NCBI RefSeq assembly: GCF_002709775.1
Contig: NZ_PAQR01000027.1
Coordinates: forward strand, 1 to 64,000
DNA from: Thalassospira sp.
Lineage (GTDB): Bacteria; Pseudomonadota; Alphaproteobacteria; Rhodospirillales; Thalassospiraceae
Length of the DNA stretch: 64,000 bases
Direction: 5' to 3'
The notes beneath the pieces were generated by a model. It had not been told where the DNA came from. It searched no databases and was given only the letters and a program-made list of their open reading frames with translations. Position numbers and translations under genes: made by a program. The first letter of the stretch is position 1; every line of letters starts with the position of its first letter. Of this stretch, positions 1 to 64,000 are shown piece by piece.

Positions 1-418
1 ATTGGCTTTGCTCATAGCGGAATTGCCTCTTCTCAAAGTAGCTGGCGGGAAAGCAGGTTTTATTTACCCATGCAGCGGGTTTGAGTCAATCTGAACCCCT
101 TTGTAAACCAAAGATTTCAGTGACAAATTGCCCCAACTGCCTCCGTTAAACTACGTAGGTTGACCTCTCAGACACCGTAAACACCCTGCGGGATGGGTGC
201 TGCGAAAGACACGGGCCCTTCACATACGGCGTAACGTGCTTTTAGCAATCGCACAATTAGACCTTCTTACGCAAGGAAACTGCCTGCGGATCGGGTCTTA
301 TTTGTTGCTAACACTTATGAATGCGCATGCCACCGATCAAGATCAGGCGACCGCGCGGGCGGAAAATAGCCCGCATTCCCCGAACGATCCGTTAATCCGC
401 CCGCCGTTTTCTGGCGAT
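1..418. other. Gene-free left edge
   Basis: No convincing coding region is visible on either strand. The open frames here have no ribosome binding site and read like random translation. It lies beyond the 3' end of the MaoC gene. A short GC-rich dyad (GCGGGC to GCCCGC) near position 357-373 could form a weak hairpin, but no T-run follows it, so I do not call a terminator. Confidence 0.5.
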
Positions 419-1468
419 TCAGCGCGGAATCAACACCGTATAATCAAAATCAAGCAACACATCGGAATGATATTTGCCATCCGCACCTTTAAGCGGGAAG
501 TCACTGGCCTGCCGATCGCGCACTGCAACAAGACGAAGACGCAGTGCGCCCAGATCACGCCGACCGGGCACTTCAAATTTGCCCAGAACCTCTGACCAGG
601 CAAAGATCGTATCCCCGGCAAAGGCCGGATTGGCATGGGTGCCTGCATTGATCGCGGCAATCCGAAACGCATTGCCAAGCCCGTTAAATGACAGCGCCCG
701 GCAAAGCGAAATGATATGCCCGCCATAAATAAGCCGCTTGCCAAACCGCCCGCCATTGGCCGCGACCTGATCGAAATGGACCTTGGCGGTGTTTTGATAA
801 AGCCTGGTTGCAATCTGATGTTCGGCTTCTTCAAGGGTCATGCCATCAACATGATCAATCTTTTCGCCGACATAATAGTCATCCCAGCAATGCGGCGATC
901 CCGCCAGCTGGGTTGAATAGGCCGATACATCCAGCCCGACCGGGATCTGGAACGCTTCGGGTGCCACAACACCGGGCAATTCCGGAAGGACCGTTTCAGG
1001 TGCCGGCGCGCTTTCATCGCGTTTACGCACCATGACCCAGCGATTGTAATCAAGCACCATCTCGCCGCGCTGATTGCGCCCGACGGAATTGACATAAACC
1101 ACACCGGTCTTGCCGTTGGAGTTTTCCTTGATCCCGGTCACGGTGGATACCGAACTGACCGTATCGCCGGGATAAACCGGCACGCCAAACACACCGCCGG
1201 CATAACCCAGATTGGCCACCGCATTTAGCGACACATCAGGCACCGTCTTGCCAAACACCATGTGAAACGCCAGCAAATCATCCACCGGGGCTGCCTTATA
1301 GCCAATGCTTTGGGCAAACTCGTCAGACGACTGCACGGCAAAGCGCGGGCCATAAAGCCCGGTATAAAGTGCTACATCGCCGGTCGTGATCGTGCGTGGG
1401 GTGGCATGGCGGATTTCCTGTCCGATCTGGAAATCCTCAAAATAATTGCCCTGATTGGTCTTTGACAT
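419..1468 (-). CDS. MaoC-family dehydratase (mesaconyl-CoA hydratase-like)
   Basis: A 349-residue acyl-CoA hydratase of the double hot-dog MaoC family, expected to be cytosolic. An N-terminal hot-dog region (about residues 10-150) is followed by a second one starting near DDYYVGEKIDHVDG. The length fits mesaconyl-CoA or beta-methylmalyl-CoA hydratases, about 340 residues. The start was set at the internal ATG at 1468 because GGGAGG lies 8 bases upstream; the longer frame to 1501 has no such site. It lies 129 bases downstream of a CitE-like lyase on the same strand. That pairing recalls the hydratase and malyl-CoA lyase or thioesterase steps of C5-dicarboxyl-CoA metabolism, such as the ethylmalonyl-CoA pathway. 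The family is secure; the exact substrate is inferred. Confidence 0.85.
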   Translation of the reverse strand: MSKTNQGNYFEDFQIGQEIRHATPRTITTGDVALYTGLYGPRFAVQSSDEFAQSIGYKAAPVDDLLAFHMVFGKTVPDVSLNAVANLGYAGGVFGVPVYPGDTVSSVSTVTGIKENSNGKTGVVYVNSVGRNQRGEMVLDYNRWVMVRKRDESAPAPETVLPELPGVVAPEAFQIPVGLDVSAYSTQLAGSPHCWDDYYVGEKIDHVDGMTLEEAEHQIATRLYQNTAKVHFDQVAANGGRFGKRLIYGGHIISLCRALSFNGLGNAFRIAAINAGTHANPAFAGDTIFAWSEVLGKFEVPGRRDLGALRLRLVAVRDRQASDFPLKGADGKYHSDVLLDFDYTVLIPR

Positions 1469-1597
1469 TCGATTGCCTCCCTGAAAGGCCGGATGATCCA
1501 AGAATTACCGATGCGCGCTGTTTTGGCTGTCTGTGATGCAGCCGGTTTGTTGCTGTTCTTGGCGCGCGCACCGTTTTGTCTGATGGTGGTCGGGCGC

Positions 1598-2476
1598 TTA
1601 GGCCCCGTCCATTTCCGCGATCAAATCTGCCATCGCGACCAGTTTCTTGGCCGACACCACATGGAGATTTTCAATCAGCTTGCCATCAACCACGACAACG
1701 CCCTTGCCCTCAGCACTGGCTTCTTCATGGGCGGCAATGATCTTGCGCGCCCAGTCGATCTCGGCCTCTGCCGGGGCAAAGGCCGCATTCGCCGCCGCAA
1801 TGGTTTTGGGATGAATAAGCGTCTTGCCATCAAAGCCGAACTCGCACCCCTGCTTGCAGGACGCCTCAAACCCGGCATCATCAGACAGATCAAGATGCAC
1901 ACCATCAAGGATCGCAAGCCCATAGGCCCGTGCCGCCAACAGGCAAAGACCAAGACTGGTCACCATCGGCAGGCGGTCCGGCGTATGGGCACAGTTCAGA
2001 TCCTTGGCAAGGTCCGATGTCCCCATGACAAACCCGCCAAGACGGGGATGGGCACCGGCAATTTCCTTGGCATTAAGCATCGCAAGCGGGGTTTCCATCA
2101 TGCACCAGATGGTCATGCCTGCATGCGCGCCTTCGGCCTCCATGATATTGGCGACCTGACGCACGGTATCGGCACTTTCGACCTTGGGCAGCAGGATGGC
2201 ATCGGCCGATGTTTTGGACGCCGCCACGATATCGGCATATCCCCACGGGGTATTCAGGCCATTGGTTCTGATCTGGATTTCACGCTTGCCATAACCGCCT
2301 TCGGCCAAAGCGCTCACAATCTGGTTGCGTGCGTTATCCTTGGCATCGGGTGCCACCGCATCCTCAAGATCCAGAATAAGCCCATCTGCCGGAAGCGTAC
2401 GGCCCTTTTCAAGGGCACGCGCATTGGAACCCGGCATATACAAAACAGAGCGGCGCGGACGTGGGGCAGCAGCCAT
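1598..2476 (-). CDS. HpcH/HpaI-CitE family CoA ester lyase (malyl-CoA lyase-like)
   Basis: A 292-residue TIM-barrel enzyme of the CitE/malyl-CoA lyase family. Visible family motifs are the N-terminal RRSVLYMPG, the LDLEDAV metal-site strand, MMETPLAML, MGTSDLAKDL and the C-terminal DGKTLIHPKTI. Members cleave or hydrolyse malyl-CoA, beta-methylmalyl-CoA or citramalyl-CoA and need Mg2+. The ATG at 2476 has GGGAGA just upstream. It is the first gene of a probable two-gene unit with the MaoC hydratase downstream. Lyase and thioesterase members of this family cannot be told apart by reading alone. Confidence 0.85.
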   Translation of the reverse strand: MAAAPRPRRSVLYMPGSNARALEKGRTLPADGLILDLEDAVAPDAKDNARNQIVSALAEGGYGKREIQIRTNGLNTPWGYADIVAASKTSADAILLPKVESADTVRQVANIMEAEGAHAGMTIWCMMETPLAMLNAKEIAGAHPRLGGFVMGTSDLAKDLNCAHTPDRLPMVTSLGLCLLAARAYGLAILDGVHLDLSDDAGFEASCKQGCEFGFDGKTLIHPKTIAAANAAFAPAEAEIDWARKIIAAHEEASAEGKGVVVVDGKLIENLHVVSAKKLVAMADLIAEMDGA

Positions 2477-2613
2477 CAGGAATCTCCCGTTTGATAATAT
2501 TCGTACAATATTTATATTTTATTTTTACGAAAATTACCCAAACTTGTTTTCCCCTGCAACCCAATTTTTGCGGTGCGGCATGATCATAGCCGCCGCACCA
2601 TCTTCAATATCGC

Positions 2614-3528
2614 CTAAAATAGCAGCTTCGGGCTCAGTCCGGCAAAACCGCTGCTGGCATTTTCATCCTCGACCGTGACAATTGCACTGCGTCCGGCAAC
2701 AAGGCGGACATCGTCGGGCACATGTTCAAGTTCGACCCGGACCGGAACGCGCTGTGCCAACCTAACCCAGCTGAAGGTCGGTTTGACCTGGGCAAGGCCC
2801 GCTGAACTGCCGGAACGCTCGCTATCCTGAATGCCGCTTGCAATGCTGACAACATGACCATAAAGCGGGCGGCTTTCGCCCATCAGCATCACCTGCACGC
2901 GATCACCGATCGCAATGCGCGGCAGTTTGTTTTCTTCGAAATACCCCGCAACATAGAACGAGCTGCTGTCAACAAGGGCGGCAATGGCACTGCCCGCCCC
3001 GACATAGGCGCCCCGACGCAGCGAAAAGTTGGTCACAACCCCATCGACCGGCGCCACCACACTGGTCCGCGACAGATCCAGTTCGGCCAGTGCCAGATCG
3101 GCACGCGCCAGATCCACATCGGCCTGCGCGGTCGCAAGATCGGTTTTGACCTGTTCCTTTTTCTGATCGGTGACAACGTCGCTATCAAGCCCGCTATAGC
3201 GGGTGACTTCGCGTTTGGCCTGATCGCGCGCGGCAATCGCGTTTTCAAGCTTGGCGCGTGCCTGATCGACCGCCACCTGATAGCGCGCCCGATCAATGGT
3301 AAACAGCACGTCACCCGCCTTGACCGGCTGGTTGTCGCCAACCAGAACCTCGGACACCAACCCGCCAATATCAGGCGCAATGGAAATCACATCGGCACTG
3401 ACCCGGCCATCGCGCGTCCAGGGCTCGTTCATGTAGTAATCATAAAGATGCCATCCGCCCACACAGGCAATCAGCACAAGCAAGCTTGTGAATCCGATGC
3501 GCAGGCTTTTCAAAACGATATTTTTCAT
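2614..3528 (-). CDS. HlyD/EmrA-type membrane fusion protein
   Basis: A 304-residue periplasmic adaptor. One membrane segment lies at about residues 8-29, followed by a lipoyl/barrel-sandwich half motif (VSEVLVGDNQPVKAGDVLF), a long Ala/Asp/Gln-rich coiled-coil hairpin (about 85-150) and the second lipoyl half (SVVAPVDGVVTNFSLRRGAYV). This is the AaeA-like architecture that links an inner-membrane pump to an outer-membrane channel. The start is the ATG at 3528, 8 bases after the DUF1656 stop; the upstream in-frame extension overlaps DUF1656 and was rejected. It is the last gene of the marR-FUSC-DUF1656-HlyD operon, which likely exports aromatic acids or similar compounds. Confidence 0.9.
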   Translation of the reverse strand: MKNIVLKSLRIGFTSLLVLIACVGGWHLYDYYMNEPWTRDGRVSADVISIAPDIGGLVSEVLVGDNQPVKAGDVLFTIDRARYQVAVDQARAKLENAIAARDQAKREVTRYSGLDSDVVTDQKKEQVKTDLATAQADVDLARADLALAELDLSRTSVVAPVDGVVTNFSLRRGAYVGAGSAIAALVDSSSFYVAGYFEENKLPRIAIGDRVQVMLMGESRPLYGHVVSIASGIQDSERSGSSAGLAQVKPTFSWVRLAQRVPVRVELEHVPDDVRLVAGRSAIVTVEDENASSGFAGLSPKLLF

Positions 3529-3536
3529 CACATCAC

Positions 3537-3740
3537 CTATTTCAGAAAGACAGCCGAAAGCCCGGTCAGGATCAGCACATAAAGCGCAAGGTCGGTCAGC
3601 GCCGGATGGACGGTCATTTTGTAAAAACCGATCCGCGCCAGACCAAGATGGGTAACCTTCAGGCACCCCCATGCAGCAATTGCCAGAACCAGAAAGGTCG
3701 GGACATACAGGCCGTAAATGTTAAATGTCGGATTGATCAT
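3537..3740 (-). CDS. DUF1656 small membrane protein (AaeX-like)
   Basis: A 67-residue protein with two hydrophobic helices (about residues 8-30 and 43-65), the usual form of DUF1656/AaeX proteins, which almost always sit between a FUSC pump and an HlyD adaptor. Its ATG overlaps the FUSC stop as ATGA, so the two are translationally coupled. The precise role is unknown; it probably accompanies the pump in the inner membrane. Confidence 0.9.
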   Translation of the reverse strand: MINPTFNIYGLYVPTFLVLAIAAWGCLKVTHLGLARIGFYKMTVHPALTDLALYVLILTGLSAVFLK

Positions 3741-5830
3741 GCTGTTTCTCCCATGATCGTCGGCTGGGCCGGCAAGATGCCGCCACCCGTTTGTGTCTGC
3801 AGGCGCGGTGCGCCTGTTTTGGAAAGATTGCGGCGAAGCGCGACCAATGGCACCAGAAGCCGTTCGCGATCAGAACCCTCGGGGTCGGCCACCACCAACC
3901 GCAAAAGGTTGTCGACCTCCTCGACGATCCACGGATCAGGCAAGCGGTCCGGATCAATCAGGCGGGCCTCGAAATGCCGCGCGATGGACCGCAAAAGGAC
4001 CTTGATGCGATTGGCAACCGGCTTGCTGGTAAACAGCGTCGCATTGCGCAAATCATAAAGGCAGGACGCAATCGTTGCTTCGGGCATGACCCGGATCAAT
4101 GTATCGCGATGCTGCGGCGCCATGGCCAAACGCGGCAGGATAAGTCCCTGGCGATCCAGCAACCGGCGCACAAGGATCAGACGCCCATGGGCAAAGGATC
4201 CACGCGCAATCGCGGCAATATCCCGCCAGTTGGCCCGAACCAGACGCATGATCGATCGATCTGCTGGCACCACCCGGATAAAGGCGGTTGCAATTATCGC
4301 CGCACCAAAGCCCGCTAGCGATGCAACACCGCCGCCCAGAATGGTCTCGATATCGCTGCTATAGGTCGTATCAAGGTTGAGGATCATGACAAGGTTGACC
4401 ACCATCGCCAGACCAAAGCCATACGTCGCCTGCGAGGTCATCAACACACCCAGCAAGATGCAATAAGGCGCAAATGACAGGGCAAGCAACGGGAAACCAT
4501 CGATACCCGGCAGGATCGTCAGGTTGTAGAAAACAACCGCCCCAACAGCCATCGTGGTGTAACGGATAAAGCCCTTGAGTGCTGGCACCGGGTTATCAAG
4601 AAACGACATGATCGAACTGCCAACCGCTGCCATCATCGCCGCCGTGCCGCCTGCGGGCCATCCGGAAATAATCCAGAAGGCACACACCGCACTGATCGCG
4701 ACTGCTGCGGCAATACCACTGCGCACCGCGCCATTGGCATCACGGTCCATGGCTTCCGACCCGGCGGTTGCCTGCCAGCGGTTCAAAACGTCACTGGGTG
4801 CGGAACCCGCACGAATGCCATCCCACAGAACCCGGCAATCATGATGGAAATCAAGCAACCGGTGCAGCCGATCACACAGATTAACCATCAAAAGCCCACC
4901 CCAGTCAGATGACTGGTCGATCTGATCGCGAAACGCGGTCACACGGTCATGCAGGCTGCATGTCAGGTCCGGGTCATGGGCGTCGCGATTGACGTGATCG
5001 ATGATGTCATCACAAAGTGCGCGCAGTTCGGGCGGCAAGGTAACACCCTCTGCCGCAAGCGCCGTCAAACGGTCATGGACCGCATAACAAACCGGCAACA
5101 GGGACGCCATCGCACTTTGCAGCGCCTGCAATTCGCGTGTCCGCCCGGAAAAGCGCGACTTCTCATAGCCCAGATGCAAGGCCATGCCGTGCAACTCACC
5201 AAGGTCGGCGGCAATGCGCGCCCGGTCACGGTCCAGCTGATCGGCATCCATGCCCGCATCAAAGCTTTCCGTGACCAGCTTGGCGACATCCGCCATCCAG
5301 CCGTTGATTTGTGATGCGATCACCGGGCCGATATGGCGCGGCAAAATGATATGCCCGACCAGTGTGGCACAGAGAATACCCACCGTGATTTCCTGACAAC
5401 GCGCAATCGCGGTCGGAAAGACCGACAGCGGATCGGTCACACTCGGAAAGCCGATCAGGGCCACAGTGTACCCCGCCAGCATCAGAACATAACTGCGCGG
5501 TGTACGATCAAGCCGTGCGAAGAACAGGCAAACGCCAACCCAGACGGCCAGAACAGCACTCAGCACGACCGGCGCATTGACCAGATTGGGCACCAGAATG
5601 ATCGCGACCACCGCACCAAGCAAGGTGCCCAGCACGCGATAAACTGCCTTGGATGCCAGAACACCGGAAAACGGATGGGCCACGATATAAACCGTCGCCA
5701 TCGACCAGACCGGGCGATCAAGATCAAAGGCCAGCGCAATATAAAGCGCCAACATCGATGCCCCGAATGTCTTGATCGAAAAGATCCAGTCTCCGGCTTT
5801 CGGCCGAAGGGCGAGAATATTTTGCAACAT
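3737..5830 (-). CDS. FUSC/AaeB-family aromatic acid exporter
   Basis: A 697-residue inner-membrane transporter of the FUSC family. It has the duplicated layout expected: an N-terminal bundle of hydrophobic helices (about 20-170), a soluble helical region, and a second bundle (about 370-520) with a C-terminal cytosolic part. The N-terminal RPVWSMATVYIVAHP and the central GWPAGGTAAMMAA segments are typical of AaeB-like pumps for p-hydroxybenzoate and related acids. It starts 15 bases after the MarR stop and overlaps DUF1656 by 4 bases. The substrate is unknown; regulation is probably by the adjacent MarR. Confidence 0.9.
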   Translation of the reverse strand: MLQNILALRPKAGDWIFSIKTFGASMLALYIALAFDLDRPVWSMATVYIVAHPFSGVLASKAVYRVLGTLLGAVVAIILVPNLVNAPVVLSAVLAVWVGVCLFFARLDRTPRSYVLMLAGYTVALIGFPSVTDPLSVFPTAIARCQEITVGILCATLVGHIILPRHIGPVIASQINGWMADVAKLVTESFDAGMDADQLDRDRARIAADLGELHGMALHLGYEKSRFSGRTRELQALQSAMASLLPVCYAVHDRLTALAAEGVTLPPELRALCDDIIDHVNRDAHDPDLTCSLHDRVTAFRDQIDQSSDWGGLLMVNLCDRLHRLLDFHHDCRVLWDGIRAGSAPSDVLNRWQATAGSEAMDRDANGAVRSGIAAAVAISAVCAFWIISGWPAGGTAAMMAAVGSSIMSFLDNPVPALKGFIRYTTMAVGAVVFYNLTILPGIDGFPLLALSFAPYCILLGVLMTSQATYGFGLAMVVNLVMILNLDTTYSSDIETILGGGVASLAGFGAAIIATAFIRVVPADRSIMRLVRANWRDIAAIARGSFAHGRLILVRRLLDRQGLILPRLAMAPQHRDTLIRVMPEATIASCLYDLRNATLFTSKPVANRIKVLLRSIARHFEARLIDPDRLPDPWIVEEVDNLLRLVVADPEGSDRERLLVPLVALRRNLSKTGAPRLQTQTGGGILPAQPTIMGETA

Positions 5831-5845
5831 CTGCTGACCTCCGGC

Positions 5846-6304
5846 TTATTGCGACGTTTCGCGCATATCCAGCCGGTTCAGCAGTTCGCGCATGACATCA
5901 AGGGTGATATGAAGATTTTCCTCGGAAACATTGGCGGTCAGCTCGCCGCGTAGATCGCCGAGCAGGACTTCAATCTCGCTGGCTTTCGCGCGGCCCGCAT
6001 CGGTCAGGGCGACCATCTTGGCCCGACGATCCCGCGGATCAGAAACACGCGACACAAATCCGTCGCGTTCAAGCTGATCAATAACGCGGACCAGTGACGG
6101 GCCTTCAACACCGATTTCCTCGGCAATCATGCCCTGACGAACCGCACCACCATTACGATGCAGAACAATCAACGGCATCGCCATGGTCTGCGAAAGTCCA
6201 TGCGCCTGAAGGGTGCGATTGACCTCGCGCTGCCAGCAACGGGCGACGCGCATCAGGGCACTGCCAAGGGTTAGATAAGGGGTGTTTTGATCAATGTTTT
6301 CCAT
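5846..6304 (-). CDS. MarR-family regulator of the FUSC efflux operon
   Basis: A 152-residue winged-helix dimer of the MarR family. The recognition helix and wing region read IGVEGPSLVRVIDQLERDGFVSRV then DPRDRRAK, the classic MarR signature. It is the first gene of the efflux operon, with FUSC 15 bases downstream. The start is the ATG at 6304; longer starts run back through the promoter and operator. A near-perfect palindrome overlaps its own promoter (6328-6345), so autorepression released by an aromatic ligand is a reasonable inference. Confidence 0.9.
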   Translation of the reverse strand: MENIDQNTPYLTLGSALMRVARCWQREVNRTLQAHGLSQTMAMPLIVLHRNGGAVRQGMIAEEIGVEGPSLVRVIDQLERDGFVSRVSDPRDRRAKMVALTDAGRAKASEIEVLLGDLRGELTANVSEENLHITLDVMRELLNRLDMRETSQ

Positions 6305-6327
6305 GGCACGAACCATAACAGAAAAAT

Positions 6328-6350
6328 TAGATAGAATTCTAACTATTATA
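6328..6350 (-). promoter_or_regulatory. marR promoter -10 with overlapping MarR operator
   Basis: On the minus strand TATAAT (6345-6350) makes a consensus -10 box. Directly downstream lies an 18-base dyad (6328-6345) with the perfect core TAGAATTCTA at 6332-6341 and only one mismatched pair in the full 18 bases. A site here would block the polymerase, as in autoregulated marR genes. No strong -35 box is visible. Binding by the adjacent MarR is inferred. Confidence 0.6.
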
Positions 6351-6449
6351 ATCCTATCAGTTATGACGTCTGTGCATAGATGAAGCACTCCCGTATGCAT
6401 ATCTGCATAGGGATCATGGAAAATCAGAATAAAAACAGAAATATACGCC

Positions 6450-7601
6450 CTATTCCGGCGTGCCGAACAAACCGGTCATTAGCATGCTGGTCACCGATGG
6501 CACCTCATTGAGTGCCCGCCCATTGGCAAGAAACACCACCACTGTGTCCTGTTCCGGGAACCAGGAAAACTCGGCCGAATAGCCAAAATAGATCCCGTCA
6601 TGGCCCCAAACCGGGCCCCAGTCACTTGCGCCGATCATCAGCCCATAGCCATAGGACCCGTCGCCGGCAAAGGCCGTATCGGTCGTTGCGCGCTCAAGCG
6701 CATTCGGACCAAGCAGAACTCCATTCACAAACAGCGCACGGGCAAATTTCACCATATCCTCGGCGGTCGAAATCACCCCGCCATCGGCCAGTTGATCGCC
6801 CACGTCATAATCCGTGACGTCTTCGAGCTGCCCGTCGCCATTGGCATCATCAAAACCGCGCGCCAGCGATGCCGGCCTTGGAAAACTGCCAAAGGATGTG
6901 TTGCTCATCTCGGCCGGGGCAAAAATCCGGCGACCAAACACGGCACTGATATGCGCGCCCTCGACCGCCTCGATCATCACGCCGAGCAGGATGAAATTGC
7001 TGTTGGAGGCCGCATAATTCGTGCCCGGGGCAAAATAGGCTTCCCGATCGGCAATCAGTGGCAGCAACTCGACATTGCGCCAACCATGCTGCGGGTCGCG
7101 CCCGACCAGCTCGAAAAAGAACTCGCCATCCAGATAATCGGGAATGCCCGAACTGTTGCGCAGCAAATCACGAATGGTGGCGCGATCGGCATTGGCAATG
7201 CGGTCGCGAAATTCCTTGGGCAGGTATGTGCCAATCGGATCGGCCAGATCAATCCGCTTTTCCGATGCCAGCTGCAAGGTAACCACAGCCGTCATCATCT
7301 TGGTCAGCGACCCGATATAAAACTGTCGATCCCGCGTCATTCCTGTCTCGGGCCGGACACTGGCATAGCCCGTGGCGGCATAGCGCACATTGCCCTCGCC
7401 ATAGCCAATCGCCACCACCCCGCCCGGCAGACCGGCATGCTCGACATATTGCGACAGGAATTTTTCCAGCGGATCAGACGGTGCTTCCTTGGCACTTCCG
7501 CTTTGCGCCAATGCGAAATGGTTTGCTGACATGGCAAACGTCATTGCCACCGCCATCACCACCATCGCACGCGCGGGAATACGCCAGAATGCTGCGTTCA
7601 A
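6450..7601 (-). CDS. Secreted serine hydrolase, beta-lactamase (S12) family
   Basis: A 383-residue protein with a Sec signal peptide (hydrophobic core about residues 11-31, likely cleavage after ALA-Q) and a beta-lactamase/D-alanyl-D-alanine carboxypeptidase fold. SLTK (S98-K101) is the SxxK nucleophile motif and WGHDG near residues 330-340 stands in for KTG (HxG). The middle motif is odd. The family pattern PGTxxxYSNxxYxLLG reads here PGTNYAASNSNFILLG, so Ala198 sits where the catalytic Tyr is expected. Either Tyr196 takes over or activity is altered. It acts in the periplasm, perhaps on peptidoglycan peptides or esters. No operon partner is obvious. Confidence 0.85.
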   Translation of the reverse strand: MNAAFWRIPARAMVVMAVAMTFAMSANHFALAQSGSAKEAPSDPLEKFLSQYVEHAGLPGGVVAIGYGEGNVRYAATGYASVRPETGMTRDRQFYIGSLTKMMTAVVTLQLASEKRIDLADPIGTYLPKEFRDRIANADRATIRDLLRNSSGIPDYLDGEFFFELVGRDPQHGWRNVELLPLIADREAYFAPGTNYAASNSNFILLGVMIEAVEGAHISAVFGRRIFAPAEMSNTSFGSFPRPASLARGFDDANGDGQLEDVTDYDVGDQLADGGVISTAEDMVKFARALFVNGVLLGPNALERATTDTAFAGDGSYGYGLMIGASDWGPVWGHDGIYFGYSAEFSWFPEQDTVVVFLANGRALNEVPSVTSMLMTGLFGTPE

Positions 7602-7660
7602 ATCGCTCTACTCATGTTGCCCAACCTTGCCCACCTTCGGGCAAATTGCTTTCCGCCCGG

Positions 7661-7993
7661 TTAATCCGGGCTTTGCTTGATCTGTTTGCGCCACCAATCA
7701 AGGGCATCGCGCAAGTCACCGGTCTTGACAGTAATGCTCGGCTCGCCGGTCTCTTCATAGACCGGCAGGATCTCGGTCTTGGCCGGTCGCACCTTAACCA
7801 TGTAGGCATTCATGCCCATATCCCAAGCCTGTTGCCGGCCGGAAATCACATCGTCGATTTCGGAAAGGGCCTGTTCGCACCAGACCGGGGCCCGCTGAAA
7901 ATCAAGGACAAGACAGGCGGCAATCCGATCATGCCCATCATCCCCGACAATTCTGCCAGGCCAATTCGGCTCAATAAAATCACCGCCTGCCAT
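7661..7993 (-). CDS. Small acidic protein, candidate immunity partner of the EndoU-like nuclease
   Basis: A 110-residue cytosolic-looking protein with no signal peptide or membrane segment, Asp/Glu-rich in its first half. I do not recognise a named family. The ATG at 7993 has GAGG 7 bases upstream, better placed than the ATG at 8005. It begins 21 bases after the stop of the secreted EndoU-like protein on the same strand, the usual place for an immunity gene in toxin-immunity pairs. The function is inferred from context only. Confidence 0.55.
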   Translation of the reverse strand: MAGGDFIEPNWPGRIVGDDGHDRIAACLVLDFQRAPVWCEQALSEIDDVISGRQQAWDMGMNAYMVKVRPAKTEILPVYEETGEPSITVKTGDLRDALDWWRKQIKQSPD

Positions 7994-8014
7994 GTTTGAC
8001 CTCACATCAAAAGA

Positions 8015-8584
8015 TTACCGCAGCGGGAAGGCGGTGTTGATATTGCCGTTCCCGAGTGTTCCAAACGCGATATAGAACCGCGTTGTGGCATCATCGCCGA
8101 CACAATGACCGCCCGCTGCCGGGTCCGGCCGGTTCAGGCCACACGATGCCCATCCGGGCGCGCCCGCCGGGCACGCTACCTGATTTGCATGCGCATACAG
8201 GATCGACTGAACGACCGCTGCCTCGGTGCAGCTATCAGGGAACATCGTCGAAAACTTCGTCGGGTTTGCCCCGTTCGGGTTTACCAACGTGACGTTCCCG
8301 CCATACACGCCATTGGCATTCGCGGGCTGATTAATCACGAAATTGGCGACCGTCGCCGGGTTCACGCCACCCGGGCGCGAATGGAACCCGGCCGCCGTGC
8401 CATTGGCCCGCACTTCGCCGCAGAAAACGTGATCGGCGTTAATCGGCGGAACCGTTGCCGTCCAATGCGGGTTTGCCGGGCACGCAACCTGTGCGGATGC
8501 CTGCGAAATGCCAACAAGACCAAGGGCGCAAAACGCCAAAGCCCCGAAGGCCGCGACATGGAAAAGCTTGGAAAGTTTCGTCAT
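8015..8584 (-). CDS. Secreted EndoU-like ribonuclease (stand-alone)
   Basis: A 189-residue protein with a clear Sec signal peptide (hydrophobic residues 10-27, cleavage site about ASA-Q at 29-32). The mature part resembles the bacterial EndoU nuclease domain: H52 followed by xxxG (DHVFCGE), then a second His after Gly (AGFH, H68), and a C-terminal Thr/Tyr strand (TTRFYIAFG, 167-175). EndoU domains usually cap large polymorphic toxins; this one is free-standing. Six cysteines remain after cleavage (35, 55, 119, 138, 148, 161), enough for three disulfides and in keeping with an extracytoplasmic location. The downstream small gene may protect the producer. The domain call is by motif reading. 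Confidence 0.6.
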   Translation of the reverse strand: MTKLSKLFHVAAFGALAFCALGLVGISQASAQVACPANPHWTATVPPINADHVFCGEVRANGTAAGFHSRPGGVNPATVANFVINQPANANGVYGGNVTLVNPNGANPTKFSTMFPDSCTEAAVVQSILYAHANQVACPAGAPGWASCGLNRPDPAAGGHCVGDDATTRFYIAFGTLGNGNINTAFPLR

Positions 8585-8698
8585 GAACGAACTCCTTTAC
8601 TTTGTCCGATGCAGTTCCTGACCGCACCGAACAGCACGGCCATACTGCCAAGATCAGACGCAGCGTTCCAATTCATGTGAAGGCGATTTACGGCGCAT

Positions 8699-10075
8699 TC
8701 AAAGCTGCGAAAATTCAAGCCCGATCCGAAGCGCCAGCACACTGGCCGGCTCAAAGCGCATCGGCACCCCGCCAAGCTTGCCGCCGTGCCATTGCGCCTT
8801 GGTCAGAACAAAGGCCCCAAGTGGCAAGGCATGACTGCCCCGGAAATTCACCAGGGCGCGGATTTCCTTGGGCTTGCGGATCGCCTCATCACGCCACAGG
8901 CAGTGATAGGCGAACAAAGGTGTGCCGGACCGGCGATCAAGAAACACAAACGGCACCTCATATTGCCCCCAACGGGCGTAATAGAGGCTTTCCATGCCAA
9001 CGGATGAGGTCAGAAACTGCGTCTGGATCGCGGTTTCGGCAAGCCGCGTGATGGTGGCACTATCAGATGCCCGCCCGCCGATCAAGCCGGTGCGAAGCCC
9101 CGGATGGATCAGATGCACCTTGAACGCCACCGCGCGCTGGAAAGGTTTGGCATCCTGATCAACACGTTCAAGCCGGCGCACCAGCCAGGCACTTTCAAGA
9201 TATTCAAGGTACCGACGCAGCGTGTTCTTGGCGATATCAAGCTCGCGCGCCAGCGTCTCGATCGAAAACTCCGAACCCGTGTTATAGGCCAGAAGCGAAA
9301 ACAACCGATGCAGGTCCGAGGGGCTTGAAATGCCATGCAGGCCCGGCAAATCGGAATGCAGCGACCGATGAATGGCCCCGGCCTCGCCATTGGCGGCATG
9401 AAAACCGCCTTCGTTGATGTAATCCTCAAACAGGTCGTTGAGCTCCACCAAACCATCGGGCACATCGGCGGTATAGCGCCCGACATTGGGGGTTTCAGGC
9501 AAAACGTCACTTGGCGCAATACCCTTTTGCTCAAGATATTCGGCAAAGCTGAAGGGCGGTAAAAACAGGCTCTGGATATATTCCGCATTGTCACCCGCCG
9601 GGGCCAGCGCACTGACCGCGACCACGCGCAACATCGGATCGGCCGCCAAAAGCTTTACAAGGCTCGCCTCCCAATCGCGCTGATAGGATACCTCGTCGAT
9701 AAACAGCCAAAGCGGATGATCGGCCGAGATCCCGCGCATGGAACGCAGCAATTTCGGCAAACGCGGCAAATCAATTTCCAGAAACAGCGGATGTTCAAGC
9801 GACACATAACAAACATGACGACGCGGCGTGTCATTGTTCAAAAGCTCGGCCACGGCCTGGCGCATCATCACGGTCTTGCCGACACCCCGCGGCCCGGTCA
9901 GAACCAGCGTCTTCTGGCCGTCATTCTTTTCAATCGCACCCCAGAACCGCTTGAAAAAGGCACGCTGCGGCAGACCCTGCACCTGATCATCGGTGACACC
10001 GTCCCACCACGGGTTATCAAGCATCAAACGATGCAGAAAATCCTGTTCCCCGGGATGCTCGATCATGGTCGCCAT
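8699..10075 (-). CDS. AAA ATPase with DUF4143 C-terminal domain
   Basis: A 458-residue P-loop ATPase. Walker A is GPRGVGKT (61-68) and Walker B LWLFIDEV (D127, E128). A winged-helix-like segment (about 270-320) precedes a C-terminal DUF4143-type region. Proteins of this build are common in bacteria and archaea, often acquired horizontally, and their cellular role is mostly unknown. The ATG at 10075 is preceded by GGGGA. It stands alone: the psp terminator separates it from pspC and 114 bases separate it from the EndoU gene. Two dyads lie just upstream. Confidence 0.8.
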   Translation of the reverse strand: MATMIEHPGEQDFLHRLMLDNPWWDGVTDDQVQGLPQRAFFKRFWGAIEKNDGQKTLVLTGPRGVGKTVMMRQAVAELLNNDTPRRHVCYVSLEHPLFLEIDLPRLPKLLRSMRGISADHPLWLFIDEVSYQRDWEASLVKLLAADPMLRVVAVSALAPAGDNAEYIQSLFLPPFSFAEYLEQKGIAPSDVLPETPNVGRYTADVPDGLVELNDLFEDYINEGGFHAANGEAGAIHRSLHSDLPGLHGISSPSDLHRLFSLLAYNTGSEFSIETLARELDIAKNTLRRYLEYLESAWLVRRLERVDQDAKPFQRAVAFKVHLIHPGLRTGLIGGRASDSATITRLAETAIQTQFLTSSVGMESLYYARWGQYEVPFVFLDRRSGTPLFAYHCLWRDEAIRKPKEIRALVNFRGSHALPLGAFVLTKAQWHGGKLGGVPMRFEPASVLALRIGLEFSQL

Positions 10076-10100
10076 ATGATGTTCCCCAAAACGCTGCCTG

Positions 10101-10147
10101 CCCTATAGCGCACTATATGGGCAATTTTCCCGACTTTGCCGGGAAAA
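10101..10147 (-). promoter_or_regulatory. Dyad symmetries upstream of the AAA/DUF4143 gene
   Basis: Two inverted repeats lie 26-72 bases upstream of the ATPase start: an imperfect one, CCCTATA to TATATGGG (10101-10121), and a perfect one, TTTTCCCG to CGGGAAAA (10125-10132 with 10140-10147, 7-base loop). The second could be an operator or a 5' hairpin in the leader. No binding protein can be named. Confidence 0.35.
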
Positions 10148-10216
10148 CCTTTAAATTAGGTATAGTGATAAACGCTATTTGGGAATTTTGCCGCAAAGAA
10201 CTGCAAACAAAAAGAA

Positions 10217-10244
10217 AAACCGGACTTCCTAAGAAGTCCGGTTT
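10217..10244 (-). terminator. Rho-independent terminator of the psp operon
   Basis: A perfect 12-base-pair stem, AAACCGGACTTC (10217-10228) with GAAGTCCGGTTT (10233-10244), and a 4-base loop. On the minus strand it is followed by TTTCTTTTTG. It lies about 105 bases beyond the pspC stop and separates psp from the AAA ATPase gene. Confidence 0.85.
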
Positions 10245-10349
10245 GATGTTTGACGACGGCCCGTCGGGTCAAGACCCGTGCTAACGCGAGGGGGGATTGG
10301 GGAAAGCTGAAACCGTCGTCAATCTCGTCAATCTATGCCTGCCAAAGGC

Positions 10350-10922
10350 CTACGCCTTCGGCGCGTCCGACTTCTTGTCGGCATCATCGGCATTTTTGGC
10401 GGCGTCTTCGTCCTGCATCTTTTTGAATTCCGATGCGGTGTGATACTCGCCCGATGCGACGAAACCTTCCATTGAGCCGGTGCGCCGTTCCAGATCGTCA
10501 AACTGCTCGCGCAGCTCTTCCATCCAGCTTTCTTCATAATCAACGCCAACCGTCGGGCGTTCGTCCCCGGCATCCGGCTTGCTGTTGTTCTGACGTGCCG
10601 CACGTCCGGCGGATGTGCTTTGGCCAGCCCCACGCACCTTGCCGCGCAGGCCATCGAACCAGTCCGGATGATGGACATAGGCCCATGCCAGACCAAACAG
10701 CATCACGCCAACCGGGAAGCTGAAGATCAGAACCAGGATGAAGGCGATCAGCACCCCTTTGCGCGGAATGCCAAAGGCTTCTGAAATGCCGCGCGTGGTG
10801 CGCCCGATTACGCCATGGCGTTTCGATCCGTCGGCGTTATCGCCCGAGCCACATCCACAGCGCGCGCGTCTTTTGTGACTGCGCCCAAAACCGTCTCCGG
10901 CAGTAGCTTGCTGAGCAGTCAT
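10350..10922 (-). CDS. pspC: PspC-domain envelope stress membrane protein
   Basis: A 190-residue protein. A PspC domain (about residues 33-85) ends in one long hydrophobic stretch (GVLIAFILVLIFSFPVGVMLF), followed by a soluble tail of about 100 polar residues. The start is the ATG at 10922, which overlaps the pspB stop as ATGA and has GGAGG upstream. An unusual basic Cys-containing N-terminus (HKRRARCGCG) precedes the domain. PspC senses membrane stress and, with PspB, relieves PspA inhibition of PspF in enterobacteria. It is the last gene before the operon terminator. Confidence 0.85.
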   Translation of the reverse strand: MTAQQATAGDGFGRSHKRRARCGCGSGDNADGSKRHGVIGRTTRGISEAFGIPRKGVLIAFILVLIFSFPVGVMLFGLAWAYVHHPDWFDGLRGKVRGAGQSTSAGRAARQNNSKPDAGDERPTVGVDYEESWMEELREQFDDLERRTGSMEGFVASGEYHTASEFKKMQDEDAAKNADDADKKSDAPKA

Positions 10923-11176
10923 ATCCTGTTCCTCCATTCGGCAACCTCGGCATCTAACAGGCGTTCAAGTGTTTCAACACGGGTTTCGAGTCGCTTGGCC
11001 CGCTGTTTCAGATCCGCCACGATTTCCTTTTCGCGGGCGGTCTGTTCCGGGCTTTGTGTGCGTTGCTCTGCCTTCATGCGCTTCCAGACCGTGATGTAGT
11101 GAAACACCACCCATACCGGGCCCACCACGGCGATTAAAACGATCAAGGGTACGGCAATCGCCCACATATTCGACAT
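10919..11176 (-). CDS. pspB: PspB envelope stress protein
   Basis: An 85-residue protein with one N-terminal membrane helix (about residues 5-28) followed by a charged coiled-coil (residues 40-80), the standard PspB layout. It overlaps pspC by 4 bases and lies 48 bases after pspA. It partners PspC in signalling membrane damage to PspA. Confidence 0.9.
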   Translation of the reverse strand: MSNMWAIAVPLIVLIAVVGPVWVVFHYITVWKRMKAEQRTQSPEQTAREKEIVADLKQRAKRLETRVETLERLLDAEVAEWRNRI

Positions 11177-11224
11177 CTCGTTCTTTCAAACAGACCTGTG
11201 CCTCAAAACACATAAGCCCGTTAC

Positions 11225-11902
11225 TTATTTGTCTTTCTTCGTGTCTTTTTTCACACGCGCTTTGAGTTCCTTGAGATCATCCTCGATCCCGAGCTCCGCC
11301 TCAAGGTCTTCAAACTGCTCTTCGAGGCTCTGGCCACGGCCAAGCTCCCAGGAGTCCGCGTTGGCTTCAAGCTCGTCAATCCGGCGTTCCATCTGCTCAT
11401 AGCGCAGAAGTGCTTCATCGATCTGACCGGAATGCAGCTTTTCTTTCATTTTGACACGCTTTTCAGCCGTCTGCATGCGGATTTCAACCGTACGCTGTTT
11501 GGCCTTGGCTTCATTCAGCTTGTTCTGAAGCTTGTTGAGGTCCTCGTCATACTTGCCAAGGGTTTCCTCGATCACTTCAAGCTCGCGCTCAAGCACAAGG
11601 CTCTGATCGGCCAGACGACGGCGCGCCATCAGCGCCCCCTTGGCCAGATCATCACGGCCCTTGGAAACGGCAAACTCTGCCTTGGTATCCCATTCGACCT
11701 GACCGTCATGAAGCTTACGCAGCTTGCGCTCGACTTCTTTCTTATCGGCAATCGCCTTGACGGCAGCAGACCGGACCTCAACCAGGGTGTCTTCCATTTC
11801 CTGGATCATCAACCGCACCATTTTCTCCGGATCTTCGGCACGATCCAGCAGCGAGTTGATGTTGGCATTTACGATATCGGACAAACGCGAAAACACGCCC
11901 AT
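11225..11902 (-). CDS. pspA: PspA phage shock protein (ESCRT-III-like)
   Basis: A 225-residue, almost wholly helical coiled-coil protein of the PspA/IM30/Vipp1 family. The N-terminal amphipathic segment MGVFSRLSDIVNANINSLLDRAEDPEKM is split here as MGVFSRLSDIVNANIN and SLLDRAEDPEKM. It is followed by EMEDTLVEVRS and long Lys/Glu-rich helices. PspA binds stressed membranes and inhibits PspF when the membrane is intact. It is the first gene of pspABC, behind the sigma-54 promoter at 11954-11970, with AAGGAGAT as ribosome binding site. Confidence 0.95.
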   Translation of the reverse strand: MGVFSRLSDIVNANINSLLDRAEDPEKMVRLMIQEMEDTLVEVRSAAVKAIADKKEVERKLRKLHDGQVEWDTKAEFAVSKGRDDLAKGALMARRRLADQSLVLERELEVIEETLGKYDEDLNKLQNKLNEAKAKQRTVEIRMQTAEKRVKMKEKLHSGQIDEALLRYEQMERRIDELEANADSWELGRGQSLEEQFEDLEAELGIEDDLKELKARVKKDTKKDK

Positions 11903-11953
11903 TGTCTGATCTCCTTATTCATTCGGGGGACGTACAAATTCTGATCTCTCTAT

Positions 11954-11970
11954 CTCAAGAACCGTGCCAG
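11954..11970 (-). promoter_or_regulatory. Sigma-54 promoter of pspABC
   Basis: Read on the minus strand the sequence is CTGGCACGGTTCTTGAG. It matches the -24/-12 consensus TGGCAC-N5-TTGC in every base of the -24 box and all but the last of the -12 box. It lies 52 bases upstream of the pspA ATG and faces the sigma-54 activator gene pspF, the known arrangement of enterobacterial psp loci. Confidence 0.85.
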
Positions 11971-12033
11971 TTTTGAAAACACCCAAAATCAATGACTTAA
12001 CAAATCATCAGACTTTTTAAGTAACTTTTATCG

Positions 12034-12047
12034 CGACAATATTGTCG
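12034..12047. promoter_or_regulatory. Perfect palindrome between pspA and pspF
   Basis: CGACAATATTGTCG is a perfect 14-base palindrome. It lies about 65 bases upstream of the -24 box of the psp promoter, within range for an activator site, and 24 bases before the pspF ATG. A looser dyad, ACTTAA (11995-12000) with TTAAGT (12017-12022), lies between. PspF binding and autoregulation are plausible but inferred. Confidence 0.45.
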
Positions 12048-12071
12048 TTTTTCGATAACGTTTTTCGCGAA

Positions 12072-13085
<1,014 letters not shown>

Positions 13086-13206
13086 ATTCTGAAATCTGTC
13101 AGAATCTGACACTATCTGACAATCAATGATTTTCTTATTGCGGCGCAACACACTTATAGGTTTAGCTGAGCTATAAAACTCAATATTTCCTGTAGGTTAC
13201 ACCGCC

Positions 13207-13977
13207 ATGCCATCGGCCCTTTTCGCCTCCAAATTATGCCATTTTGTCCGCAAATCAGCACAGACTGGCATGCTCGCCGCACTCGGACTTGCCGGACTGC
13301 AATCAACAGCGTCCGCCGAAGAATGGCTGCTTACGCCATACCTGCGGGCTGATCTGGGCTATTCCAGCACGATTGATGATGATGCTGATTCGGTTGATAG
13401 CGCCATACGTGATACATGGGACACCGACCCACATGCAGGTACGCGATATCAGGTCGGTGCCGGATTGAAGCTCAACAGCTACCTTCGAACCGATCTGACA
13501 ATTTCATATCGCGATAACATGGCAAATATGGACTCTGTCACCTTCGACAACGGCGCTGGTTCAACACGCCTGCTTGACTCGGGTCGCCACAACACATCCA
13601 ATGTCACGACGATGTTGGCCGGGTATGTCGATCCCTTTGCCGCTTTTGGTATGAACACCGGCGCCTTTTCCCCCTACATCCAAGCAGGCATTGGCTGGGC
13701 GCATAACAGCACGAAATCCGCACATATTACGGGCCTCACAACTGTGATTGATGGGGCGCAACATGATGATGTCGCATGGCAGGTCGGCGCTGGCTTGAAC
13801 TACGCACTAACCGATCATTGGAAGATCGATTTTTCCTACCGCTATATCAATATGGGTGAAGCGCGCGCCAGCAAACATTTTTCAAGAAGTGGCCTCCCAA
13901 ACGGCAGACAACTGCGGGAGTTACGCTACGATCTGCATGCGCACGAAGTCATGCTCGGCCTGCAATATCAGTTCTGA
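13207..13977 (+). CDS. Outer-membrane beta-barrel protein
   Basis: A 256-residue protein with an N-terminal signal sequence (hydrophobic core TGMLAALGLAGL, cleavage near ASA-E at 37). It has alternating aromatic strands and a C-terminal Phe (GLQYQF), the recognition signal for outer-membrane insertion. It resembles OmpW/Omp25-type eight-stranded porin-like barrels (LTPYLRADLGYS, VGAGLNYALTDHWKIDFSYRY). Function is unknown: adhesion, stability or small-solute passage are all possible. It has its own terminator downstream. It lies next to the envelope stress genes but is not in their operon. Confidence 0.8.
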   Translation: MPSALFASKLCHFVRKSAQTGMLAALGLAGLQSTASAEEWLLTPYLRADLGYSSTIDDDADSVDSAIRDTWDTDPHAGTRYQVGAGLKLNSYLRTDLTISYRDNMANMDSVTFDNGAGSTRLLDSGRHNTSNVTTMLAGYVDPFAAFGMNTGAFSPYIQAGIGWAHNSTKSAHITGLTTVIDGAQHDDVAWQVGAGLNYALTDHWKIDFSYRYINMGEARASKHFSRSGLPNGRQLRELRYDLHAHEVMLGLQYQF

Positions 13978-14020
13978 TCAAGCCAAACGGCGACATCCTG
14001 AAATCACCTGATCTATGCAG

Positions 14021-14064
14021 ACACCCCGGACCACGATATTCTCGCGGTTCGGGGTGTTTTGTTT
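14021..14064 (+). terminator. Rho-independent terminator after the beta-barrel gene
   Basis: The stem ACACCCCG (14021-14028) pairs with CGGGGTGT (14050-14057), with partial pairing inside, and is followed by TTTTGTTTTG. It lies 43 bases after the barrel stop codon and upstream of the next start. Confidence 0.75.
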
Positions 14065-14095
14065 TGGCATGTCCACGGATTCAGGATTACACGCG

Positions 14096-14656
14096 ATGTA
14101 CCAGCCAAGAACACCGAACTACCAAAAAAGTGACCCGGTGATGCGCTGGAACTTGCCAGATCGCGTGTTCTTTGCCTGCGGTGCCTGCCATATCCTTGCC
14201 CACGCGTTTCTCATGCGTTACGGCACCGATGACATGACGCCTTTATGGTTTCACCCGAATAAGGGCTTTACTGGCAATCATATTATCATTGCCTGGGATG
14301 ACTGGATTTTCGACTATCACGGCTATAGCCATCGCCAGACATTCATCGATCACTGTTTTAGCCGCGCACGCCAACGTTGGGCAAACTGGGATGCAGAGAT
14401 TAAACCAATCCCGCGCGACGTATTGATTTCCGAAGAAAAATCACGGCAAATCGACGGGCTATGGCTGCGCGAACCAAAACAATTTCTGCACGATGCCTTA
14501 CCGCGTGCCGAACGCTTTCTTGATCGCTTTGCAGCGCCACCCCAAACCCCGCCCTTCGGAGCACCCCAAAATGAACACGACCCATTCGCCGCAAATCCCA
14601 CTCCGCGCCGTTTTCATGCGCGGCGGCACCAGTCGGGCACTGTTTTTCCGGGCTGA
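14096..14656 (+). CDS. Hypothetical protein with a papain/transglutaminase-like Cys-His-Asp pattern
   Basis: A 186-residue soluble protein that I cannot assign to a named family. The order FACGACHILA (Cys), then GNHIIIAWDDWIFDYHGYS (His followed by Asp on neighbouring strands) resembles the nucleophile-His-Asp order of papain-fold and transglutaminase-like enzymes. The start is set at the ATG at 14096 because the longer frame runs through the preceding terminator. The last 29 codons overlap the start of prpF in another frame, so the two are probably co-transcribed. An enzymatic role is inference. Confidence 0.55.
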   Translation: MYQPRTPNYQKSDPVMRWNLPDRVFFACGACHILAHAFLMRYGTDDMTPLWFHPNKGFTGNHIIIAWDDWIFDYHGYSHRQTFIDHCFSRARQRWANWDAEIKPIPRDVLISEEKSRQIDGLWLREPKQFLHDALPRAERFLDRFAAPPQTPPFGAPQNEHDPFAANPTPRRFHARRHQSGTVFPG

Positions 14657-15737
14657 GGATTTGCCGCCTGCGGGTCCGGCGCGCGATTCCATGATCCTGA
14701 GCGCCATGGGCAGTCCTGATCCGAACAAGCGCCAGCTTGATGGCATGGGGGCCGGGACGTCTTCGACCTCGAAAATCGCCATCATTGCCAAATCAAACCA
14801 CGAAGATGCCGATATCGATTACACCTTCGGGCAGGTTTCGGTGGATGCCCCGGTGATCAGTTACAAGGGCAATTGCGGCAATATCTCCTCTGCCGTCGGG
14901 CCGTATGCAGTTGAGGAAGGGTTGGTTGAAACATCAGACGATCAGGCAACGGTGCGCATCCACAACACCAATACCGGCAAGATCATCGTCGCCAGATTTG
15001 CCCTGCAAAACGGCTTGCCGAAACTCGACGGCGATTTTGCCCTGGATGGTGTGGCCGGCACGGCCGCCCCGATTGCGCTTTCCTTCCTGGCACCGGGCGG
15101 ATCAAGCACCGGCAAGACGCTTCCGACCGGCAAGGCGCGTGAGGTTCTCGAGACCGATGGCTTTGGTGCCATTGAGGTCTCGCTGGTCGATGTCAGCAAC
15201 CCGATTGCCTGCATCCATGCGCAAAGCCTTGACCTGACCGGGCGCGAAAGCCCGGCCGAGATCACCGAAACGCCGGGTCTTTTGGACAAGATCGAAACCA
15301 TCCGCATTGCCGCTGCCGTTCGCATGGGGATTTGCAGCCTTGTGGAGGCCCAGACCACAATGCGCAACCTGCCGCAAATCGCCATCGTTTCCGCCCCGAC
15401 TGATCAGGACAGCCCGGCCACCAATATCGTGCTTCGGATGATTTCGACCGGACAGGCCCACGCATCCAGTCCGATCACGGGTGGGATGTGTCTGGCCGCC
15501 ATCATGAAACTGCCGGGCTCCGTCGCCCATGAGTTGGCGCGTGCCAATAATGATGCCAGTCAGCCGCTTACCATCGCGCATCCGTCCGGCACACTGGCCC
15601 TGGATGCCGATATCAGCGGCAGCACGGTCGACGATTTCTCTGTTAACGCCGTCACGGTGTTTCGCACCGCGCGGCGTTTGATGCAGGGCGAGGTCATGGT
15701 GCCCCGCCACCGCATTTCGGACGATGCGGAGGGTTAA
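14571..15737 (+). CDS. prpF: PrpF-family isomerase (2-methylaconitate cis-trans isomerase / 4-oxalomesaconate tautomerase)
   Basis: A 388-residue member of the PrpF/diaminopimelate epimerase fold. Family hallmarks are the N-terminal [30 protein letters not shown], the Cys-containing [20 protein letters not shown], and the second-half AAAVRMGIC. Members isomerise small unsaturated tricarboxylates. No methylcitrate-cycle genes are nearby, so the substrate is uncertain. GGAG lies 11 bases upstream of the ATG. Its TAA stop overlaps, on the palindrome TTAA, the stop of the convergent acyl-CoA dehydrogenase. Confidence 0.85.
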
Positions 15738-16867
15738 TCCGCCAGCGCCCGCGCAATTACCATGCGCTGGATATCAGATGTGCCTTCATAAATCTGGCAA
15801 ACCCGGACATCGCGATAGATGCGCTCGACCGGGAAGTCCTTGAGATAGCCATAGCCGCCGTGGATCTGGATCGCGGCAGAGCAGACTTCCTCGGCAATTT
15901 CGGATGCAAACATCTTGGCCATGCAGGCCTCGGTCAGGCAGGGTTTGTGATCATCGCGCAAGGCAGCGGCTCGATGAACAAGCAACCGTGCCGCATCAAT
16001 CTTGGTCGCCATATCGGCCAAACGGAACGCCACCGCCTGATGATCAATGATCTTTTTGCCAAAGGTTTCGCGCTCGTTGGCGTAATCCTTGGCAGCCTCG
16101 AACGCGGCACGCGCCATGCCGACCGACTGGGCGGCAATGCCGATGCGCCCGCCTTCAAGATTGGCCAGCGCGATCTTGTAGCCCTGCCCTTCTTCACCCA
16201 GCATATTTTCAGCTGGCACCCGGCATTCAACAAAGGTGATCTGGCAGGTGTCAGAGGCATTCTGACCAAGCTTTTCCTCAACCCGGGAAACGACATAACC
16301 CGGCGTATCGGTCGGCACGATAAAGGCGGAAATACCGCGCTTGCCCGCTTCCGGATCGGTCACGGCAAAGACGATCGCAACGTCGCCCTCGGACCCCGAT
16401 GTGATGAATTGCTTCGCACCGTTCAGGATCCAGTGGTCACCATCGCGGACCGCGCGGGTGCGCAGCGCACTGGCATCCGATCCGGCCTGCGGTTCGGTCA
16501 GGCAAAAGGCCCCGATCTTTTCACCGCGCGCCATGGGCACGAGAAATTCCTGTTTCTGTGCCTCTGTCCCGAATTTCAGGATCGGCATGCAGCCGACAGA
16601 GTTATGCACCGACATGATGGTCGAGGTTGCGCCGTCACCCGCGGCAATTTCTTCGAGTGCCAGGGCATAGGCGACATGATCCATGCCCGCCCCGCCATAC
16701 TCGTCAGGCACCAGCATGCCGAGAAAGCCAAGCTCACCCAGCCCGGCGATGGCTTCTGCCGGGAAGGTGTGGTGGATGTCCCATTTTGCGGCATTGGGTT
16801 TGAGTTCGTTTTCGGCAAACTCACGCGCGGTATCGCGCACCATAATCTGATGTTCTTCCAACCGCAT
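15734..16867 (-). CDS. Acyl-CoA dehydrogenase (short/branched-chain type)
   Basis: A 377-residue FAD enzyme oxidising acyl-CoA to enoyl-CoA, passing electrons to ETF. Signatures are [33 protein letters not shown] and the C-terminal [20 protein letters not shown], given here as [12 protein letters not shown] and PVERIYRD. The catalytic Glu is in YEGTSDIQR (E361), so it is of the butyryl/isobutyryl type, not the isovaleryl type. I chose the second ATG (16867), since GGGAGG lies 9 bases before it but directly abuts the first. It lies 78 bases downstream of the carbonic anhydrase gene on the same strand. Confidence 0.9.
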
Positions 16868-16945
16868 GACGGTCATCCTCCCACTGTGCGTTCTGCGGGC
16901 GATGTCCGGCCATGCGATCAGAAAACAGGTTTGATCAGACCGGGC

Positions 16946-17566
16946 TTATTCTTCGCCCTGAACAAATTTGTCCTGCTCGGCATCAAAGCGCCACAGGATC
17001 CCTTCTTTCATGCCGTACCACCAGCCATGCAGCTTGAGGTCACCGGCTTCAACCCGTTCCTTGACGAACGGGAAGCTCATCAGGTTTTGCAGCGAGTTAC
17101 GGATCGAATGGCGCGATACCTTGTCGGCATCCGGGCCATGTTCGAGACAGCATTTCGCAATGCTCACCCACTCGCCGATAAAGTCACGATCCGGCACCTT
17201 GCCGGTTTCGCCATGTTCGACCAGGGCCTGCATGCCGCCACAAGCCGAATGGCCGAGAATGACGATGTCCTTGACCTTGAGATCGCGCACCGCAAATTCG
17301 ATTGCCGAAGACGTCCCGTGATAGTTTTCATCGGGCTCATAGGGCGGAACAAGGTTTGCCACGTTGCGAATGACAAACATCTCGCCCGGTTCGGCATTGG
17401 TGAGAATGGCCGGATCAACGCGGGAATCAGAACAGGCAATCAGAAGAACTTCCGGTCGCTGGCCCATATTGACCAGATCTTCGACGCGCTCCGGGCGCTG
17501 ATCATAATACATCGCCTTGAAGCTCTTGAACCCGGCAAGCATCCGATCAACGGTTGGCTTTGACAT
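16946..17566 (-). CDS. Beta-class carbonic anhydrase
   Basis: A 206-residue zinc enzyme interconverting CO2 and bicarbonate in the cytosol. Zinc ligands and the catalytic dyad are visible: C45-S-D47-S-R49 (ACSDSR), then H106 and C109 (LGHSACGG). It lies on the same strand downstream of an SbtA-like bicarbonate transporter and its PII-like partner (141-base gap). That suggests a shared role in supplying bicarbonate to biosynthetic carboxylases. No signal peptide is seen. Confidence 0.95.
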   Translation of the reverse strand: MSKPTVDRMLAGFKSFKAMYYDQRPERVEDLVNMGQRPEVLLIACSDSRVDPAILTNAEPGEMFVIRNVANLVPPYEPDENYHGTSSAIEFAVRDLKVKDIVILGHSACGGMQALVEHGETGKVPDRDFIGEWVSIAKCCLEHGPDADKVSRHSIRNSLQNLMSFPFVKERVEAGDLKLHGWWYGMKEGILWRFDAEQDKFVQGEE

Positions 17567-17707
17567 CTCGCGAAGTCCCCTATTCTGTATGACGCTGTCG
17601 ACAAAATAGGACCAAATTGCCCAAGTTGATAGCCCTCATTCACACCTTTTGAATCGTTCTAAACGTGCGATCTCCTTTGTTTTGGTCCCAACAAAACCCT
17701 GACGTTT

Positions 17708-18019
17708 CTAGAAGCGGTCCGCACGCAGTACCTGACAATCGCTAATTGTGACAACGCCGATATGGCGGTCCACCACCTCGAATGCAGCTTCCAACATCCG
17801 GTCCAGTTTCTCGGGCCGGATAATGCAGATGACCTGAACCATCCCGCCGCCGCGCGATATGGTGTCATCGCGGCTCCAATTGCCTGACCGTCCCGAACCG
17901 CCAAGGACTGGCAAAACCGAAAAGCCGGTCACACCCGCCCCTTCAAGCGCCTGACGCAGGCGGCTTTCCATGATGGCTTCGATAATGATCGCAACCCGTT
18001 TGGCATCATGCTTTTCCAT
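17708..18019 (-). CDS. sbtB: SbtB-like PII signalling protein
   Basis: A 103-residue PII-superfamily protein with the ferredoxin-like ladder (RVAIIIEAIMESRLRQAL, then MVQVICIIRPEKLDRML). A short T-loop region carries GGSGRSGNW, and the C-terminus ends IGVVTISDCQVLRADRF. In cyanobacteria SbtB trimers bind adenyl nucleotides and gate the SbtA bicarbonate transporter. Here the gene starts 4 bases after the sbtA stop, and its GGAGG site spans the sbtA stop codon, so the two are coupled. No ligand can be read from sequence alone. Confidence 0.8.
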   Translation of the reverse strand: MEKHDAKRVAIIIEAIMESRLRQALEGAGVTGFSVLPVLGGSGRSGNWSRDDTISRGGGMVQVICIIRPEKLDRMLEAAFEVVDRHIGVVTISDCQVLRADRF

Positions 18020-18023
18020 GGGA

Positions 18024-18998
18024 TTAACCTCCGTGAACGGCGCTGGCCATCGCAAGATAAAGCGGAATGCCAAGCGTCAGGTTGAAGGGGAACGTCACGC
18101 CAAGTGACAACGTAAGATAGACCGACGGATTGGCTTCCGGCAGGGCAACACGCATCGCGGCTGGCACCGCGATGTAACTTGCCGATGCCGCCAGCACCAT
18201 TAGCAACACCGCGCCCCCCAGTGACAATCCAATGATCAGCGCAAAGGCAAGACCAAGGCACGATCCGATCACTGGCATCAGCACCCCAAAGGCCAGCGGC
18301 CCCGGGCGCAACACCGCACGCCCCTGCTTAAGGCCACGCCCGGCAACCAGCCCCATATCAAGCAGGAACAGGCACAGAACCCCCTGGAAGGGCGAAACAA
18401 TCAGGGCTTCGATTTTGGCCATGCCCTCCGCACCTGTGATCCAGCCGATAAAGAAACTGCCGACCAGCAAAACGATTGAGCCATTGAGCAGGATTTCACG
18501 GATCAGCGCGCCATCCAGCCGGCCCTTGCCACCCGATGAGACCAGCAACAGGGCCGAGAATATGGCCGGTGCTTCCATCGCGGCCGCAACCGCGACCATA
18601 TAGCCCTCTGCCGCAATGCCCGAGCTTTGCAGGACCGAGGTCGCCGCGACAAAGGTAACAATCGAGATGGAACCGTAATGCCCCGCAACCGCAGCTGCGT
18701 CCGTGCGGCTCAGTTGCGAAATCCAGCGCAGCAGGGCAAAGGCAATGAAGGGCAGAACAAAGGACAGGATCAAACCCGCCGCCAAGCTCATGCCCAATGT
18801 CAGGTCGATGCCGTTATTGGAAACGGCAACCCCGCCCTTGAAACCGATGGCAAACAGCAGATACAGCGAGATCCCCTTGGCGACGGCCTCAGGGATCGTC
18901 AGATCCGATCGCGCAAGGGCGGCACCCACCCCCAGAACAAAGAATAGAACGATGGGCGACAGAAGATTTTGCGCCGCCAGGCTCAACACATCTTGCAT
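18024..18998 (-). CDS. sbtA: SbtA-like sodium-dependent bicarbonate transporter
   Basis: A 324-residue integral membrane protein with about ten hydrophobic segments arranged as two inverted halves, the SbtA/DUF897 fold. GHYGSISIVTFVAAT in the first half and SYIAVPAAMRVALPEANPS in the second match the family's discontinuous helices. The start is the ATG at 18998 with AAGGGA upstream; the longer frame has no such site. It is the first gene of a set with SbtB and carbonic anhydrase. Known members import bicarbonate with sodium; that substrate is inferred here from the partners. Confidence 0.85.
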   Translation of the reverse strand: MQDVLSLAAQNLLSPIVLFFVLGVGAALARSDLTIPEAVAKGISLYLLFAIGFKGGVAVSNNGIDLTLGMSLAAGLILSFVLPFIAFALLRWISQLSRTDAAAVAGHYGSISIVTFVAATSVLQSSGIAAEGYMVAVAAAMEAPAIFSALLLVSSGGKGRLDGALIREILLNGSIVLLVGSFFIGWITGAEGMAKIEALIVSPFQGVLCLFLLDMGLVAGRGLKQGRAVLRPGPLAFGVLMPVIGSCLGLAFALIIGLSLGGAVLLMVLAASASYIAVPAAMRVALPEANPSVYLTLSLGVTFPFNLTLGIPLYLAMASAVHGG

Positions 18999-19169
18999 GG
19001 CTGTCCCTTGACTATGATACCCCGATGTCGGTCGCGCAGATGGCTTTGCACCCACGCTAAAACCGTGGTTCCGATAGCAGGATCACGGTTTTCTGTCACC
19101 AGAAAGCCCCGCGCGCCAAACGGCGGGGCGTAAACTGGTTCACAGGACCTTACAGGCTCATACGCAAGC

Positions 19170-20369
<1,200 letters not shown>

Positions 20370-20432
20370 GGGTCAGAGTCCGTTTGTTTTCGTGGGACGA
20401 GGGTTTTGGGTTTCGGTTTAGCCGGTTAGAAC

Positions 20433-21605
20433 TCAGGCAGTTTCGCCAAACAGTTCACGGCCAATCAGCATACGGCGGATTTCGCTGGTGCCCGCACCGA
20501 TTTCATACAGCTTGGCATCACGCAGCAGGCGGCCGGTCGGATATTCATTGATATAGCCATTGCCGCCCAGCGTCTGAATGGCTTCCAGTGCCATCCAGGT
20601 TGCTTTTTCCGCAGCATAAAGGATCACACCCGCCGCATCCTTGCGCGATGTTTCATCACGATCGCACGCCTTGGCAACTTCATAAACATAGGCGCGGCAG
20701 GCATTCATGGTGGTGTACATATCGGCGATCTTGCCCTGCATCAGCTGGAACTCGCCAATCGCCTTGCCGAACTGCTTGCGCTCATGGATATAAGGCACAA
20801 CCACATCCATGCAGGCGCGCATGATGCCCGTCGGGCCAGCCGCCAGAACCGCGCGTTCGTAATCAAGTCCGCTCATCAGAACGCGCACACCGCCATTAAG
20901 CTGGCCAAGAATGTTTTCCTCGGGCACTTCGCAATCCTGAAATACCAGCTCGCAGGTGTTGGATCCGCGCATGCCCAGCTTGTCGAGTTTTTGCGCGGTC
21001 GAGAAACCTTTGAAAGTCTTTTCAATGATAAAGGCGGTAATGCCCTTGGCGCCGGCATTGGGGTCGGTTTTGGCATAGACCACCAGTGTATCGGCATCCG
21101 GGCCGTTGGTGATCCACATCTTGTTGCCGTTCAGGATATAGCGATCACCCTTTTTCTCGGCCTTGAGCTTCATCGACACAACGTCCGAACCTGCGCCCGG
21201 CTCGCTCATGGCAAGGGCCCCGATATGCTCGCCGCTCATCAGCTTGGGCAGGTATTTCGCCTTCTGTTCGGCTGTGGCGTTGCGTTTGAGCTGATTGACG
21301 CACAGGTTGGAATGCGCGCCGTAAGACAACGCCACCGAGGCCGAAGCACGGCTGATTTCTTCCATGGCAATGACATGCTCAAGGTAACCAAGACCGGTGC
21401 CACCGTCTTCTTCGGACACCGTCATGCCCAGCAATCCAAGATCACCGAACTTGCGCCACAGATCATTGGGGAACTGGTTGGTTTCATCAATCTCGGCCGC
21501 GCGCGGGGCGATTTCGGCCTCGGCAAAGGACGAGACGGTTTCGCGGATCGCTTCTGCGGTTTCGCCAAGATCGAATTTCAATCCGGGAAAGTCGAAAAAT
21601 GCCAT
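20433..21605 (-). CDS. ivd: Isovaleryl-CoA dehydrogenase
   Basis: A 390-residue acyl-CoA dehydrogenase. The catalytic Glu is at the isovaleryl-type site in helix G ([11 protein letters not shown]250). The usual C-terminal YEGT site is changed to [12 protein letters not shown], which is diagnostic for Ivd. It carries out the third step of leucine breakdown (isovaleryl-CoA to 3-methylcrotonyl-CoA). The carboxylase and lyase genes that normally follow are not in this window; a thiolase follows instead, and could take the acetoacetate-derived product. Confidence 0.9.
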
Positions 21606-21730
21606 GATGGTGTTCCTGCCCTAGATGTTTTCTCGGTGTTTTCTAACTGTTTCACGCGTGTTTCACGCGGGTGGTCTAGCGGTGATCTACTGGCGGTCTG
21701 ATTTTTGATAAAAATGAATAATCGCTGCGA

Positions 21731-22195
21731 TTATGCAACGTCATCCAATAATTCCGGCGGCAGCTTCATGACCTTCAGCGTCTGAAGCGATGTCGCGCAC
21801 AGAACCGGTTCATCATTCCTCATACCAAAGACATCGATGCGGGTGACGATGATCGACCGCCCCCGTGAAACAACCTCGCCAACCGCGGTCAAGCGATCCC
21901 CCAGACCGGGGGCAACGATGTTGAGTTTGTATTCAATTGTCAGCATCCCCTGATTGGCCTCAACCAGGCTCCAGCCGGCAAAACCACCAGCAATATCGGC
22001 AAGCCCAGCGATCAGACCACCATGGAAATAGCCGTTATGCTGAATAAGATCGGCGCGCGACGGCACAACCACCTCAACCCGGCCCGGCTGCACATCGGTG
22101 ACTTCGGCCCCGATCGACAGATTGTAGGGCTGCTGGGCAAAACGCTTGCGCACTTCGGCAGCGTAATCGGGGTTTTGCGGTTCAAACGAAGCCAT
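21731..22195 (-). CDS. PaaI-family hot-dog thioesterase
   Basis: A 154-residue single hot-dog protein. The helix after HNGYFHGGLIAGLADIAGGFA carries the family's HGG motif, and LTIEYKLNIVAP is the typical central strand. Members hydrolyse acyl-CoA or phenylacetyl-type CoA esters and may rescue trapped CoA. The start is the ATG at 22195 with AGGA 8 bases upstream, not the earlier one at 22228. It lies upstream of ivd on the same strand with a 125-base gap. Confidence 0.85.
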   Translation of the reverse strand: MASFEPQNPDYAAEVRKRFAQQPYNLSIGAEVTDVQPGRVEVVVPSRADLIQHNGYFHGGLIAGLADIAGGFAGWSLVEANQGMLTIEYKLNIVAPGLGDRLTAVGEVVSRGRSIIVTRIDVFGMRNDEPVLCATSLQTLKVMKLPPELLDDVA

Positions 22196-22924
22196 GTCGC
22201 GATCCTGTGGTGAAGCCGACGCAGCCATAAAGGGCGCACCGGGATATGACGCGACTCTGTTGTAGTTAACGTTAACGTTAACGTCAAATCAAATCCGCAT
22301 AGCTATACCAATTTATTTGAAATCGCCGATTGAGGCGCGGTATGGCGCTGCATTGGCCAGTATCGGTGTAGGTACGGGAGGCGGGAGGTGGCAGGTGGCA
22401 GGTGGCAGGTGCTTCTGGCACATGGTTGCGGCCATCCCAATAGCCCTGCCTTGTCCTGGTCTGGCCTTGGCCCTGTCCTGGCGCGGCCTTGACCCTGGCG
22501 CTGTCGTTGGGATCGGGGATTGAGTTCGAGCCTGGGTTTGGGATTGGAGCGGATTGCTCGTCGGCGATGCAACGCCCGTGGCTGCCGACATGGATGCGCG
22601 GCGGGCAAGGATGCCAGCTGTTGGATTGGTACCGCTGCGGGAAGCGCGCGTGACGGAGGCGTGGCCGTGGTTGAAGCGGGCAGGCGAGAGGACCGCATGG
22701 AAGGCGGGGTGCGCGTGAGGTGCGCTAACTGGGGATCGGGTGTTCGGCACGGGCCCGGCGCACCGCGCGGCGGGGGCTTGGTGCCGCAGACTACGGCGAC
22801 AACGGGGGTGATGCGGTTTGCGATGGGGTGCGGGTCGGGTACGGGTCGCGTGTGGAGTTCGGGCGATCTTGGCCGGTGGGCAACCGGCTGCCAGCCGGTT
22901 TGGCGGCAGCCGGGTTGGTGTGCC
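22196..22924. other. Gene-free stretch with short tandem repeats
   Basis: About 730 bases with no believable gene; open frames on both strands are Gly/Arg- or Pro-rich and lack start signals. It holds three copies of GTTAAC in the tandem GTTAACGTTAACGTTAACGT (22266-22285), just upstream of the thioesterase gene. It also holds three perfect copies of the heptamer GGTGGCA (22387-22407), a run of CCTGG/CCTTG-rich sequence (22440-22505), and a perfect AACCGGCTG-C-CAGCCGGTT dyad (22882-22900) beyond the solute-binding gene. The dyad has no T-run. Base use is visibly more G-rich than in flanking genes. Confidence 0.5.
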
Positions 22925-23758
22925 CTAGTTGGTGGTTTCGCCCCATTCCTGGATGCTGGCTTCGAGCATTTGGGTCATGAGACCTTGCGAGACCAGTTCG
23001 AACACGGCTTCCGAGAGGCGGCCGCGCAGTTCGCCGGTGTTGCATTCCGACTGATGGGACATGGTGATATAGAGGTCTTCGCTGCTGACCGGGGTGTCGT
23101 AGCTGCGCAGATTGGTGATGTTTTCATGCGCAATCACGGCCTTGCCGGGGAATTCTTCGTAGATCAGGTATTCGGCACGGTCGAGCGAGAGCATTTGCAG
23201 GCCTTGCTCAAGACTTGGCACTTCGCGGATGGTCAGGTTTTGACGGGCATAGTCATCAAACGCCTGCCCGAAACTGTTATTGATCACGGTCAGGCCTTCG
23301 ATGCCGACAAGATCGGACCATGTGCTATAGCGCAGATCAAGATTGTCGCGCGTCCAGATCAGGGTACGGGTACCCTGAAAGGCCGGATGGAAATAATCCA
23401 TATAGGATAGACGCGGCACGGTCAGAAAGGCGCCGGCAATCAGATCAATCGTGCCTTCGCGCATATGCTGCTGCACACGGCCCCAGCTGCCGGAATTAAT
23501 AACCTCGATCTCGACACCGGCCCGCGCGCCAACGGTTTTGATGAATTCCGCTGCCGCGCCATGCAGGGTCTGCCCATCCTTCGACACCCACAGATACGGC
23601 GGATAATCGGGATTGCCAGACGCGATCAGCTTTGAACAATCACGCTGACCATCGGCGTCAGACACAGATCCGGTGTCGCCCGATTGCGCACGCACAGCGC
23701 CGGAACCGATCACAGTCGTCAAAAGCACTGCCAAAAATGCACTTCTGATGTTCATCAT
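22925..23758 (-). CDS. Periplasmic amino-acid-type solute-binding protein
   Basis: A 277-residue protein with a signal peptide (hydrophobic residues 6-22, cleavage near VRA-Q) and a type II periplasmic binding fold of the SBP_bac_3 kind (SGNPDYPPYLWVSKDG, EFIKTVGARAGVEIEVI, AFLTVPRLSYMDYFHPAF). No permease or ATPase is adjacent, so it may be an orphan binding protein or a stand-alone sensor ligand-binder. The start is the ATG at 23758; a GTG two codons earlier is less well spaced from GGGGAAG. Confidence 0.8.
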   Translation of the reverse strand: MMNIRSAFLAVLLTTVIGSGAVRAQSGDTGSVSDADGQRDCSKLIASGNPDYPPYLWVSKDGQTLHGAAAEFIKTVGARAGVEIEVINSGSWGRVQQHMREGTIDLIAGAFLTVPRLSYMDYFHPAFQGTRTLIWTRDNLDLRYSTWSDLVGIEGLTVINNSFGQAFDDYARQNLTIREVPSLEQGLQMLSLDRAEYLIYEEFPGKAVIAHENITNLRSYDTPVSSEDLYITMSHQSECNTGELRGRLSEAVFELVSQGLMTQMLEASIQEWGETTN

Positions 23759-24050
23759 TGCCACTCTTCCCCTGCCCTTACCCCAACCCGGGATGCGGAC
23801 AGAACAGATACCTTACGCTTAGGTGTAGTAAATCTAGACGAATTCCACACTTAGGAATAGGTCTAAACCGGTTTATGTAAAATTCAGCCCGGGAAATACA
23901 CGCCAAAATGGCGAGGGACCGGCCGTTTCCAGCCAGTCCCCCTGTATGTATTTCTTTGTGAAGCGGGTTGCTACGCACCGACATGAACAAAATTCACATC
24001 GTTCCCCGGCGAAGCCACCCACTTATTTCCCGCAAACAAGCGGGGCAGAA

Positions 24051-25832
24051 TTACGCCGAACGGCGTTTCATGCCCTGATTGCCACCGCGGTTGTCGCGGC
24101 GCGGACGATCATTGAAGTCACGACGGCCGCCATCGCGTCCACCGTCACGGTTGTCGCCACGGGCACGGAAGTTGCCGCCGCGATCACCACGCGGTTTGTC
24201 CGAGAAGCGACGTTCGTCACGGTTGCCACCTTCGCCACGGCCTTCACCACGGGGGCGGAAGTTACCACCACGACCGCCACCATTGCGCTCTTCGCGATCA
24301 CCGCGCGGTGCACGGTCATCATTGTCAAAGCGCGGCTTGCGATCATTGCGGAAATCACCGCCGTCACGACGCGGACGATCATTGAAGTCACGACGACCGC
24401 CATCACGGCCACCATCACGACCTTCTTCACGACCACCGAAGCCACGGGCTGCGCGATCACCCTGGAAACCGCCATCGCGGCCACCATCACGACCGCCGCC
24501 GAAGCCACGACCGCGACCACCGTCACGATTGTCACCACGGGCGCCATCACGACCGCCACCGAAACCACCACGGCCCCGGCCACCATCACGGCCGCCAAAA
24601 CCACCGCGACCGCCGCCGCCGAAGCCACGACCACCGTCACGGCCACCACGACCGCGACCACCGCCACCACCGGCACCGAATGAACGGGGCGGCGGAGCTG
24701 CATGGAATTCGTGATCTTCGTCGATCTCGACATCCTGCTTGATGATGCGTTCAATGTTGCGCAGCAGACGAATGTCGCGCGGTTCACAGAACGAAATCGC
24801 GATACCTTCGGCACTGCCACGACCGGTACGACCGATACGGTGGACATAGCTTTCCGGGTCCTGCGGCAGGTCATAGTTGATGACGTGCGTGATGCCCGGG
24901 ACGTCGATACCACGTGCAGCAACGTCGGTTGCAATCAGGACCGGGAAACGGCCATTGCGGAAGTTGCGCAGGATTTTCTGACGGATGCGCTGCTGTTTGT
25001 CGCCATGAATGGCATCGCTGTCGATGTCTTCATCGCGCAGCTGGAACGACAGTTCGTCGGCATCTGCCTTGGTCTTGGTGAAGACCAGAACGCGTTCGAC
25101 TTCATCACGGTTGAGCAACTGAACCAGAAGCTTGGTCTTGTCGTGACGTTTGACAAACATGCCACGCTGGGTGACGCGTTCGGTCACGCTGGCCTGCGGT
25201 GCGGTTTCAACCTTGACCGGGTCTTTGAGAAGACGGTCGGTCAGGTGTTTGACTTCGGCCGGCATGGTTGCCGAGAACATCACGGTCTGATGATTGTTCG
25301 GCAGCAGTTCCGCCACGGTCAGCACGTCTTCGGAGAAGCCCATGTCGAGCATGCGGTCGGCTTCATCAAGGATGAAGACTTCGACATCGTCGAAACGAAC
25401 CGTGTTGCGCGACATGTGATCGAGCAGACGACCCGGGGTCGCAACCAGGATATCAACGCCACGGCGCAGTTCCTGAATCTGCGGGCCCATCGGGGAGCCA
25501 CCAAAGACAACAGAAGAAAACAGGCGGATGCCTTTTTTGAAATCACGCAGGCACTGGCCGATCTGGGTCGCCAGTTCGCGGGTCGGTGCCAGAATGACGG
25601 CACGCGGCTGACCCGGTTTCGGGCGCATCGGGTTTTCAGCAAGACGCTGCAGCAACGGCAGGCAGAAAGCAGCAGTTTTGCCGCCACCCGTATGGGAAAT
25701 ACCCATCAGGTCCTTGCCTTCGAGAAGTGCGGGGATCGTCGCAGCCTGAATTTCGGTCGGCGCGGTAAAACCGGCAGCTTCAACATTGCGCAACAGGGGC
25801 TCGATCAGGTTGAGCCCATTAAAATTCGTCAT
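24051..25832 (-). CDS. DEAD-box RNA helicase with RGG-rich tail
   Basis: A 593-residue RhlE-like helicase. Core motifs are in order: Walker A HTGGGKT, PTRELATQ, TPGRLLDH, LDEADRMLDMGF, SATMP, ARGIDVPG and HRIGRTGR, with the core ending near residue 375. The remaining 200 or so residues are almost wholly Gly, Arg, Asp and Phe, a low-complexity RGG tail expected to bind RNA and perhaps phase-separate. Walker A has TGGGKT where TGSGKT is commoner. AAGGA lies 9 bases before the ATG. The 381-base upstream gap would allow a long leader, as is common for cold-inducible helicases. Confidence 0.95.
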   Translation of the reverse strand: MTNFNGLNLIEPLLRNVEAAGFTAPTEIQAATIPALLEGKDLMGISHTGGGKTAAFCLPLLQRLAENPMRPKPGQPRAVILAPTRELATQIGQCLRDFKKGIRLFSSVVFGGSPMGPQIQELRRGVDILVATPGRLLDHMSRNTVRFDDVEVFILDEADRMLDMGFSEDVLTVAELLPNNHQTVMFSATMPAEVKHLTDRLLKDPVKVETAPQASVTERVTQRGMFVKRHDKTKLLVQLLNRDEVERVLVFTKTKADADELSFQLRDEDIDSDAIHGDKQQRIRQKILRNFRNGRFPVLIATDVAARGIDVPGITHVINYDLPQDPESYVHRIGRTGRGSAEGIAISFCEPRDIRLLRNIERIIKQDVEIDEDHEFHAAPPPRSFGAGGGGGRGRGGRDGGRGFGGGGRGGFGGRDGGRGRGGFGGGRDGARGDNRDGGRGRGFGGGRDGGRDGGFQGDRAARGFGGREEGRDGGRDGGRRDFNDRPRRDGGDFRNDRKPRFDNDDRAPRGDREERNGGGRGGNFRPRGEGRGEGGNRDERRFSDKPRGDRGGNFRARGDNRDGGRDGGRRDFNDRPRRDNRGGNQGMKRRSA

Positions 25833-26213
25833 AAAGGAAAGTCCTTCGTTTATCCGGTCGGCGCCATGTTCACGCCTGTGGTGCCTGCCCAAACGCAGTC
25901 AAGACCGGTGCTTGGCAAAGAGCCAGCGTCGGACCCGCATGAGAGGCAAATGATGTGAGGCATCGACGTCATCACGTCGTACCCGCCCTCGCCTTTTCAT
26001 ACAGTTCCTGACAGCTCATTCTGTCTTTGCAAGCGAAGGAATGAGCCGGGTGATACAGGGCGGCGCACAATAAGTCAATCAATCCCCGCGCCCATCAGCC
26101 ATGCAAAAACGCCTTCCGCCCATGCACACGACGAAAGTTTCTTTTTAAATTAACCCTTTAGGACCAGTATCGCGTGTACGGAGTGGAGAACTGCATTTTA
26201 GAAGGGGAATTCC
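25833..26213. other. Divergent intergenic region between helicase and chemoreceptor
   Basis: 381 bases without a gene. It must contain the promoters of the DEAD-box helicase (leftward) and the chemoreceptor (rightward). A strong AAGGGGAATTCC ribosome site precedes the chemoreceptor ATG. I see no consensus promoter, terminator or repeat that I can place with confidence. Confidence 0.4.
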
Positions 26214-26719
26214 ATGCGGTTTCGCGTTGTAACGGGGATTTTTTCAATCCCTGCTATCTGTCTGGTTGTGTTGCTTGCAATCATCGCGACAGTGTCCTTG
26301 AACTATCAAACCAGTCTGCGTAACGGAAAGTTCGAACAGATTTCGCATCTGACCGAAGGTGCCGTGTCCATCGTCAACAGCTATATCGCCAAAGCCAAAA
26401 GCGGCGAGATGAGCGAGGCCGATGCCAAGGCAGCCGCCCTTGCACTGCTCAACGATTATCGTTTTGACGGTGAGAACTATATTTACGCGACCGATTACAA
26501 TCACTGCATGGTGCTTGATCCGTTGAGCCCCGAAGATGTCGGAAAATGTAATCCTGACAGCCGGGTGCGCAACATGATCGTCAATGCGGCCAAAGCCGGT
26601 GGTGACATTATTACCTATGAAACCAAGAAGCCAGGCGAAGGGGACAAACTGATCGAGAAAGCGGCCTATGTCCGCCCGATCAAGGAATGGAACTGGGCGC
26701 TTGGGGCTGGCGTATACAT
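26214..26719 (+). pseudogene. Chemoreceptor, 5' fragment (membrane segment and sCache sensor domain)
   Basis: The first 169 codons of a methyl-accepting chemotaxis protein. There is one membrane helix (about residues 8-30), then a periplasmic single-Cache domain (FDGENYIYATDYNHCMVLDPL, given as NYIYATDYNHC and MVLDPLSPEDVG), ending at WNWALGAGVY. At this point the IS110 element interrupts it. Translation runs on into the element for 17 more codons to a stop at 26771. The missing part resumes at 28096. As it stands the product would be a membrane-anchored sensor without a signalling domain. Confidence 0.9.
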
Positions 26720-26726
26720 GATGGTG

Positions 26727-26736
26727 TGGACGGCCC
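26727..26736 (+). repeat. IS left subterminal inverted repeat
   Basis: TGGACGGCCC, a perfect inverted match to 28082-28091. Extending outward adds GTG here against GTA in the partner, so a 13-base repeat with one mismatch is also possible. Confidence 0.85.
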
Positions 26737-26806
26737 TCACAAACCGGCATCAATGTGCCATAGTGCGTTGATCAGTTGGGCAAACACTATAAGGAGCCAT
26801 CCACAG

Positions 26807-27832
26807 ATGAAAGTTAGCACGCTCGGCCTGGATTTGGCCAAGAATGTCTTCCAGATTCACGGTGTCGACGACAAAGGGAACGTGACAGTTCGTCGCCAGT
26901 TGCGTCGTCAGCAAATGTTTTCATTCTTCTCGGATCTCCCTCCCTGTCTGATCGGCCTTGAAGCCTGTGGCACTGCCCATTACTGGGCCCGGGAGCTCGA
27001 AGCGCGCGGGCACGATGTCCGGATCATCCCGCCATCCTATGTGAAACCGTATGTTCGTCGCGGCAAGAACGACGCAGCTGATGCCGAAGCGATCTGTGAG
27101 GCTGTCGGTCGACCGAGCATGCGCTTTGTGCCGGTCAAATCGGAAGACCAGCAGGCCGCCCTGATGCAGCACAAGGCCCGCGAGCTTCTGATGCGCCAGC
27201 AAAACATGTTGGTCAACGCACTGCGTTCCCACATGGCCGAAATGGGGCTGATTGCCGCCCAGGGCCGAGAACGACTGGACCGTATTGTTGATGTCATCAT
27301 GGAAGACGAGGATGAAAGCCTGCCGGCATTGGCTCGCGCATCACTACGGCCACTGGTTGCCATGCTCCAGGCCAATGAAGCTGCTATCGATGACATAGAC
27401 CGGGCAATCAAGGCAGCCCACAAGGAAAATGAGGTTAGCCAGCGATTGGCCTCCATACCTGGTGTCGGCGTTCTGACTGCCAGTGCGATCGCAGCCACAG
27501 TGCCTGATCCTTCGTTCTTCAAATCCGGTAGGGAGTTTGCTGCATGGCTCGGTCTGGTACCGCGACAAAATTCCAGTGGCGGTAAGGAACGATTGGGCCG
27601 GATATCGAAACAGGGCAACCGGTATATTCGAAAGCTGCTTGTCATAGGTGCTACCAGCATGCTGAACGTTGTGCGCCGACAATCATCACGGCAGGCTGAT
27701 TGGGCGAAACGGTTACTGGAACGTAAGCCGACAAGGCTTGTAACCATCGCCATGGCCAACAAAGCCGCGCGTATCGCTTGGGCTTTAATGACCAAAAAGG
27801 AAATATATCGGGCAACAACGATTGCGGCATAG
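26807..27832 (+). CDS. IS110-family transposase (DEDD recombinase)
   Basis: A 341-residue recombinase. The N-terminal RuvC-like domain shows D9 (GLDLAKN), E52 (GLEACGT), D89 and D92 (KNDAADAEAI), the DEDD set. The C-terminal transposase domain has the helix-hairpin-helix-like IPGVGVLTASAIAA, then LVPRQNSSGGKERLGRISKQGN, the region holding the conserved catalytic Ser. The start is the ATG at 26807, with AAGGAG 10 bases upstream; the longer in-frame extension reads back into the host gene. IS110 enzymes recombine without a classical DDE step, guided by an element-encoded bridge RNA. The frame is intact, so it may be active. Confidence 0.95.
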   Translation: MKVSTLGLDLAKNVFQIHGVDDKGNVTVRRQLRRQQMFSFFSDLPPCLIGLEACGTAHYWARELEARGHDVRIIPPSYVKPYVRRGKNDAADAEAICEAVGRPSMRFVPVKSEDQQAALMQHKARELLMRQQNMLVNALRSHMAEMGLIAAQGRERLDRIVDVIMEDEDESLPALARASLRPLVAMLQANEAAIDDIDRAIKAAHKENEVSQRLASIPGVGVLTASAIAATVPDPSFFKSGREFAAWLGLVPRQNSSGGKERLGRISKQGNRYIRKLLVIGATSMLNVVRRQSSRQADWAKRLLERKPTRLVTIAMANKAARIAWALMTKKEIYRATTIAA

Positions 27833-27840
27833 AACACACC

Positions 27841-28080
27841 GTTTTTAGATCCCAAGGGATTACAACAGGTTAGCAAGGTGAGCAGATATTGATGTGAACC
27901 GGTCACTACCGGGATATCGGACACTCCAGCACTTTCCAAGCGGCCACTTGACCGCGTTTATTTGATCGGAACCGACATCCGCGGACTTCATCAGGGCCAG
28001 ACGATTTATCGTCACCAACAGGCCGGATACATGGAAGCACCTGACCAGGTTACAACAGTTCTATTTTTCCTTGCTTTCAG
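27841..28080 (+). ncRNA. Candidate bridge RNA in the IS right end
   Basis: In IS1111-type elements the bridge RNA is known to lie downstream of the transposase. This non-coding stretch contains several hairpins: CCGGT-CACT-ACCGG (27899-27912), GCGG-N8-CCGC (27940-27955) and GACGA-TTTA-TCGTC (28000-28013). A 9-base direct repeat, TTACAACAG, occurs at 27860-27868 and 28050-28058. ATACATG at 28027-28033 matches both the left target flank and the right element end, as a guide strand might, though a 7-base match is weak. RNA limits and loops are not established. Confidence 0.4.
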
Positions 28081-28081
28081 T

Positions 28082-28091
28082 GGGCCGTCCA
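28082..28091 (+). repeat. IS right subterminal inverted repeat
   Basis: GGGCCGTCCA, the exact reverse complement of 26727-26736. Only a few bases separate it from the resumed chemoreceptor frame at 28096-28097. Confidence 0.85.
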
Positions 28092-28095
28092 TACA

Positions 28096-29260
28096 TGATG
28101 ATGTTCAGTCCGAATTCATGTCGGTCATCACCCATATCGTGATCATTTCCGCCATCGCCATCGTGATTGCAGGCATCCTGTCCTGGATCGTCGGCACACG
28201 GATTACGCGCGGTATTGTTGGCCTGAATGACAGCATCCGTGCAATTGCCGAGGGCGATTACAACGAACCCGTCGAAACCGATTCCCGATTTATTGAAATC
28301 GGCGATATGGGCGAAGGTGTTCTGGCGCTGCGTGACAAATCGGCACAGGCCCAGCAGCTTGAAAATGATGCAGCGGGCCTCAAGGCAAAATCCGAAGAAG
28401 AACGCCGTGCGAATATCCGCGAAATCGCGTCCAAGCTTGAATCCGAAGTCGGCGGCATTGCCGGTGCCCTGGATCAATCGGTTCAGCGCAGTAATGATCT
28501 TGCGATCAGCATGGCGCGCAATGCCGATGGCATTCTGGGCCAAAGCCAGCATGCCGCGTCAGCCGCCAACGAAGTATCGCACAGCGTTGATGCGGTTGCG
28601 GCCGCGACCGAGGAACTGTCATCCTCGATCACGGAAATCAATGTTCAGATTTCCCAGATGTCGAACACGGTCGAACGGGCAACCGATGAAAGCCAGAGCG
28701 CATCGAATGATGTTGCCGGCTTGTCCGCCACGGTCGACAAGATCAAGGAAATCATCGGCCTGATCAACGACATTGCTGCTCAGACCAATCTTTTGGCACT
28801 GAACGCGACCATCGAGGCGGCCCGTGCCGGTGAAGCTGGCAAAGGCTTTGCCGTGGTGGCCAACGAGGTGAAAAACCTTGCCACCCAGACGGCAAAGGCA
28901 ACTGACGAGATCGCAGCCCAGATCAATGACATTGTCGATGGCACCGAACGTGCCGTAACCGGCATTTCGCGGGTTTCGGAAACCATCGAACAGGTTCGAG
29001 GGGCTTCGACTGCGATTGCAGCGGCGATTGAAGAACAGGGTGCGGCAACACAGGAAATCTCGGGCAACGCCAACCGCAGTGCGGACGGGGTCAAGGAGAT
29101 CTCCAACAGTGTTGAAGACACCATGAACAACGCCCAGAGCACGACACAGGAAGCAGATGAACTGAAATCAGCATCGGCCGAACTTTCAAGCCGTTCGAGC
29201 GAGCTGACCCAGATCATTCATCGTTTCTCGACCGACTTGCTGAAGCAGGCCGGGGCGTAA
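28096..29260 (+). pseudogene. Chemoreceptor, 3' fragment (membrane helix, HAMP, signalling domain)
   Basis: The continuation of the interrupted chemoreceptor, about 388 codons. It begins DDVQSEF, followed by the second membrane helix ([21 protein letters not shown]), a HAMP domain ([19 protein letters not shown]) and the MA signalling hairpin with the conserved tip [22 protein letters not shown]. The open frame extends upstream into the IS, where no ribosome site is seen, so expression is doubtful. The reading frame itself is undamaged. Together with the 5' fragment it would give a receptor of about 557 residues. Confidence 0.9.
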
Positions 29261-29275
29261 GGTTTCAACCTACTA

Positions 29276-29311
29276 AAAAAGGGCCGGACATTCATTTGTC
29301 CGGCCCTTTTT
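29276..29311. terminator. Bidirectional terminator between chemoreceptor and pheA
   Basis: A perfect 15-base-pair stem, AAAAAGGGCCGGACA (29276-29290) with TGTCCGGCCCTTTTT (29297-29311), and a 6-base loop. It has A- and T-runs on both sides, so it serves both convergent genes. Confidence 0.9.
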
Positions 29312-29333
29312 GATTCTTGCTTTTGCTGCGGGT

Positions 29334-30194
29334 CTATTCCGCCGGGGGATGGTTATCCTTGCGGAAGGGATGGGCCGGATAGACGCCGAGGATGCGGACC
29401 TCGTGCGAGAAGAATTGCAGTTCTTCGAGCGCGTGGCGCAGGCCGAGCTGTTCGGGATGGGCTTCGACTTCGGCGAAGAACTGGGTCGCGGTGAACTGAC
29501 CTTCGACCATGTAGCTTTCAAGTTTGGTCATGTTGATCCCGTTGGTGGCAAAACCGCCGAGCGCCTTGTAAAGAGCGGCGGCAACGTTGCGCACACGGAA
29601 GACGAAGCTTGTCACGACCGGCGTGCCGTCATTGGCAATATCAAGCGGTTCGCGTGCCAGAATGATGAAGCGCGTGGTGTTATGCGCCGCATCCTCGACT
29701 TCGGTGCGGAGCACATCAAGGCCATAAATCTCGGCGGCCAGCACCGGCGCAATGGCGGCAATCGATTTATCGCCACGATCAGCAACTTCCTTGGCACAGC
29801 CGGCGGTATCGGGGCCGACCACGGCATTCACACCCAGTTCCTTGCGCAGCTTACGGCATTGGCCGAGTGCGTGGACGTGGCTGTGGATTTCCTTGATTTC
29901 CTCGATCTTGGTGCCGGGAACGGCGACCAGCGCGTGGTTAATGCGCAGGAAGGTTTCACCGATAATATGCACACCGGATTCAGGCAGGATGTGGTGCACG
30001 TCCGCGACGCGACCGGCCAGCGTGTTATCAATCGGGATCACCGCCAGATCGACGTCGCCTTCTTCAAGTGCGCCAAAAGCGCCTTCAAAGGTCCTGTACG
30101 GTACTGTCGTTGCACCCGGAAAGGCGCGACGGGCTGCCTGATCTGAATAGGCACCGTGCATTCCCTGAAAAGCGATCCTTTGTTGCGCAGTCAT
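29334..30194 (-). CDS. pheA: Prephenate dehydratase with ACT domain
   Basis: A 286-residue enzyme converting prephenate to phenylpyruvate in phenylalanine synthesis. The two-lobed catalytic part spans about 1-185 and includes the TRF motif (T174-F176) of the active site. A C-terminal ACT domain (about 195-270, GFATNGINMTKLESYM) should confer phenylalanine feedback. There is no chorismate mutase domain, as is usual outside enterobacteria. It lies 69 bases downstream of kdsB and is probably co-transcribed with it. Confidence 0.95.
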   Translation of the reverse strand: MTAQQRIAFQGMHGAYSDQAARRAFPGATTVPYRTFEGAFGALEEGDVDLAVIPIDNTLAGRVADVHHILPESGVHIIGETFLRINHALVAVPGTKIEEIKEIHSHVHALGQCRKLRKELGVNAVVGPDTAGCAKEVADRGDKSIAAIAPVLAAEIYGLDVLRTEVEDAAHNTTRFIILAREPLDIANDGTPVVTSFVFRVRNVAAALYKALGGFATNGINMTKLESYMVEGQFTATQFFAEVEAHPEQLGLRHALEELQFFSHEVRILGVYPAHPFRKDNHPPAE

Positions 30195-30263
30195 CTGGCT
30201 GTTTCCTGAATGGTCAATGTAGATTGGTCATGAACTTAAAGCACTTGAAGCGTCGAACCGCAA

Positions 30264-31004
30264 CTATGCACCCAGCACCTGGCGCGCGCGTTCAAGGTCT
30301 TCCTGGGTATCGACGCCAAGCGGCACACCATCGACCAGGGCCACCGCGATCACCATGCCGTTTTCAAGTGCGCGCAGCTGTTCGAGCTTTTCGCGTTGTT
30401 CGAGTTCGGCGGGCGGCAGGGAAACGAAACGATCAAGGGCCGCACGGCGATAGGTGTAAAGACCGATGTGATGATAAAGCGGCCCGTCGCCATGCGGTGC
30501 GGTCGCGCGCGTGAAATAAAGGGCGCGCGCAACACGGCCGGTGCCAAAGGCCGCAACCGCCTTGACCACGTTGGGGTTGGTGCGTTCTTCGTCGCGTTTA
30601 ATTTCAGCGGCCAGGGTGGCGATATCCACTGCCGGATCGGCAAGCGGTTCAAACACCGCGCGGATATCGGCGGCATCAATGGTTGGCAGATCGCCCTGCA
30701 CATTGACGACGGCATCAAACTTGCCTTCGGGATCGAAAGTCTCGAGCGCCTGATGGACGCGGTCCGATCCGCTGGGCAGATCCGGGTCAGTCAGAACGGC
30801 GATACCACCAGCAGCGGTGATGGCATCGGCGATTTCCTGTTCGGCGCAGGCAACCAGAACCGGGCCGATTCCCGCTTCCGTCGCGCGTTTCCAAACCTGA
30901 ACGATCATTGGTTCACCACAGATATCGGCCAGCGGTTTATTGGGCAAACGCGTGGAGGCCATTCGGGCAGGAATTACAACAACAGGATTGCGCGGGGTCG
31001 ACAT
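30264..31004 (-). CDS. kdsB: 3-deoxy-manno-octulosonate cytidylyltransferase
   Basis: A 246-residue nucleotidyltransferase that activates KDO as CMP-KDO for lipopolysaccharide. The N-terminal [14 protein letters not shown] and internal [17 protein letters not shown] and [11 protein letters not shown] are KdsB signatures. The start is the ATG at 31004 with GGAG upstream; the longer frame has no site. It heads a kdsB-pheA unit, a pairing seen in other alphaproteobacteria. Confidence 0.95.
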
Positions 31005-31356
31005 TTCTTCGCTCCAGTAAGGCACAAATCACCCGTTTTTTGATCTTGCGCAAAGCGTGACGAGAACAAGCGATGGCAGAACACAGGTATGAATCGGCGC
31101 GACATTAGCCGGTTTTGGTGGGGAGGCGAAAGGCGGAATCGTTTTTCGAAGGGCACTAGACGAAAGTTCTAAAGCATGGATATTCGCCTTGGTGTTTAAG
31201 AAAGGTTGATGCAAATCGCTGAAACGTATAGTTTCCCACCGACCAGTTTTGCCTGCGGTTACACGTGTGTTTCTCTTGATCGAGGATTGCCGGGGACGCA
31301 TGGGTAGAACATAAAGATAAAACCTGAGAGTGATTAGGCTGTAACGGGGTCCCGTC
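31005..31356. other. Divergent intergenic region, kdsB / cytochrome c
   Basis: About 350 bases with no credible gene. A short GAAAC-GTATA-GTTTC dyad lies near 31220-31234. Promoters for both divergent genes must be here, but I cannot place -35 and -10 boxes with confidence. Confidence 0.4.
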
Positions 31357-32040
31357 ATGAACACGATGGAAATCAACAAGATCGTCGCCGGCGTTATTTG
31401 TGCTGTGCTTCTGGTAGTGGTTGTCGGCAAGGTCGGCAGCGCACTGGTCAGTCCCGAGGAACTGGAAGCACCGGTATATCCGTTCTCCGAAGATGTGATG
31501 GCGGGTGCCAGTGCCCCGACCGCCGCTCCGGCAGAACCGGCAGGCCCGGAACCGATTCTTGCCATGCTGGCATCTGCCGACATGGGTGAAGGCGAGAAAG
31601 TCTTCAAAAAATGCGCATCCTGCCATGACGTCGAAAAAGGCGGTCCGAACAAAACCGGCCCGAACCTTTATGGCATCGTCGGTGCGGCCTTTGCCCACAA
31701 GGGTGACTTCTCCTACTCTGACGGTATGGCGAGCCACGGTGGCAACTGGGGCTTTGCGGAGCTGAACGAGTTCCTTTACAAGCCGCGCGATTACATCGAT
31801 GGCACCAAGATGAGCTTTGGCGGTCTGAAAAAGGCCGAAGACCGTGCCGCGGTTATTGCCTGGTTGAACACCAAGTCTGACAACCCGGTCGCGCTTCCGG
31901 ATCCGGCAGCAGTTGAAGCCGCCGAGGCGGTTGACGAAGCAGCCGAAGCTGTCGAAGAAGCCGTTGATGATGCAGCCGCCGCCGTTGAAGGCGCGGTTGA
32001 GGAAGCCGGCGACGCTGTTGACTCAGCCACCGCACAGTAA
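31357..32040 (+). CDS. Membrane-anchored class I cytochrome c (CycM-like)
   Basis: A 227-residue protein with an uncleaved N-terminal membrane anchor (about residues 9-29) and a Pro/Ala linker. A single haem domain follows, with C86-x-x-C89-H90 and probable axial M152 (GTKMSFGG). This matches CycM/cytochrome c552 proteins, which carry electrons from the bc1 complex to terminal oxidases at the periplasmic face. After residue 180 there is an unusual tail of about 45 residues made mainly of Ala, Glu, Val and Asp (EAVDEAAEAVEEAVDD style). It is predicted to be acidic and helical. Confidence 0.9.
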   Translation: MNTMEINKIVAGVICAVLLVVVVGKVGSALVSPEELEAPVYPFSEDVMAGASAPTAAPAEPAGPEPILAMLASADMGEGEKVFKKCASCHDVEKGGPNKTGPNLYGIVGAAFAHKGDFSYSDGMASHGGNWGFAELNEFLYKPRDYIDGTKMSFGGLKKAEDRAAVIAWLNTKSDNPVALPDPAAVEAAEAVDEAAEAVEEAVDDAAAAVEGAVEEAGDAVDSATAQ

Positions 32041-32082
32041 AGCTTTCGCCTGACCCGATATTTCAGGTCAGCACCGATTTCG

Positions 32083-32115
32083 CAGGGGACAGGAAACTGT
32101 CCCCTGTTTGCGTTT
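32083..32115 (+). terminator. Rho-independent terminator after cytochrome c
   Basis: A perfect 10-base-pair stem, CAGGGGACAG (32083-32092) with CTGTCCCCTG (32097-32106), is closed by a stable GAAA tetraloop and followed by TTTGCGTTT. Confidence 0.85.
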
Positions 32116-32224
32116 GGGGGTTTGATCAGGGCCGGTACAAAGGGCATCCTTGCGTTCTGGGCGCAAAGCGGAAATAGTACCGGCCATATCCCGCCTGACT
32201 TCAACCGCCTGCAGGAATGCCTTT

Positions 32225-33007
32225 ATGGAAAATCTCGATCCGTTTTTGGAAATCGCCCACAAGCTGGCCGATGCCGCACGCCCGGTCGTGCGCAAATATT
32301 ACCGCACCCCGGTCGCGGTTGATGTGAAGGCCGATGACAGCCCGGTCACGATTGCCGACCGTGAAGTCGAACGCACCATGCGCGATATCCTCAATGCCGA
32401 GCTTCCCGATCACGGTATTCTGGGCGAGGAACATGGCCGGGAAAATGTCGATGCGGAATATGTCTGGGTGCTTGATCCGATTGACGGCACCAAGTCGTTC
32501 ATTTCCGGCAAGCCGAGCTTTGCGACATTGATTGCGCTTTGCCACAAGGGCACCCCGGTTCTGGGCATTATCGATCAGGCGATTACCGATGAACGCTGGG
32601 TCGGTGTGATGGGCCAGGCCAGCACGATGAATGGCACTGAAATCAGCGCGCGCGAATGCGAAGAGCTTAAAAGTGCGACCTTCTTTACCACCGCACCGGA
32701 GCTGTTCAAGGGTGATGCCAAGAAGGCCTATGACGCGGTTTCGAAAGGCTGCCGGGTGCCGATGTATGGTGTTGATGCCTATGCCTATGGCCTGACCGCC
32801 CTTGGTCTGGCCGATACGGTGGTTGAGATCGGGCTTCAGGCTTATGATTTCTGCGCACTGGTGCCGGTGGTTGAGGGTGCCGGTGGGGTGATGACCGACT
32901 GGGCGGGCAAGCCGCTTGGTATCGACAGTGCCGGGGATGTTGTCGCCAGTGGCGATGCACGTTGTCATCAGGATGTTCTGGCGACCATCAAGGCGGCGAT
33001 GGCGTGA
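32225..33007 (+). CDS. Inositol monophosphatase family phosphatase, HisN-like (copy 1)
   Basis: A 260-residue Mg2+-dependent phosphatase. Metal-site motifs are GEEHG, DPIDGTKSF and the C-terminal YDFCALVPVVEGAGG. The shape (DHGILGEE, LDPIDGTKSF) is that of HisN histidinol-phosphatases of alphaproteobacteria, though inositol-1-phosphate or PAP cannot be excluded. The start at 32225 has AGGA 9 bases before it. It is followed after 69 bases by a close paralogue, so this is a tandem duplication. Confidence 0.88.
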   Translation: MENLDPFLEIAHKLADAARPVVRKYYRTPVAVDVKADDSPVTIADREVERTMRDILNAELPDHGILGEEHGRENVDAEYVWVLDPIDGTKSFISGKPSFATLIALCHKGTPVLGIIDQAITDERWVGVMGQASTMNGTEISARECEELKSATFFTTAPELFKGDAKKAYDAVSKGCRVPMYGVDAYAYGLTALGLADTVVEIGLQAYDFCALVPVVEGAGGVMTDWAGKPLGIDSAGDVVASGDARCHQDVLATIKAAMA

Positions 33008-33076
33008 TTTTCGCGCCAATCTTCGCCATATAACCCCTGCCCCGCGACCAAGACCTTGCCCGACACAGGAAATCCG

Positions 33077-33862
33077 ATGACCAACAGCCACCCGTTTCTT
33101 GCCATGGCCCACAAGCTTGCCGATGCGGCGCGCCCTGTGCTGCAAAGCTATTACCGCAGGCCACTTGAGATCGATGAAAAGGGCGATGCCAGCCTTGTCA
33201 CCGATGCCGACCGGGCGATCGAGCGCACCATGCGCGACCTGATCAATGCGGAACTGCCTGATCACGGCATTCTGGGCGAGGAATACGGGCCGGAAAACCT
33301 TGATGCCGAATATGTCTGGATTCTTGATCCGATTGACGGCACCAAGTCGTTCATTACCGGCAAGCCCAGTTTCAACACCCTGATTGCGCTGTGCCGCAAT
33401 GGCAAGCCGGTGCTGGGCGTGATTGATCAGGCGATTTTGGATGAACGCTGGATCGGGGTTGAAGGACAGCCAACGACGCTAAATGGCCAACCGGTCAGTG
33501 CACGCGAATGCGCGCACCTGAAAGATGCCACCATTTTTACCACCGGGCCGGATCTTTTCGTCGAAGAAAAGGCAATCGCCGGATATGAGGCGATCTTTGG
33601 TGCAGCCAAGCAGCCGATTTACGGCATCGACTCATACGGATACGGCCTGATTGCCATGGGGTTTGGCGATGTGTTGGTCGAGTCAAACCTTCAGCCCTAT
33701 GATTTCTGTGCCGCGGTGCCGGTGATCGAGGGGGCCGGTGGCGTGATCACCGATTGGGACGGCAAGAACCTGACCATCAATAGTGGTGATCTGGTGATTG
33801 CCAGTGGCGATAAGCATGCCCATGCCGAAGGGCTGGCGGTTTTGCAAAAGGCCGTCGCGTAA
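33077..33862 (+). CDS. Inositol monophosphatase family phosphatase, HisN-like (copy 2)
   Basis: A 261-residue paralogue of the gene just upstream, clearly similar over its whole length with the same motifs (GEEYG, DPIDGTKSF, YDFCAAVPVIEGAGG). The ATG at 33077 follows ACAGGAAATCCG. Divergence between the copies is spread evenly, suggesting an old duplication. Retention of all metal ligands in both argues that both are active, possibly on different substrates. Confidence 0.88.
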   Translation: MTNSHPFLAMAHKLADAARPVLQSYYRRPLEIDEKGDASLVTDADRAIERTMRDLINAELPDHGILGEEYGPENLDAEYVWILDPIDGTKSFITGKPSFNTLIALCRNGKPVLGVIDQAILDERWIGVEGQPTTLNGQPVSARECAHLKDATIFTTGPDLFVEEKAIAGYEAIFGAAKQPIYGIDSYGYGLIAMGFGDVLVESNLQPYDFCAAVPVIEGAGGVITDWDGKNLTINSGDLVIASGDKHAHAEGLAVLQKAVA

Positions 33863-33946
33863 GACGGCATGAGCGCTTAACCATTTGGCGATCTGGCACC
33901 TTTCCGGCACACTTGGCCTTATCAGGGCAACAGGTTGGGCAGTGCC

Positions 33947-35164
33947 ATGTTTGAATGGGTGATCATTCTTTTTCTCGGCTCCGGGCTGGTCTACGGGCTG
34001 CAATCGCGCCGCCTGCAACGCCGCAATATTTCCTCGCCGATGATGATGGTTCTGACCGGGATGCTGGTGGCCGTACCACTTGGCATTTGGCAGGGCGCGC
34101 CGATGAATGCGCTTTCGGGCAGCGTTCATTTTGCCACCGGCTTTGCCGAGATGACGCTGGCGATCATTCTGTTTCTGGATGCTGCGGTGCTTGATTACCG
34201 CCGTGAAAGTGCGGCGCGTAATGTGGCGATCCGGCTTTTGCTGGTGGGCTTGCCCCTGACCATCGGGGTGACCTAGGCGTTTATCGTCGGGCTTGATCCC
34301 ACGATCGGCCTCGTTCCCGCCCTGATCCTCGCGCTTATCGTCAGTCCAACCGACGCTGCCCTTGGCCGACCGGTGCTGGAAAACAAGGGTGTGCCTGATC
34401 CGGTGCGACAGGGCATCAATATTGAAAGCGGGCTTAATGACGGGCTGGTTCTGCCGGTTTTCACAACGGCGGTGTTGCTTGAGGCCAATCTTCTCAGTGA
34501 CGGGCGTCAGGGCTGGATCGCGGAAGCTGTGCTTGAGATTTCGGTGGGTGCTGTCATCGGGGTTGTCTGTGGCTATGTCATTGGTCAGGTGGTTAATCAC
34601 GCCGTCCGGCACCGCACCATGGTCGCGCGGTTTGAAAGGTTGCTGGGCGTTCTGGCGGCCCTTTTCATCTTCCTTCTGGCCGAGGAACTGGGCGGTAATG
34701 GCTTTGTTGCCGCCTTTGCCGGCGGGCTTGCACTTAATATCTCAAGCGATGCGGTCAAGGATGCGATTGAAAGCTTTGGCGAGGCCGAGTCAGAGCTTCT
34801 GACCATGCTGACCTTCTTTGTCTTTGGCCTGATTGTCGTGCCAGCACTTTATGATGCCTGGACCGGGTCGATGCTGGTGTTTTCGATTGCAAGCCTTGCA
34901 GTGCTGCGCCCGCTTTGTGTGTGGATCTGCATGATTGGTAGCCCCTATAGCCTGGGCGAGAAGCTTTATATCGGCTGGTTCGGGCCGCGCGGCATTGCCT
35001 CGGTGATTTACATGCTGATCATGGCGACCATGATTGACCCGGGCGAGTTCCGACCGCTGTTTGCCGCGGGCACGATGATCATTTGCATAAGTATCGTCGC
35101 CCACGGCATTTCGGCTGCCCCGGCGTCCCGGGCGCTGGTGCGCTATCTTGGGCGGAAATCCTGA
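33947..35164 (+). pseudogene. NhaP-type Na+(K+)/H+ antiporter with one in-frame amber codon
   Basis: A 406-codon reading frame for a CPA1-type antiporter with about 11-12 membrane helices. It is broken by a single TAG at codon 110 (34274-34276), between GLPLTIGVT and AFIVGLDPTIG. The frame is unchanged on both sides, and conserved features are intact: ALIVSPTDAALGRPV, the IESGLNDGLVLPVF motif and WFGPRGIASV. One base change (for example from TGG) would explain it. It may be a recent inactivation, a sequencing error, or rarely suppressed. The start is the ATG at 33947; the TTG at 33935 is a weaker choice. Confidence 0.85.
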
Positions 35165-35226
35165 GAGGCTCATCTCGGATGGGGCGGCGTTAAACGCGCC
35201 CCTGCCCTATACTTGGTCGATTTGGC

Positions 35227-35886
35227 TTATTGCTGGGTAATGGCCAGGCGCACGCCAAGGGCGATGAACATGGTGCCGAGTGCACGATGCAACCACGCGC
35301 CGAGTTTGCGGCTACCCTTGATCCGGCTTGCTGCCGAGGCCACCGCCAAAACCAGCATGCCTTCGACCACAAAGGCGATCAGAAGCACCATCAGACCCAG
35401 AAGCAAAAACTGAACCGCGCCATTGCCACGTGCCGGATCAATGAATTGCGGCAGGAAGGCCATGAAGAAAATCGCGACCTTGGGATTGAGCACATCAATC
35501 ATCACCCCCTGACGCCAGGCACCAAAGGCGGTCATCGGTTTGGTTGAAATCGGTGCGGCGGGCGCGTCAGATGCTTCATCTGTTTCGGACTTAGTAAAAC
35601 TACTGCGCAGCGCGCCAATGCCCAGCCAGACCAAATAGGCCACCCCGATCCATTTGACGACGGCAAAGGCCAACGCCGAGGTTGCCAGAATGGCCGACAG
35701 CCCAAAGGTTGCCGCAAGGACATGAACAAAGGCACCGGAAATCACGCCAATCGAGGAGAACAAACCGATCTTGCGCCCATGCACCGCTGTTTGCCCGACA
35801 ATATAGGCCATGTCCGGCCCGGGCGAGATGTTGAGCAGAAGGGCGGCAATCAGAAACGGCGTGTAGGCGACAAGCAGCTCGATCAC
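35227..35886 (-). CDS. LysE/RhtB-family amino acid exporter
   Basis: A 219-residue inner-membrane protein with six hydrophobic segments and the N-terminal NISPGPDMAYIVGQ signature of RhtB exporters. It starts with GTG (35886) overlapping the DinB stop as GTGA, with GGGAG upstream, so it is translationally coupled to DinB. Members export homoserine lactone, threonine or other amino acids; the substrate here is unknown. Confidence 0.88.
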   Translation of the reverse strand: MIELLVAYTPFLIAALLLNISPGPDMAYIVGQTAVHGRKIGLFSSIGVISGAFVHVLAATFGLSAILATSALAFAVVKWIGVAYLVWLGIGALRSSFTKSETDEASDAPAAPISTKPMTAFGAWRQGVMIDVLNPKVAIFFMAFLPQFIDPARGNGAVQFLLLGLMVLLIAFVVEGMLVLAVASAASRIKGSRKLGAWLHRALGTMFIALGVRLAITQQ

Positions 35887-36383
35887 GCGAGCAACTCCCG
35901 GCCGAAATAAATCAGATCGATTTCAAGCGGGCCGGAACCTGCTTCGATCAGCATGTTGGACAGCTGCCCGCGATGATGGGTCTGATGGTTAAACATGTGC
36001 CCCAAAATCAGATCGCGCGGCATGGTATAGGCGCCAGCGGTGACCGACTGGTAGCTTAGATCGGATGTGACTTCGGCATCGGTCAGGTTGCGGGTGAATT
36101 CCAAAATCGCCTGATCTTCGGCTTCGCGGGCGGTACGCAGTTCATCGAAATCTTCATACAGGACCGTGTCGAGCGGCATGGTCACCGGACTGCCAAGCAA
36201 ACGGCCCATCCACAGGCGATCTGCCACGACAAGATGGTTGAGCGTTCGCATGATGGAGGGGAAGAAGGCGCGGCGCGGGGCGTCGAGTTCCGCCACCGGC
36301 AGTTTGGCGCAGGCATCATAGGCGTGCGTGTTGGCCCAGATATTATACTGCGCCATGCGTTCGAAATAGGCCGCACCATTCAT
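35883..36383 (-). CDS. DinB-family protein
   Basis: A 166-residue four-helix-bundle protein. The likely metal triad is H50 (TLNHLVVADRLW), H133 and H137 (FNHQTHHRGQ). DinB-like proteins are often thiol- or mycothiol-dependent transferases or damage-inducible proteins of unknown role. It is coupled to the downstream LysE exporter by a 4-base overlap. GGAGAG precedes the ATG. Confidence 0.85.
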   Translation of the reverse strand: MNGAAYFERMAQYNIWANTHAYDACAKLPVAELDAPRRAFFPSIMRTLNHLVVADRLWMGRLLGSPVTMPLDTVLYEDFDELRTAREAEDQAILEFTRNLTDAEVTSDLSYQSVTAGAYTMPRDLILGHMFNHQTHHRGQLSNMLIEAGSGPLEIDLIYFGRELLA

Positions 36384-36425
36384 CTTTTCTCTCCGTCTTC
36401 TGCGATCGCGCGTTTCGGCTCGGGA

Positions 36426-37379
36426 TCAGGATTTCACACCGGGGGCCGGTGTGCAGGTGGCGGGGTTTTGAGCCGGGGTCGGGGTAACGTGCTCAAGCAC
36501 CTGACTTGCCGGTTTGGGAACCCGTTTGGTCAGAATAACCACGTTGCCGACCAATGTCAGCGCAACACCGAAGACGATATTGCCCGTCCAGTGGAAATCC
36601 TCAAACCAGGTTGATAGCAACAACGCGACAATCGGAAACATCACGGAGCTGTAAGCCGCACGATCCGGTCCGATTTTGCCGAGAAGGGTCAGATAAAACC
36701 CGAAGCCCAGAACCGACCCGAACAGCGCAAGATAAACCCACGCAGCCAGGAAGCTAACGCTGGTATCAAAGGTCACAGGAATACCGGCAAGCGCGATATA
36801 GCCAAACAGCAACAATGTGCCATAGAGCATGCCAAAGGCATTGGCCTGCATGACCGGGACACCACGTGCATGGTTGCGGGCAGACGCCATATTGCCAAGC
36901 GATGCAATGTAGCTACCGGCCAGTGACACCAGAAGACCGATGCTGCCGCCCGCTGCCAGATCAAAGCTGGCAAGATCATTGGCAAAGACCATGGCAATCC
37001 CGGCAAGACCGATGCTGGCCCCGATCAGGGTGCGGGTTTCGGGACGGCGGCGGAAAAAGATCGCGCCATTAATCATATTCATGATGACGATGGTCGAAAA
37101 CACCACCGCCAGAAGCCCCGAGGTCAGGTGAACACTGGCGACATAAATCAGCACATAGTTCAGCGAAAACAGACAGACACCCAGAACCGCCATGAAGAAA
37201 TGATCGCGCACGTTAAAGCGCATCGGCAACCGACGCACCACACACCAAGCCATCAAAATCAGCGTTGCCAAGGCAAAGCGATAGGCAACGGCCACTTCGG
37301 GGGCGACGGAAAGCTGATACTGAATGGCGATCCAGGTCGATCCCCAGATCAAAACGACGGCGGCATAAAGACCGAACAT
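36426..37379 (-). CDS. EamA/DMT-family permease
   Basis: A 317-residue drug/metabolite transporter with ten hydrophobic helices in two EamA repeats (WGSTWIAIQYQLSV near the start, GSVLGFGFYLTLLGKIGPDRAA in the second half) and a Pro/Thr-rich cytosolic tail. The ATG at 37379 has GGAG nine bases upstream; a TTG five codons earlier overlaps that site and was rejected. It lies 42 bases before the dinB-lysE pair on the same strand. Substrate unknown. Confidence 0.88.
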   Translation of the reverse strand: MFGLYAAVVLIWGSTWIAIQYQLSVAPEVAVAYRFALATLILMAWCVVRRLPMRFNVRDHFFMAVLGVCLFSLNYVLIYVASVHLTSGLLAVVFSTIVIMNMINGAIFFRRRPETRTLIGASIGLAGIAMVFANDLASFDLAAGGSIGLLVSLAGSYIASLGNMASARNHARGVPVMQANAFGMLYGTLLLFGYIALAGIPVTFDTSVSFLAAWVYLALFGSVLGFGFYLTLLGKIGPDRAAYSSVMFPIVALLLSTWFEDFHWTGNIVFGVALTLVGNVVILTKRVPKPASQVLEHVTPTPAQNPATCTPAPGVKS

Positions 37380-37504
37380 GGCCCGGAACTCCAAAAACTT
37401 TGAAGTCGCAATTTAGGGCAGTTCCAGTCCGCCACCAAACCAGCTTTTTTGATCCTGTCATTAGCAAAGCTAATCCATGGACCGGCAATTTAATGCGTGA
37501 AGGA

Positions 37505-39472
37505 TCAGGCCTTTTTATCCGGGATTTCCGAAGCGTCTGTCTCTGCCTGATCAGGTTCGGATGCGCTGTCTTCTGTGGCGTCTTCGATCTGATCGCCCGG
37601 GGCCTTGGTGGCCTCTTCGTCGATCTGCTTGGCTGGCGACGATTTCGGATCGCGGAGTGCCACGTTCTTTTCCGCCCGCTTGCGTTTCTGCCAGTCCTTC
37701 CAGATTTCAAGCAACTCGCTGCGGGACTGGAAGATCGGGATGCGGCGTTTGGGTTTGGCTTTTTGCTGCTCGACCGCGAGGCCGACCTCAAGCAAGCCGT
37801 GCTCATCATCAGTGCGGCGGACGATCAGTTCGACCGTGCCATAGGGCATGCGATCACCAAGTTCGAGATCGCCGGGCAGATCGCGATCCATGATTTCGCC
37901 AACGGTCAGCTCGGCGTCATCATCTTCGAGCGCGAAGCCATAAAGGCGGGCGATATCGGCAATGCGTGTGTCGGCCGGGAAGCTGAAATCGCCAAACAGT
38001 TCGATGTCATTCGCACCTTCGGCAGGGCCGGCAAAGAGTTGGTCGAGCAGTTCGACATGGCGCGGCGGGGTGATGATATAGACCTGATCACCGGCCTGAA
38101 TGTGGCCCGCAGAATGCGGGCGCAGTGAGGCGCCATCACGCAGGATCAGGCTGGGCCGTGCCCAACGCGGAATACGATGGCCGGTGGCAACGGCACTGGC
38201 TTCGTGCACGCGATAAACAACGATTTCCTGATTGGCGTTGCCCGGCAGTTCAAGATCAATACGGTCGACCGGGCCATGCTTGGCCGGGACGATGATCCCC
38301 AACCAATTGGCGACCTTGCGGATCGTCCAGCCCTGCAACAGAAGCGATGTGATGACGACAATGAAGGCGGTGTTAAACAAGAGCTGCCCTTCAGGCACGC
38401 CTTCGACCATCGGCACTATGGCAAGCAGGATCGACACCGCCCCGCGCAAACCGACCCATGAAATAAAGGCCGTATCATTGCGCGAGAAGTTAAAGAACAT
38501 CAGGCACAGCCAGACCGCGACCGGACGGGCGATAAAGACCAGAACGAGGGCAAGAATCACGCCCGGAATAATCACCGCGCCAAATTCGGACGGGGTCGCA
38601 AGGAGACCCAACGTGACAAACATCGCGATCTGGGCCAGCCAGGTGGTGACATGCTGGAAACGGCGGACGCCGACGCTCATTTGCATCTTGCTGTTGCCGG
38701 CATAAAGGCCCGCGACATAGACCGCCATAAAGCCACTGCCACCAAGGATGCTGGTCGCGCCAAACAGGCTGAGTGCCAATGCCATGGTAATGATCGGCAC
38801 CAGACCCGGTTCCAGTTTGACCCGGTTGATCATCCAGACCAGCGCATAACCGCCAGCAAGCCCGAACACTCCGCCCAAGCCGATCTGCAAAACAAAGCGT
38901 TGCAGGAGTTCAAGCGCGATATTGTCGCCACCGCCAAGGATGATGAGCTCGACCAGCGAGATGGTCAGAAAAACCGCCATCGGGTCGTTTGAGCCCGACT
39001 CAACTTCAAGCGTACTGCGCGTGCGATCACGCAGATTGATCCCGCCAACGCGCAGCAGGAAAAACACCGCCGCCGCATCGGTTGAACTGACAATGGCGCC
39101 AAACAGAAGTGCGACCAGCCAGGGCACATCGAGCACCAGCCAAGTCACACCGCCAATAACGCCCGTCGTGATCAAAACCCCGAAGGTTGCCAGCACCAGT
39201 GATGGGCCAGCGGCGATTTTTAATGTTCGGAACTGGGTTTCAAAGCCACTGTCAAACAGGATCAGGGCGAGTGCGATGGAGCCGATAAAATAGGCCAGCG
39301 GCGCATTGTCGAACATGATGCCGCCAATGCCATCTTCGCCCGCGCCAAGACCAACAAACAGGAACACCAACAGCAAGGGTGCGCCGACCCGGAAACTGAC
39401 CAGACTGGTGAAAACGGCAACAACCACCAGAATCGATGCAATCAGGATGACCAGATTCATCGATTCAATCAT
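37505..39472 (-). CDS. CvrA/NhaP2-type K+/H+ antiporter
   Basis: A 655-residue antiporter. The N-terminal part (about 1-390) has the CPA1 transport helices, with GAIVSSTDAAAVFFLL and LEVESGSNDPMAVFL as ion-site motifs. A cytosolic TrkA-C domain (about 400-490) and a CorC/HlyC-like accessory domain (about 500-590) follow. The last 60 residues are a charged, probably disordered tail. It likely exports potassium for protons and helps volume and pH control. It is a single gene; the 110 bases between it and the EamA gene downstream hold no terminator I can see. Confidence 0.92.
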   Translation of the reverse strand: MIESMNLVILIASILVVVAVFTSLVSFRVGAPLLLVFLFVGLGAGEDGIGGIMFDNAPLAYFIGSIALALILFDSGFETQFRTLKIAAGPSLVLATFGVLITTGVIGGVTWLVLDVPWLVALLFGAIVSSTDAAAVFFLLRVGGINLRDRTRSTLEVESGSNDPMAVFLTISLVELIILGGGDNIALELLQRFVLQIGLGGVFGLAGGYALVWMINRVKLEPGLVPIITMALALSLFGATSILGGSGFMAVYVAGLYAGNSKMQMSVGVRRFQHVTTWLAQIAMFVTLGLLATPSEFGAVIIPGVILALVLVFIARPVAVWLCLMFFNFSRNDTAFISWVGLRGAVSILLAIVPMVEGVPEGQLLFNTAFIVVITSLLLQGWTIRKVANWLGIIVPAKHGPVDRIDLELPGNANQEIVVYRVHEASAVATGHRIPRWARPSLILRDGASLRPHSAGHIQAGDQVYIITPPRHVELLDQLFAGPAEGANDIELFGDFSFPADTRIADIARLYGFALEDDDAELTVGEIMDRDLPGDLELGDRMPYGTVELIVRRTDDEHGLLEVGLAVEQQKAKPKRRIPIFQSRSELLEIWKDWQKRKRAEKNVALRDPKSSPAKQIDEEATKAPGDQIEDATEDSASEPDQAETDASEIPDKKA

Positions 39473-39625
39473 TTCGGGGGCTCCTGTTTGACGGTGTCAG
39501 AATGGGCGGATCAGGCTGTTCGTTGGCAACTCACAAAGCAATAGCACTCAGATACTTAGGAAATGATGACCGACAATGCCATCACCCGGCTGTTGATTAA
39601 AATATTTCCGGGCAGCGTAAATTGG

Positions 39626-40087
39626 TCAGTCCGTTTCGGCCTGGGCCGGAACAAAAAGCGTTTCCTTTGACGTCGACAAGGCAATTTCCGGCAGAACTTC
39701 GACCACGCCGGGCATTTCCTTGATCGTGTCGGAAATGAAGGACTCCAGATGGGCGGTATCGCGCAGACGCAGTTTGACGAGAAAATCAAAGCGCCCGGTC
39801 ATGTGATGGCATTCAAGTACCTCGTCAGCCTTGATCAGGGATTTGACCAGTTTCTTGTTCCCCTTGGCCGGATCGGTGCGCAGCCAGACCAACGCAGTCA
39901 GCGCGCGGCCAATGGCCTGCGGGTCGACCGAAATACGATAAGCCTGAATAATCCCCTGTTCGCGCAGTTTGCGCACACGATCATTCACCGCAGAGACCGA
40001 CAGCCCGACCTTGGTTCCCAAAACCGAATAGGACAGCGACGCGTCTTCCTGCAGGATGTCGATCAGTTTGCGATCAATTGCATCCAT
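39626..40087 (-). CDS. Lrp/AsnC-family regulator
   Basis: A 153-residue protein with an N-terminal helix-turn-helix (residues 5-50: DAIDRKLIDILQEDASLS, VGLSVSAVNDRVRKLREQGII given in two parts) and a C-terminal RAM ligand domain (about 65-140). It is divergent from the three-permease operon starting at 40252, so it may control amino acid or metabolite export from there. The effector is unknown. Confidence 0.9.
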   Translation of the reverse strand: MDAIDRKLIDILQEDASLSYSVLGTKVGLSVSAVNDRVRKLREQGIIQAYRISVDPQAIGRALTALVWLRTDPAKGNKKLVKSLIKADEVLECHHMTGRFDFLVKLRLRDTAHLESFISDTIKEMPGVVEVLPEIALSTSKETLFVPAQAETD

Positions 40088-40251
40088 TAATCTTCCCCCT
40101 GAATGGATTTGATGGCGTTGATCTTACACGAAAAACGGCTTCACGCGAACTCTTCGCCAAATTTGCCGGGGCAGCCATGCGCAATCAGCTTGGCATCTCA
40201 ACTCACGGGTACTGGATTTTTTCCGGATAGCTGCGTAAACCTTTACATGTA

Positions 40252-41238
40252 ATGATTTTACCTCGCGCTACTTCTGACAATGCAGCCCTGATGGGCGCCC
40301 TGTTGATGATCAGTGCTGCAATGTGTTTTGCGGTAATGGCCGTTTTCATCCGCTATGTCACCGCCGACCTTCACCCGTTCGAAGCATCGTTTTTCCGTAA
40401 CCTGTTCGGTTTGTTGCCGATGGTGCCCTGGATGGTGCGTCACGGGCGGAGCGGCTTAAAGACCGAGCGGTTCAAGCTGCATTTCCTGCGCGGGGTGCTT
40501 GGTTTCGGGGCGATGTCATGCATCTTTACCGCCCTGTCGCTGTCGCCAGCGGCACAGGTGATTGCGATCAACTTCACCCTGCCGATCCTGACCACGGTTC
40601 TTGCCGCCATTGTTGTGCGCGAAACCGTGCGTGCGCGGCGCTGGAGTGCAATTGCAATCGGTTTTGTCGGGGCGATGATTGTTATCCGGCCATTTGGGCA
40701 AGAGTTTGAGACAGGTGCGATCCTGGCCCTTGGCGCGACAGTTTTCATGGCGTGTGCGATGACGACGGTGAAGATGCTGTCACGGACCGAAAGTGCCAAT
40801 GCCATCGTCACATGGATGGGCCTGATCATGACGCCTTTGTCATTGGTCCCGGCGCTTATGTATTGGCAGGGGCCGACCATGTGGCAGATGTTCATCCTGC
40901 TGGTGATTGCGGTTGCTGGCACGGCCGGGCAGCAATTGCTGGTTCGGGCCTATCGCACGGCCGATCAGTCCTATGTCATGATCTTTGATTTCCTGCGCCT
41001 GCCGTTTGTGGCAGCCCTTGCCTATATCATGTTTGGCGAGGTGGTTGATTTCTGGACCTGGGCGGGAGCGACATTGATCATTGGATCGGCCCTTTATATC
41101 GCGCGGCGCGAGGCGGTTCTGGCGAAGCGTGCGAAGACACAAACCCGCCTGCCGACGACGGCCCCGGCCGACCCGCAGGCCATTCCGGTTACCAAGATCG
41201 ATCGCGACGCCCCAGCGGGGGACAAACCCGATGCGTAA
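40252..41238 (+). CDS. EamA/DMT-family permease (first of three in tandem)
   Basis: A 328-residue ten-helix permease with two EamA repeats (RYVTADLHPFEASFFRNLFGL and AYRTADQSYVMIFDFLRLPF) and a hydrophilic Pro/Thr-rich tail of about 40 residues. It heads an operon of three paralogues: its stop lies 8 bases inside the second permease gene. It is divergent from an Lrp regulator. Substrate unknown; close relatives are annotated as S-adenosylmethionine or general metabolite transporters. Confidence 0.88.
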   Translation: MILPRATSDNAALMGALLMISAAMCFAVMAVFIRYVTADLHPFEASFFRNLFGLLPMVPWMVRHGRSGLKTERFKLHFLRGVLGFGAMSCIFTALSLSPAAQVIAINFTLPILTTVLAAIVVRETVRARRWSAIAIGFVGAMIVIRPFGQEFETGAILALGATVFMACAMTTVKMLSRTESANAIVTWMGLIMTPLSLVPALMYWQGPTMWQMFILLVIAVAGTAGQQLLVRAYRTADQSYVMIFDFLRLPFVAALAYIMFGEVVDFWTWAGATLIIGSALYIARREAVLAKRAKTQTRLPTTAPADPQAIPVTKIDRDAPAGDKPDA

Positions 41239-42187
41239 CTGGTTCAATTCCTTGCCGCCTTATTTGCAGGCAACGGCGTTCGGGTTGATGGCATCGTTCA
41301 GTGCCGCGGTCTTTTCGGTGTTTGTCCGCCTTGCGACCGAGCATATCCATCCGCTTCAGGCGGTGTTTTTCCGCAATTTCTTTGGGCTTTTATTCATCGC
41401 ACCGCTGGCACTTCGTGCCGGTCTGGTGCCGCTCAAGACCAAGCGTTTTCCGATGTTTTGTCTGCGTGCGGTTCTGTCGATGGGGGCGATGAGTTTCTGG
41501 TTTTCGGCCATTGCCTATATGCCGCTGGCCGAGGCGACCGCGCTTAACTTTACCGTGCCGTTGTTTGGCACCATTCTGGCCGCGATCTTTTTGGGTGAGA
41601 CAATCCGCAAATACCGGATCGCCGCCCTTCTGGTCGGGTTCTGCGGGGGGTTGGTCATTATCCGGCCGGGCAGCGAGACCGTGCAGCTGGCAAGCCTGTT
41701 TCCGATTGCGGCTGCCGTCTGCATGGCGAGTGCCGGCATGACGATCAAGTCGCTGTCGCGGACAGAAAATCCGACGACCATCATTCTTTACATGATGGTG
41801 CTGACAACCCCGATGACCCTGATCCCCGCCTTGTTTGTCTGGCAGACGCCGAGCCTTGAGGCGATCTTGTTGATGGTGGCGGGGGCGTTCATGGCCAACC
41901 TGACCCAGATCGGCAATACCAACGCGTTTCGGGTTTATGATTACAGCTTTGTCGTCGGGTTCAATTACCTGCGCCTGCCGTTTGTGTCGGCAATTGCGCT
42001 TGTGATGTTTGGCGAAATCCCCGAAATCTGGCTTTTGCCCGGTGCGTGCCTGATTGTCGGGTCCGCACTTTATATCGCCCGGCGCGAGGCGAAACTGAAC
42101 CGCGAAGCCAACCGCCTGAAGCGCGGCCTGTCGGCGACGGCAAGCGATCTTGATCCGCCGCCAGCGCGCGATGAAGATCGCAAATGA
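41231..42187 (+). CDS. EamA/DMT-family permease (second of three)
   Basis: A 318-residue paralogue (HIHPLQAVFFRNFFGLLF, MPLAEATALNFTVPLFGTI, DYSFVVGFNYLRLPF). The ATG at 41231 lies within the end of the first permease gene and has GGGGGA upstream. Its TGA overlaps the ATG of the third as ATGA. Much longer in-frame starts inside the first gene were rejected. Confidence 0.88.
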   Translation: MRNWFNSLPPYLQATAFGLMASFSAAVFSVFVRLATEHIHPLQAVFFRNFFGLLFIAPLALRAGLVPLKTKRFPMFCLRAVLSMGAMSFWFSAIAYMPLAEATALNFTVPLFGTILAAIFLGETIRKYRIAALLVGFCGGLVIIRPGSETVQLASLFPIAAAVCMASAGMTIKSLSRTENPTTIILYMMVLTTPMTLIPALFVWQTPSLEAILLMVAGAFMANLTQIGNTNAFRVYDYSFVVGFNYLRLPFVSAIALVMFGEIPEIWLLPGACLIVGSALYIARREAKLNREANRLKRGLSATASDLDPPPARDEDRK

Positions 42188-43068
42188 AAATCTGGTTTGC
42201 CAATCAACCTGCAACCATCAAAGCCAGTTTCTTTGCCTTGGCCGCAGCGATCCTGGCAGCCTGCTTTACCCTGACGATCCGCTATGCCACGGCCGAATTG
42301 CACCCCTATCAGGCGGTGTTTTTACGCTTTGCCTTTGGCCTGATCCTGATGATCCCGCTTGTGATGAGGCGCGGGATTGGCAGCCTTGCGACCAAGCGCC
42401 TGCCGCTGTTTGGATTGCGCGGGGTTTTGTCGGCGGCAGAGATGTGTTTGTGGTTCATGGCGGTTTTGTATTTGCCTCTGGCAGAGGCCACGACGCTTAA
42501 CTTCACCGTGCCCCTATTTGGCACCATCCTTGCCGCCGTCATCCTGCGCGAACAGGTGCGCATTCACCGCTGGCTTGCGATTGTGATCGGGTTTGTCGGT
42601 GTGGCGCTGATTATTCAGCCCGGAACGGATACCATGCAGGCGGCCAGCATCCTTCCGATTGCAGCGGCGATCTGCATGGCATCCGCCGGGATGATCACGA
42701 AACAACTGGTGGCAACCGAGAGCACCACATCGCTTTTGTTTTATCTGATGATCATCACGACACCGGTGTCGCTGATCCCGGCCTTGTTTGTCTGGCAAAC
42801 GCCCAGCCTTGAGGCGCTGGGTCTGATGGCGGTTGCGGCCCTTATGATGAATGTAATGCAGGTTTGTAATGTCAAAGCCCTGCAACTGGCCGATTACAGT
42901 TTCTTTGTCGGGTTTTCCTATTTGCGTTTGCCGATCATTGCCGTGCTTGCCCTGATCCTGTTTGGCGAAGTGCCCGATATCTGGATCCTGCCCGGCGGGG
43001 CGATGATTATCGGGGCGGCGATCTATGTCGCCCTTCGTGAGCGCAAGCTTTCCAGACAGAAAACCTAG
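42184..43068 (+). CDS. EamA/DMT-family permease (third of three)
   Basis: A 294-residue paralogue, closest to the second copy: it shares LPLAEATTLNFTVPLFGTILAA in the middle (given as LPLAEATTLN and FTVPLFGTILAA) and FVWQTPSLEA. It is coupled by a 4-base overlap. Three coupled single-chain permeases suggest either heteromeric assembly or parallel export of related compounds; the sequence cannot decide between them. Confidence 0.88.
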   Translation: MKIWFANQPATIKASFFALAAAILAACFTLTIRYATAELHPYQAVFLRFAFGLILMIPLVMRRGIGSLATKRLPLFGLRGVLSAAEMCLWFMAVLYLPLAEATTLNFTVPLFGTILAAVILREQVRIHRWLAIVIGFVGVALIIQPGTDTMQAASILPIAAAICMASAGMITKQLVATESTTSLLFYLMIITTPVSLIPALFVWQTPSLEALGLMAVAALMMNVMQVCNVKALQLADYSFFVGFSYLRLPIIAVLALILFGEVPDIWILPGGAMIIGAAIYVALRERKLSRQKT

Positions 43069-43122
43069 CGCCAAGCCACAGTTCGGACCCATCCCAGAAT
43101 AGCCCTTGCCGGTAAAAGATAT

Positions 43123-43146
43123 AATTTGGTATACAAATACCAAATT
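43123..43146. promoter_or_regulatory. Perfect inverted repeat upstream of the SDR gene (GntR-like operator)
   Basis: AATTTGGTAT (43123-43132) and ATACCAAATT (43137-43146) are exact inverted copies separated by ACAA, 34 bases before the SDR start. The core TGGTATACAAATACCA resembles operators of FCD-type GntR regulators. No GntR gene is in the neighbourhood, so the regulator would act from elsewhere. Confidence 0.6.
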
Positions 43147-43180
43147 AATCAGAAATACACGCATCTGGAGGCTTCACGCC

Positions 43181-43942
43181 ATGCAAATCAAGTGTTCGAT
43201 TGCCATTGTTACCGGGGCTGCGTCCGGCTTGGGTGCGGCAACGGCAGAGACACTGGCAAATGCCGGGGCAAAGATTGCGGCCTTTGATCTGAATGAGGAC
43301 GGCGCCAAGGCGACCGCGGCCAAACTTGGCGGGATTGGCTATGGCGTGGATGTTTCCAATGCCGAAAGTGTCGAGCACGCGATTTCCGAAGTCGTCAAGG
43401 AACTTGGCATTCCATCGATCCTTGTGAACTGTGCCGGGATTGTTCATGGAGAACGCATTGTCGGGCGCGAAGGCCCGGCCGATCTTGCGGCGTTTTCGAA
43501 GGTGATCACGGTCAATCTGATTGGCACATTCAACATGATGCGGGTTGCCGCCACCGCGATGAGCCAGAACACCCCATCCGGGTCCGGCGAACGCGGGGTG
43601 ATTGTCAACACGGCATCCATCGCAGCCTTCGAAGGCCAGATCGGACAGGCGGCCTATGCCGCGTCCAAGGGCGGGGTGGCGTCGCTTACCCTGCCGGCGG
43701 CGCGTGAATTGGCGCGCCACGGGGTTCGGGTGGTGTCCATCGCGCCGGGTCTGTTTGGCACACCGATGTTGATGGGCCTGCCGGATGAAGTTCAGGAAAG
43801 CCTGGCGGCCAATACGCCATTCCCGAAACGCCTGGGCGATCCGTATGAATATGGCCGTCTGGCGATGCATATCTGTGAAAATGAAATGATCAATGGCGAG
43901 ACCATTCGCATTGATGGCGCGGTCCGGCTGGAACCGAAATAG
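43181..43942 (+). CDS. SDR dehydrogenase (3-hydroxyacyl-CoA dehydrogenase type-2-like)
   Basis: A 253-residue short-chain dehydrogenase. It has the glycine-rich NAD motif [10 protein letters not shown] (11-20), the NCAG loop, and catalytic Ser with Y-x-x-x-K ([10 protein letters not shown] then AAYAASKGG). The pattern [21 protein letters not shown] matches the HSD10/3-hydroxyacyl-CoA dehydrogenase group, which acts in isoleucine and fatty acid breakdown. GGAGG lies upstream of the ATG at 43181. It is a single gene between the permease operon and a strong terminator. Confidence 0.88.
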
Positions 43943-43980
43943 TCCCACACGATTTCGCTTCTTTATCACCGCAGCCAACG

Positions 43981-44016
43981 CGCCCTGCCGACCCCCAGCG
44001 GCAGGGCGTATTTTAT
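43981..44016 (+). terminator. Rho-independent terminator after the SDR gene
   Basis: A perfect 10-base-pair stem, CGCCCTGCCG (43981-43990) with CGGCAGGGCG (43999-44008), followed by TATTTTATT. It also lies just beyond the stop of the convergent pterin dehydratase gene. Confidence 0.85.
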
Positions 44017-44026
44017 TGCAAGCGTT

Positions 44027-44314
44027 TTACCCGACAGCCATGTTGCAGAAGGTTGCGAGATCAATGTCCTTTTGCGTGACACCACCGTCGCTATGCGTGG
44101 TCAGGGTGACGTCGACCTTGTTGTAGACATTGAACCATTCGGGATGGTGATCCATTTTTTCAGCCATCAGGGCGACCCGGCTCATGAAGCCAAAGGCCGC
44201 GTTGAAATCGCGGAATTTATAGCTGCGCGCGATGGACAGGCCATCTTCGGCAAGCGTCCAGCCGGGCAAATCAGCAAGCGCGGTTTCGATGGTGGATGTG
44301 TCGAGTTTGGCCAT
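44027..44314 (-). CDS. phhB: Pterin-4a-carbinolamine dehydratase
   Basis: A 95-residue enzyme that recycles 4a-hydroxytetrahydrobiopterin. The active-site segment [18 protein letters not shown] and the strand [14 protein letters not shown] are family hallmarks. AAAGGAGG precedes the ATG at 44314; the upstream extension was rejected. No phenylalanine hydroxylase is nearby; in such cases the protein may serve molybdopterin or another pterin pathway. Confidence 0.92.
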
Positions 44315-44380
44315 GGGGTGCCTCCTTTTCGCGAAGTCTTGTCTCATTGAAACATATGATCCGGCACGGCCCAAATCGGC

Positions 44381-45016
44381 TTAACCGAGCAAGCCCTGCA
44401 CACGGTCTTGCAGCACGGGCAAAAGGTCACTTTCAAACCACGGGTTCTTTTTCATCCAGGCGGTATTGCGCCAGCTTGGATGGGGCATCGGCAGGATGTC
44501 GTCACCCAGAAACGCCTCAAACCGATGCACGGTTTCGGTCATGGTTTTGGCGCGGCGCTTACCGAGATAGCGCGCTTGCGCATATTGCCCGATCAGAAGC
44601 GTCAGGCCGATATCGGGCAGATGTTGGCGGAGCGCATCATGCCATGTTGGTGCGCATTCCGGGCGGGGTGGCAGATCGCCCCCACGATCAAAGCGGCCGG
44701 GATAGCAAAAGCCCATCGGCATGATGGCGAGCTTGGCCGGATTGTAAAAATCATCAATTGACAGCCCCAGCCAGTCCCGCAGCCGATCCCCCGACGCATC
44801 ATTCCATGGCAGGCCGGTTTCATGCACACGCGTGCCGGGTGCCTGCCCGATGACCAGAATGCGCGCCGATTTTGCCATGCGCACAACCGGCCGCGGACCA
44901 AGGGGCAGGTCGCCGGCACAGATACGGCACGCCCGGACCTCTGCCAGAAGCCGATCAAGGGCAGCATCGCCGCCCATCGGATCAATTTCGGGCAGTTTAC
45001 CGCTTAGCCCCGGCAT
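44381..45016 (-). CDS. Uracil-DNA glycosylase superfamily protein (Fe-S type)
   Basis: A 211-residue DNA repair protein. Motif I is GQAPGTRVHETGLPWND and the C-terminal HPS motif is PMPHPSWRN. Cys30, Cys33, Cys104 and Cys121 have the spacing of the 4Fe-4S ligands of family 4/5-type glycosylases. It removes uracil or deaminated bases from DNA. It begins 3 bases after the GST stop, so the two are co-transcribed. Confidence 0.88.
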   Translation of the reverse strand: MPGLSGKLPEIDPMGGDAALDRLLAEVRACRICAGDLPLGPRPVVRMAKSARILVIGQAPGTRVHETGLPWNDASGDRLRDWLGLSIDDFYNPAKLAIMPMGFCYPGRFDRGGDLPPRPECAPTWHDALRQHLPDIGLTLLIGQYAQARYLGKRRAKTMTETVHRFEAFLGDDILPMPHPSWRNTAWMKKNPWFESDLLPVLQDRVQGLLG

Positions 45017-45019
45017 GGG

Positions 45020-45679
45020 TTATTTGACCTCTTCTTCCGCGATCACCCATTCTTCTTCTGCGGCGGCCTTGAACCATTCCTGCATTTCCGGCAGGGCAAG
45101 CATGGTTTCCATATAGGCATTGCCAATCGGATCGAGCGTCACGCCATAGGTTTTGAACCGCGAGACCACCGGGGCATACATGGCATCGGCAATCGAGAAA
45201 TGACCAAACAGGAAATCACCGCCCTGCCCGTACCCCGTGCGGCACATCTTGAAGATTTCAGTGATGCGGTTGATGTCCTTATCGACACCCGGATTGCGGC
45301 CAAGACCCGGCAGGCTTTTGCGGCAATTCATCGGCATGGAGCTTCGCAAAGACCCAAAGCCGCCATGCATTTCAAGCGCCACAGAACGGGCTATGGCACG
45401 CACATCGATATCAAGCGGCCAGAGCATGGTATCGGGCTGGCTATCGGCAATGTATTCGAGGATGCCAAGTGCTTCCCAGATGGTTTTGCTGCCGTCAAAA
45501 AAGGCCGGGACCTTGGCACTTGGTGAGAAGACCGGGGCCTTGGCCGCCCATTCTTCTGTGCGGAGCGGAACGAGCTTTTCCTCAAATTCCACGCCGGCAA
45601 CCCGCAGGCCAAGCCAGGCGCGCAGCGACCAGGAGGAATAGTTTTTATTGCCGATATAAAGAACAGGTACGGATTGCAT
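45020..45679 (-). CDS. Glutathione S-transferase family protein
   Basis: A 219-residue protein with an N-terminal thioredoxin-like domain (VPVLYIGNKNYSSWSLRAWL, SAKVPAFFDGSKTIWEALGILEYIA given in parts: SAKVPAFFDG, WEALGILEYIA) and an all-helical C-terminal domain. The catalytic Ser/Tyr candidates are in NKNYSSWS. The substrate is unknown; detoxification or thiol repair is likely. It is upstream of the glycosylase with a 3-base gap. Confidence 0.88.
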   Translation of the reverse strand: MQSVPVLYIGNKNYSSWSLRAWLGLRVAGVEFEEKLVPLRTEEWAAKAPVFSPSAKVPAFFDGSKTIWEALGILEYIADSQPDTMLWPLDIDVRAIARSVALEMHGGFGSLRSSMPMNCRKSLPGLGRNPGVDKDINRITEIFKMCRTGYGQGGDFLFGHFSIADAMYAPVVSRFKTYGVTLDPIGNAYMETMLALPEMQEWFKAAAEEEWVIAEEEVK

Positions 45680-45927
45680 GGCGAGCCCCTTGGAGCGTTT
45701 TACGGATGGCGCAGATAATGAGCAGGACGAATACTATCTGGTCTTTGGCCAGTGGGTTCAAGCAGACAAACGCCCCTATGAAACGCGATTGTTTCGCCGA
45801 TTGCCCTTAGGGGGTGGCAGCCGTAAGATCAGGCAACATATCTTGTAAACGCATCCTGATGGGTCGCAAGCTTTGGCCGCGGCCCTTTCAGTAGATTACC
45901 ACCCGTCACCAGCAGGGAAGTCTTAAA

Positions 45928-47340
45928 TTGTACGAGCACATCATCGCACGCGATCCTTCTTCCAATCCGACCCCCATCACCCCGATCCTTGAAAGCGGCT
46001 TTGAAAGCTGGCTTGCCACGCAATCTGAGACGACCAAGTCATGGATCACTGCGAACGGATTTGAGGGTAAGCGCGGAACGCAACTTTCCCTTCCCGGTGG
46101 AGATGGATCGGTAGGCTCGGTCCTGATCGGGTACGCAAATGATGCCAAGGCGATCTGGGATTTTGCCGGTTTGCCGAAATCGCTTCCGGCCGGGACCTAT
46201 GCCCTTTCCGATGATCTGGCGAACGACGATGATCTTTATGAGAAGGCCGCCCTTGGTCTTTATCTTGGTGGGTATCAGTTTGATCGTTATCGCAAGGATG
46301 ACGGCAAAAAGGACAAGCGTGCCAAATTTGCCCTGCACGACACTGACGCCACCAAACGGGCCGAGAATATTGCACGCGGTATTGGCCTTGCGCGCGATCT
46401 GATCAATGTGCCGGCCAATGACATGGGTCCGGCCGAGCTTGAAGAAGCCGCCAAGGCGCTCGGTGCCGAATTTGGCGCAAACGTGAGCGCGATTGTTGGT
46501 CAGGACCTGCTCACGCAAAATTACCCGGCCATTCACACGGTTGGCCATGGCAGCGATCGCGAGCCGCGCCTGATTGACCTTAAATGGGGTGATGAAAGCG
46601 CACCGAAGATCACGCTGGTCGGCAAGGGTGTGTGTTTTGACACCGGGGGCTATGACCTTAAGCCATCCAGCAACATGCTTTTGATGAAAAAGGACATGGG
46701 TGGTTCGGCACAGGTTCTTGGCCTTGCGCGCATGATCATGGCGGCCAATCTACCGGTGCGGTTGCGCGTTTTGATCCCGGCAGTTGAAAACATGGTGTCG
46801 GGTCGTGCCTATCGCCCGAGTGACATTTTGCAAACCCGCAAGGGCATCACGGTCGAGGTTGGCAATACCGATGCCGAAGGACGCATTGTGCTTTCAGATG
46901 CCCTGACCGAGGCGGCCTCGGAAGACCCGGAAATGCTGCTTGATTTCGCGACCCTGACCGGGGCGGCGCGCGTCGCACTTGGTTTGGGTTTGCCGGCCCT
47001 GTTTTCCAATGACGATGATCTGGCCAATGGCTTGATGGAAACCGGCTTGGCTGAAAATGATCCGCTGTGGCGTTTGCCGCTTTGGGATGATTACCGCAGC
47101 CAGCTTGATAGCAAGGCAGCCGACATGAACAATATTTCCGGCAGCCCGTTTGGTGGTGCGATCATTGCTGCCCTGTTCCTTGATCGCTTTGCCGAGGGGG
47201 CAAAAAGCTGGGCGCATATCGATCTGATGGCCTGGAACCCGTCCGACCGTCCGGGTCGCCCGACAGGTGGCGAAGCACAGGGCATCCGGGCCGCCTTCAA
47301 GCTGATCAAGGATCGTTACGGGAACCCAACCAAACCGTAA
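45928..47340 (+). CDS. Leucyl aminopeptidase family (M17)
   Basis: A 470-residue dimetal aminopeptidase. Metal and catalytic residues are visible: K233 (GKGVCFDTGGYDLK), D238, D256 (KKDMGG), D315 and E317 in NTDAEGR, and R319. It trims N-terminal residues from peptides in the cytosol. The best start is a TTG at 45928 with AGGGAAG nine bases upstream; no ATG gives a full N-terminal domain. It is shorter than E. coli PepA (about 500) because the N-terminal domain is compact, as in the PepB/XasA-like branch. Confidence 0.92.
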   Translation: MYEHIIARDPSSNPTPITPILESGFESWLATQSETTKSWITANGFEGKRGTQLSLPGGDGSVGSVLIGYANDAKAIWDFAGLPKSLPAGTYALSDDLANDDDLYEKAALGLYLGGYQFDRYRKDDGKKDKRAKFALHDTDATKRAENIARGIGLARDLINVPANDMGPAELEEAAKALGAEFGANVSAIVGQDLLTQNYPAIHTVGHGSDREPRLIDLKWGDESAPKITLVGKGVCFDTGGYDLKPSSNMLLMKKDMGGSAQVLGLARMIMAANLPVRLRVLIPAVENMVSGRAYRPSDILQTRKGITVEVGNTDAEGRIVLSDALTEAASEDPEMLLDFATLTGAARVALGLGLPALFSNDDDLANGLMETGLAENDPLWRLPLWDDYRSQLDSKAADMNNISGSPFGGAIIAALFLDRFAEGAKSWAHIDLMAWNPSDRPGRPTGGEAQGIRAAFKLIKDRYGNPTKP

Positions 47341-47430
47341 ATTGTTTTTTTGGCAATTACACCTTTGACATCAAGGCAGGGGTCAGGTAGAGATTACGTA
47401 TTCGTAACAAATAAATTGTTGGGCACAAAC

Positions 47431-47778
47431 ATGTCGATCGAGATCAAACCGTCTCAGGCGCTTGACCTTTGGCGTATCGCGATTGTTGAAAGTGTGCGTC
47501 GGGATTCCCCCGACCTGTCGGCCCGACAGATGGCCTTGTTACTGAGCGTTTACCTGACCCCGGCCCCGCATACCGTGCGTGGCCTTTCCGAAGCGCTGAA
47601 TATTTCCAAGCCTGCCATTACCCGTGCCCTAGATCGTCTGAGCTCGCTTGGCATGGTCAAACGCAAGGTCGATGAAGAAGACCGCCGTTCGGTGCTGGTT
47701 CAGCGTACGGTTAAAGGCTCGGTCTTCCTGCGTGAATTCGGTGACATCATCGTCGCCGCCGGTCTTGAGACCGATTGA
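47431..47778 (+). CDS. MarR-like winged-helix regulator, short form
   Basis: A 115-residue protein made of little more than a winged helix: ARQMALLLSVYL, then the recognition helix SEALNISKPAITRALDRL and the wing KVDEEDRRSVLVQ. MarR proteins are usually 140-160 residues; here the outer dimerisation helices are reduced. The ATG at 47431 is chosen; the frame extends back to 47350 without a better site. It lies 90 bases after the aminopeptidase gene on the same strand. Confidence 0.8.
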   Translation: MSIEIKPSQALDLWRIAIVESVRRDSPDLSARQMALLLSVYLTPAPHTVRGLSEALNISKPAITRALDRLSSLGMVKRKVDEEDRRSVLVQRTVKGSVFLREFGDIIVAAGLETD

Positions 47779-47935
47779 TCCGGCTGTAAAACAAATCTGC
47801 TGACATCCGAGTGCGGATCAGAACAGCGAAAAACGCCCCTATCCAAGGCCCAGCCTTGTGAAATCGGCCGTTTAGGACAGCAAATCTTCCCCATCTTAAA
47901 TGCATGACATCTGATATGGCGAAAAATCGCTATAT

Positions 47936-47953
47936 ACAGACCGGTTGGTCTGT
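47936..47953. promoter_or_regulatory. TetR-type operator palindrome with no adjacent gene
   Basis: ACAGACC-GGTT-GGTCTGT is a perfect 7+7 inverted repeat preceded by TATAT, typical of operators in front of autoregulated TetR-family genes. The only frame that follows from an ATG (47956) ends after 15 codons. No tetR gene is present, so this may be the remains of a lost regulator gene or the target of a distant one. Confidence 0.6.
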
Positions 47954-48050
47954 AATGCGCCTACCAAAGGCTACGGGTAGCGCGTGCTTTCTTCTTTTGT
48001 GATCAATGTGTTAGGCAACACCCCGGCGACCCATAGTTGGTCTATGGGCG

Positions 48051-48758
48051 TTATTTGGCCGAGTATTGGCTTACAGGGGCTTCCGGGGTCGGATGAGGGC
48101 CCGCCATGGTTTCGGGCATCTCGATCAGGGCCAAAAGACCTGCTGCGACGATCAAAACGCCACCAGACAGCCGCGCGATAACGTTCGTGCCACCCCGTCT
48201 AACCAGCCAGGGCATGACCCGCGCCGCCCCCATCGCGTAAATCATTACGAAACTGTAATCAAGAAACACGAAGGTCGCGCCAAGGATCACCAGCTGCATT
48301 GCGAGCGGCTGACCGGGATCGACGAATTGCGGAAACAGTGCTCCGAAAAAGGCAATCGCCTTGGGGTTACCAGCCGCAACCAGAAAGCCTTCGCGAAACA
48401 GACGCAGGGGATTTGCCGACTCAAAACCCGCCTGATTATTCGTTTCGTATCCGGTTTTGATCTTGATTTCCGTGGGCTTGCGGAAAAAGGACATCAAACC
48501 GAGTGCTAACAGAAAGGCAACGCCACACCATTTGACAACGCCAAAGGCGGTTTCTGATGTTGCCAGGATCGCCCCGACACCAAGAGCCGCAATCAGCATC
48601 TGGATCATGTTGGCCGTGACATCGCCAAGGGCGGTCATCAGGGTCGGCCGCGCACCATAACGGAGCGCATGCGACATGCCAATCAGGATGCTGGGTCCGG
48701 GTGTCAGGACGAGCAAAAAGACCAGCAGGGTAAAACTGAGCCAGATTTCAAAGGACAT
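48051..48758 (-). CDS. LysE-family transporter
   Basis: A 235-residue six-helix exporter with the LTPGPSILIGMSHALRYG signature near its N-terminus and GNPKAIAFFGALFPQFVDP in the middle. The start is the ATG at 48758; a longer frame adds a basic, unconserved segment. It is unrelated in position to the earlier LysE copy at 35.2 kb. Probably an amino acid or lactone exporter. Confidence 0.88.
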   Translation of the reverse strand: MSFEIWLSFTLLVFLLVLTPGPSILIGMSHALRYGARPTLMTALGDVTANMIQMLIAALGVGAILATSETAFGVVKWCGVAFLLALGLMSFFRKPTEIKIKTGYETNNQAGFESANPLRLFREGFLVAAGNPKAIAFFGALFPQFVDPGQPLAMQLVILGATFVFLDYSFVMIYAMGAARVMPWLVRRGGTNVIARLSGGVLIVAAGLLALIEMPETMAGPHPTPEAPVSQYSAK

Positions 48759-48923
48759 GGTCGGGGCAACTCCGGTGACGACAGCCCCGGATATCACACA
48801 CAGCCCGACAAGTTGACAAGTGCCGGTTTGGCAATGGGCCATGCGTGAACTGCGCAGGCCGTGGAGGTGGCGCGAAGACAAGCGATGCTTGCGAGCTAGG
48901 AAGGTTGGTGAGCGCACCCGCCT

Positions 48924-49613
48924 TTAGCGCGGTTTGGCGTCGCCCGGCCAGAAGTCATAGAACATGCGGATCTGGACCGAGCGCAGGGTGTCGGGCGGAA
49001 GGACATTCTGTCCGGTGCGCAGCAGCTTGTTCTGAAGGGCGGCGAAATAGCGATTGCCGGCCGGCTGGAACGGGCTGAAGGGTGGTTCCTTGACGAGTTC
49101 CTCGCCTTTTTCCTCGGCCTCGGCGGCGGCTTCGGCTTCAGCGGCCAGCTCTTCCTCGGTCTTGGGTGGCGGGGGCGGCAGAAGATCGGGACCGACATAT
49201 TTAAAGCTGCGCTTGCCCGGTTCGCGGGTTTCATAGCGCTGTTCGGTATCGCGATACATCAGGCGCTGCAGATCGACCAGGAAGGCGTTGATGACCTTGG
49301 GCAGGCGTTGTTCGATCAGCCCGGCCGCCTGGCGCGAGGTTCCTTCAAGCCAGATGTTAAAGACAATCTGGCGAATAGCACCGCTTTTGCGCAAGACGAT
49401 GGTCAAGGAGACCGGATCAGGTACAACAACTGTTTCGGGAATTTCGGGAACGGCCGGTTCTTCGGGTTCTTCGGTGTTGGCGTCATCTGCGGGCGGATCG
49501 CTGGCCCGGGCGGCCGGGGTTACCAATGCAAACATGGCAAGCACCAGTGCCGTGATCAGCAGATGGCCGAAAAGTCGATGTCCGGTTCGATTTTGGATCG
49601 CACGTGACAACAT
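48924..49613 (-). CDS. Exported protein with weak FliL resemblance
   Basis: A 229-residue protein with a signal sequence or anchor (hydrophobic residues 16-36, then ARA-S), and an acidic Pro/Glu-rich spacer. A folded core resembles FliL-like domains (IRQIVFNIWLEGTSRQAAGLI, RLPKVINAFLVDLQRL). A Pro run (PPPPPK) and a Glu/Ala helix follow, then a conserved-looking C-terminus. No flagellar genes are near. I do not assign a function. It lies alone between LysE and the yej operon. Confidence 0.55.
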   Translation of the reverse strand: MLSRAIQNRTGHRLFGHLLITALVLAMFALVTPAARASDPPADDANTEEPEEPAVPEIPETVVVPDPVSLTIVLRKSGAIRQIVFNIWLEGTSRQAAGLIEQRLPKVINAFLVDLQRLMYRDTEQRYETREPGKRSFKYVGPDLLPPPPPKTEEELAAEAEAAAEAEEKGEELVKEPPFSPFQPAGNRYFAALQNKLLRTGQNVLPPDTLRSVQIRMFYDFWPGDAKPR

Positions 49614-49697
49614 ATTTACCCTTAAACCTGACTTTACAGTCCTGTTTTTATTGCCTTTTCAGACGGGTTGCAACCGATCAGGCATCAGACTTCCGAC

Positions 49698-51332
49698 CTA
49701 GCTGGCAACAAATTCCGTTCCCGCCGCCCGAAGATCAAGGGCCGCTGCCAGCAGGGCCTTGGTGTAGGGCTGCGTCGGGTTGTCAAACACATCAGCCGCC
49801 GCGCCGCTTTCGACCAGCTTGCCACCCTGCATGACCATGACGCGATGAGACACTGCACGCACAACGCGCAAATCATGACTGATGAACAAGTATGCCATTT
49901 TATGGCGCGCCTGCAAATCACGCAGCAATTCGACGATCTGCGCCTGTACCGACATATCAAGGGCAGAGGTCGGTTCATCCAGTACGATAAAGCGTGGTTT
50001 CAGGACCAATGCGCGGGCAATGGAAATGCGTTGACGCTGCCCGCCGGAGAATTCGTGCGGATAGCGGTCCATGGCATTTTGCGGCAGGTCGACCTCCGAC
50101 AGGGCCTCGGCAATGCGGGACTCGCGTTCGGTCTTGGAAAGCGTTGGTTCGTGGATTTCAAGACCCTCGCCGACGATCTGGGCAATCGACATACGCGGGC
50201 TGAGGGATCCGAACGGATCTTGGAACACGACCTGCATGTCGCGGCGGAGCTTGCGCAAATCCGCCCCGGCAAAGCTACGGATATCCTGCCCGGCAAAGCG
50301 GATATCGCCGCTTGATTTCAAAAGCCGCAGAATCGCCATGGCAAGTGTGGTCTTGCCCGACCCACTTTCCCCGACAATGCCAAGGGTTTCACCCTGCTTG
50401 AGCGTCAGCGAAATCTGATCCACCGCATTGAGGTAATGATCAGGGCGGCCAAGGATGCCCTTGCGACCAATCGGGAACTGCACATGGATGTTGCTGGTTT
50501 CAAGCAGATCGCTTGCGTTTTCGGGCAAGGCAGGTGCTTCGCCACTGGGTACGGCCGAGAGCAGCTTTTTGGTGTAGGCGTGCTTGGGCGCGTCAAAGAG
50601 CGCGTGGGCTTCGCCAGCTTCGACTATCTCGCCATCCTTCATCACACAGACGGTCTGCGCCATTTTCTGAACGATCTGCAGATCATGGGTGATCAGCAGA
50701 AGCGCCATGCCGAGCTTGTCCTGCAGGTCCTTGAGCAGTTCGAGGATCTGCGCCTGAATGGTGACATCAAGGGCCGTTGTCGGCTCGTCGGCAATCAGCA
50801 ATTCCGGTTCGTTGGCAAGCGCCATGGCGATCATCACACGCTGGCGCTGGCCGCCGGAAAGCTCATGCGGCAGGGCCTTGAGCCGGGAGGCCGGATCGGG
50901 AATGCCAACGAGTTCCAGTAGTTCCAGAATGCGCGCCCGTGCCTTGGACCCACGAAGGCCCTTGTGGAGCAACAGCACCTCGCCGATCTGCTTTTCGATA
51001 TTGTGCAGCGGGTTCAGCGACGTCATCGGTTCCTGAAAGATCATCGAGATCCGGTTGCCACGGATCTTGCGCAGCGGGCGTTCCTTGGCACCGACCATTT
51101 CCTGCCCGTCAAAGACGATGGAGCCCGACGGGTGGCTTGCGCGCGGATAGGGCAGCAATTGCAGGATCGAAAGGGCCGTGACCGATTTGCCGGAGCCACT
51201 TTCACCGACAAGCGCCATCGTCTGGCCGCGCTTAAGGCTAAAGGACACGTCCTTGACCGCCGTTACATCGGCGAATTTGACCGAGAGGTCCTTGATCGTC
51301 AGGAGCGGTTGAATTTCTGTCGAGCATGTCAT
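49698..51332 (-). CDS. yejF: Peptide ABC transporter, fused dual ATPase (YejF-like)
   Basis: A 544-residue protein with two complete ABC ATPase domains in one chain. Walker A is GESGSGKS in the first and GESGSGKT in the second. Signature motifs LSGGQRQRVMIA and FSGGQRQRISIA and Walker B segments (LLIADEPT, FIVLDEPT) are all present. It powers uptake through YejB and YejE. AGGAGACGG precedes the ATG. It is the last gene of yejABEF, 9 bases after yejE. Confidence 0.93.
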   Translation of the reverse strand: MTCSTEIQPLLTIKDLSVKFADVTAVKDVSFSLKRGQTMALVGESGSGKSVTALSILQLLPYPRASHPSGSIVFDGQEMVGAKERPLRKIRGNRISMIFQEPMTSLNPLHNIEKQIGEVLLLHKGLRGSKARARILELLELVGIPDPASRLKALPHELSGGQRQRVMIAMALANEPELLIADEPTTALDVTIQAQILELLKDLQDKLGMALLLITHDLQIVQKMAQTVCVMKDGEIVEAGEAHALFDAPKHAYTKKLLSAVPSGEAPALPENASDLLETSNIHVQFPIGRKGILGRPDHYLNAVDQISLTLKQGETLGIVGESGSGKTTLAMAILRLLKSSGDIRFAGQDIRSFAGADLRKLRRDMQVVFQDPFGSLSPRMSIAQIVGEGLEIHEPTLSKTERESRIAEALSEVDLPQNAMDRYPHEFSGGQRQRISIARALVLKPRFIVLDEPTSALDMSVQAQIVELLRDLQARHKMAYLFISHDLRVVRAVSHRVMVMQGGKLVESGAAADVFDNPTQPYTKALLAAALDLRAAGTEFVAS

Positions 51333-51341
51333 TTCCGTCTC

Positions 51342-52373
51342 CTAAAACGTCTTGCGCGGATCGAACGCATCGCGCACCGCCTCGCCGATAAAGATCAGAA
51401 GGCTGAGCATCACCGCAATGGCAAAGAAGGCCGTCAGACCAAGCCAGGGAGCCTGCAGGTTATTCTTGCCCTGCGAGAGCAATTCACCAAGCGACGGCGA
51501 GCCGGGCGGCATGCCAAGCGACAGGAAGTCGAGCGAGGTGAGGGCGACAATCGATCCATTCAGCACAAACGGCAGGAAGGTGATGGTTGCGACCATCGCA
51601 TTGGGCAGAACATGGCGATACATGATCCGGTAATCGGTCATGCCAAGTGCACGCGCAGCCCGGACATATTCAAAGTTACGCGCACGCAGGAATTCGGCAC
51701 GGACAAGACCGGTCAAACTCATCCAGCTAAACAGAACAAGGATGAATAAAAGCGTCCAGAAACCCGGCGCAAACAGGCTTGCGAGAATGATCAGGATGAA
51801 GAGTTGCGGCAAACCCGACCAGATTTCGATCACACGCTGGAAGCCCAGATCGACCCAACCGCCGAAATAGCCCTGCACGGCCCCGGCGGCAATACCGATC
51901 ACGGAACTGACCGCGGTCAGTGCCAGACCAAACAGGATCGAAATCCGGAAGCCATAGATCAGGCGCGCAAGAACATCGCGGCCCAATTCATCGGTGCCCA
52001 GCAAATGGCGCATGGAGGGCGGGGCTGGTTGTGGTTCGCGCATTTCGAAATCGATGGTGTCATAGGAAAACGGAATGACGGGCCAGATGGCAAAACCGTT
52101 TTCGGCAATCTTGTCCTGAATATAGGGATCATAGAAATCGGTCTCGACGTCAAAATCGCCGCCATAGGCCGTTTCGGGATGGTCGGACAGGATCGGGATA
52201 TACCAGTCATCGCCATATTTGACGAAGATCGGTTTGTCATTGGCGACCAGTTCGGCCACCAGACAAATGACAAACAGGATGGCAAAGATCACAAGCGACC
52301 AATAGCCGCGCTTGTTGGCCTTGAAGTTTGACAGACGCCGACGGTTAAGCGGAGAGAGAACAGCATTAAACAT
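51342..52373 (-). CDS. yejE: Peptide ABC transporter permease (YejE-like)
   Basis: A 343-residue inner-membrane permease with the extended N-terminal soluble segment typical of YejE (about residues 45-130, KPIFVKYGDDWYIPI) and an EAA loop (FEYVRAARALGMTDYRIMYRHVLPNA, given in parts: RAARALGMTD, YRHVLPNA). The start is the ATG at 52373, 2 bases after the yejB stop. Confidence 0.92.
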   Translation of the reverse strand: MFNAVLSPLNRRRLSNFKANKRGYWSLVIFAILFVICLVAELVANDKPIFVKYGDDWYIPILSDHPETAYGGDFDVETDFYDPYIQDKIAENGFAIWPVIPFSYDTIDFEMREPQPAPPSMRHLLGTDELGRDVLARLIYGFRISILFGLALTAVSSVIGIAAGAVQGYFGGWVDLGFQRVIEIWSGLPQLFILIILASLFAPGFWTLLFILVLFSWMSLTGLVRAEFLRARNFEYVRAARALGMTDYRIMYRHVLPNAMVATITFLPFVLNGSIVALTSLDFLSLGMPPGSPSLGELLSQGKNNLQAPWLGLTAFFAIAVMLSLLIFIGEAVRDAFDPRKTF

Positions 52374-52375
52374 GA

Positions 52376-53503
52376 TCAATTCCCCCGCCCTTCAAAGTCG
52401 ATCCGCGGATCAACAAAGTGATAACTGAGGTCACTGATCAGGTTCATGATCAGACCAAACAGCGTGAAGAAATAAAGGGTGGCAAACATCACCGGATAAT
52501 CACGCGTCATCACCGCGTTAAAGCCAAGCAGGCCAAGACCATCGAGTGAGAAGATCACCTCGATCAGAACCGACCCGGTAAAGAGCATACCGACCAAGGC
52601 ACTGGGGAAACCGGCAATGATCAGAAGCATGGCGTTGCGGAAAACATGGCCATAAAGCACACGCTTTTCACTCAGCCCCTTGGCGCGTGCGGTCACGACA
52701 TACTGCTTGTTGATCTCATCCAAAAACGAGTTCTTGGTCAGCATGGTAAGGGTCGCAAAACCCGAAATCGTAAGCGCTATGATCGGCAGGGCAAGATGCC
52801 AGAAATAATCAACAATCTTGCCCCAAAGCGATAGCTGTTCCCAGTTGGATGATGTCAGCCCGCGTAACGGGAACCAATCGAGATAAGCCCCGCCGGCAAA
52901 CAGCACGATCAGCATGACGGCAAACAGGAAGCCCGGAATGGCAAAGCCGACAATGATAGCAGCAGACGACCAGATATCGAAGTTCGAGCCATCACGCACC
53001 GCCTTGGTAATGCCTAGCGGGATCGAGATGATGTAAATGATCAGCGTCGACCATATCCCCAGCGAGATCGAGACCGGCATTTTATCAAGCACCAGATCGA
53101 CCACGTCGCGATCCTGGAAGTAGCTTTGGCCGAAATCGAACGTCAGATAGTTCTTCATCATCATCCAGAAGCGTTCGTGTGCCGGCTTATCAAAGCCGAA
53201 CTGCACTTCGAGCTGTTTGATGACTTCGGGATCAAGCCCCTGCGCCCCGCGATAGTTCGATGTCGATGAGAAGTTATTGCCCGAGGCAGAAGATGCGGCA
53301 GAACCGCCCCCACCGCCCGATCCGCTTTCAGCCCCCTGATTGGTGACACGCGCGGTCGCGGAAACATCTGTGCCCTGAAGCTGGGCAATGACTTGTTCGA
53401 CCGGGCCGCCCGGGGCGAATTGAATGATCACAAAGTTCAGCAACATGATGCCAAACAGCGTGACCGGGATCAGAAGCAAACGCCGAAGGATATAATTCAG
53501 CAT
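52376..53503 (-). CDS. yejB: Peptide ABC transporter permease (YejB-like)
   Basis: A 375-residue permease. The [16 protein letters not shown] motif is followed by a periplasmic insert containing [24 protein letters not shown] (given as [10 protein letters not shown] and VQFGFDKP), diagnostic of YejB. The insert also holds a Ser/Gly run ([16 protein letters not shown]) longer than I expect for the family, likely a flexible linker. It begins 3 bases after the yejA stop. Confidence 0.92.
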
Positions 53504-53506
53504 GGC

Positions 53507-55459
53507 CTAGTTGCCCCCCATCTGCAGTTTGGCGGCCTTGTCCGGATCCATCCACCAGCGCATGATCGACATGCCCTTGAGCGGAACCGTGTCCGGGCGG
53601 CCAAAGATGTTCCACCAGACCATGCGATCCCCACCGAGATACCATTGCGGAATAACGTAATCGCCCCACAGCAGCACACGATCAAGTGCACGGGTGGATG
53701 CGACCAGTTCTTCCCAGCTGTCGGCAGATGCGACATTTTCGATCATGGCATCAACCACCGGATTCTTGATGCCGGCAAAGTTGCGCGAACCGGGTTGATC
53801 GGCGGCTTCCGAGCTCCAGAACACGCGCTGTTCATTGCCCGGGGTCAGCGATTGCGTCCACCAGAAGGTGGTGACTTCGAAATCGAAGGCCTGAATACGG
53901 TTGACCCACTGACCGGTATCGATCAGGCGAATGTCCATATCAATGCCAAGCTGCTTGAGCCGGGATTTGACCACCAGCGCGATCTTTTCCAGACCGGGTT
54001 GGCGAATGATCAGCTCAAATCGGAAGGGCTGACCGGTTTCCTTATTGACCAGAATCTTGTCGCGCACTTCCCAGCCCGCCTCGTTCAGAAGCGTCATCGA
54101 TTCACGCAAGGCATCGCGCCGCCCGTTGGGGGCATCGAAGTTCGGAAGTTTGTAGGGTTCGGTAAACAGCCGTTCAGGCAACTGATCGCGATAGGGTTCC
54201 AGCAAAGCCAGTTCAGCGCCGGTCGGCACACCGGTTGCGGCCAGTTCGGAGTTGGCAAAGAAGCTGTCGGTGCGGCTGTAGGCACCATAGAACATCGCGC
54301 GGTTCAGCCATTGGAAATCAAGACCATATTGCAAGGCACGGCGCACGCGCCGGTCCGCAAACAGCGGATTGCGCACATTCAGGACATAGGCCTGCATGCC
54401 ACTTGGCAAATGATCGGGCATGAATTCCTTTTGAATGTCACCACGCTGAACCGCCGGGGTGTCATAGGCGGTGTTCCAGTCACGCGATGAATGTTCAGAC
54501 CGGATCATGTATTCGCCCGCGAGGAACGCCTGACGCTGGACCTCCATATCCAGATAGGTGTCGTAATGGACGGTATCGAAGTTGTTCTGCCCGCGATTGA
54601 CCGGGAAGTCTTCGGCCCAGTAATCCTTGACCCGTTCATAGGTAATGCTTCGGCCGGCCTCGATACTGGCAATGCGATACGCGCCACTGCCGACCGGGAT
54701 TTCAAAGGTGGTTTTGGAGAAGTCCTTACCTTCCCAGAACTTCTTGGGCATGATCGAAATGCCGGCCACGGTCATCGGGGTTTCGCGGTTATTGCCTGGC
54801 TTGAAGGTGAATTTGACGGTGAGTTCGTCGATGACTTCAGCACCTTCGACCTGCGAGAAGACCTGGCGATAGACCGGGCTGCCCTTGTTGATCAGGATTT
54901 CATAGGAAAACACGACGTCGTCGGCGGTGATTTCGCTGCCATCCTGGAAACGCGCACGCGGATCGAGATGGAAGATGGCAAAGGACCGGTCTTCGGGGAC
55001 TTCGATCGAATGCGCAATCAGACCATACATCGCATAGGGTTCATCGGCGCTGGCAACCATCAGGCTGTCATAGATCAGGCCTAGGCCCGAGGCCGGGTTG
55101 CCCTTGAGCGTGAAGGGGTTGAGCGTATCAAAGGCAACGATCGAGGATTGCACCAGCCTGCCGCCCTTGGGCGCATCGGGGTTCACGTAATCAAAATGAT
55201 GGAAGTCCGGGCCGTATTTCAGATCGCCATAAAGCGAAATGCCATGGGATCGGGTGGTCAGCGGGGCGAGATCGGCCTCATCCACCGGGACAGTCGGTGC
55301 CGGGTTAATCACCGGTGTTTCGCCGCCTTGCGCGTTCGCGGGATTTATCGGCACCATGGCCGTAGACAGGGTGAGTGCACCGGCAAACAGGATGGATGTC
55401 ATGGTCATGGCCAGACGTTCCCTGCCCGGCATTTTCATGCTGGCTGCATACGAAATCAT
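53507..55459 (-). CDS. yejA: Peptide-binding protein (YejA-like)
   Basis: A 650-residue periplasmic type II binding protein of the DppA/OppA class, with a signal peptide (hydrophobic region about residues 17-38, cleavage near ANA-Q at 43). HGISLYGDLKYGPDFHHFDYVNPDAPKGG (in parts HGISLYGDLKY and DYVNPDAPKGG) is the YejA N-terminal hallmark. Relatives import oligopeptides and microcin C. It is the first gene of yejABEF and next to a divergently placed set of a LysR regulator and DUF1127. Confidence 0.93.
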   Translation of the reverse strand: MISYAASMKMPGRERLAMTMTSILFAGALTLSTAMVPINPANAQGGETPVINPAPTVPVDEADLAPLTTRSHGISLYGDLKYGPDFHHFDYVNPDAPKGGRLVQSSIVAFDTLNPFTLKGNPASGLGLIYDSLMVASADEPYAMYGLIAHSIEVPEDRSFAIFHLDPRARFQDGSEITADDVVFSYEILINKGSPVYRQVFSQVEGAEVIDELTVKFTFKPGNNRETPMTVAGISIMPKKFWEGKDFSKTTFEIPVGSGAYRIASIEAGRSITYERVKDYWAEDFPVNRGQNNFDTVHYDTYLDMEVQRQAFLAGEYMIRSEHSSRDWNTAYDTPAVQRGDIQKEFMPDHLPSGMQAYVLNVRNPLFADRRVRRALQYGLDFQWLNRAMFYGAYSRTDSFFANSELAATGVPTGAELALLEPYRDQLPERLFTEPYKLPNFDAPNGRRDALRESMTLLNEAGWEVRDKILVNKETGQPFRFELIIRQPGLEKIALVVKSRLKQLGIDMDIRLIDTGQWVNRIQAFDFEVTTFWWTQSLTPGNEQRVFWSSEAADQPGSRNFAGIKNPVVDAMIENVASADSWEELVASTRALDRVLLWGDYVIPQWYLGGDRMVWWNIFGRPDTVPLKGMSIMRWWMDPDKAAKLQMGGN

Positions 55460-55633
55460 GTGATTGTCGTCTTCCCCTGATGCAAGCTGATCACTGCTTC
55501 ATTATGTGGACTTAATCTGTGCGGTGCAATCGGTGGTCCGCAAGCAGTTGGGCCTGCGATGATGCCCCTGTGAATATCACCACACTAGAAGTATCTGATA
55601 GTCACTACTAAATCGTTCAATTTCAAGGCACCA

Positions 55634-56569
55634 TCACGTGACTTTGCCGTAGGACGAGTCTTTTTGGTTCAGTTTTCGCCGGGAGGTTTCAAGCTTGATC
55701 TCGGCCATCAACCAATCGCGAAATGCCTTGACCTTTCGGCGCTCCAGACGGCCGCGCGGATAGACCAGCGAATAGGCATAGGGACTGTCGACCGGCAGAT
55801 CAAACGGCACCGTCAAACGGTTAGTCACAACATATTCCCCGATCATCGCCGGATCGGAAATCACCACGCCAAAGCCGCTTGCCGCGGCCTCCATCGCCAT
55901 ATCGAGGGTGGCAAATACCGGCCCCTTGGTGCCATCGACGCCCTGAATGCCCGTACCTTCAAGCCAGATGCGCCAGTCTTCACGTTGGGCCGAGCAATGC
56001 AGAAGCGTAACACCCGCGAGGTCTTCGGGGGTTTTGAGTTGCTTGGCAAGGCTTGGGTGACACACCGGCAGCAGGCGTTCCCCGGTCAGGAATTCATGGA
56101 CGAGCTGTTCGTTCGCGTGATCGGCAAAGCGGATGGCGATATCGACCTCGTTAAAATCGACCGAGGCCAGATCATCGTTATAGGTGCCCAGCTGGACCTG
56201 AAAATCGGGATATTCCATCTGAAAGCGGCCAAGCCGTGGCACGATCCAGCGCATGGAAAATGTCAGCGGGGCGGACACAGACAGCAAGGTGTCATCTGCA
56301 CGATCCTCGACCTTGGCCACCGCATCTTCGATGGCATCAAAGGCGGGTGTCAGGGATTCCAACAGGTTCTGACCCGCACGGGTCAACCGCAGGCTTCTGT
56401 GGTGGCGCTCAAACAGCTGACGACCGAGCACCTCTTCGAGATGCTGCACCTGTCGACTGACAGCCCCTTGGGTCACGTTAAGCTCATGTGACGCTTTGGT
56501 GAAACTTTCGAGTCTTCCGGCTACTTCAAAGGCCCGAAGCGCATTTAGCGGCAATGGACGGCGTTTCAT
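55634..56569 (-). CDS. LysR-family regulator (GcvA-like)
   Basis: A 311-residue regulator. The N-terminal winged helix (LNALRAFEVAGRLESFTKAS, LNVTQGAVSRQVQHLEEVLG) is followed by a substrate-binding domain (about 95-300). The RRPLPLNALRAFE opening is typical of the GcvA group. The ATG at 56569 is preferred; a GTG three codons earlier is possible. It lies 174 bases upstream of yejA on the same strand and so could read into it or control it. The target is unknown. Confidence 0.88.
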   Translation of the reverse strand: MKRRPLPLNALRAFEVAGRLESFTKASHELNVTQGAVSRQVQHLEEVLGRQLFERHHRSLRLTRAGQNLLESLTPAFDAIEDAVAKVEDRADDTLLSVSAPLTFSMRWIVPRLGRFQMEYPDFQVQLGTYNDDLASVDFNEVDIAIRFADHANEQLVHEFLTGERLLPVCHPSLAKQLKTPEDLAGVTLLHCSAQREDWRIWLEGTGIQGVDGTKGPVFATLDMAMEAAASGFGVVISDPAMIGEYVVTNRLTVPFDLPVDSPYAYSLVYPRGRLERRKVKAFRDWLMAEIKLETSRRKLNQKDSSYGKVT

Positions 56570-56725
56570 GACAGACACTTTGCATGAGTTTTAGTCATGC
56601 AATGATGACAAAAGGTGGTTTGAGCGCAAGCATTTTTTCCGGTAACCCTGAGTTTAACACAGAGATTATCGATGCAGGGCCGCTGAATTGTTGAGAGCAG
56701 GCCTAGTTTTAAAAGGATTAGAGCA

Positions 56726-56935
56726 ATGGTTGCTATCACCAAAGAAGTTGGCGCATTCACCGCCACCCATCGTCATCACAATGCCACCAGCCTGCTGGAG
56801 CTGCCGCGTACCTGGGTCAAACGTTACGACCTGCGTCAGAAGCTGGCCGACATGGACGCACACATGCTGCGCGATATCGGCTGGACCGTCTATGACGCGA
56901 AACGCGAAGCGGCCAAGCCGTTCTGGAAAGCTTAA
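56726..56935 (+). CDS. DUF1127 small protein
   Basis: A 69-residue basic protein with the DUF1127 core LLELPRTWVKRYDLRQKLADMDAHMLRDIGW (in parts WVKRYDLRQKL and HMLRDIGW). Members in alphaproteobacteria influence phosphate, carbon or RNA metabolism and growth-phase behaviour, sometimes with an RNA-binding role. AGGATTAGAGCA precedes the ATG. It is divergent from the LysR gene. Confidence 0.85.
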   Translation: MVAITKEVGAFTATHRHHNATSLLELPRTWVKRYDLRQKLADMDAHMLRDIGWTVYDAKREAAKPFWKA

Positions 56936-56970
56936 CCCGCGCGCAAGCGCATTATACCGAGTATTTTGTC

Positions 56971-57072
56971 ATGCAGAACAATGTATCCCCGCTGCACAGC
57001 GCAATTACTTTCCCGCTCCAGGTTCTGATTGAAGCCCTGATGGACGCGTGGAAAGGCCTTAGCCTTAAATAA
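56971..57072 (+). CDS. Possible 33-residue small protein downstream of DUF1127
   Basis: A short frame, MQNNVSPLHSAITFPLQ followed by an amphipathic VLIEALMDAWKGLSLK, lies between the DUF1127 stop and a strong terminator, on the same transcript. Its composition (Leu, Ala, Trp, Lys on a helix) looks non-random. The ribosome site is weak (CGAG), so this is only a candidate. Confidence 0.3.
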   Translation: MQNNVSPLHSAITFPLQVLIEALMDAWKGLSLK

Positions 57073-57136
57073 GGCTTTGCACCCAAGATCCCTGAACGCA
57101 ATTCCAGCCTCCCCCCGTTGGAAAGTGCGTATATAA

Positions 57137-57174
57137 ATGCCGGTCACAATCCCCTTGTGACCGGCATTTTTTTT
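57137..57174 (+). terminator. Rho-independent terminator of the DUF1127 transcript
   Basis: A perfect 13-base-pair stem, ATGCCGGTCACAA (57137-57149) with TTGTGACCGGCAT (57155-57167), a 5-base loop and a run of T to 57174. It lies just beyond the stop of the convergent methyltransferase gene. Confidence 0.9.
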
Positions 57175-57192
57175 AATGGCCTTGGCGATACG

Positions 57193-58461
57193 CTACTTCT
57201 TCTCGGGATAGCGCAGATACATCAGGTTTGCCGCGTTCAGCACCGAATACATCACCGCGAACTGGGCGTTGAACTCGAACTTTTCGGGCTTCGGATCAAA
57301 CATGTCATAGATCTCGCTAATCGAGCGTTTGCCATCAATACGTGACAGGATCGCGGGCGATGCCGAGGGCATGGTGCGCGTCACGGCAAGGCCTGTGAAG
57401 GTGATCTTGATATTGCCGGTCTTGGCAACCGAACGCGCCAAGGTTGCCCCTTCTATACGAGTGAAGGTCGGAATCAATTCAGGCGACGGGACCGGTGGTT
57501 TGACCTTGTTCTTGGCTTTAACGACATAAAAAATGTGCTTGGTGATGTTGCCCGCCATCAGCTCTGCCAGGGCAGCGCGATCGCGAAACGGCACATGAAC
57601 CGCCTTATCAAGCACATCATGGCGCGAACAATAGGTGGTCGGATCATAGCGCATGGGTTCGATAAAGTTCTGCAGGCGCAGACCAGCGCCCTCGACAAAA
57701 TCAAAGACTTGATCGACGCGATAGGCGCGGTCCTGCTGATGCAGAAGAAGGTCATAGAACCCGGCATCGCCCCCATGGATGTGATCGCCGACAAACGGGT
57801 TGCGTTTGAGCCAGTTGGTGCCTGGAAGCGAATTGAACAGTGCCTTGCCGAAATGAAGGCGCTTGGCCCCGCCGGCCTCGGCATTAAGGCGCTCCATCAT
57901 TTCCTGCATGTGATAGACGCCCTGACGGCCCAACTCGCCATAGACCATCAGCCCCATGCCGCCATTGGGTTTGAGCGCATCGGTCAGTGCCTTGAGCCCG
58001 GCATCGGGATCGGGCAGGTGATGGAGCACACCGCAGCAATCAATATAGTCAAACGGGCCGTATTCTGCGGCCAGATCAACAAAAGATCCGGTGACAAAGG
58101 TGACGTTCTTTTCAAGATTGCGGCGCTTGATGCGGGCTTCGGCAATGGCGCGCGAGCTTTCGGACAGATCAATATAGACGATCTCGGCCTTGGCTTTGCG
58201 GTCACGCGCCTGCTGGGCCAGCATGACCAGCGCATCGCCGGTGCCGCCACCCGCGACAAGGATTTTGATTTTGCCTTTCGCCGATGGATCGCGCCCGCCA
58301 AAGACAAAATGAACGACCTCGTCCCAGTTGCCCGGCGATCCGGTAATCAGGCGTTTGTCCTCATCCTCCGGATTGCGGTCCGGATAGGGATAGGTTTCAT
58401 ATTGATCACGGGTCTTTTCAGAAGACTGGACGTGATCGGGCCTGTTTTTGTCGTCGGGCAT
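57193..58461 (-). CDS. Class I SAM-dependent methyltransferase with C-terminal extension
   Basis: A 422-residue protein. The SAM-binding domain (about 40-190) shows ILVAGGGTGDALVML as motif I, IVYIDLSESSRAIAE as motif II and FDYIDCCGVLHHLPDPDAGL (in parts FDYIDCCGV and LHHLPDPDAGL). After residue 330 a separate helical part ends in SRIDGKRSISEIYDMF, which resembles the small winged-helix PqqD-like modules. The start contains DQYETYPYPDRNP, common in methyltransferases acting on large or protein substrates. The substrate is unknown; it is a single gene. Confidence 0.85.
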   Translation of the reverse strand: MPDDKNRPDHVQSSEKTRDQYETYPYPDRNPEDEDKRLITGSPGNWDEVVHFVFGGRDPSAKGKIKILVAGGGTGDALVMLAQQARDRKAKAEIVYIDLSESSRAIAEARIKRRNLEKNVTFVTGSFVDLAAEYGPFDYIDCCGVLHHLPDPDAGLKALTDALKPNGGMGLMVYGELGRQGVYHMQEMMERLNAEAGGAKRLHFGKALFNSLPGTNWLKRNPFVGDHIHGGDAGFYDLLLHQQDRAYRVDQVFDFVEGAGLRLQNFIEPMRYDPTTYCSRHDVLDKAVHVPFRDRAALAELMAGNITKHIFYVVKAKNKVKPPVPSPELIPTFTRIEGATLARSVAKTGNIKITFTGLAVTRTMPSASPAILSRIDGKRSISEIYDMFDPKPEKFEFNAQFAVMYSVLNAANLMYLRYPEKK

Positions 58462-58538
58462 TGCGGCGAAATCCGGCAGAGAAGTGGTTGGGACGGCAAC
58501 ATCCTATACCACTAGATTAATTATGGAAATCCGGCAGT

Positions 58539-59531
58539 TTAGCGGTTTTTGCGACAATCTATGACCAGCTTGCCGGTCGCACTGCGATCGCGGATGGAAG
58601 CCAGAGCATCCATTGCATCTTCAAGACGATAAACGTGCGAGATCATCGGGCGGATCGCCCCGGATTTCAGGCGATCGAGCAGCTCTGCCATGCCCGCTTG
58701 TGCGATATCAGGATTCTGTTCGAGATAGGCGCCAAAATAAAAGCCGATGGCGGTGACATTCTTGACCAGCAGGATATTGGCCGGAATTTGCGGTACCGTG
58801 CCGCTGGCAAAGCCGATCAGAAGCATGCGCGCACCGGGCGCAACGCAGCGCAGGCTTTGATCAAACACATCCCCGCCAACCGGATCATAGACGACATCGA
58901 CCCCTTTTGGCTTTCCAAGCGGGCTTGTGATTTCAAGCACCCGGTCGCGGATGTTTTCCGATTTGTAGTCAATCACATAATCTGCACCATGATCGCGCGC
59001 GATCTGGCATTTGTCCGCTCCACCCGCCGTGGCGATTACGGTGGCCCCCAGAAGCTTGGCGCATTCGACCGCCGTCAGGCCAACCCCGCCGGCCGCACCA
59101 TGGACCAGAACAACCTCACCCGGCTTGACATCGGCGCGATATTTCAAGGCAAACCAGCTTGTACCATAGGCGATCTGGAAGGCAGCCGCTTGTTCGAAAC
59201 CCACACCATTGGGCAGCGGAATCACAAGACTGCCATCGACAATGACCTGCTCGGCATATCCGCCCCAATCGGGCAGCGCCATGACCGCATCGCCCGGTTT
59301 GACGTGGGTAACACCATCGCCAACGGCACGGACCGTGCCACTGACTTCAAAGCCCGGAGAAAAGGGACCCTCCGGACGTTTTTGATATTTGCCCAGCAAG
59401 ATCAGGGTATCGGCGAAATTGACCCCGCAGGCGGCAACATCAATCAGGACCTCACCGGGCCCGGCGACCGGACCCGGAGCATCGATCCATTGTGGTTCTT
59501 CACCAAATGCGTTGCAGATCCACGCCTTCAT
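58539..59531 (-). CDS. Zinc-independent quinone oxidoreductase (NADPH, MDR family)
   Basis: A 330-residue medium-chain reductase. The catalytic-domain strand VAACGVNFADTLILLGKYQ and NADPH motif VHGAAGGVGLTAVECAKLLGA (in parts VHGAAGGVGLT and AVECAKLLGA) match the QOR group, and it lacks zinc cysteines. It reduces quinones or enones. The start is the ATG at 59531 with AGGA upstream; the longer frame to 59597 was rejected. Single gene, same strand as the methyltransferase with a 77-base gap. Confidence 0.9.
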   Translation of the reverse strand: MKAWICNAFGEEPQWIDAPGPVAGPGEVLIDVAACGVNFADTLILLGKYQKRPEGPFSPGFEVSGTVRAVGDGVTHVKPGDAVMALPDWGGYAEQVIVDGSLVIPLPNGVGFEQAAAFQIAYGTSWFALKYRADVKPGEVVLVHGAAGGVGLTAVECAKLLGATVIATAGGADKCQIARDHGADYVIDYKSENIRDRVLEITSPLGKPKGVDVVYDPVGGDVFDQSLRCVAPGARMLLIGFASGTVPQIPANILLVKNVTAIGFYFGAYLEQNPDIAQAGMAELLDRLKSGAIRPMISHVYRLEDAMDALASIRDRSATGKLVIDCRKNR

Positions 59532-59659
59532 CCCGGTTTTCCTGCCTGTTGTGATCCTGATGCCCGGCAGTGTGCCGTGCACAAAAGGCCGAGACAAGCC
59601 GACAAAGGGCTAAACCGGCGTGGGATCAGGCGGGTCAGGACAGCAAAAATCGGACGGGA

Positions 59660-59965
59660 TCAGAAAATGCGCTGACGCTTGCGCTTGCGGGTCAGCAGAA
59701 GAAGGATGGCGGACGGCACGAACAGCACGACAAGCGCCGGGGCCAGCAGAACAGGCACAAAGATAGTGTCCCACGCCCAGACAGAAATATAGCGCTGAAT
59801 GACGGATTGCAGCAGGTTCAGGCTGCCGGTATCAAGGCGATACCAGAGCTCGCCTGCGGCGACCAATCGAAAGCTGCCTGTTTGAAGCGCGGTAATGGAA
59901 TCATCGACCAGCACGGCGATGCTGGCGAATAGCAGTAACCATCCCAACGCCCGGAAAAACCACAT
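59660..59965 (-). CDS. Small membrane protein of unknown function
   Basis: A 101-residue protein with two membrane segments (about residues 3-22 and 69-92) around a periplasmic loop (GELWYRLDTGSLNLLQSVIQ) and a strongly basic C-terminus (TRKRKRQR). The ATG at 59965 has GGAGAGG upstream. Proteins with this outline are widespread in Rhodospirillales, but I know no function. Confidence 0.6.
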   Translation of the reverse strand: MWFFRALGWLLLFASIAVLVDDSITALQTGSFRLVAAGELWYRLDTGSLNLLQSVIQRYISVWAWDTIFVPVLLAPALVVLFVPSAILLLLTRKRKRQRIF

Positions 59966-60251
59966 TATCCTCTCCAAACTACCTGTCAGGGTCGGTATAT
60001 TAGTAAATATTGCCGATACCCTAACGGGTCTGTGCGTCTGTCGTAAAGGGGACTTTCACGGCCCCCTGTTTCGCGTAACAGTCGCAAACGCTTACCTCAA
60101 ACCTTACGGATGAGACCTCAACAAGAAGTAAAGATTATGGCAAGGCCTTCATTACCAAGGGTTTCAGACGGTTAAGTGCCAAAACAGCAGGGTGCTTTAC
60201 GGGGGTATTCAGGGGGATTTGAGCAAAGTGAAAAAAGAGGCTGATTGGGCC
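59966..60251. other. Gene-free region before tRNA-Ser
   Basis: About 286 bases without a gene. An imperfect dyad near 59987-60021 (AGGGT ... ACCCT, AT-rich centre) may belong to the promoter of the small membrane protein. Nothing else stands out up to the tRNA promoter at 60252. Confidence 0.4.
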
Positions 60252-60280
60252 TTGTCAAGCGCGGGCGTCTCGGCTAATGT
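60252..60280 (+). promoter_or_regulatory. Candidate sigma-70 promoter of tRNA-Ser
   Basis: TTGTCA (60252-60257), a 17-base spacer and TAATGT (60275-60280). The expected start of transcription is near 60287, about 29 bases before the mature tRNA. Confidence 0.5.
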
Positions 60281-60315
60281 CCGCCCGCTTTCGCGATATA
60301 TCAAAGATCGCATGT

Positions 60316-60405
60316 GGAGAGGTGGCCGAGTGGTTTAAGGCGCACGCCTGGAAAGCGTGTTGGGGTGTAAGCCCCTCAGGGGTTCGAATCCCCTCCTCTC
60401 TGCCA
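60316..60405 (+). tRNA. tRNA-Ser (anticodon GGA)
   Basis: 90 bases including the encoded CCA. The acceptor stem GGAGAGG pairs with CCTCTCT (first pair G-U). The anticodon stem CACGC/GCGTG encloses the loop CTGGAAA with anticodon GGA. A long variable arm (class II) and the T arm AGGGG-TTCGAAT-CCCCT are present, and the discriminator base is G, as required for serine. It reads UCC and UCU codons. No integrase lies beside it. Confidence 0.97.
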
Positions 60406-60556
60406 TTGACCTAAAAAGCAATTTCCCGAACCAGACAGACAAGATCAAACGGCGCATATGCGTGTACCAGATCGCGTTTTTCGTGCGCTTGACCCGGCTG
60501 CTGACAACAGGCTGTCAGGGGGCATTGTTCATGCTGACCTTTTGTAAGGAGGCACC

Positions 60557-60739
60557 ATGATCAAATACCTGTATCCCGACGGCAACCACTGCTATCGCGC
60601 ACTGCATACGGCACATGCAGTGTTCCGCAACGATGCGGGCAAACTCATCGCCCGGGCCGAAAAGGCCGATGGATCGGGCATGTATGAATTTGAAATTGCG
60701 GGCTTTGAGCTTTTGAGCCCAGGCATCGTTTATGACTGA
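60557..60739 (+). CDS. Hypothetical 60-residue protein
   Basis: A short soluble protein (MIKYLYPDGNHCYRALHTAH..., ending GFELLSPGIVYD) with a consensus ribosome site AAGGAGG six bases before the ATG, which is strong support for translation. I do not recognise the family. A small CTGACA/TGTCAG hairpin lies upstream at 60501-60518. Its end abuts the convergent MarR gene. Confidence 0.65.
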   Translation: MIKYLYPDGNHCYRALHTAHAVFRNDAGKLIARAEKADGSGMYEFEIAGFELLSPGIVYD

Positions 60740-60740
60740 T

Positions 60741-61247
60741 CTAGCTGCCTTCGGAATCCCCGGCCGAATTCATAGCGCCCAGCCATTTGCGCAGCAGGCC
60801 ATCAATCTGGTCGCGCTCATCCGCGCTTAGGGCCTCCATCATCTGATGCTGGTTGGCGACGTGGTCGGTGACGGCGGCGTCGATCAGTTTGAACCCTTGA
60901 TCGCTAAGCGCAATGACGAAGCCACGACCGTCTTCCGGGTTGCGCTGGCGCGTGACGAGCCCGGCCTTTTCCAACTTATCCAAGCGGTTGGTCATGGTGC
61001 CCGATGTCACCATGGTCCAGTCGATGAGTTCCGACGGGCTTAGGGCATAAGGCGGGCCGGAGCGGCGCAGGGTTGCCAGAACATCAAAGCTTGCCGGTGA
61101 CAGATCGTATTTTTTGAAAACACGTTCGTGGGCAGCGCTTAACTGATTGCGCAGCCGCCCCACCCGGCCAATCACGCCCATTTGCGTGACATCGAGGTCG
61201 GGTCTTTCACGGCGCCACTGCGCGAGAATGCGATCAACTTTATCCAT
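60741..61247 (-). CDS. MarR-family regulator (divergent from EamA)
   Basis: A 168-residue MarR protein. The winged helix covers LSPASFDVLATLRRSGPPYALSPSELIDW (in parts LSPASFDVLATL and LSPSELIDW), MVTSGTMTNRLDKLEKAGL and the wing RNPEDGRG. The ATG at 61247 with GGGAGA upstream is preferred over a TTG at 61265. Two identical palindromes lie between it and the divergent EamA gene, so it very likely represses both. Confidence 0.9.
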   Translation of the reverse strand: MDKVDRILAQWRRERPDLDVTQMGVIGRVGRLRNQLSAAHERVFKKYDLSPASFDVLATLRRSGPPYALSPSELIDWTMVTSGTMTNRLDKLEKAGLVTRQRNPEDGRGFVIALSDQGFKLIDAAVTDHVANQHQMMEALSADERDQIDGLLRKWLGAMNSAGDSEGS

Positions 61248-61271
61248 GGTTTGATGTTCTCCCAAATATTT

Positions 61272-61313
61272 ATCTTGACGTCAAGATTTCTGAATATATC
61301 TTGACGTCAAGAT
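61272..61313. promoter_or_regulatory. Two identical MarR operators
   Basis: The perfect 16-base palindrome ATCTTGACGTCAAGAT occurs twice, at 61272-61287 and 61298-61313, with centres 26 bases apart. The spacing is 2.5 helical turns, which would put two dimers on nearly opposite faces. It fills the space between the divergent marR and EamA starts and must overlap both promoters. Confidence 0.85.
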
Positions 61314-61328
61314 AAATGGAGATGCCCC

Positions 61329-62234
61329 ATGAGCCGAACGACTGATTTATGCCTGACTGCACTTGCCCCGATCATCTGGGGGAGCAGTTATATCGTCACC
61401 ACGGAAATGCTGCCCGACGGCTTTCCGCTGACCGTCGCGCTTTTGCGTGCGTTGCCCGCCGGTTTGATCCTGTTGCTTGTTGTCCGGCAATTACCGCCTG
61501 CGGGATGGCGGACCCGGGTATTTGTTCTGGGCGCGCTGAACTTTGCGGTGTTCTGGTCGATGCTGTTTGTTGCGGCCTATCGCCTACCGGGCGGGGTGGC
61601 GGCAACGCTTGGCGCGATCCAGCCGTTGCTTGTGCTGTTTCTGGCCCGCGTCGCGCTGGGATCGGGCATTACGATGCTGGGGATTGTTGCCGCGGTTTCA
61701 GGATTGATCGGGGTGGCGATGCTGGTGCTTGGCCCGACCAGCAGCCTTGATCCGATCGGCATTGCCGCTGCCCTTTTGGGGGCCGCATCGATGGCGGCTG
61801 GAACCGTGATGACGCGTAAATGGCAGCCGCCGGTTTCACCGCTGACCTTTACCGCCTGGCAGTTGACCGCAGGCGGGCTGCTTCTGATCCCGGTCGCCCT
61901 GATGGTTGAGCCCGGTTTTCCGATCCCGAACCTGACCAACCTTGCCGGTCTGGTGTGGCTGGGTCTGATCGGGGCGGCGCTGACCTATTTCCTGTGGTTC
62001 CGGGGTATTGCGCGACTGGGTCCGACGACCGTGACAAGCTTTGGCTTTTTAAGCCCGACCAGTGCGGTTTTGCTCGGCTGGATCATTCTGGGCGAGGCGC
62101 TCAGCCCCCTTCAGATGGCCGGTGTGATTGTCGTGCTGGCAAGCATCTGGCTTGGCCAACGCGCGGCCCGCCCCAAAGCGTCACCAGCCGCAATTCAGCC
62201 CGCGATAAACGACCCTGCCCCTCGAACCACCTGA
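61329..62234 (+). CDS. EamA/DMT-family permease under MarR control
   Basis: A 301-residue ten-helix permease of the EamA family (WGSSYIVTTEMLPDGFPL at the start; YFLWFRGIARLGPTTVTSFGFLSP in the second repeat, in parts YFLWFRGIARLG and TTVTSFGFLSP). The family includes the YedA/RhtA exporters. TGGAG precedes the ATG. With the downstream NAD(P)-binding gene (34-base gap) it forms an operon probably induced when the divergent MarR binds a ligand. Confidence 0.9.
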   Translation: MSRTTDLCLTALAPIIWGSSYIVTTEMLPDGFPLTVALLRALPAGLILLLVVRQLPPAGWRTRVFVLGALNFAVFWSMLFVAAYRLPGGVAATLGAIQPLLVLFLARVALGSGITMLGIVAAVSGLIGVAMLVLGPTSSLDPIGIAAALLGAASMAAGTVMTRKWQPPVSPLTFTAWQLTAGGLLLIPVALMVEPGFPIPNLTNLAGLVWLGLIGAALTYFLWFRGIARLGPTTVTSFGFLSPTSAVLLGWIILGEALSPLQMAGVIVVLASIWLGQRAARPKASPAAIQPAINDPAPRTT

Positions 62235-62268
62235 AAATTTACGCCCCACATATATAAGGAAACGTCCG

Positions 62269-62931
62269 ATGAAAATTATCCTGTTTGGCGCCACTGGCGA
62301 TGTTGGCACCACCACCTTGCATGAAGCCATCAAGCGCGGCCACAGTGTCACTGCGATTGCTCGCAATATCGATAAATTGGCGGATATGCCCGGTGATATT
62401 ACCCGTGAGAGCCTTGATGTGCTGACCAACCCGGCGCGGGTGGCCGCACTGATGGCAGAGCATGACATCGCGATCAGCGCACTCCGCCCGGTCACGGGAT
62501 CGGAAAGCCTGCTGGTCGATCTGAGCAAGATACTGCTGGATGCCGCGCGCAAAACCAAAACCCCGATTTATCTCACCGGCGGGGCCGCGACCCTGAAACT
62601 GGCCGATGACAGCGGCCATACGGTTCTGACCGCCCCGGACTTCCTGCCCGATACCGTGCGCCCGATTGCCGAGGCCTGTGCGAAGCAGGATGCACTGTTT
62701 GATCAGTATGACGATGTGCAATGGACCTGCCTGCGCCCGCCCGCGATGCTGTTCCAGGGTCCGCTGACCGGTCAATATGTCCGTGGCACCGATACGCTGG
62801 TGCCTGATCATGACGGGATGGCGCGGATCAGCTTTTCCGACTTCGGCTATGCCATGGTCGATCTGATCGAAGCCGGCAATGGCGGCCAGCAGCGCCTGAC
62901 GGTGGGCTATCAGAACAAGGCGGCTGCCTGA
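62269..62931 (+). CDS. NAD(P)-binding (NmrA/SDR-like) protein
   Basis: A 220-residue Rossmann-fold protein with the N-terminal GATGDVGTTTLHEAIKRGHSV dinucleotide motif (in parts GATGDVGTTT and HEAIKRGHSV) and no classical YxxxK pair. It resembles YwnB/YtfG-like reductases or NmrA-type sensors. As it shares the MarR-controlled transcript, it may detoxify or sense the compound exported by the EamA permease. AAGGAAACG precedes the ATG. Confidence 0.85.
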   Translation: MKIILFGATGDVGTTTLHEAIKRGHSVTAIARNIDKLADMPGDITRESLDVLTNPARVAALMAEHDIAISALRPVTGSESLLVDLSKILLDAARKTKTPIYLTGGAATLKLADDSGHTVLTAPDFLPDTVRPIAEACAKQDALFDQYDDVQWTCLRPPAMLFQGPLTGQYVRGTDTLVPDHDGMARISFSDFGYAMVDLIEAGNGGQQRLTVGYQNKAAA

Positions 62932-62963
62932 AGACCTACCTGCACTATAATATAGAACAGCAA

Positions 62964-62998
62964 AACGGGCGGCTTTGATGGCCGCCCGTTCTTGTTGT
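62964..62998. terminator. Bidirectional terminator between EamA operon and proC
   Basis: A perfect 10-base-pair stem, AACGGGCGGC (62964-62973) with GCCGCCCGTT (62981-62990), followed by CTTGTTGT on the plus strand and TTTTG on the minus strand. Confidence 0.75.
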
Positions 62999-63008
62999 CT
63001 GGAAGTGT

Positions 63009-63782
63009 TTAGGAAGAGGCCTTGATGCGGGCAAAGACTTCATCAAGGGCAATATGAAGGGCATCGGTGCCCTTTTCGCGGATGAAGGTTTGCGCGACCT
63101 GTTCATTCAGGCCGCCTGCAGTGATGTGGCCTTCATAGAGATCGGCGAAGCTTTGATCCGGGGATTTGTCGGTGTTTTGCGCAAGGCCCGAGAAGAGTGC
63201 TGCGAGGTAACGGCGTGCGTCGGCATAGTCGGATCCCTGTTTGACCATCCACTGTGCGGCACTTTCAAGCACGGTGAAATAGGTCGCCATCAGAGCGCTG
63301 CCGGTGGCATAGCCATCAAAGGCATCGATGGTTTCGACCGCCACCGCCCCGCCGAGCTTTTCAAAAAGGGCCATGACATCGGGCGAGCCCGGATAGACCG
63401 CCGTAACACACGCATGATGTTCGACCGGCGGCAGGGGAATGGCGCGATCACATTGCGCGTTGGTGCCAAGCCAGAACTTGAGATCGGCAATCGGAATGGT
63501 GGCGATCAGACTGACAATCTGTTTGTCGTCCGGTACACGAAGCGTTGAAAGCACATCTCCGGCAATTTGCGGCAGGACCGCAAGAAAGATCATGTCGGAC
63601 AGATCAATGATTGCCTGATTGTCGTCTTCGACCCGCACCTGGTCAAAGTCGGCGGCGAGCTTTTCCGAGATATGTGCGCTTCGGCGTGAAACGATGATTT
63701 CACTTGCCGGGTAGTCACTGGTCAAAAGACCGCGAATGACCGCATCGCTGATTGCGCCAGTTCCGATAAAGCCAAGTTTCAT
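63009..63782 (-). CDS. proC: Pyrroline-5-carboxylate reductase family
   Basis: A 257-residue enzyme reducing pyrroline-5-carboxylate to proline. The Rossmann start is MKLGFIGTGAISDAVIRGL, and the C-terminal dimerisation helices include EGHITAGGLNEQ, matching the ProC signature (usually TPGGxTxxG, here TAGGLNEQ). That substitution and the unusual middle suggest a ProC-like paralogue, not the housekeeping enzyme. Its ATG overlaps the stop of the gene upstream as ATGA. Confidence 0.8.
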   Translation of the reverse strand: MKLGFIGTGAISDAVIRGLLTSDYPASEIIVSRRSAHISEKLAADFDQVRVEDDNQAIIDLSDMIFLAVLPQIAGDVLSTLRVPDDKQIVSLIATIPIADLKFWLGTNAQCDRAIPLPPVEHHACVTAVYPGSPDVMALFEKLGGAVAVETIDAFDGYATGSALMATYFTVLESAAQWMVKQGSDYADARRYLAALFSGLAQNTDKSPDQSFADLYEGHITAGGLNEQVAQTFIREKGTDALHIALDEVFARIKASS

Positions 63783-64000
63783 TGAAAATCCTCTGTGACA
63801 AAGGCGCCGGTCAGGTCCGGCTCCTGGATCGGGCCGTCCTTGCCATCATAGGCAGCGATCACGCGAAATTCCGGACCATCGACGGTGGAGTGGCTTTCAT
63901 ACAAACAGAAACGATCAATGGTGAACACCCGGGAACTGACATCACCATGATCGACAATCGCCTGTTCGATGGATGCGCGCGCCGCATCCCGATTGCGCCC
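63779..64000 (-). CDS. Partial gene, C-terminal 73 residues, unknown
   Basis: The minus-strand frame enters at the window edge and ends with TGA at 63779-63781, overlapping the proC ATG. The visible end includes ASIEQAIVDHGDVSSRVF and ESHSTVDGPEFRVIAAYDG, a mixed alpha-beta pattern ending in VTEDFQ. The coupling implies an operon with proC. The rest of the protein lies outside the window, so no family is assigned. Confidence 0.65.
   Translation of the reverse strand, partial: GRNRDAARASIEQAIVDHGDVSSRVFTIDRFCLYESHSTVDGPEFRVIAAYDGKDGPIQEPDLTGAFVTEDFQ

What the first reader, a model, noticed from the sequence alone, without database searches (positions are those of the whole stretch)
27833..28095. 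Candidate bridge RNA in the right end of the element
IS110-family elements encode a bridge RNA that specifies target and donor; in the IS1111 subgroup it lies 3' of the transposase. Here the 263-base right end is long, has at least three hairpins and a 9-base direct repeat (TTACAACAG) near both ends, while the left end is only 87 bases. If functional, this would be a new natural programmable recombination system with a chemoreceptor target.
Basis: partly seen in the sequence, partly recalled or inferred. Interest (0 to 1): 0.75.

Follow-up and report, generated by a model that had tools for sequence, protein, structure and literature searches.

The report
Guide RNA of an IS1111-type transposon
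The right end of this bacterial jumping gene encodes a guide RNA of a kind described in 2024; unusually, this copy sits in a chemoreceptor gene at a spot that resembles the jumping gene's own ends, not the target its guide spells out.

Summary
In detail: 27833-28095 runs exactly from the transposase stop to the element's right terminus. It carries a structured RNA (27888-28048): 22 consensus pairs, 17 with double changes, over 47 sequences, and a covariance-model hit just downstream of the transposase in 80 of 80 related loci. Its internal loop tracks each element's own insertion site: left guide 4.26/6 and right guide 5.91/7, against 1.78 and 3.94 for swapped pairs, repeated in 12 held-out elements. 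It is a bridge RNA / seekRNA of the IS1111 group: a new member of a known kind. The 9-base direct repeat is probably chance. The chemoreceptor is probably not the programmed target. The guide spells TTTATT-TG-GAAAGTG, close to the site of a sister copy in another genome, and matches its own site 7/13, tied lowest of 70. That site fits the RNA's donor loop 11/13; it is the only one of 83 loci where the donor loop beats the target loop. I read it as a natural donor-mimic off-target insertion, a class reported for IS621 in the laboratory. No transcript was tested.

The parts
26721..28095 (+). IS110-family, IS1111-group insertion sequence (1375 bp without the shared TG; one TG at each junction, 26719-26720 and 28096-28097)
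   Evidence: Sister copies L083/L086 are 91% identical up to these ends; empty sites in relatives
26719..26720 (+). left copy of core dinucleotide TG
   Evidence: 2-bp overlap of both junctions of L086 with its empty site L129
26727..26736 (+). left subterminal inverted repeat TGGACGGCCC
26807..27832 (+). transposase, 341 aa; D9/E52/D89/D92 conserved (catalytic role by analogy to IS621) and GLVPRQNSSG motif
   Evidence: Pfam DEDD_Tnp_IS110 and Transposase_20; NCBIfam NF033542 'IS110 family RNA-guided transposase' 348.5 bits, cut-off 140; conservation over 67 proteins
27888..28048 (+). bridge RNA / seekRNA (extent of the covariance model; true 5' and 3' ends unknown)
27917..27975 (+). target-binding stem-loop: outer stem 27917-27920/27972-27975 and 27925-27927/27968-27970, inner hairpin 27940-27943/27952-27955, guides in the two strands of the internal loop
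   Evidence: window positions read off alignment A1 by me
27930..27936 (+). right-target guide CACTTTC (pairs with top strand; predicts target +1..+7 GAAAGTG; register one base off that of the majority of homologues, chosen as best fit to the sister sites)
   Evidence: antisense covariation with flank +1..+7 (printed positions there are one too high); 5.91/7 own vs 3.94 swapped over 46 clusters
27957..27964 (+). left-target guide TTTATT plus core TG (same sense as target -6..-1 and core)
   Evidence: top 5 of 6888 sense cells, Z 6.0-8.5; 4.26/6 own vs 1.78 swapped over 46 clusters
27989..27993 (+). CATCA, complementary to the IS left end TG-ATG: likely second donor guide (too conserved for a covariation test)
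   Evidence: direct complementarity; scored
27995..28024 (+). donor-module stems GGCC/GGCC (27995-27998/28021-28024) and GACG/CGTC (28000-28003/28010-28013)
28028..28033 (+). donor guide TACATG, identical to the IS right terminus plus core (28092-28097)
   Evidence: 5.80/6 own vs 4.93 swapped over 46 clusters, 0 of 20000 permutations
28034..28035 (+). GA: handshake-guide-like bases that track target +1/+2
   Evidence: 35 of 46 and 30 of 46 clusters match, 0 of 20000 permutations each; held-out 8 of 12 each, 2073 and 237 of 20000 permutations
28082..28091 (+). right subterminal inverted repeat GGGCCGTCCA
28096..28097 (+). right copy of core dinucleotide TG
26214..26720 (+). 5' part of the interrupted chemoreceptor gene (sCache_2 domain)
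   Evidence: uninterrupted 556-aa homologue in L089
28098..29260 (+). 3' part of the interrupted chemoreceptor gene (MCPsignal; HAMP below its Pfam cut-off, 22.1 of 25 bits)

Best explanation
The right end encodes the bridge RNA (seekRNA) of an IS1111-group insertion sequence. Shown by comparison: a two-module RNA. The first module is a stem-loop whose internal loop holds a right-target guide on its 5' strand and a left-target guide plus core TG on its 3' strand. The second module holds a donor guide identical to the element's right terminus plus core, followed by one or two bases that track the target's right side. Inferred from IS621 and ISEc11: the transposase binds the RNA, aligns target and abutted element ends on these loops, cuts beside the core and exchanges strands, inserting the element without added bases. 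This copy's guide spells TTTATT-TG-GAAAGTG. It nevertheless lies in a chemoreceptor gene at ATACA-TG-ATGATG (as found), which matches the donor loop and the element's own abutted ends far better than the target guide. I infer that the chemoreceptor insertion was an off-target event in which the donor loop captured a donor-like chromosomal site. RNA identity: about 0.95. Donor-mimic reading of the site: about 0.7.
For: Transposase family. Structure: 17 of 22 pairs with double changes, 0 of 500 shuffles reach any of five measures, slid controls far lower. Model R1 hits 46-142 bases downstream of the transposase match in 80 of 80 loci (44 of them used to build it; L038 cut by the contig end). In the 29 genus genomes its 5 hits all lie beside the 5 full-length transposase matches. 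Unbiased scan of RNA columns against flank positions: the top 5 of 6888 sense cells lie on one diagonal. Permutations over 46 clusters: left guide 0 of 20000, right guide 0 of 3000, donor guide 0 of 20000. Held-out elements, n = 12: 4.67/6 vs 1.44, 5.08/7 vs 3.62, 5.58/6 vs 4.54, 0 of 5000 permutations each. Natural reprogramming inside one genome (Tropicimonas L003, L007, L059, L024): right guides change with right flanks. Empty sites. Site anomaly: 7/13 to the target guide, while the unoccupied own-genome homologue of the sister's site scores 10/13; 11/13 to the donor loop, the only one of 83 loci with donor loop above target loop, one other tied; edit distance to the own donor junction 1 as found and 2 on the relatives' form of the site, against 4-7 in 82 others.
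Against: No transcript, protein-RNA binding or transposition was tested. The single-sequence fold is not exceptional. Permutations do not fully remove shared ancestry, although clusters at 85% and a held-out set were used; the scan also has stray off-diagonal cells up to Z 5.0. Two of the six pairs of helix 1 do not form in this element (read from A1). The held-out handshake test is weak (+1: 2073 of 20000). Donor-mimic reading: one event, noticed after the fact; a random TG-core site of independent bases lies within edit distance 2 in 198 of 200000 and within 1 in 2 of 200000 draws, but this understates chance here because donor-like 13-mers are common in this genome (142 with at most 2 mismatches against 7 for the reversed pattern); the right flank is one base shorter than in the relatives read, so the pre-insertion site is not certain; scored on relative L089's site the target guide reaches 8/13.
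Confidence: 0.88

Rival explanations
1. The RNA is real, but the chemoreceptor site is an ordinary low-stringency target chosen by the target loop; its likeness to the element's ends is coincidence.
For: Two other loci have equally low target-guide scores (L037, L048: 7/13); the core TG is shared; scored on relative L089's site the guide reaches 8/13; donor-like 13-mers are common in this genome (142 against 7 for the reversed pattern).
Against: Donor-loop score 11/13 against a mean of 5.06 on the sites of 83 loci, and edit distance 1-2 against at least 4 in 82 other loci.
Confidence: 0.25
2. The guide changed after insertion: the element once carried a guide fitting the chemoreceptor site.
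For: Right-target guides differ between the window copy and its sisters, and guides change within one genome.
Against: The left guide TTTATT is the same in the window copy and in both 91%-identical G004 copies, whose left flanks fit it 6/6 and 5/6, while the window flank fits 3/6; the chemoreceptor site was without the element in the 18 of 28 genus relatives whose site was printed in the right orientation.
Confidence: 0.07
3. The right end is only a conserved DNA end (protein-binding sites, transcription terminator) and no guide RNA is made.
For: No transcript data; single-sequence fold near shuffles; no sigma-70-like promoter or terminator found by consensus scan of 26600-28200.
Against: Compensatory pairs and loop-to-flank tracking have no evident reason to exist without a base-pairing RNA.
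Confidence: 0.03

Closest known systems
seekRNA of IS1111-family elements ISEc11, ISKpn4, ISPa11, ISPst6 (PMC11187229)
   Same: Downstream non-coding region, subterminal inverted repeats, transposase of 330-350 aa, top-strand guide 5' of bottom-strand guide, natural retargeting by guide replacement
   Different: Different target and RNA sequence; expression not shown here; the donor guide and handshake-like bases read here were not described in the parts of that paper I read; no direct sequence comparison with ISEc11 was made
Bridge RNA of IS621 (IS110 group; PMC11208160, PMC11208158)
   Same: Two modules with target- and donor-binding loops, guides for both strands, core dinucleotide, donor-like off-target insertions, handshake guides
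   Different: IS621 RNA lies in the left end; guide order is reversed in the IS110 family per PMC11187229; core CT instead of TG; inverted repeats of 2-3 bp
ISCro4 transposase (PDB 9t56)
   Same: Best sequence match among solved structures, E 4.9e-9; IS621 8wt6 second, E 6.2e-8
   Different: Mainly the C-terminal part aligns (query 212-329); RNA not compared

Membership tests
IS1111 group of the IS110 family | DEDD transposase with IS110-type C-terminal domain, about 330-350 aa, GL-P----S(T)G motif | tested here: met
   341 aa; PF01548, PF02371; NF033542 348.5 bits; D9 E52 D89 D92 conserved and GLVPRQNSSG present
IS1111 group of the IS110 family | subterminal inverted repeats of 7-17 bp | tested here: met
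   10 bp perfect; 74 of 85 loci passed my repeat finder, at least two of these mis-anchored
IS1111 group of the IS110 family | long non-coding region downstream of the transposase gene | tested here: met
   right end 263 nt, left end 86 nt
IS1111 group of the IS110 family | insertion without added bases | tested here: met
   L086 against empty site L129: exact, sharing TG. L083 differs from its relatives' site by substitution, and the window copy is one base shorter at the right junction than the relatives read
IS1111 bridge RNA / seekRNA | conserved structured RNA in the right end | tested here: met
[quoted passage not shown]
   At family level; the window copy's own site fits poorly, 7/13
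IS1111 bridge RNA / seekRNA | donor-matching segment | tested here: met
   held out
IS1111 bridge RNA / seekRNA | RNA co-purifies with transposase and is needed for circle formation and transposition | not testable with these tools
   needs experiment
IS1111 bridge RNA / seekRNA | promoter formed at the circle junction | tested here: inconclusive
   Abutted ends give TTGCTT-17-CATGAT, only 3 of 6 in the first hexamer; 44 of 70 loci have TTG 16-18 nt before that hexamer
Known Rfam RNA families | match to an Rfam 15 model | tested here: not met
   No gathering-level match in the element; best weak hit in 27800-28130 an unrelated snoRNA at E 0.41

The most novel reading that the evidence does not exclude
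[quoted passage not shown] The family also carries handshake-type bases linking donor loop and target.
Probability: 0.4. Interest if true: 0.55.

Novelty: new member of a known kind. Interest (0 to 1): 0.42.

Why it matters
It adds a comparatively validated IS1111 bridge RNA clade with readable target, donor and probable handshake positions; this element had no Rfam 15 match. It also gives a candidate natural case of donor-mimic insertion, which PMC11208160 reports for IS621 as low-frequency laboratory off-targets. If confirmed, that bears on the specificity of bridge recombinases as tools and on how such elements reach new genes.

Tried and rejected
Direct repeat TTACAACAG as a functional feature: rejected. 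Rfam: nothing. DNA search of the right end across 385 genomes of the class gave, besides the own genome, only weak partial matches in 10 genomes, best E 5.1e-8; the covariance model was more sensitive (60 of 385 genomes, own included). Promoter/terminator scan of 26600-28200: none. A first donor-guide test used columns one base off and scored 0.17/6; it was redone with corrected columns. One search prints window positions one too high, and one search prints the abutted ends shifted by one base; the positions in this report were checked. One search printed the chemoreceptor site correctly for 18 of 28 relatives; the ten minus-strand rows show the wrong stretch.

Rows dropped before counts: of 85 loci, 11 had no clear inverted repeat pair, L010, L018 and L022 were mis-anchored or masked, and L023 was mis-anchored, leaving 70 in 46 clusters. 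For eight loci (L052, L055, L060, L068, L069, L071, L073, L075) the anchor was shifted by hand so that the core reads TG. Of 29 new loci (30 were returned, one the window itself), 16 had no repeat pair with TGGA by my finder and one was over 85% identical to a used sequence, leaving 12, of which L181 is probably mis-anchored but was kept. Counts over 83 loci are the 70 plus 13.

Papers: PMC11187229: outline and abstract, parts 1-2 of 4 of Results, sections 12 and 13; PMC11208160: section 12 and passages; PMC11208158: passages. All other papers: listings only.

Full report
What was checked. The stretch 27833-28095 begins right after the stop of a 341-aa IS110-type transposase (26807-27832) and ends at the last base of the element before a TG dinucleotide shared by both junctions. 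Subterminal inverted repeats TGGACGGCCC / GGGCCGTCCA lie at 26727-26736 and 28082-28091. The same repeat geometry recurs in related loci: 74 of 85 loci passed my repeat finder; leaving out mis-anchored L010 and L018, left ends are 60-83 and right ends 238-311 bases, measured to the repeat. Two 91%-identical copies occur in one other genome of the genus (G004). Empty sites in further relatives fix the ends: for copy L086 the flanks overlap by exactly TG, with no other duplication.

Structure. I aligned 47 right ends (one per cluster at 85% identity, plus L086). RNAalifold gives 22 pairs in 5 helices, 17 with compensatory double changes. Counted with controls, 95.4% of cells pair against 83.5% in shuffles, covariation score 0.399 against 0.165, 0 of 500 shuffles reaching any measure, and slid versions have at most 41.5% paired cells. 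A covariance model from this alignment hits 46-142 bases downstream of the transposase match in 80 of 80 loci, of which 44 were in the model, with the window at 115.4 bits. In 29 genomes of the genus it finds five places, all beside the five full-length transposase matches; the sixth match there, truncated L084, has none. No Rfam family covers it. By itself the window sequence does not fold unusually well.

Guides. Without choosing segments beforehand, I compared every right-end column with every flank position over 46 clusters. The five highest of 6888 sense cells form one diagonal: window 27958-27962 against target -5 to -1 (Z 6.0 to 8.5). In the antisense scan the three highest cells and 11 of the top 25 fall in 27930-27937 against target +1 to +7. 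Stray off-diagonal cells reach Z 5.0, as expected from shared ancestry (printed coordinates there are one too high). Own left-guide matches average 4.26 of 6 against 1.78 for swapped pairs (0 of 20000 permutations), and own right-guide matches, best register in the loop, 5.91 of 7 against 3.94 (0 of 3000). The donor guide 28028-28033 matches the element's own right terminus plus core 5.80 of 6 against 4.93 (0 of 20000). In 12 held-out elements found through the RNA model, the same columns give 4.67 vs 1.44, 5.08 vs 3.62 and 5.58 vs 4.54, 0 of 5000 permutations each. In one Tropicimonas genome, related copies carry different right guides that follow their right flanks: GGTGCTGTC with ACAGCACC (L003), GGTGGTGTC with ACACCACC (L007, L059), GGTCTTGTC with ACAAGACC (L024). 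Bases 28034-28035, just after the donor guide, track target +1/+2 in 35 and 30 of 46 clusters (0 of 20000 each); the held-out test of +1 is not significant (2073 of 20000) and of +2 modest (237 of 20000). These resemble the handshake guides of IS621 (passages of PMC11208158).

How it works. By analogy to ISEc11 (PMC11187229) and IS621 (PMC11208160, PMC11208158), the transposase carries the RNA, one loop reads the target, the other reads the abutted element ends, and strands are exchanged next to the core. The anatomy and the base-pair tracking are shown here; transcription, binding and catalysis are inferred.

The chemoreceptor site. The window copy splits a gene that is uninterrupted in the relative L089 (556 aa). 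Its guide spells TTTATT-TG-GAAAGTG (right half in a register one base off the majority of homologues). This matches the site of G004 copy L086 at 5/6 and 6/7 and the unoccupied homologue of that site in its own genome at 4/6 and 6/7, but its own site only at 3/6 and 4/7, tied lowest of 70 with L037 and L048; on relative L089's site it reaches 4/6 and 4/7. Its flanks instead read ATACA-TG-ATGATG, against ATACA-TG-ATGGTG for its own abutted ends: 10 of 11 flank bases identical, where 69 other loci reach at most 5. Allowing gaps, the edit distance is 1 as found and 2 on the relatives' form of the site, against 4 to 7 in 82 other loci; among 200000 random TG-core sites 2 have distance 1 and 196 distance 2. 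Scored loop against loop, the donor loop fits this site 11 of 13 and the target loop 7 of 13; it is the only one of 83 loci with the donor loop ahead, and L181, probably mis-anchored, is tied. Durrant and colleagues report that some low-frequency IS621 off-target insertions resemble the donor and that some off-targets tolerate an insertion in the target (PMC11208160, passage). The window copy looks like a natural case of the first and perhaps of the second. Against this: it is one event noticed after the fact; donor-like 13-mers are common in this genome (142 with at most two mismatches, against 7 for the reversed pattern), so the random figure understates chance; and the pre-insertion allele is unknown, since the right flank is one base shorter than in the relatives read (18 of 28, three again).

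Verdict. It is a new member of a published kind, not a new system, and the chemoreceptor is probably an accident of donor mimicry and not the programmed target.

Noticed in passing
28096-28110: The right flank of this copy is one base shorter than the relatives' chemoreceptor site at the same place. Register slip at insertion, later deletion, strain allele or assembly error cannot be told apart.
   Followed up: partly
L085 and L087 (genomes G014 and G004): A second IS1111-type element, about 50% identical in transposase, has the same flanks in two genomes of the genus as far as printed (16 and 18 bases); its left guide fits its left flank 6/6 (L085).
   Followed up: partly
L084 (genome G006): Truncated copy of the same transposase (96% identical over residues 11-194), without a guide RNA hit.
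   Followed up: no
L036:3812-3974 (-) beside 3611-3776 (+); L081:5049-5215 (-): Second copies of the guide RNA nearby on the opposite strand.
   Followed up: no
L031, L032, L035, L045, L048, L051, L056, L058, L066: Elements whose right junction has GG where the left has TG, CG or AG, so the core dinucleotide is not always the same at both ends.
   Followed up: no
24051-25892 (-) and 23946-24683, 24702-25958 (+): A gene that by eye looks like a DEAD-box helicase with a long Arg/Gly-rich tail, with long open frames on the opposite strand that are probably chance (no family search made).
   Followed up: no
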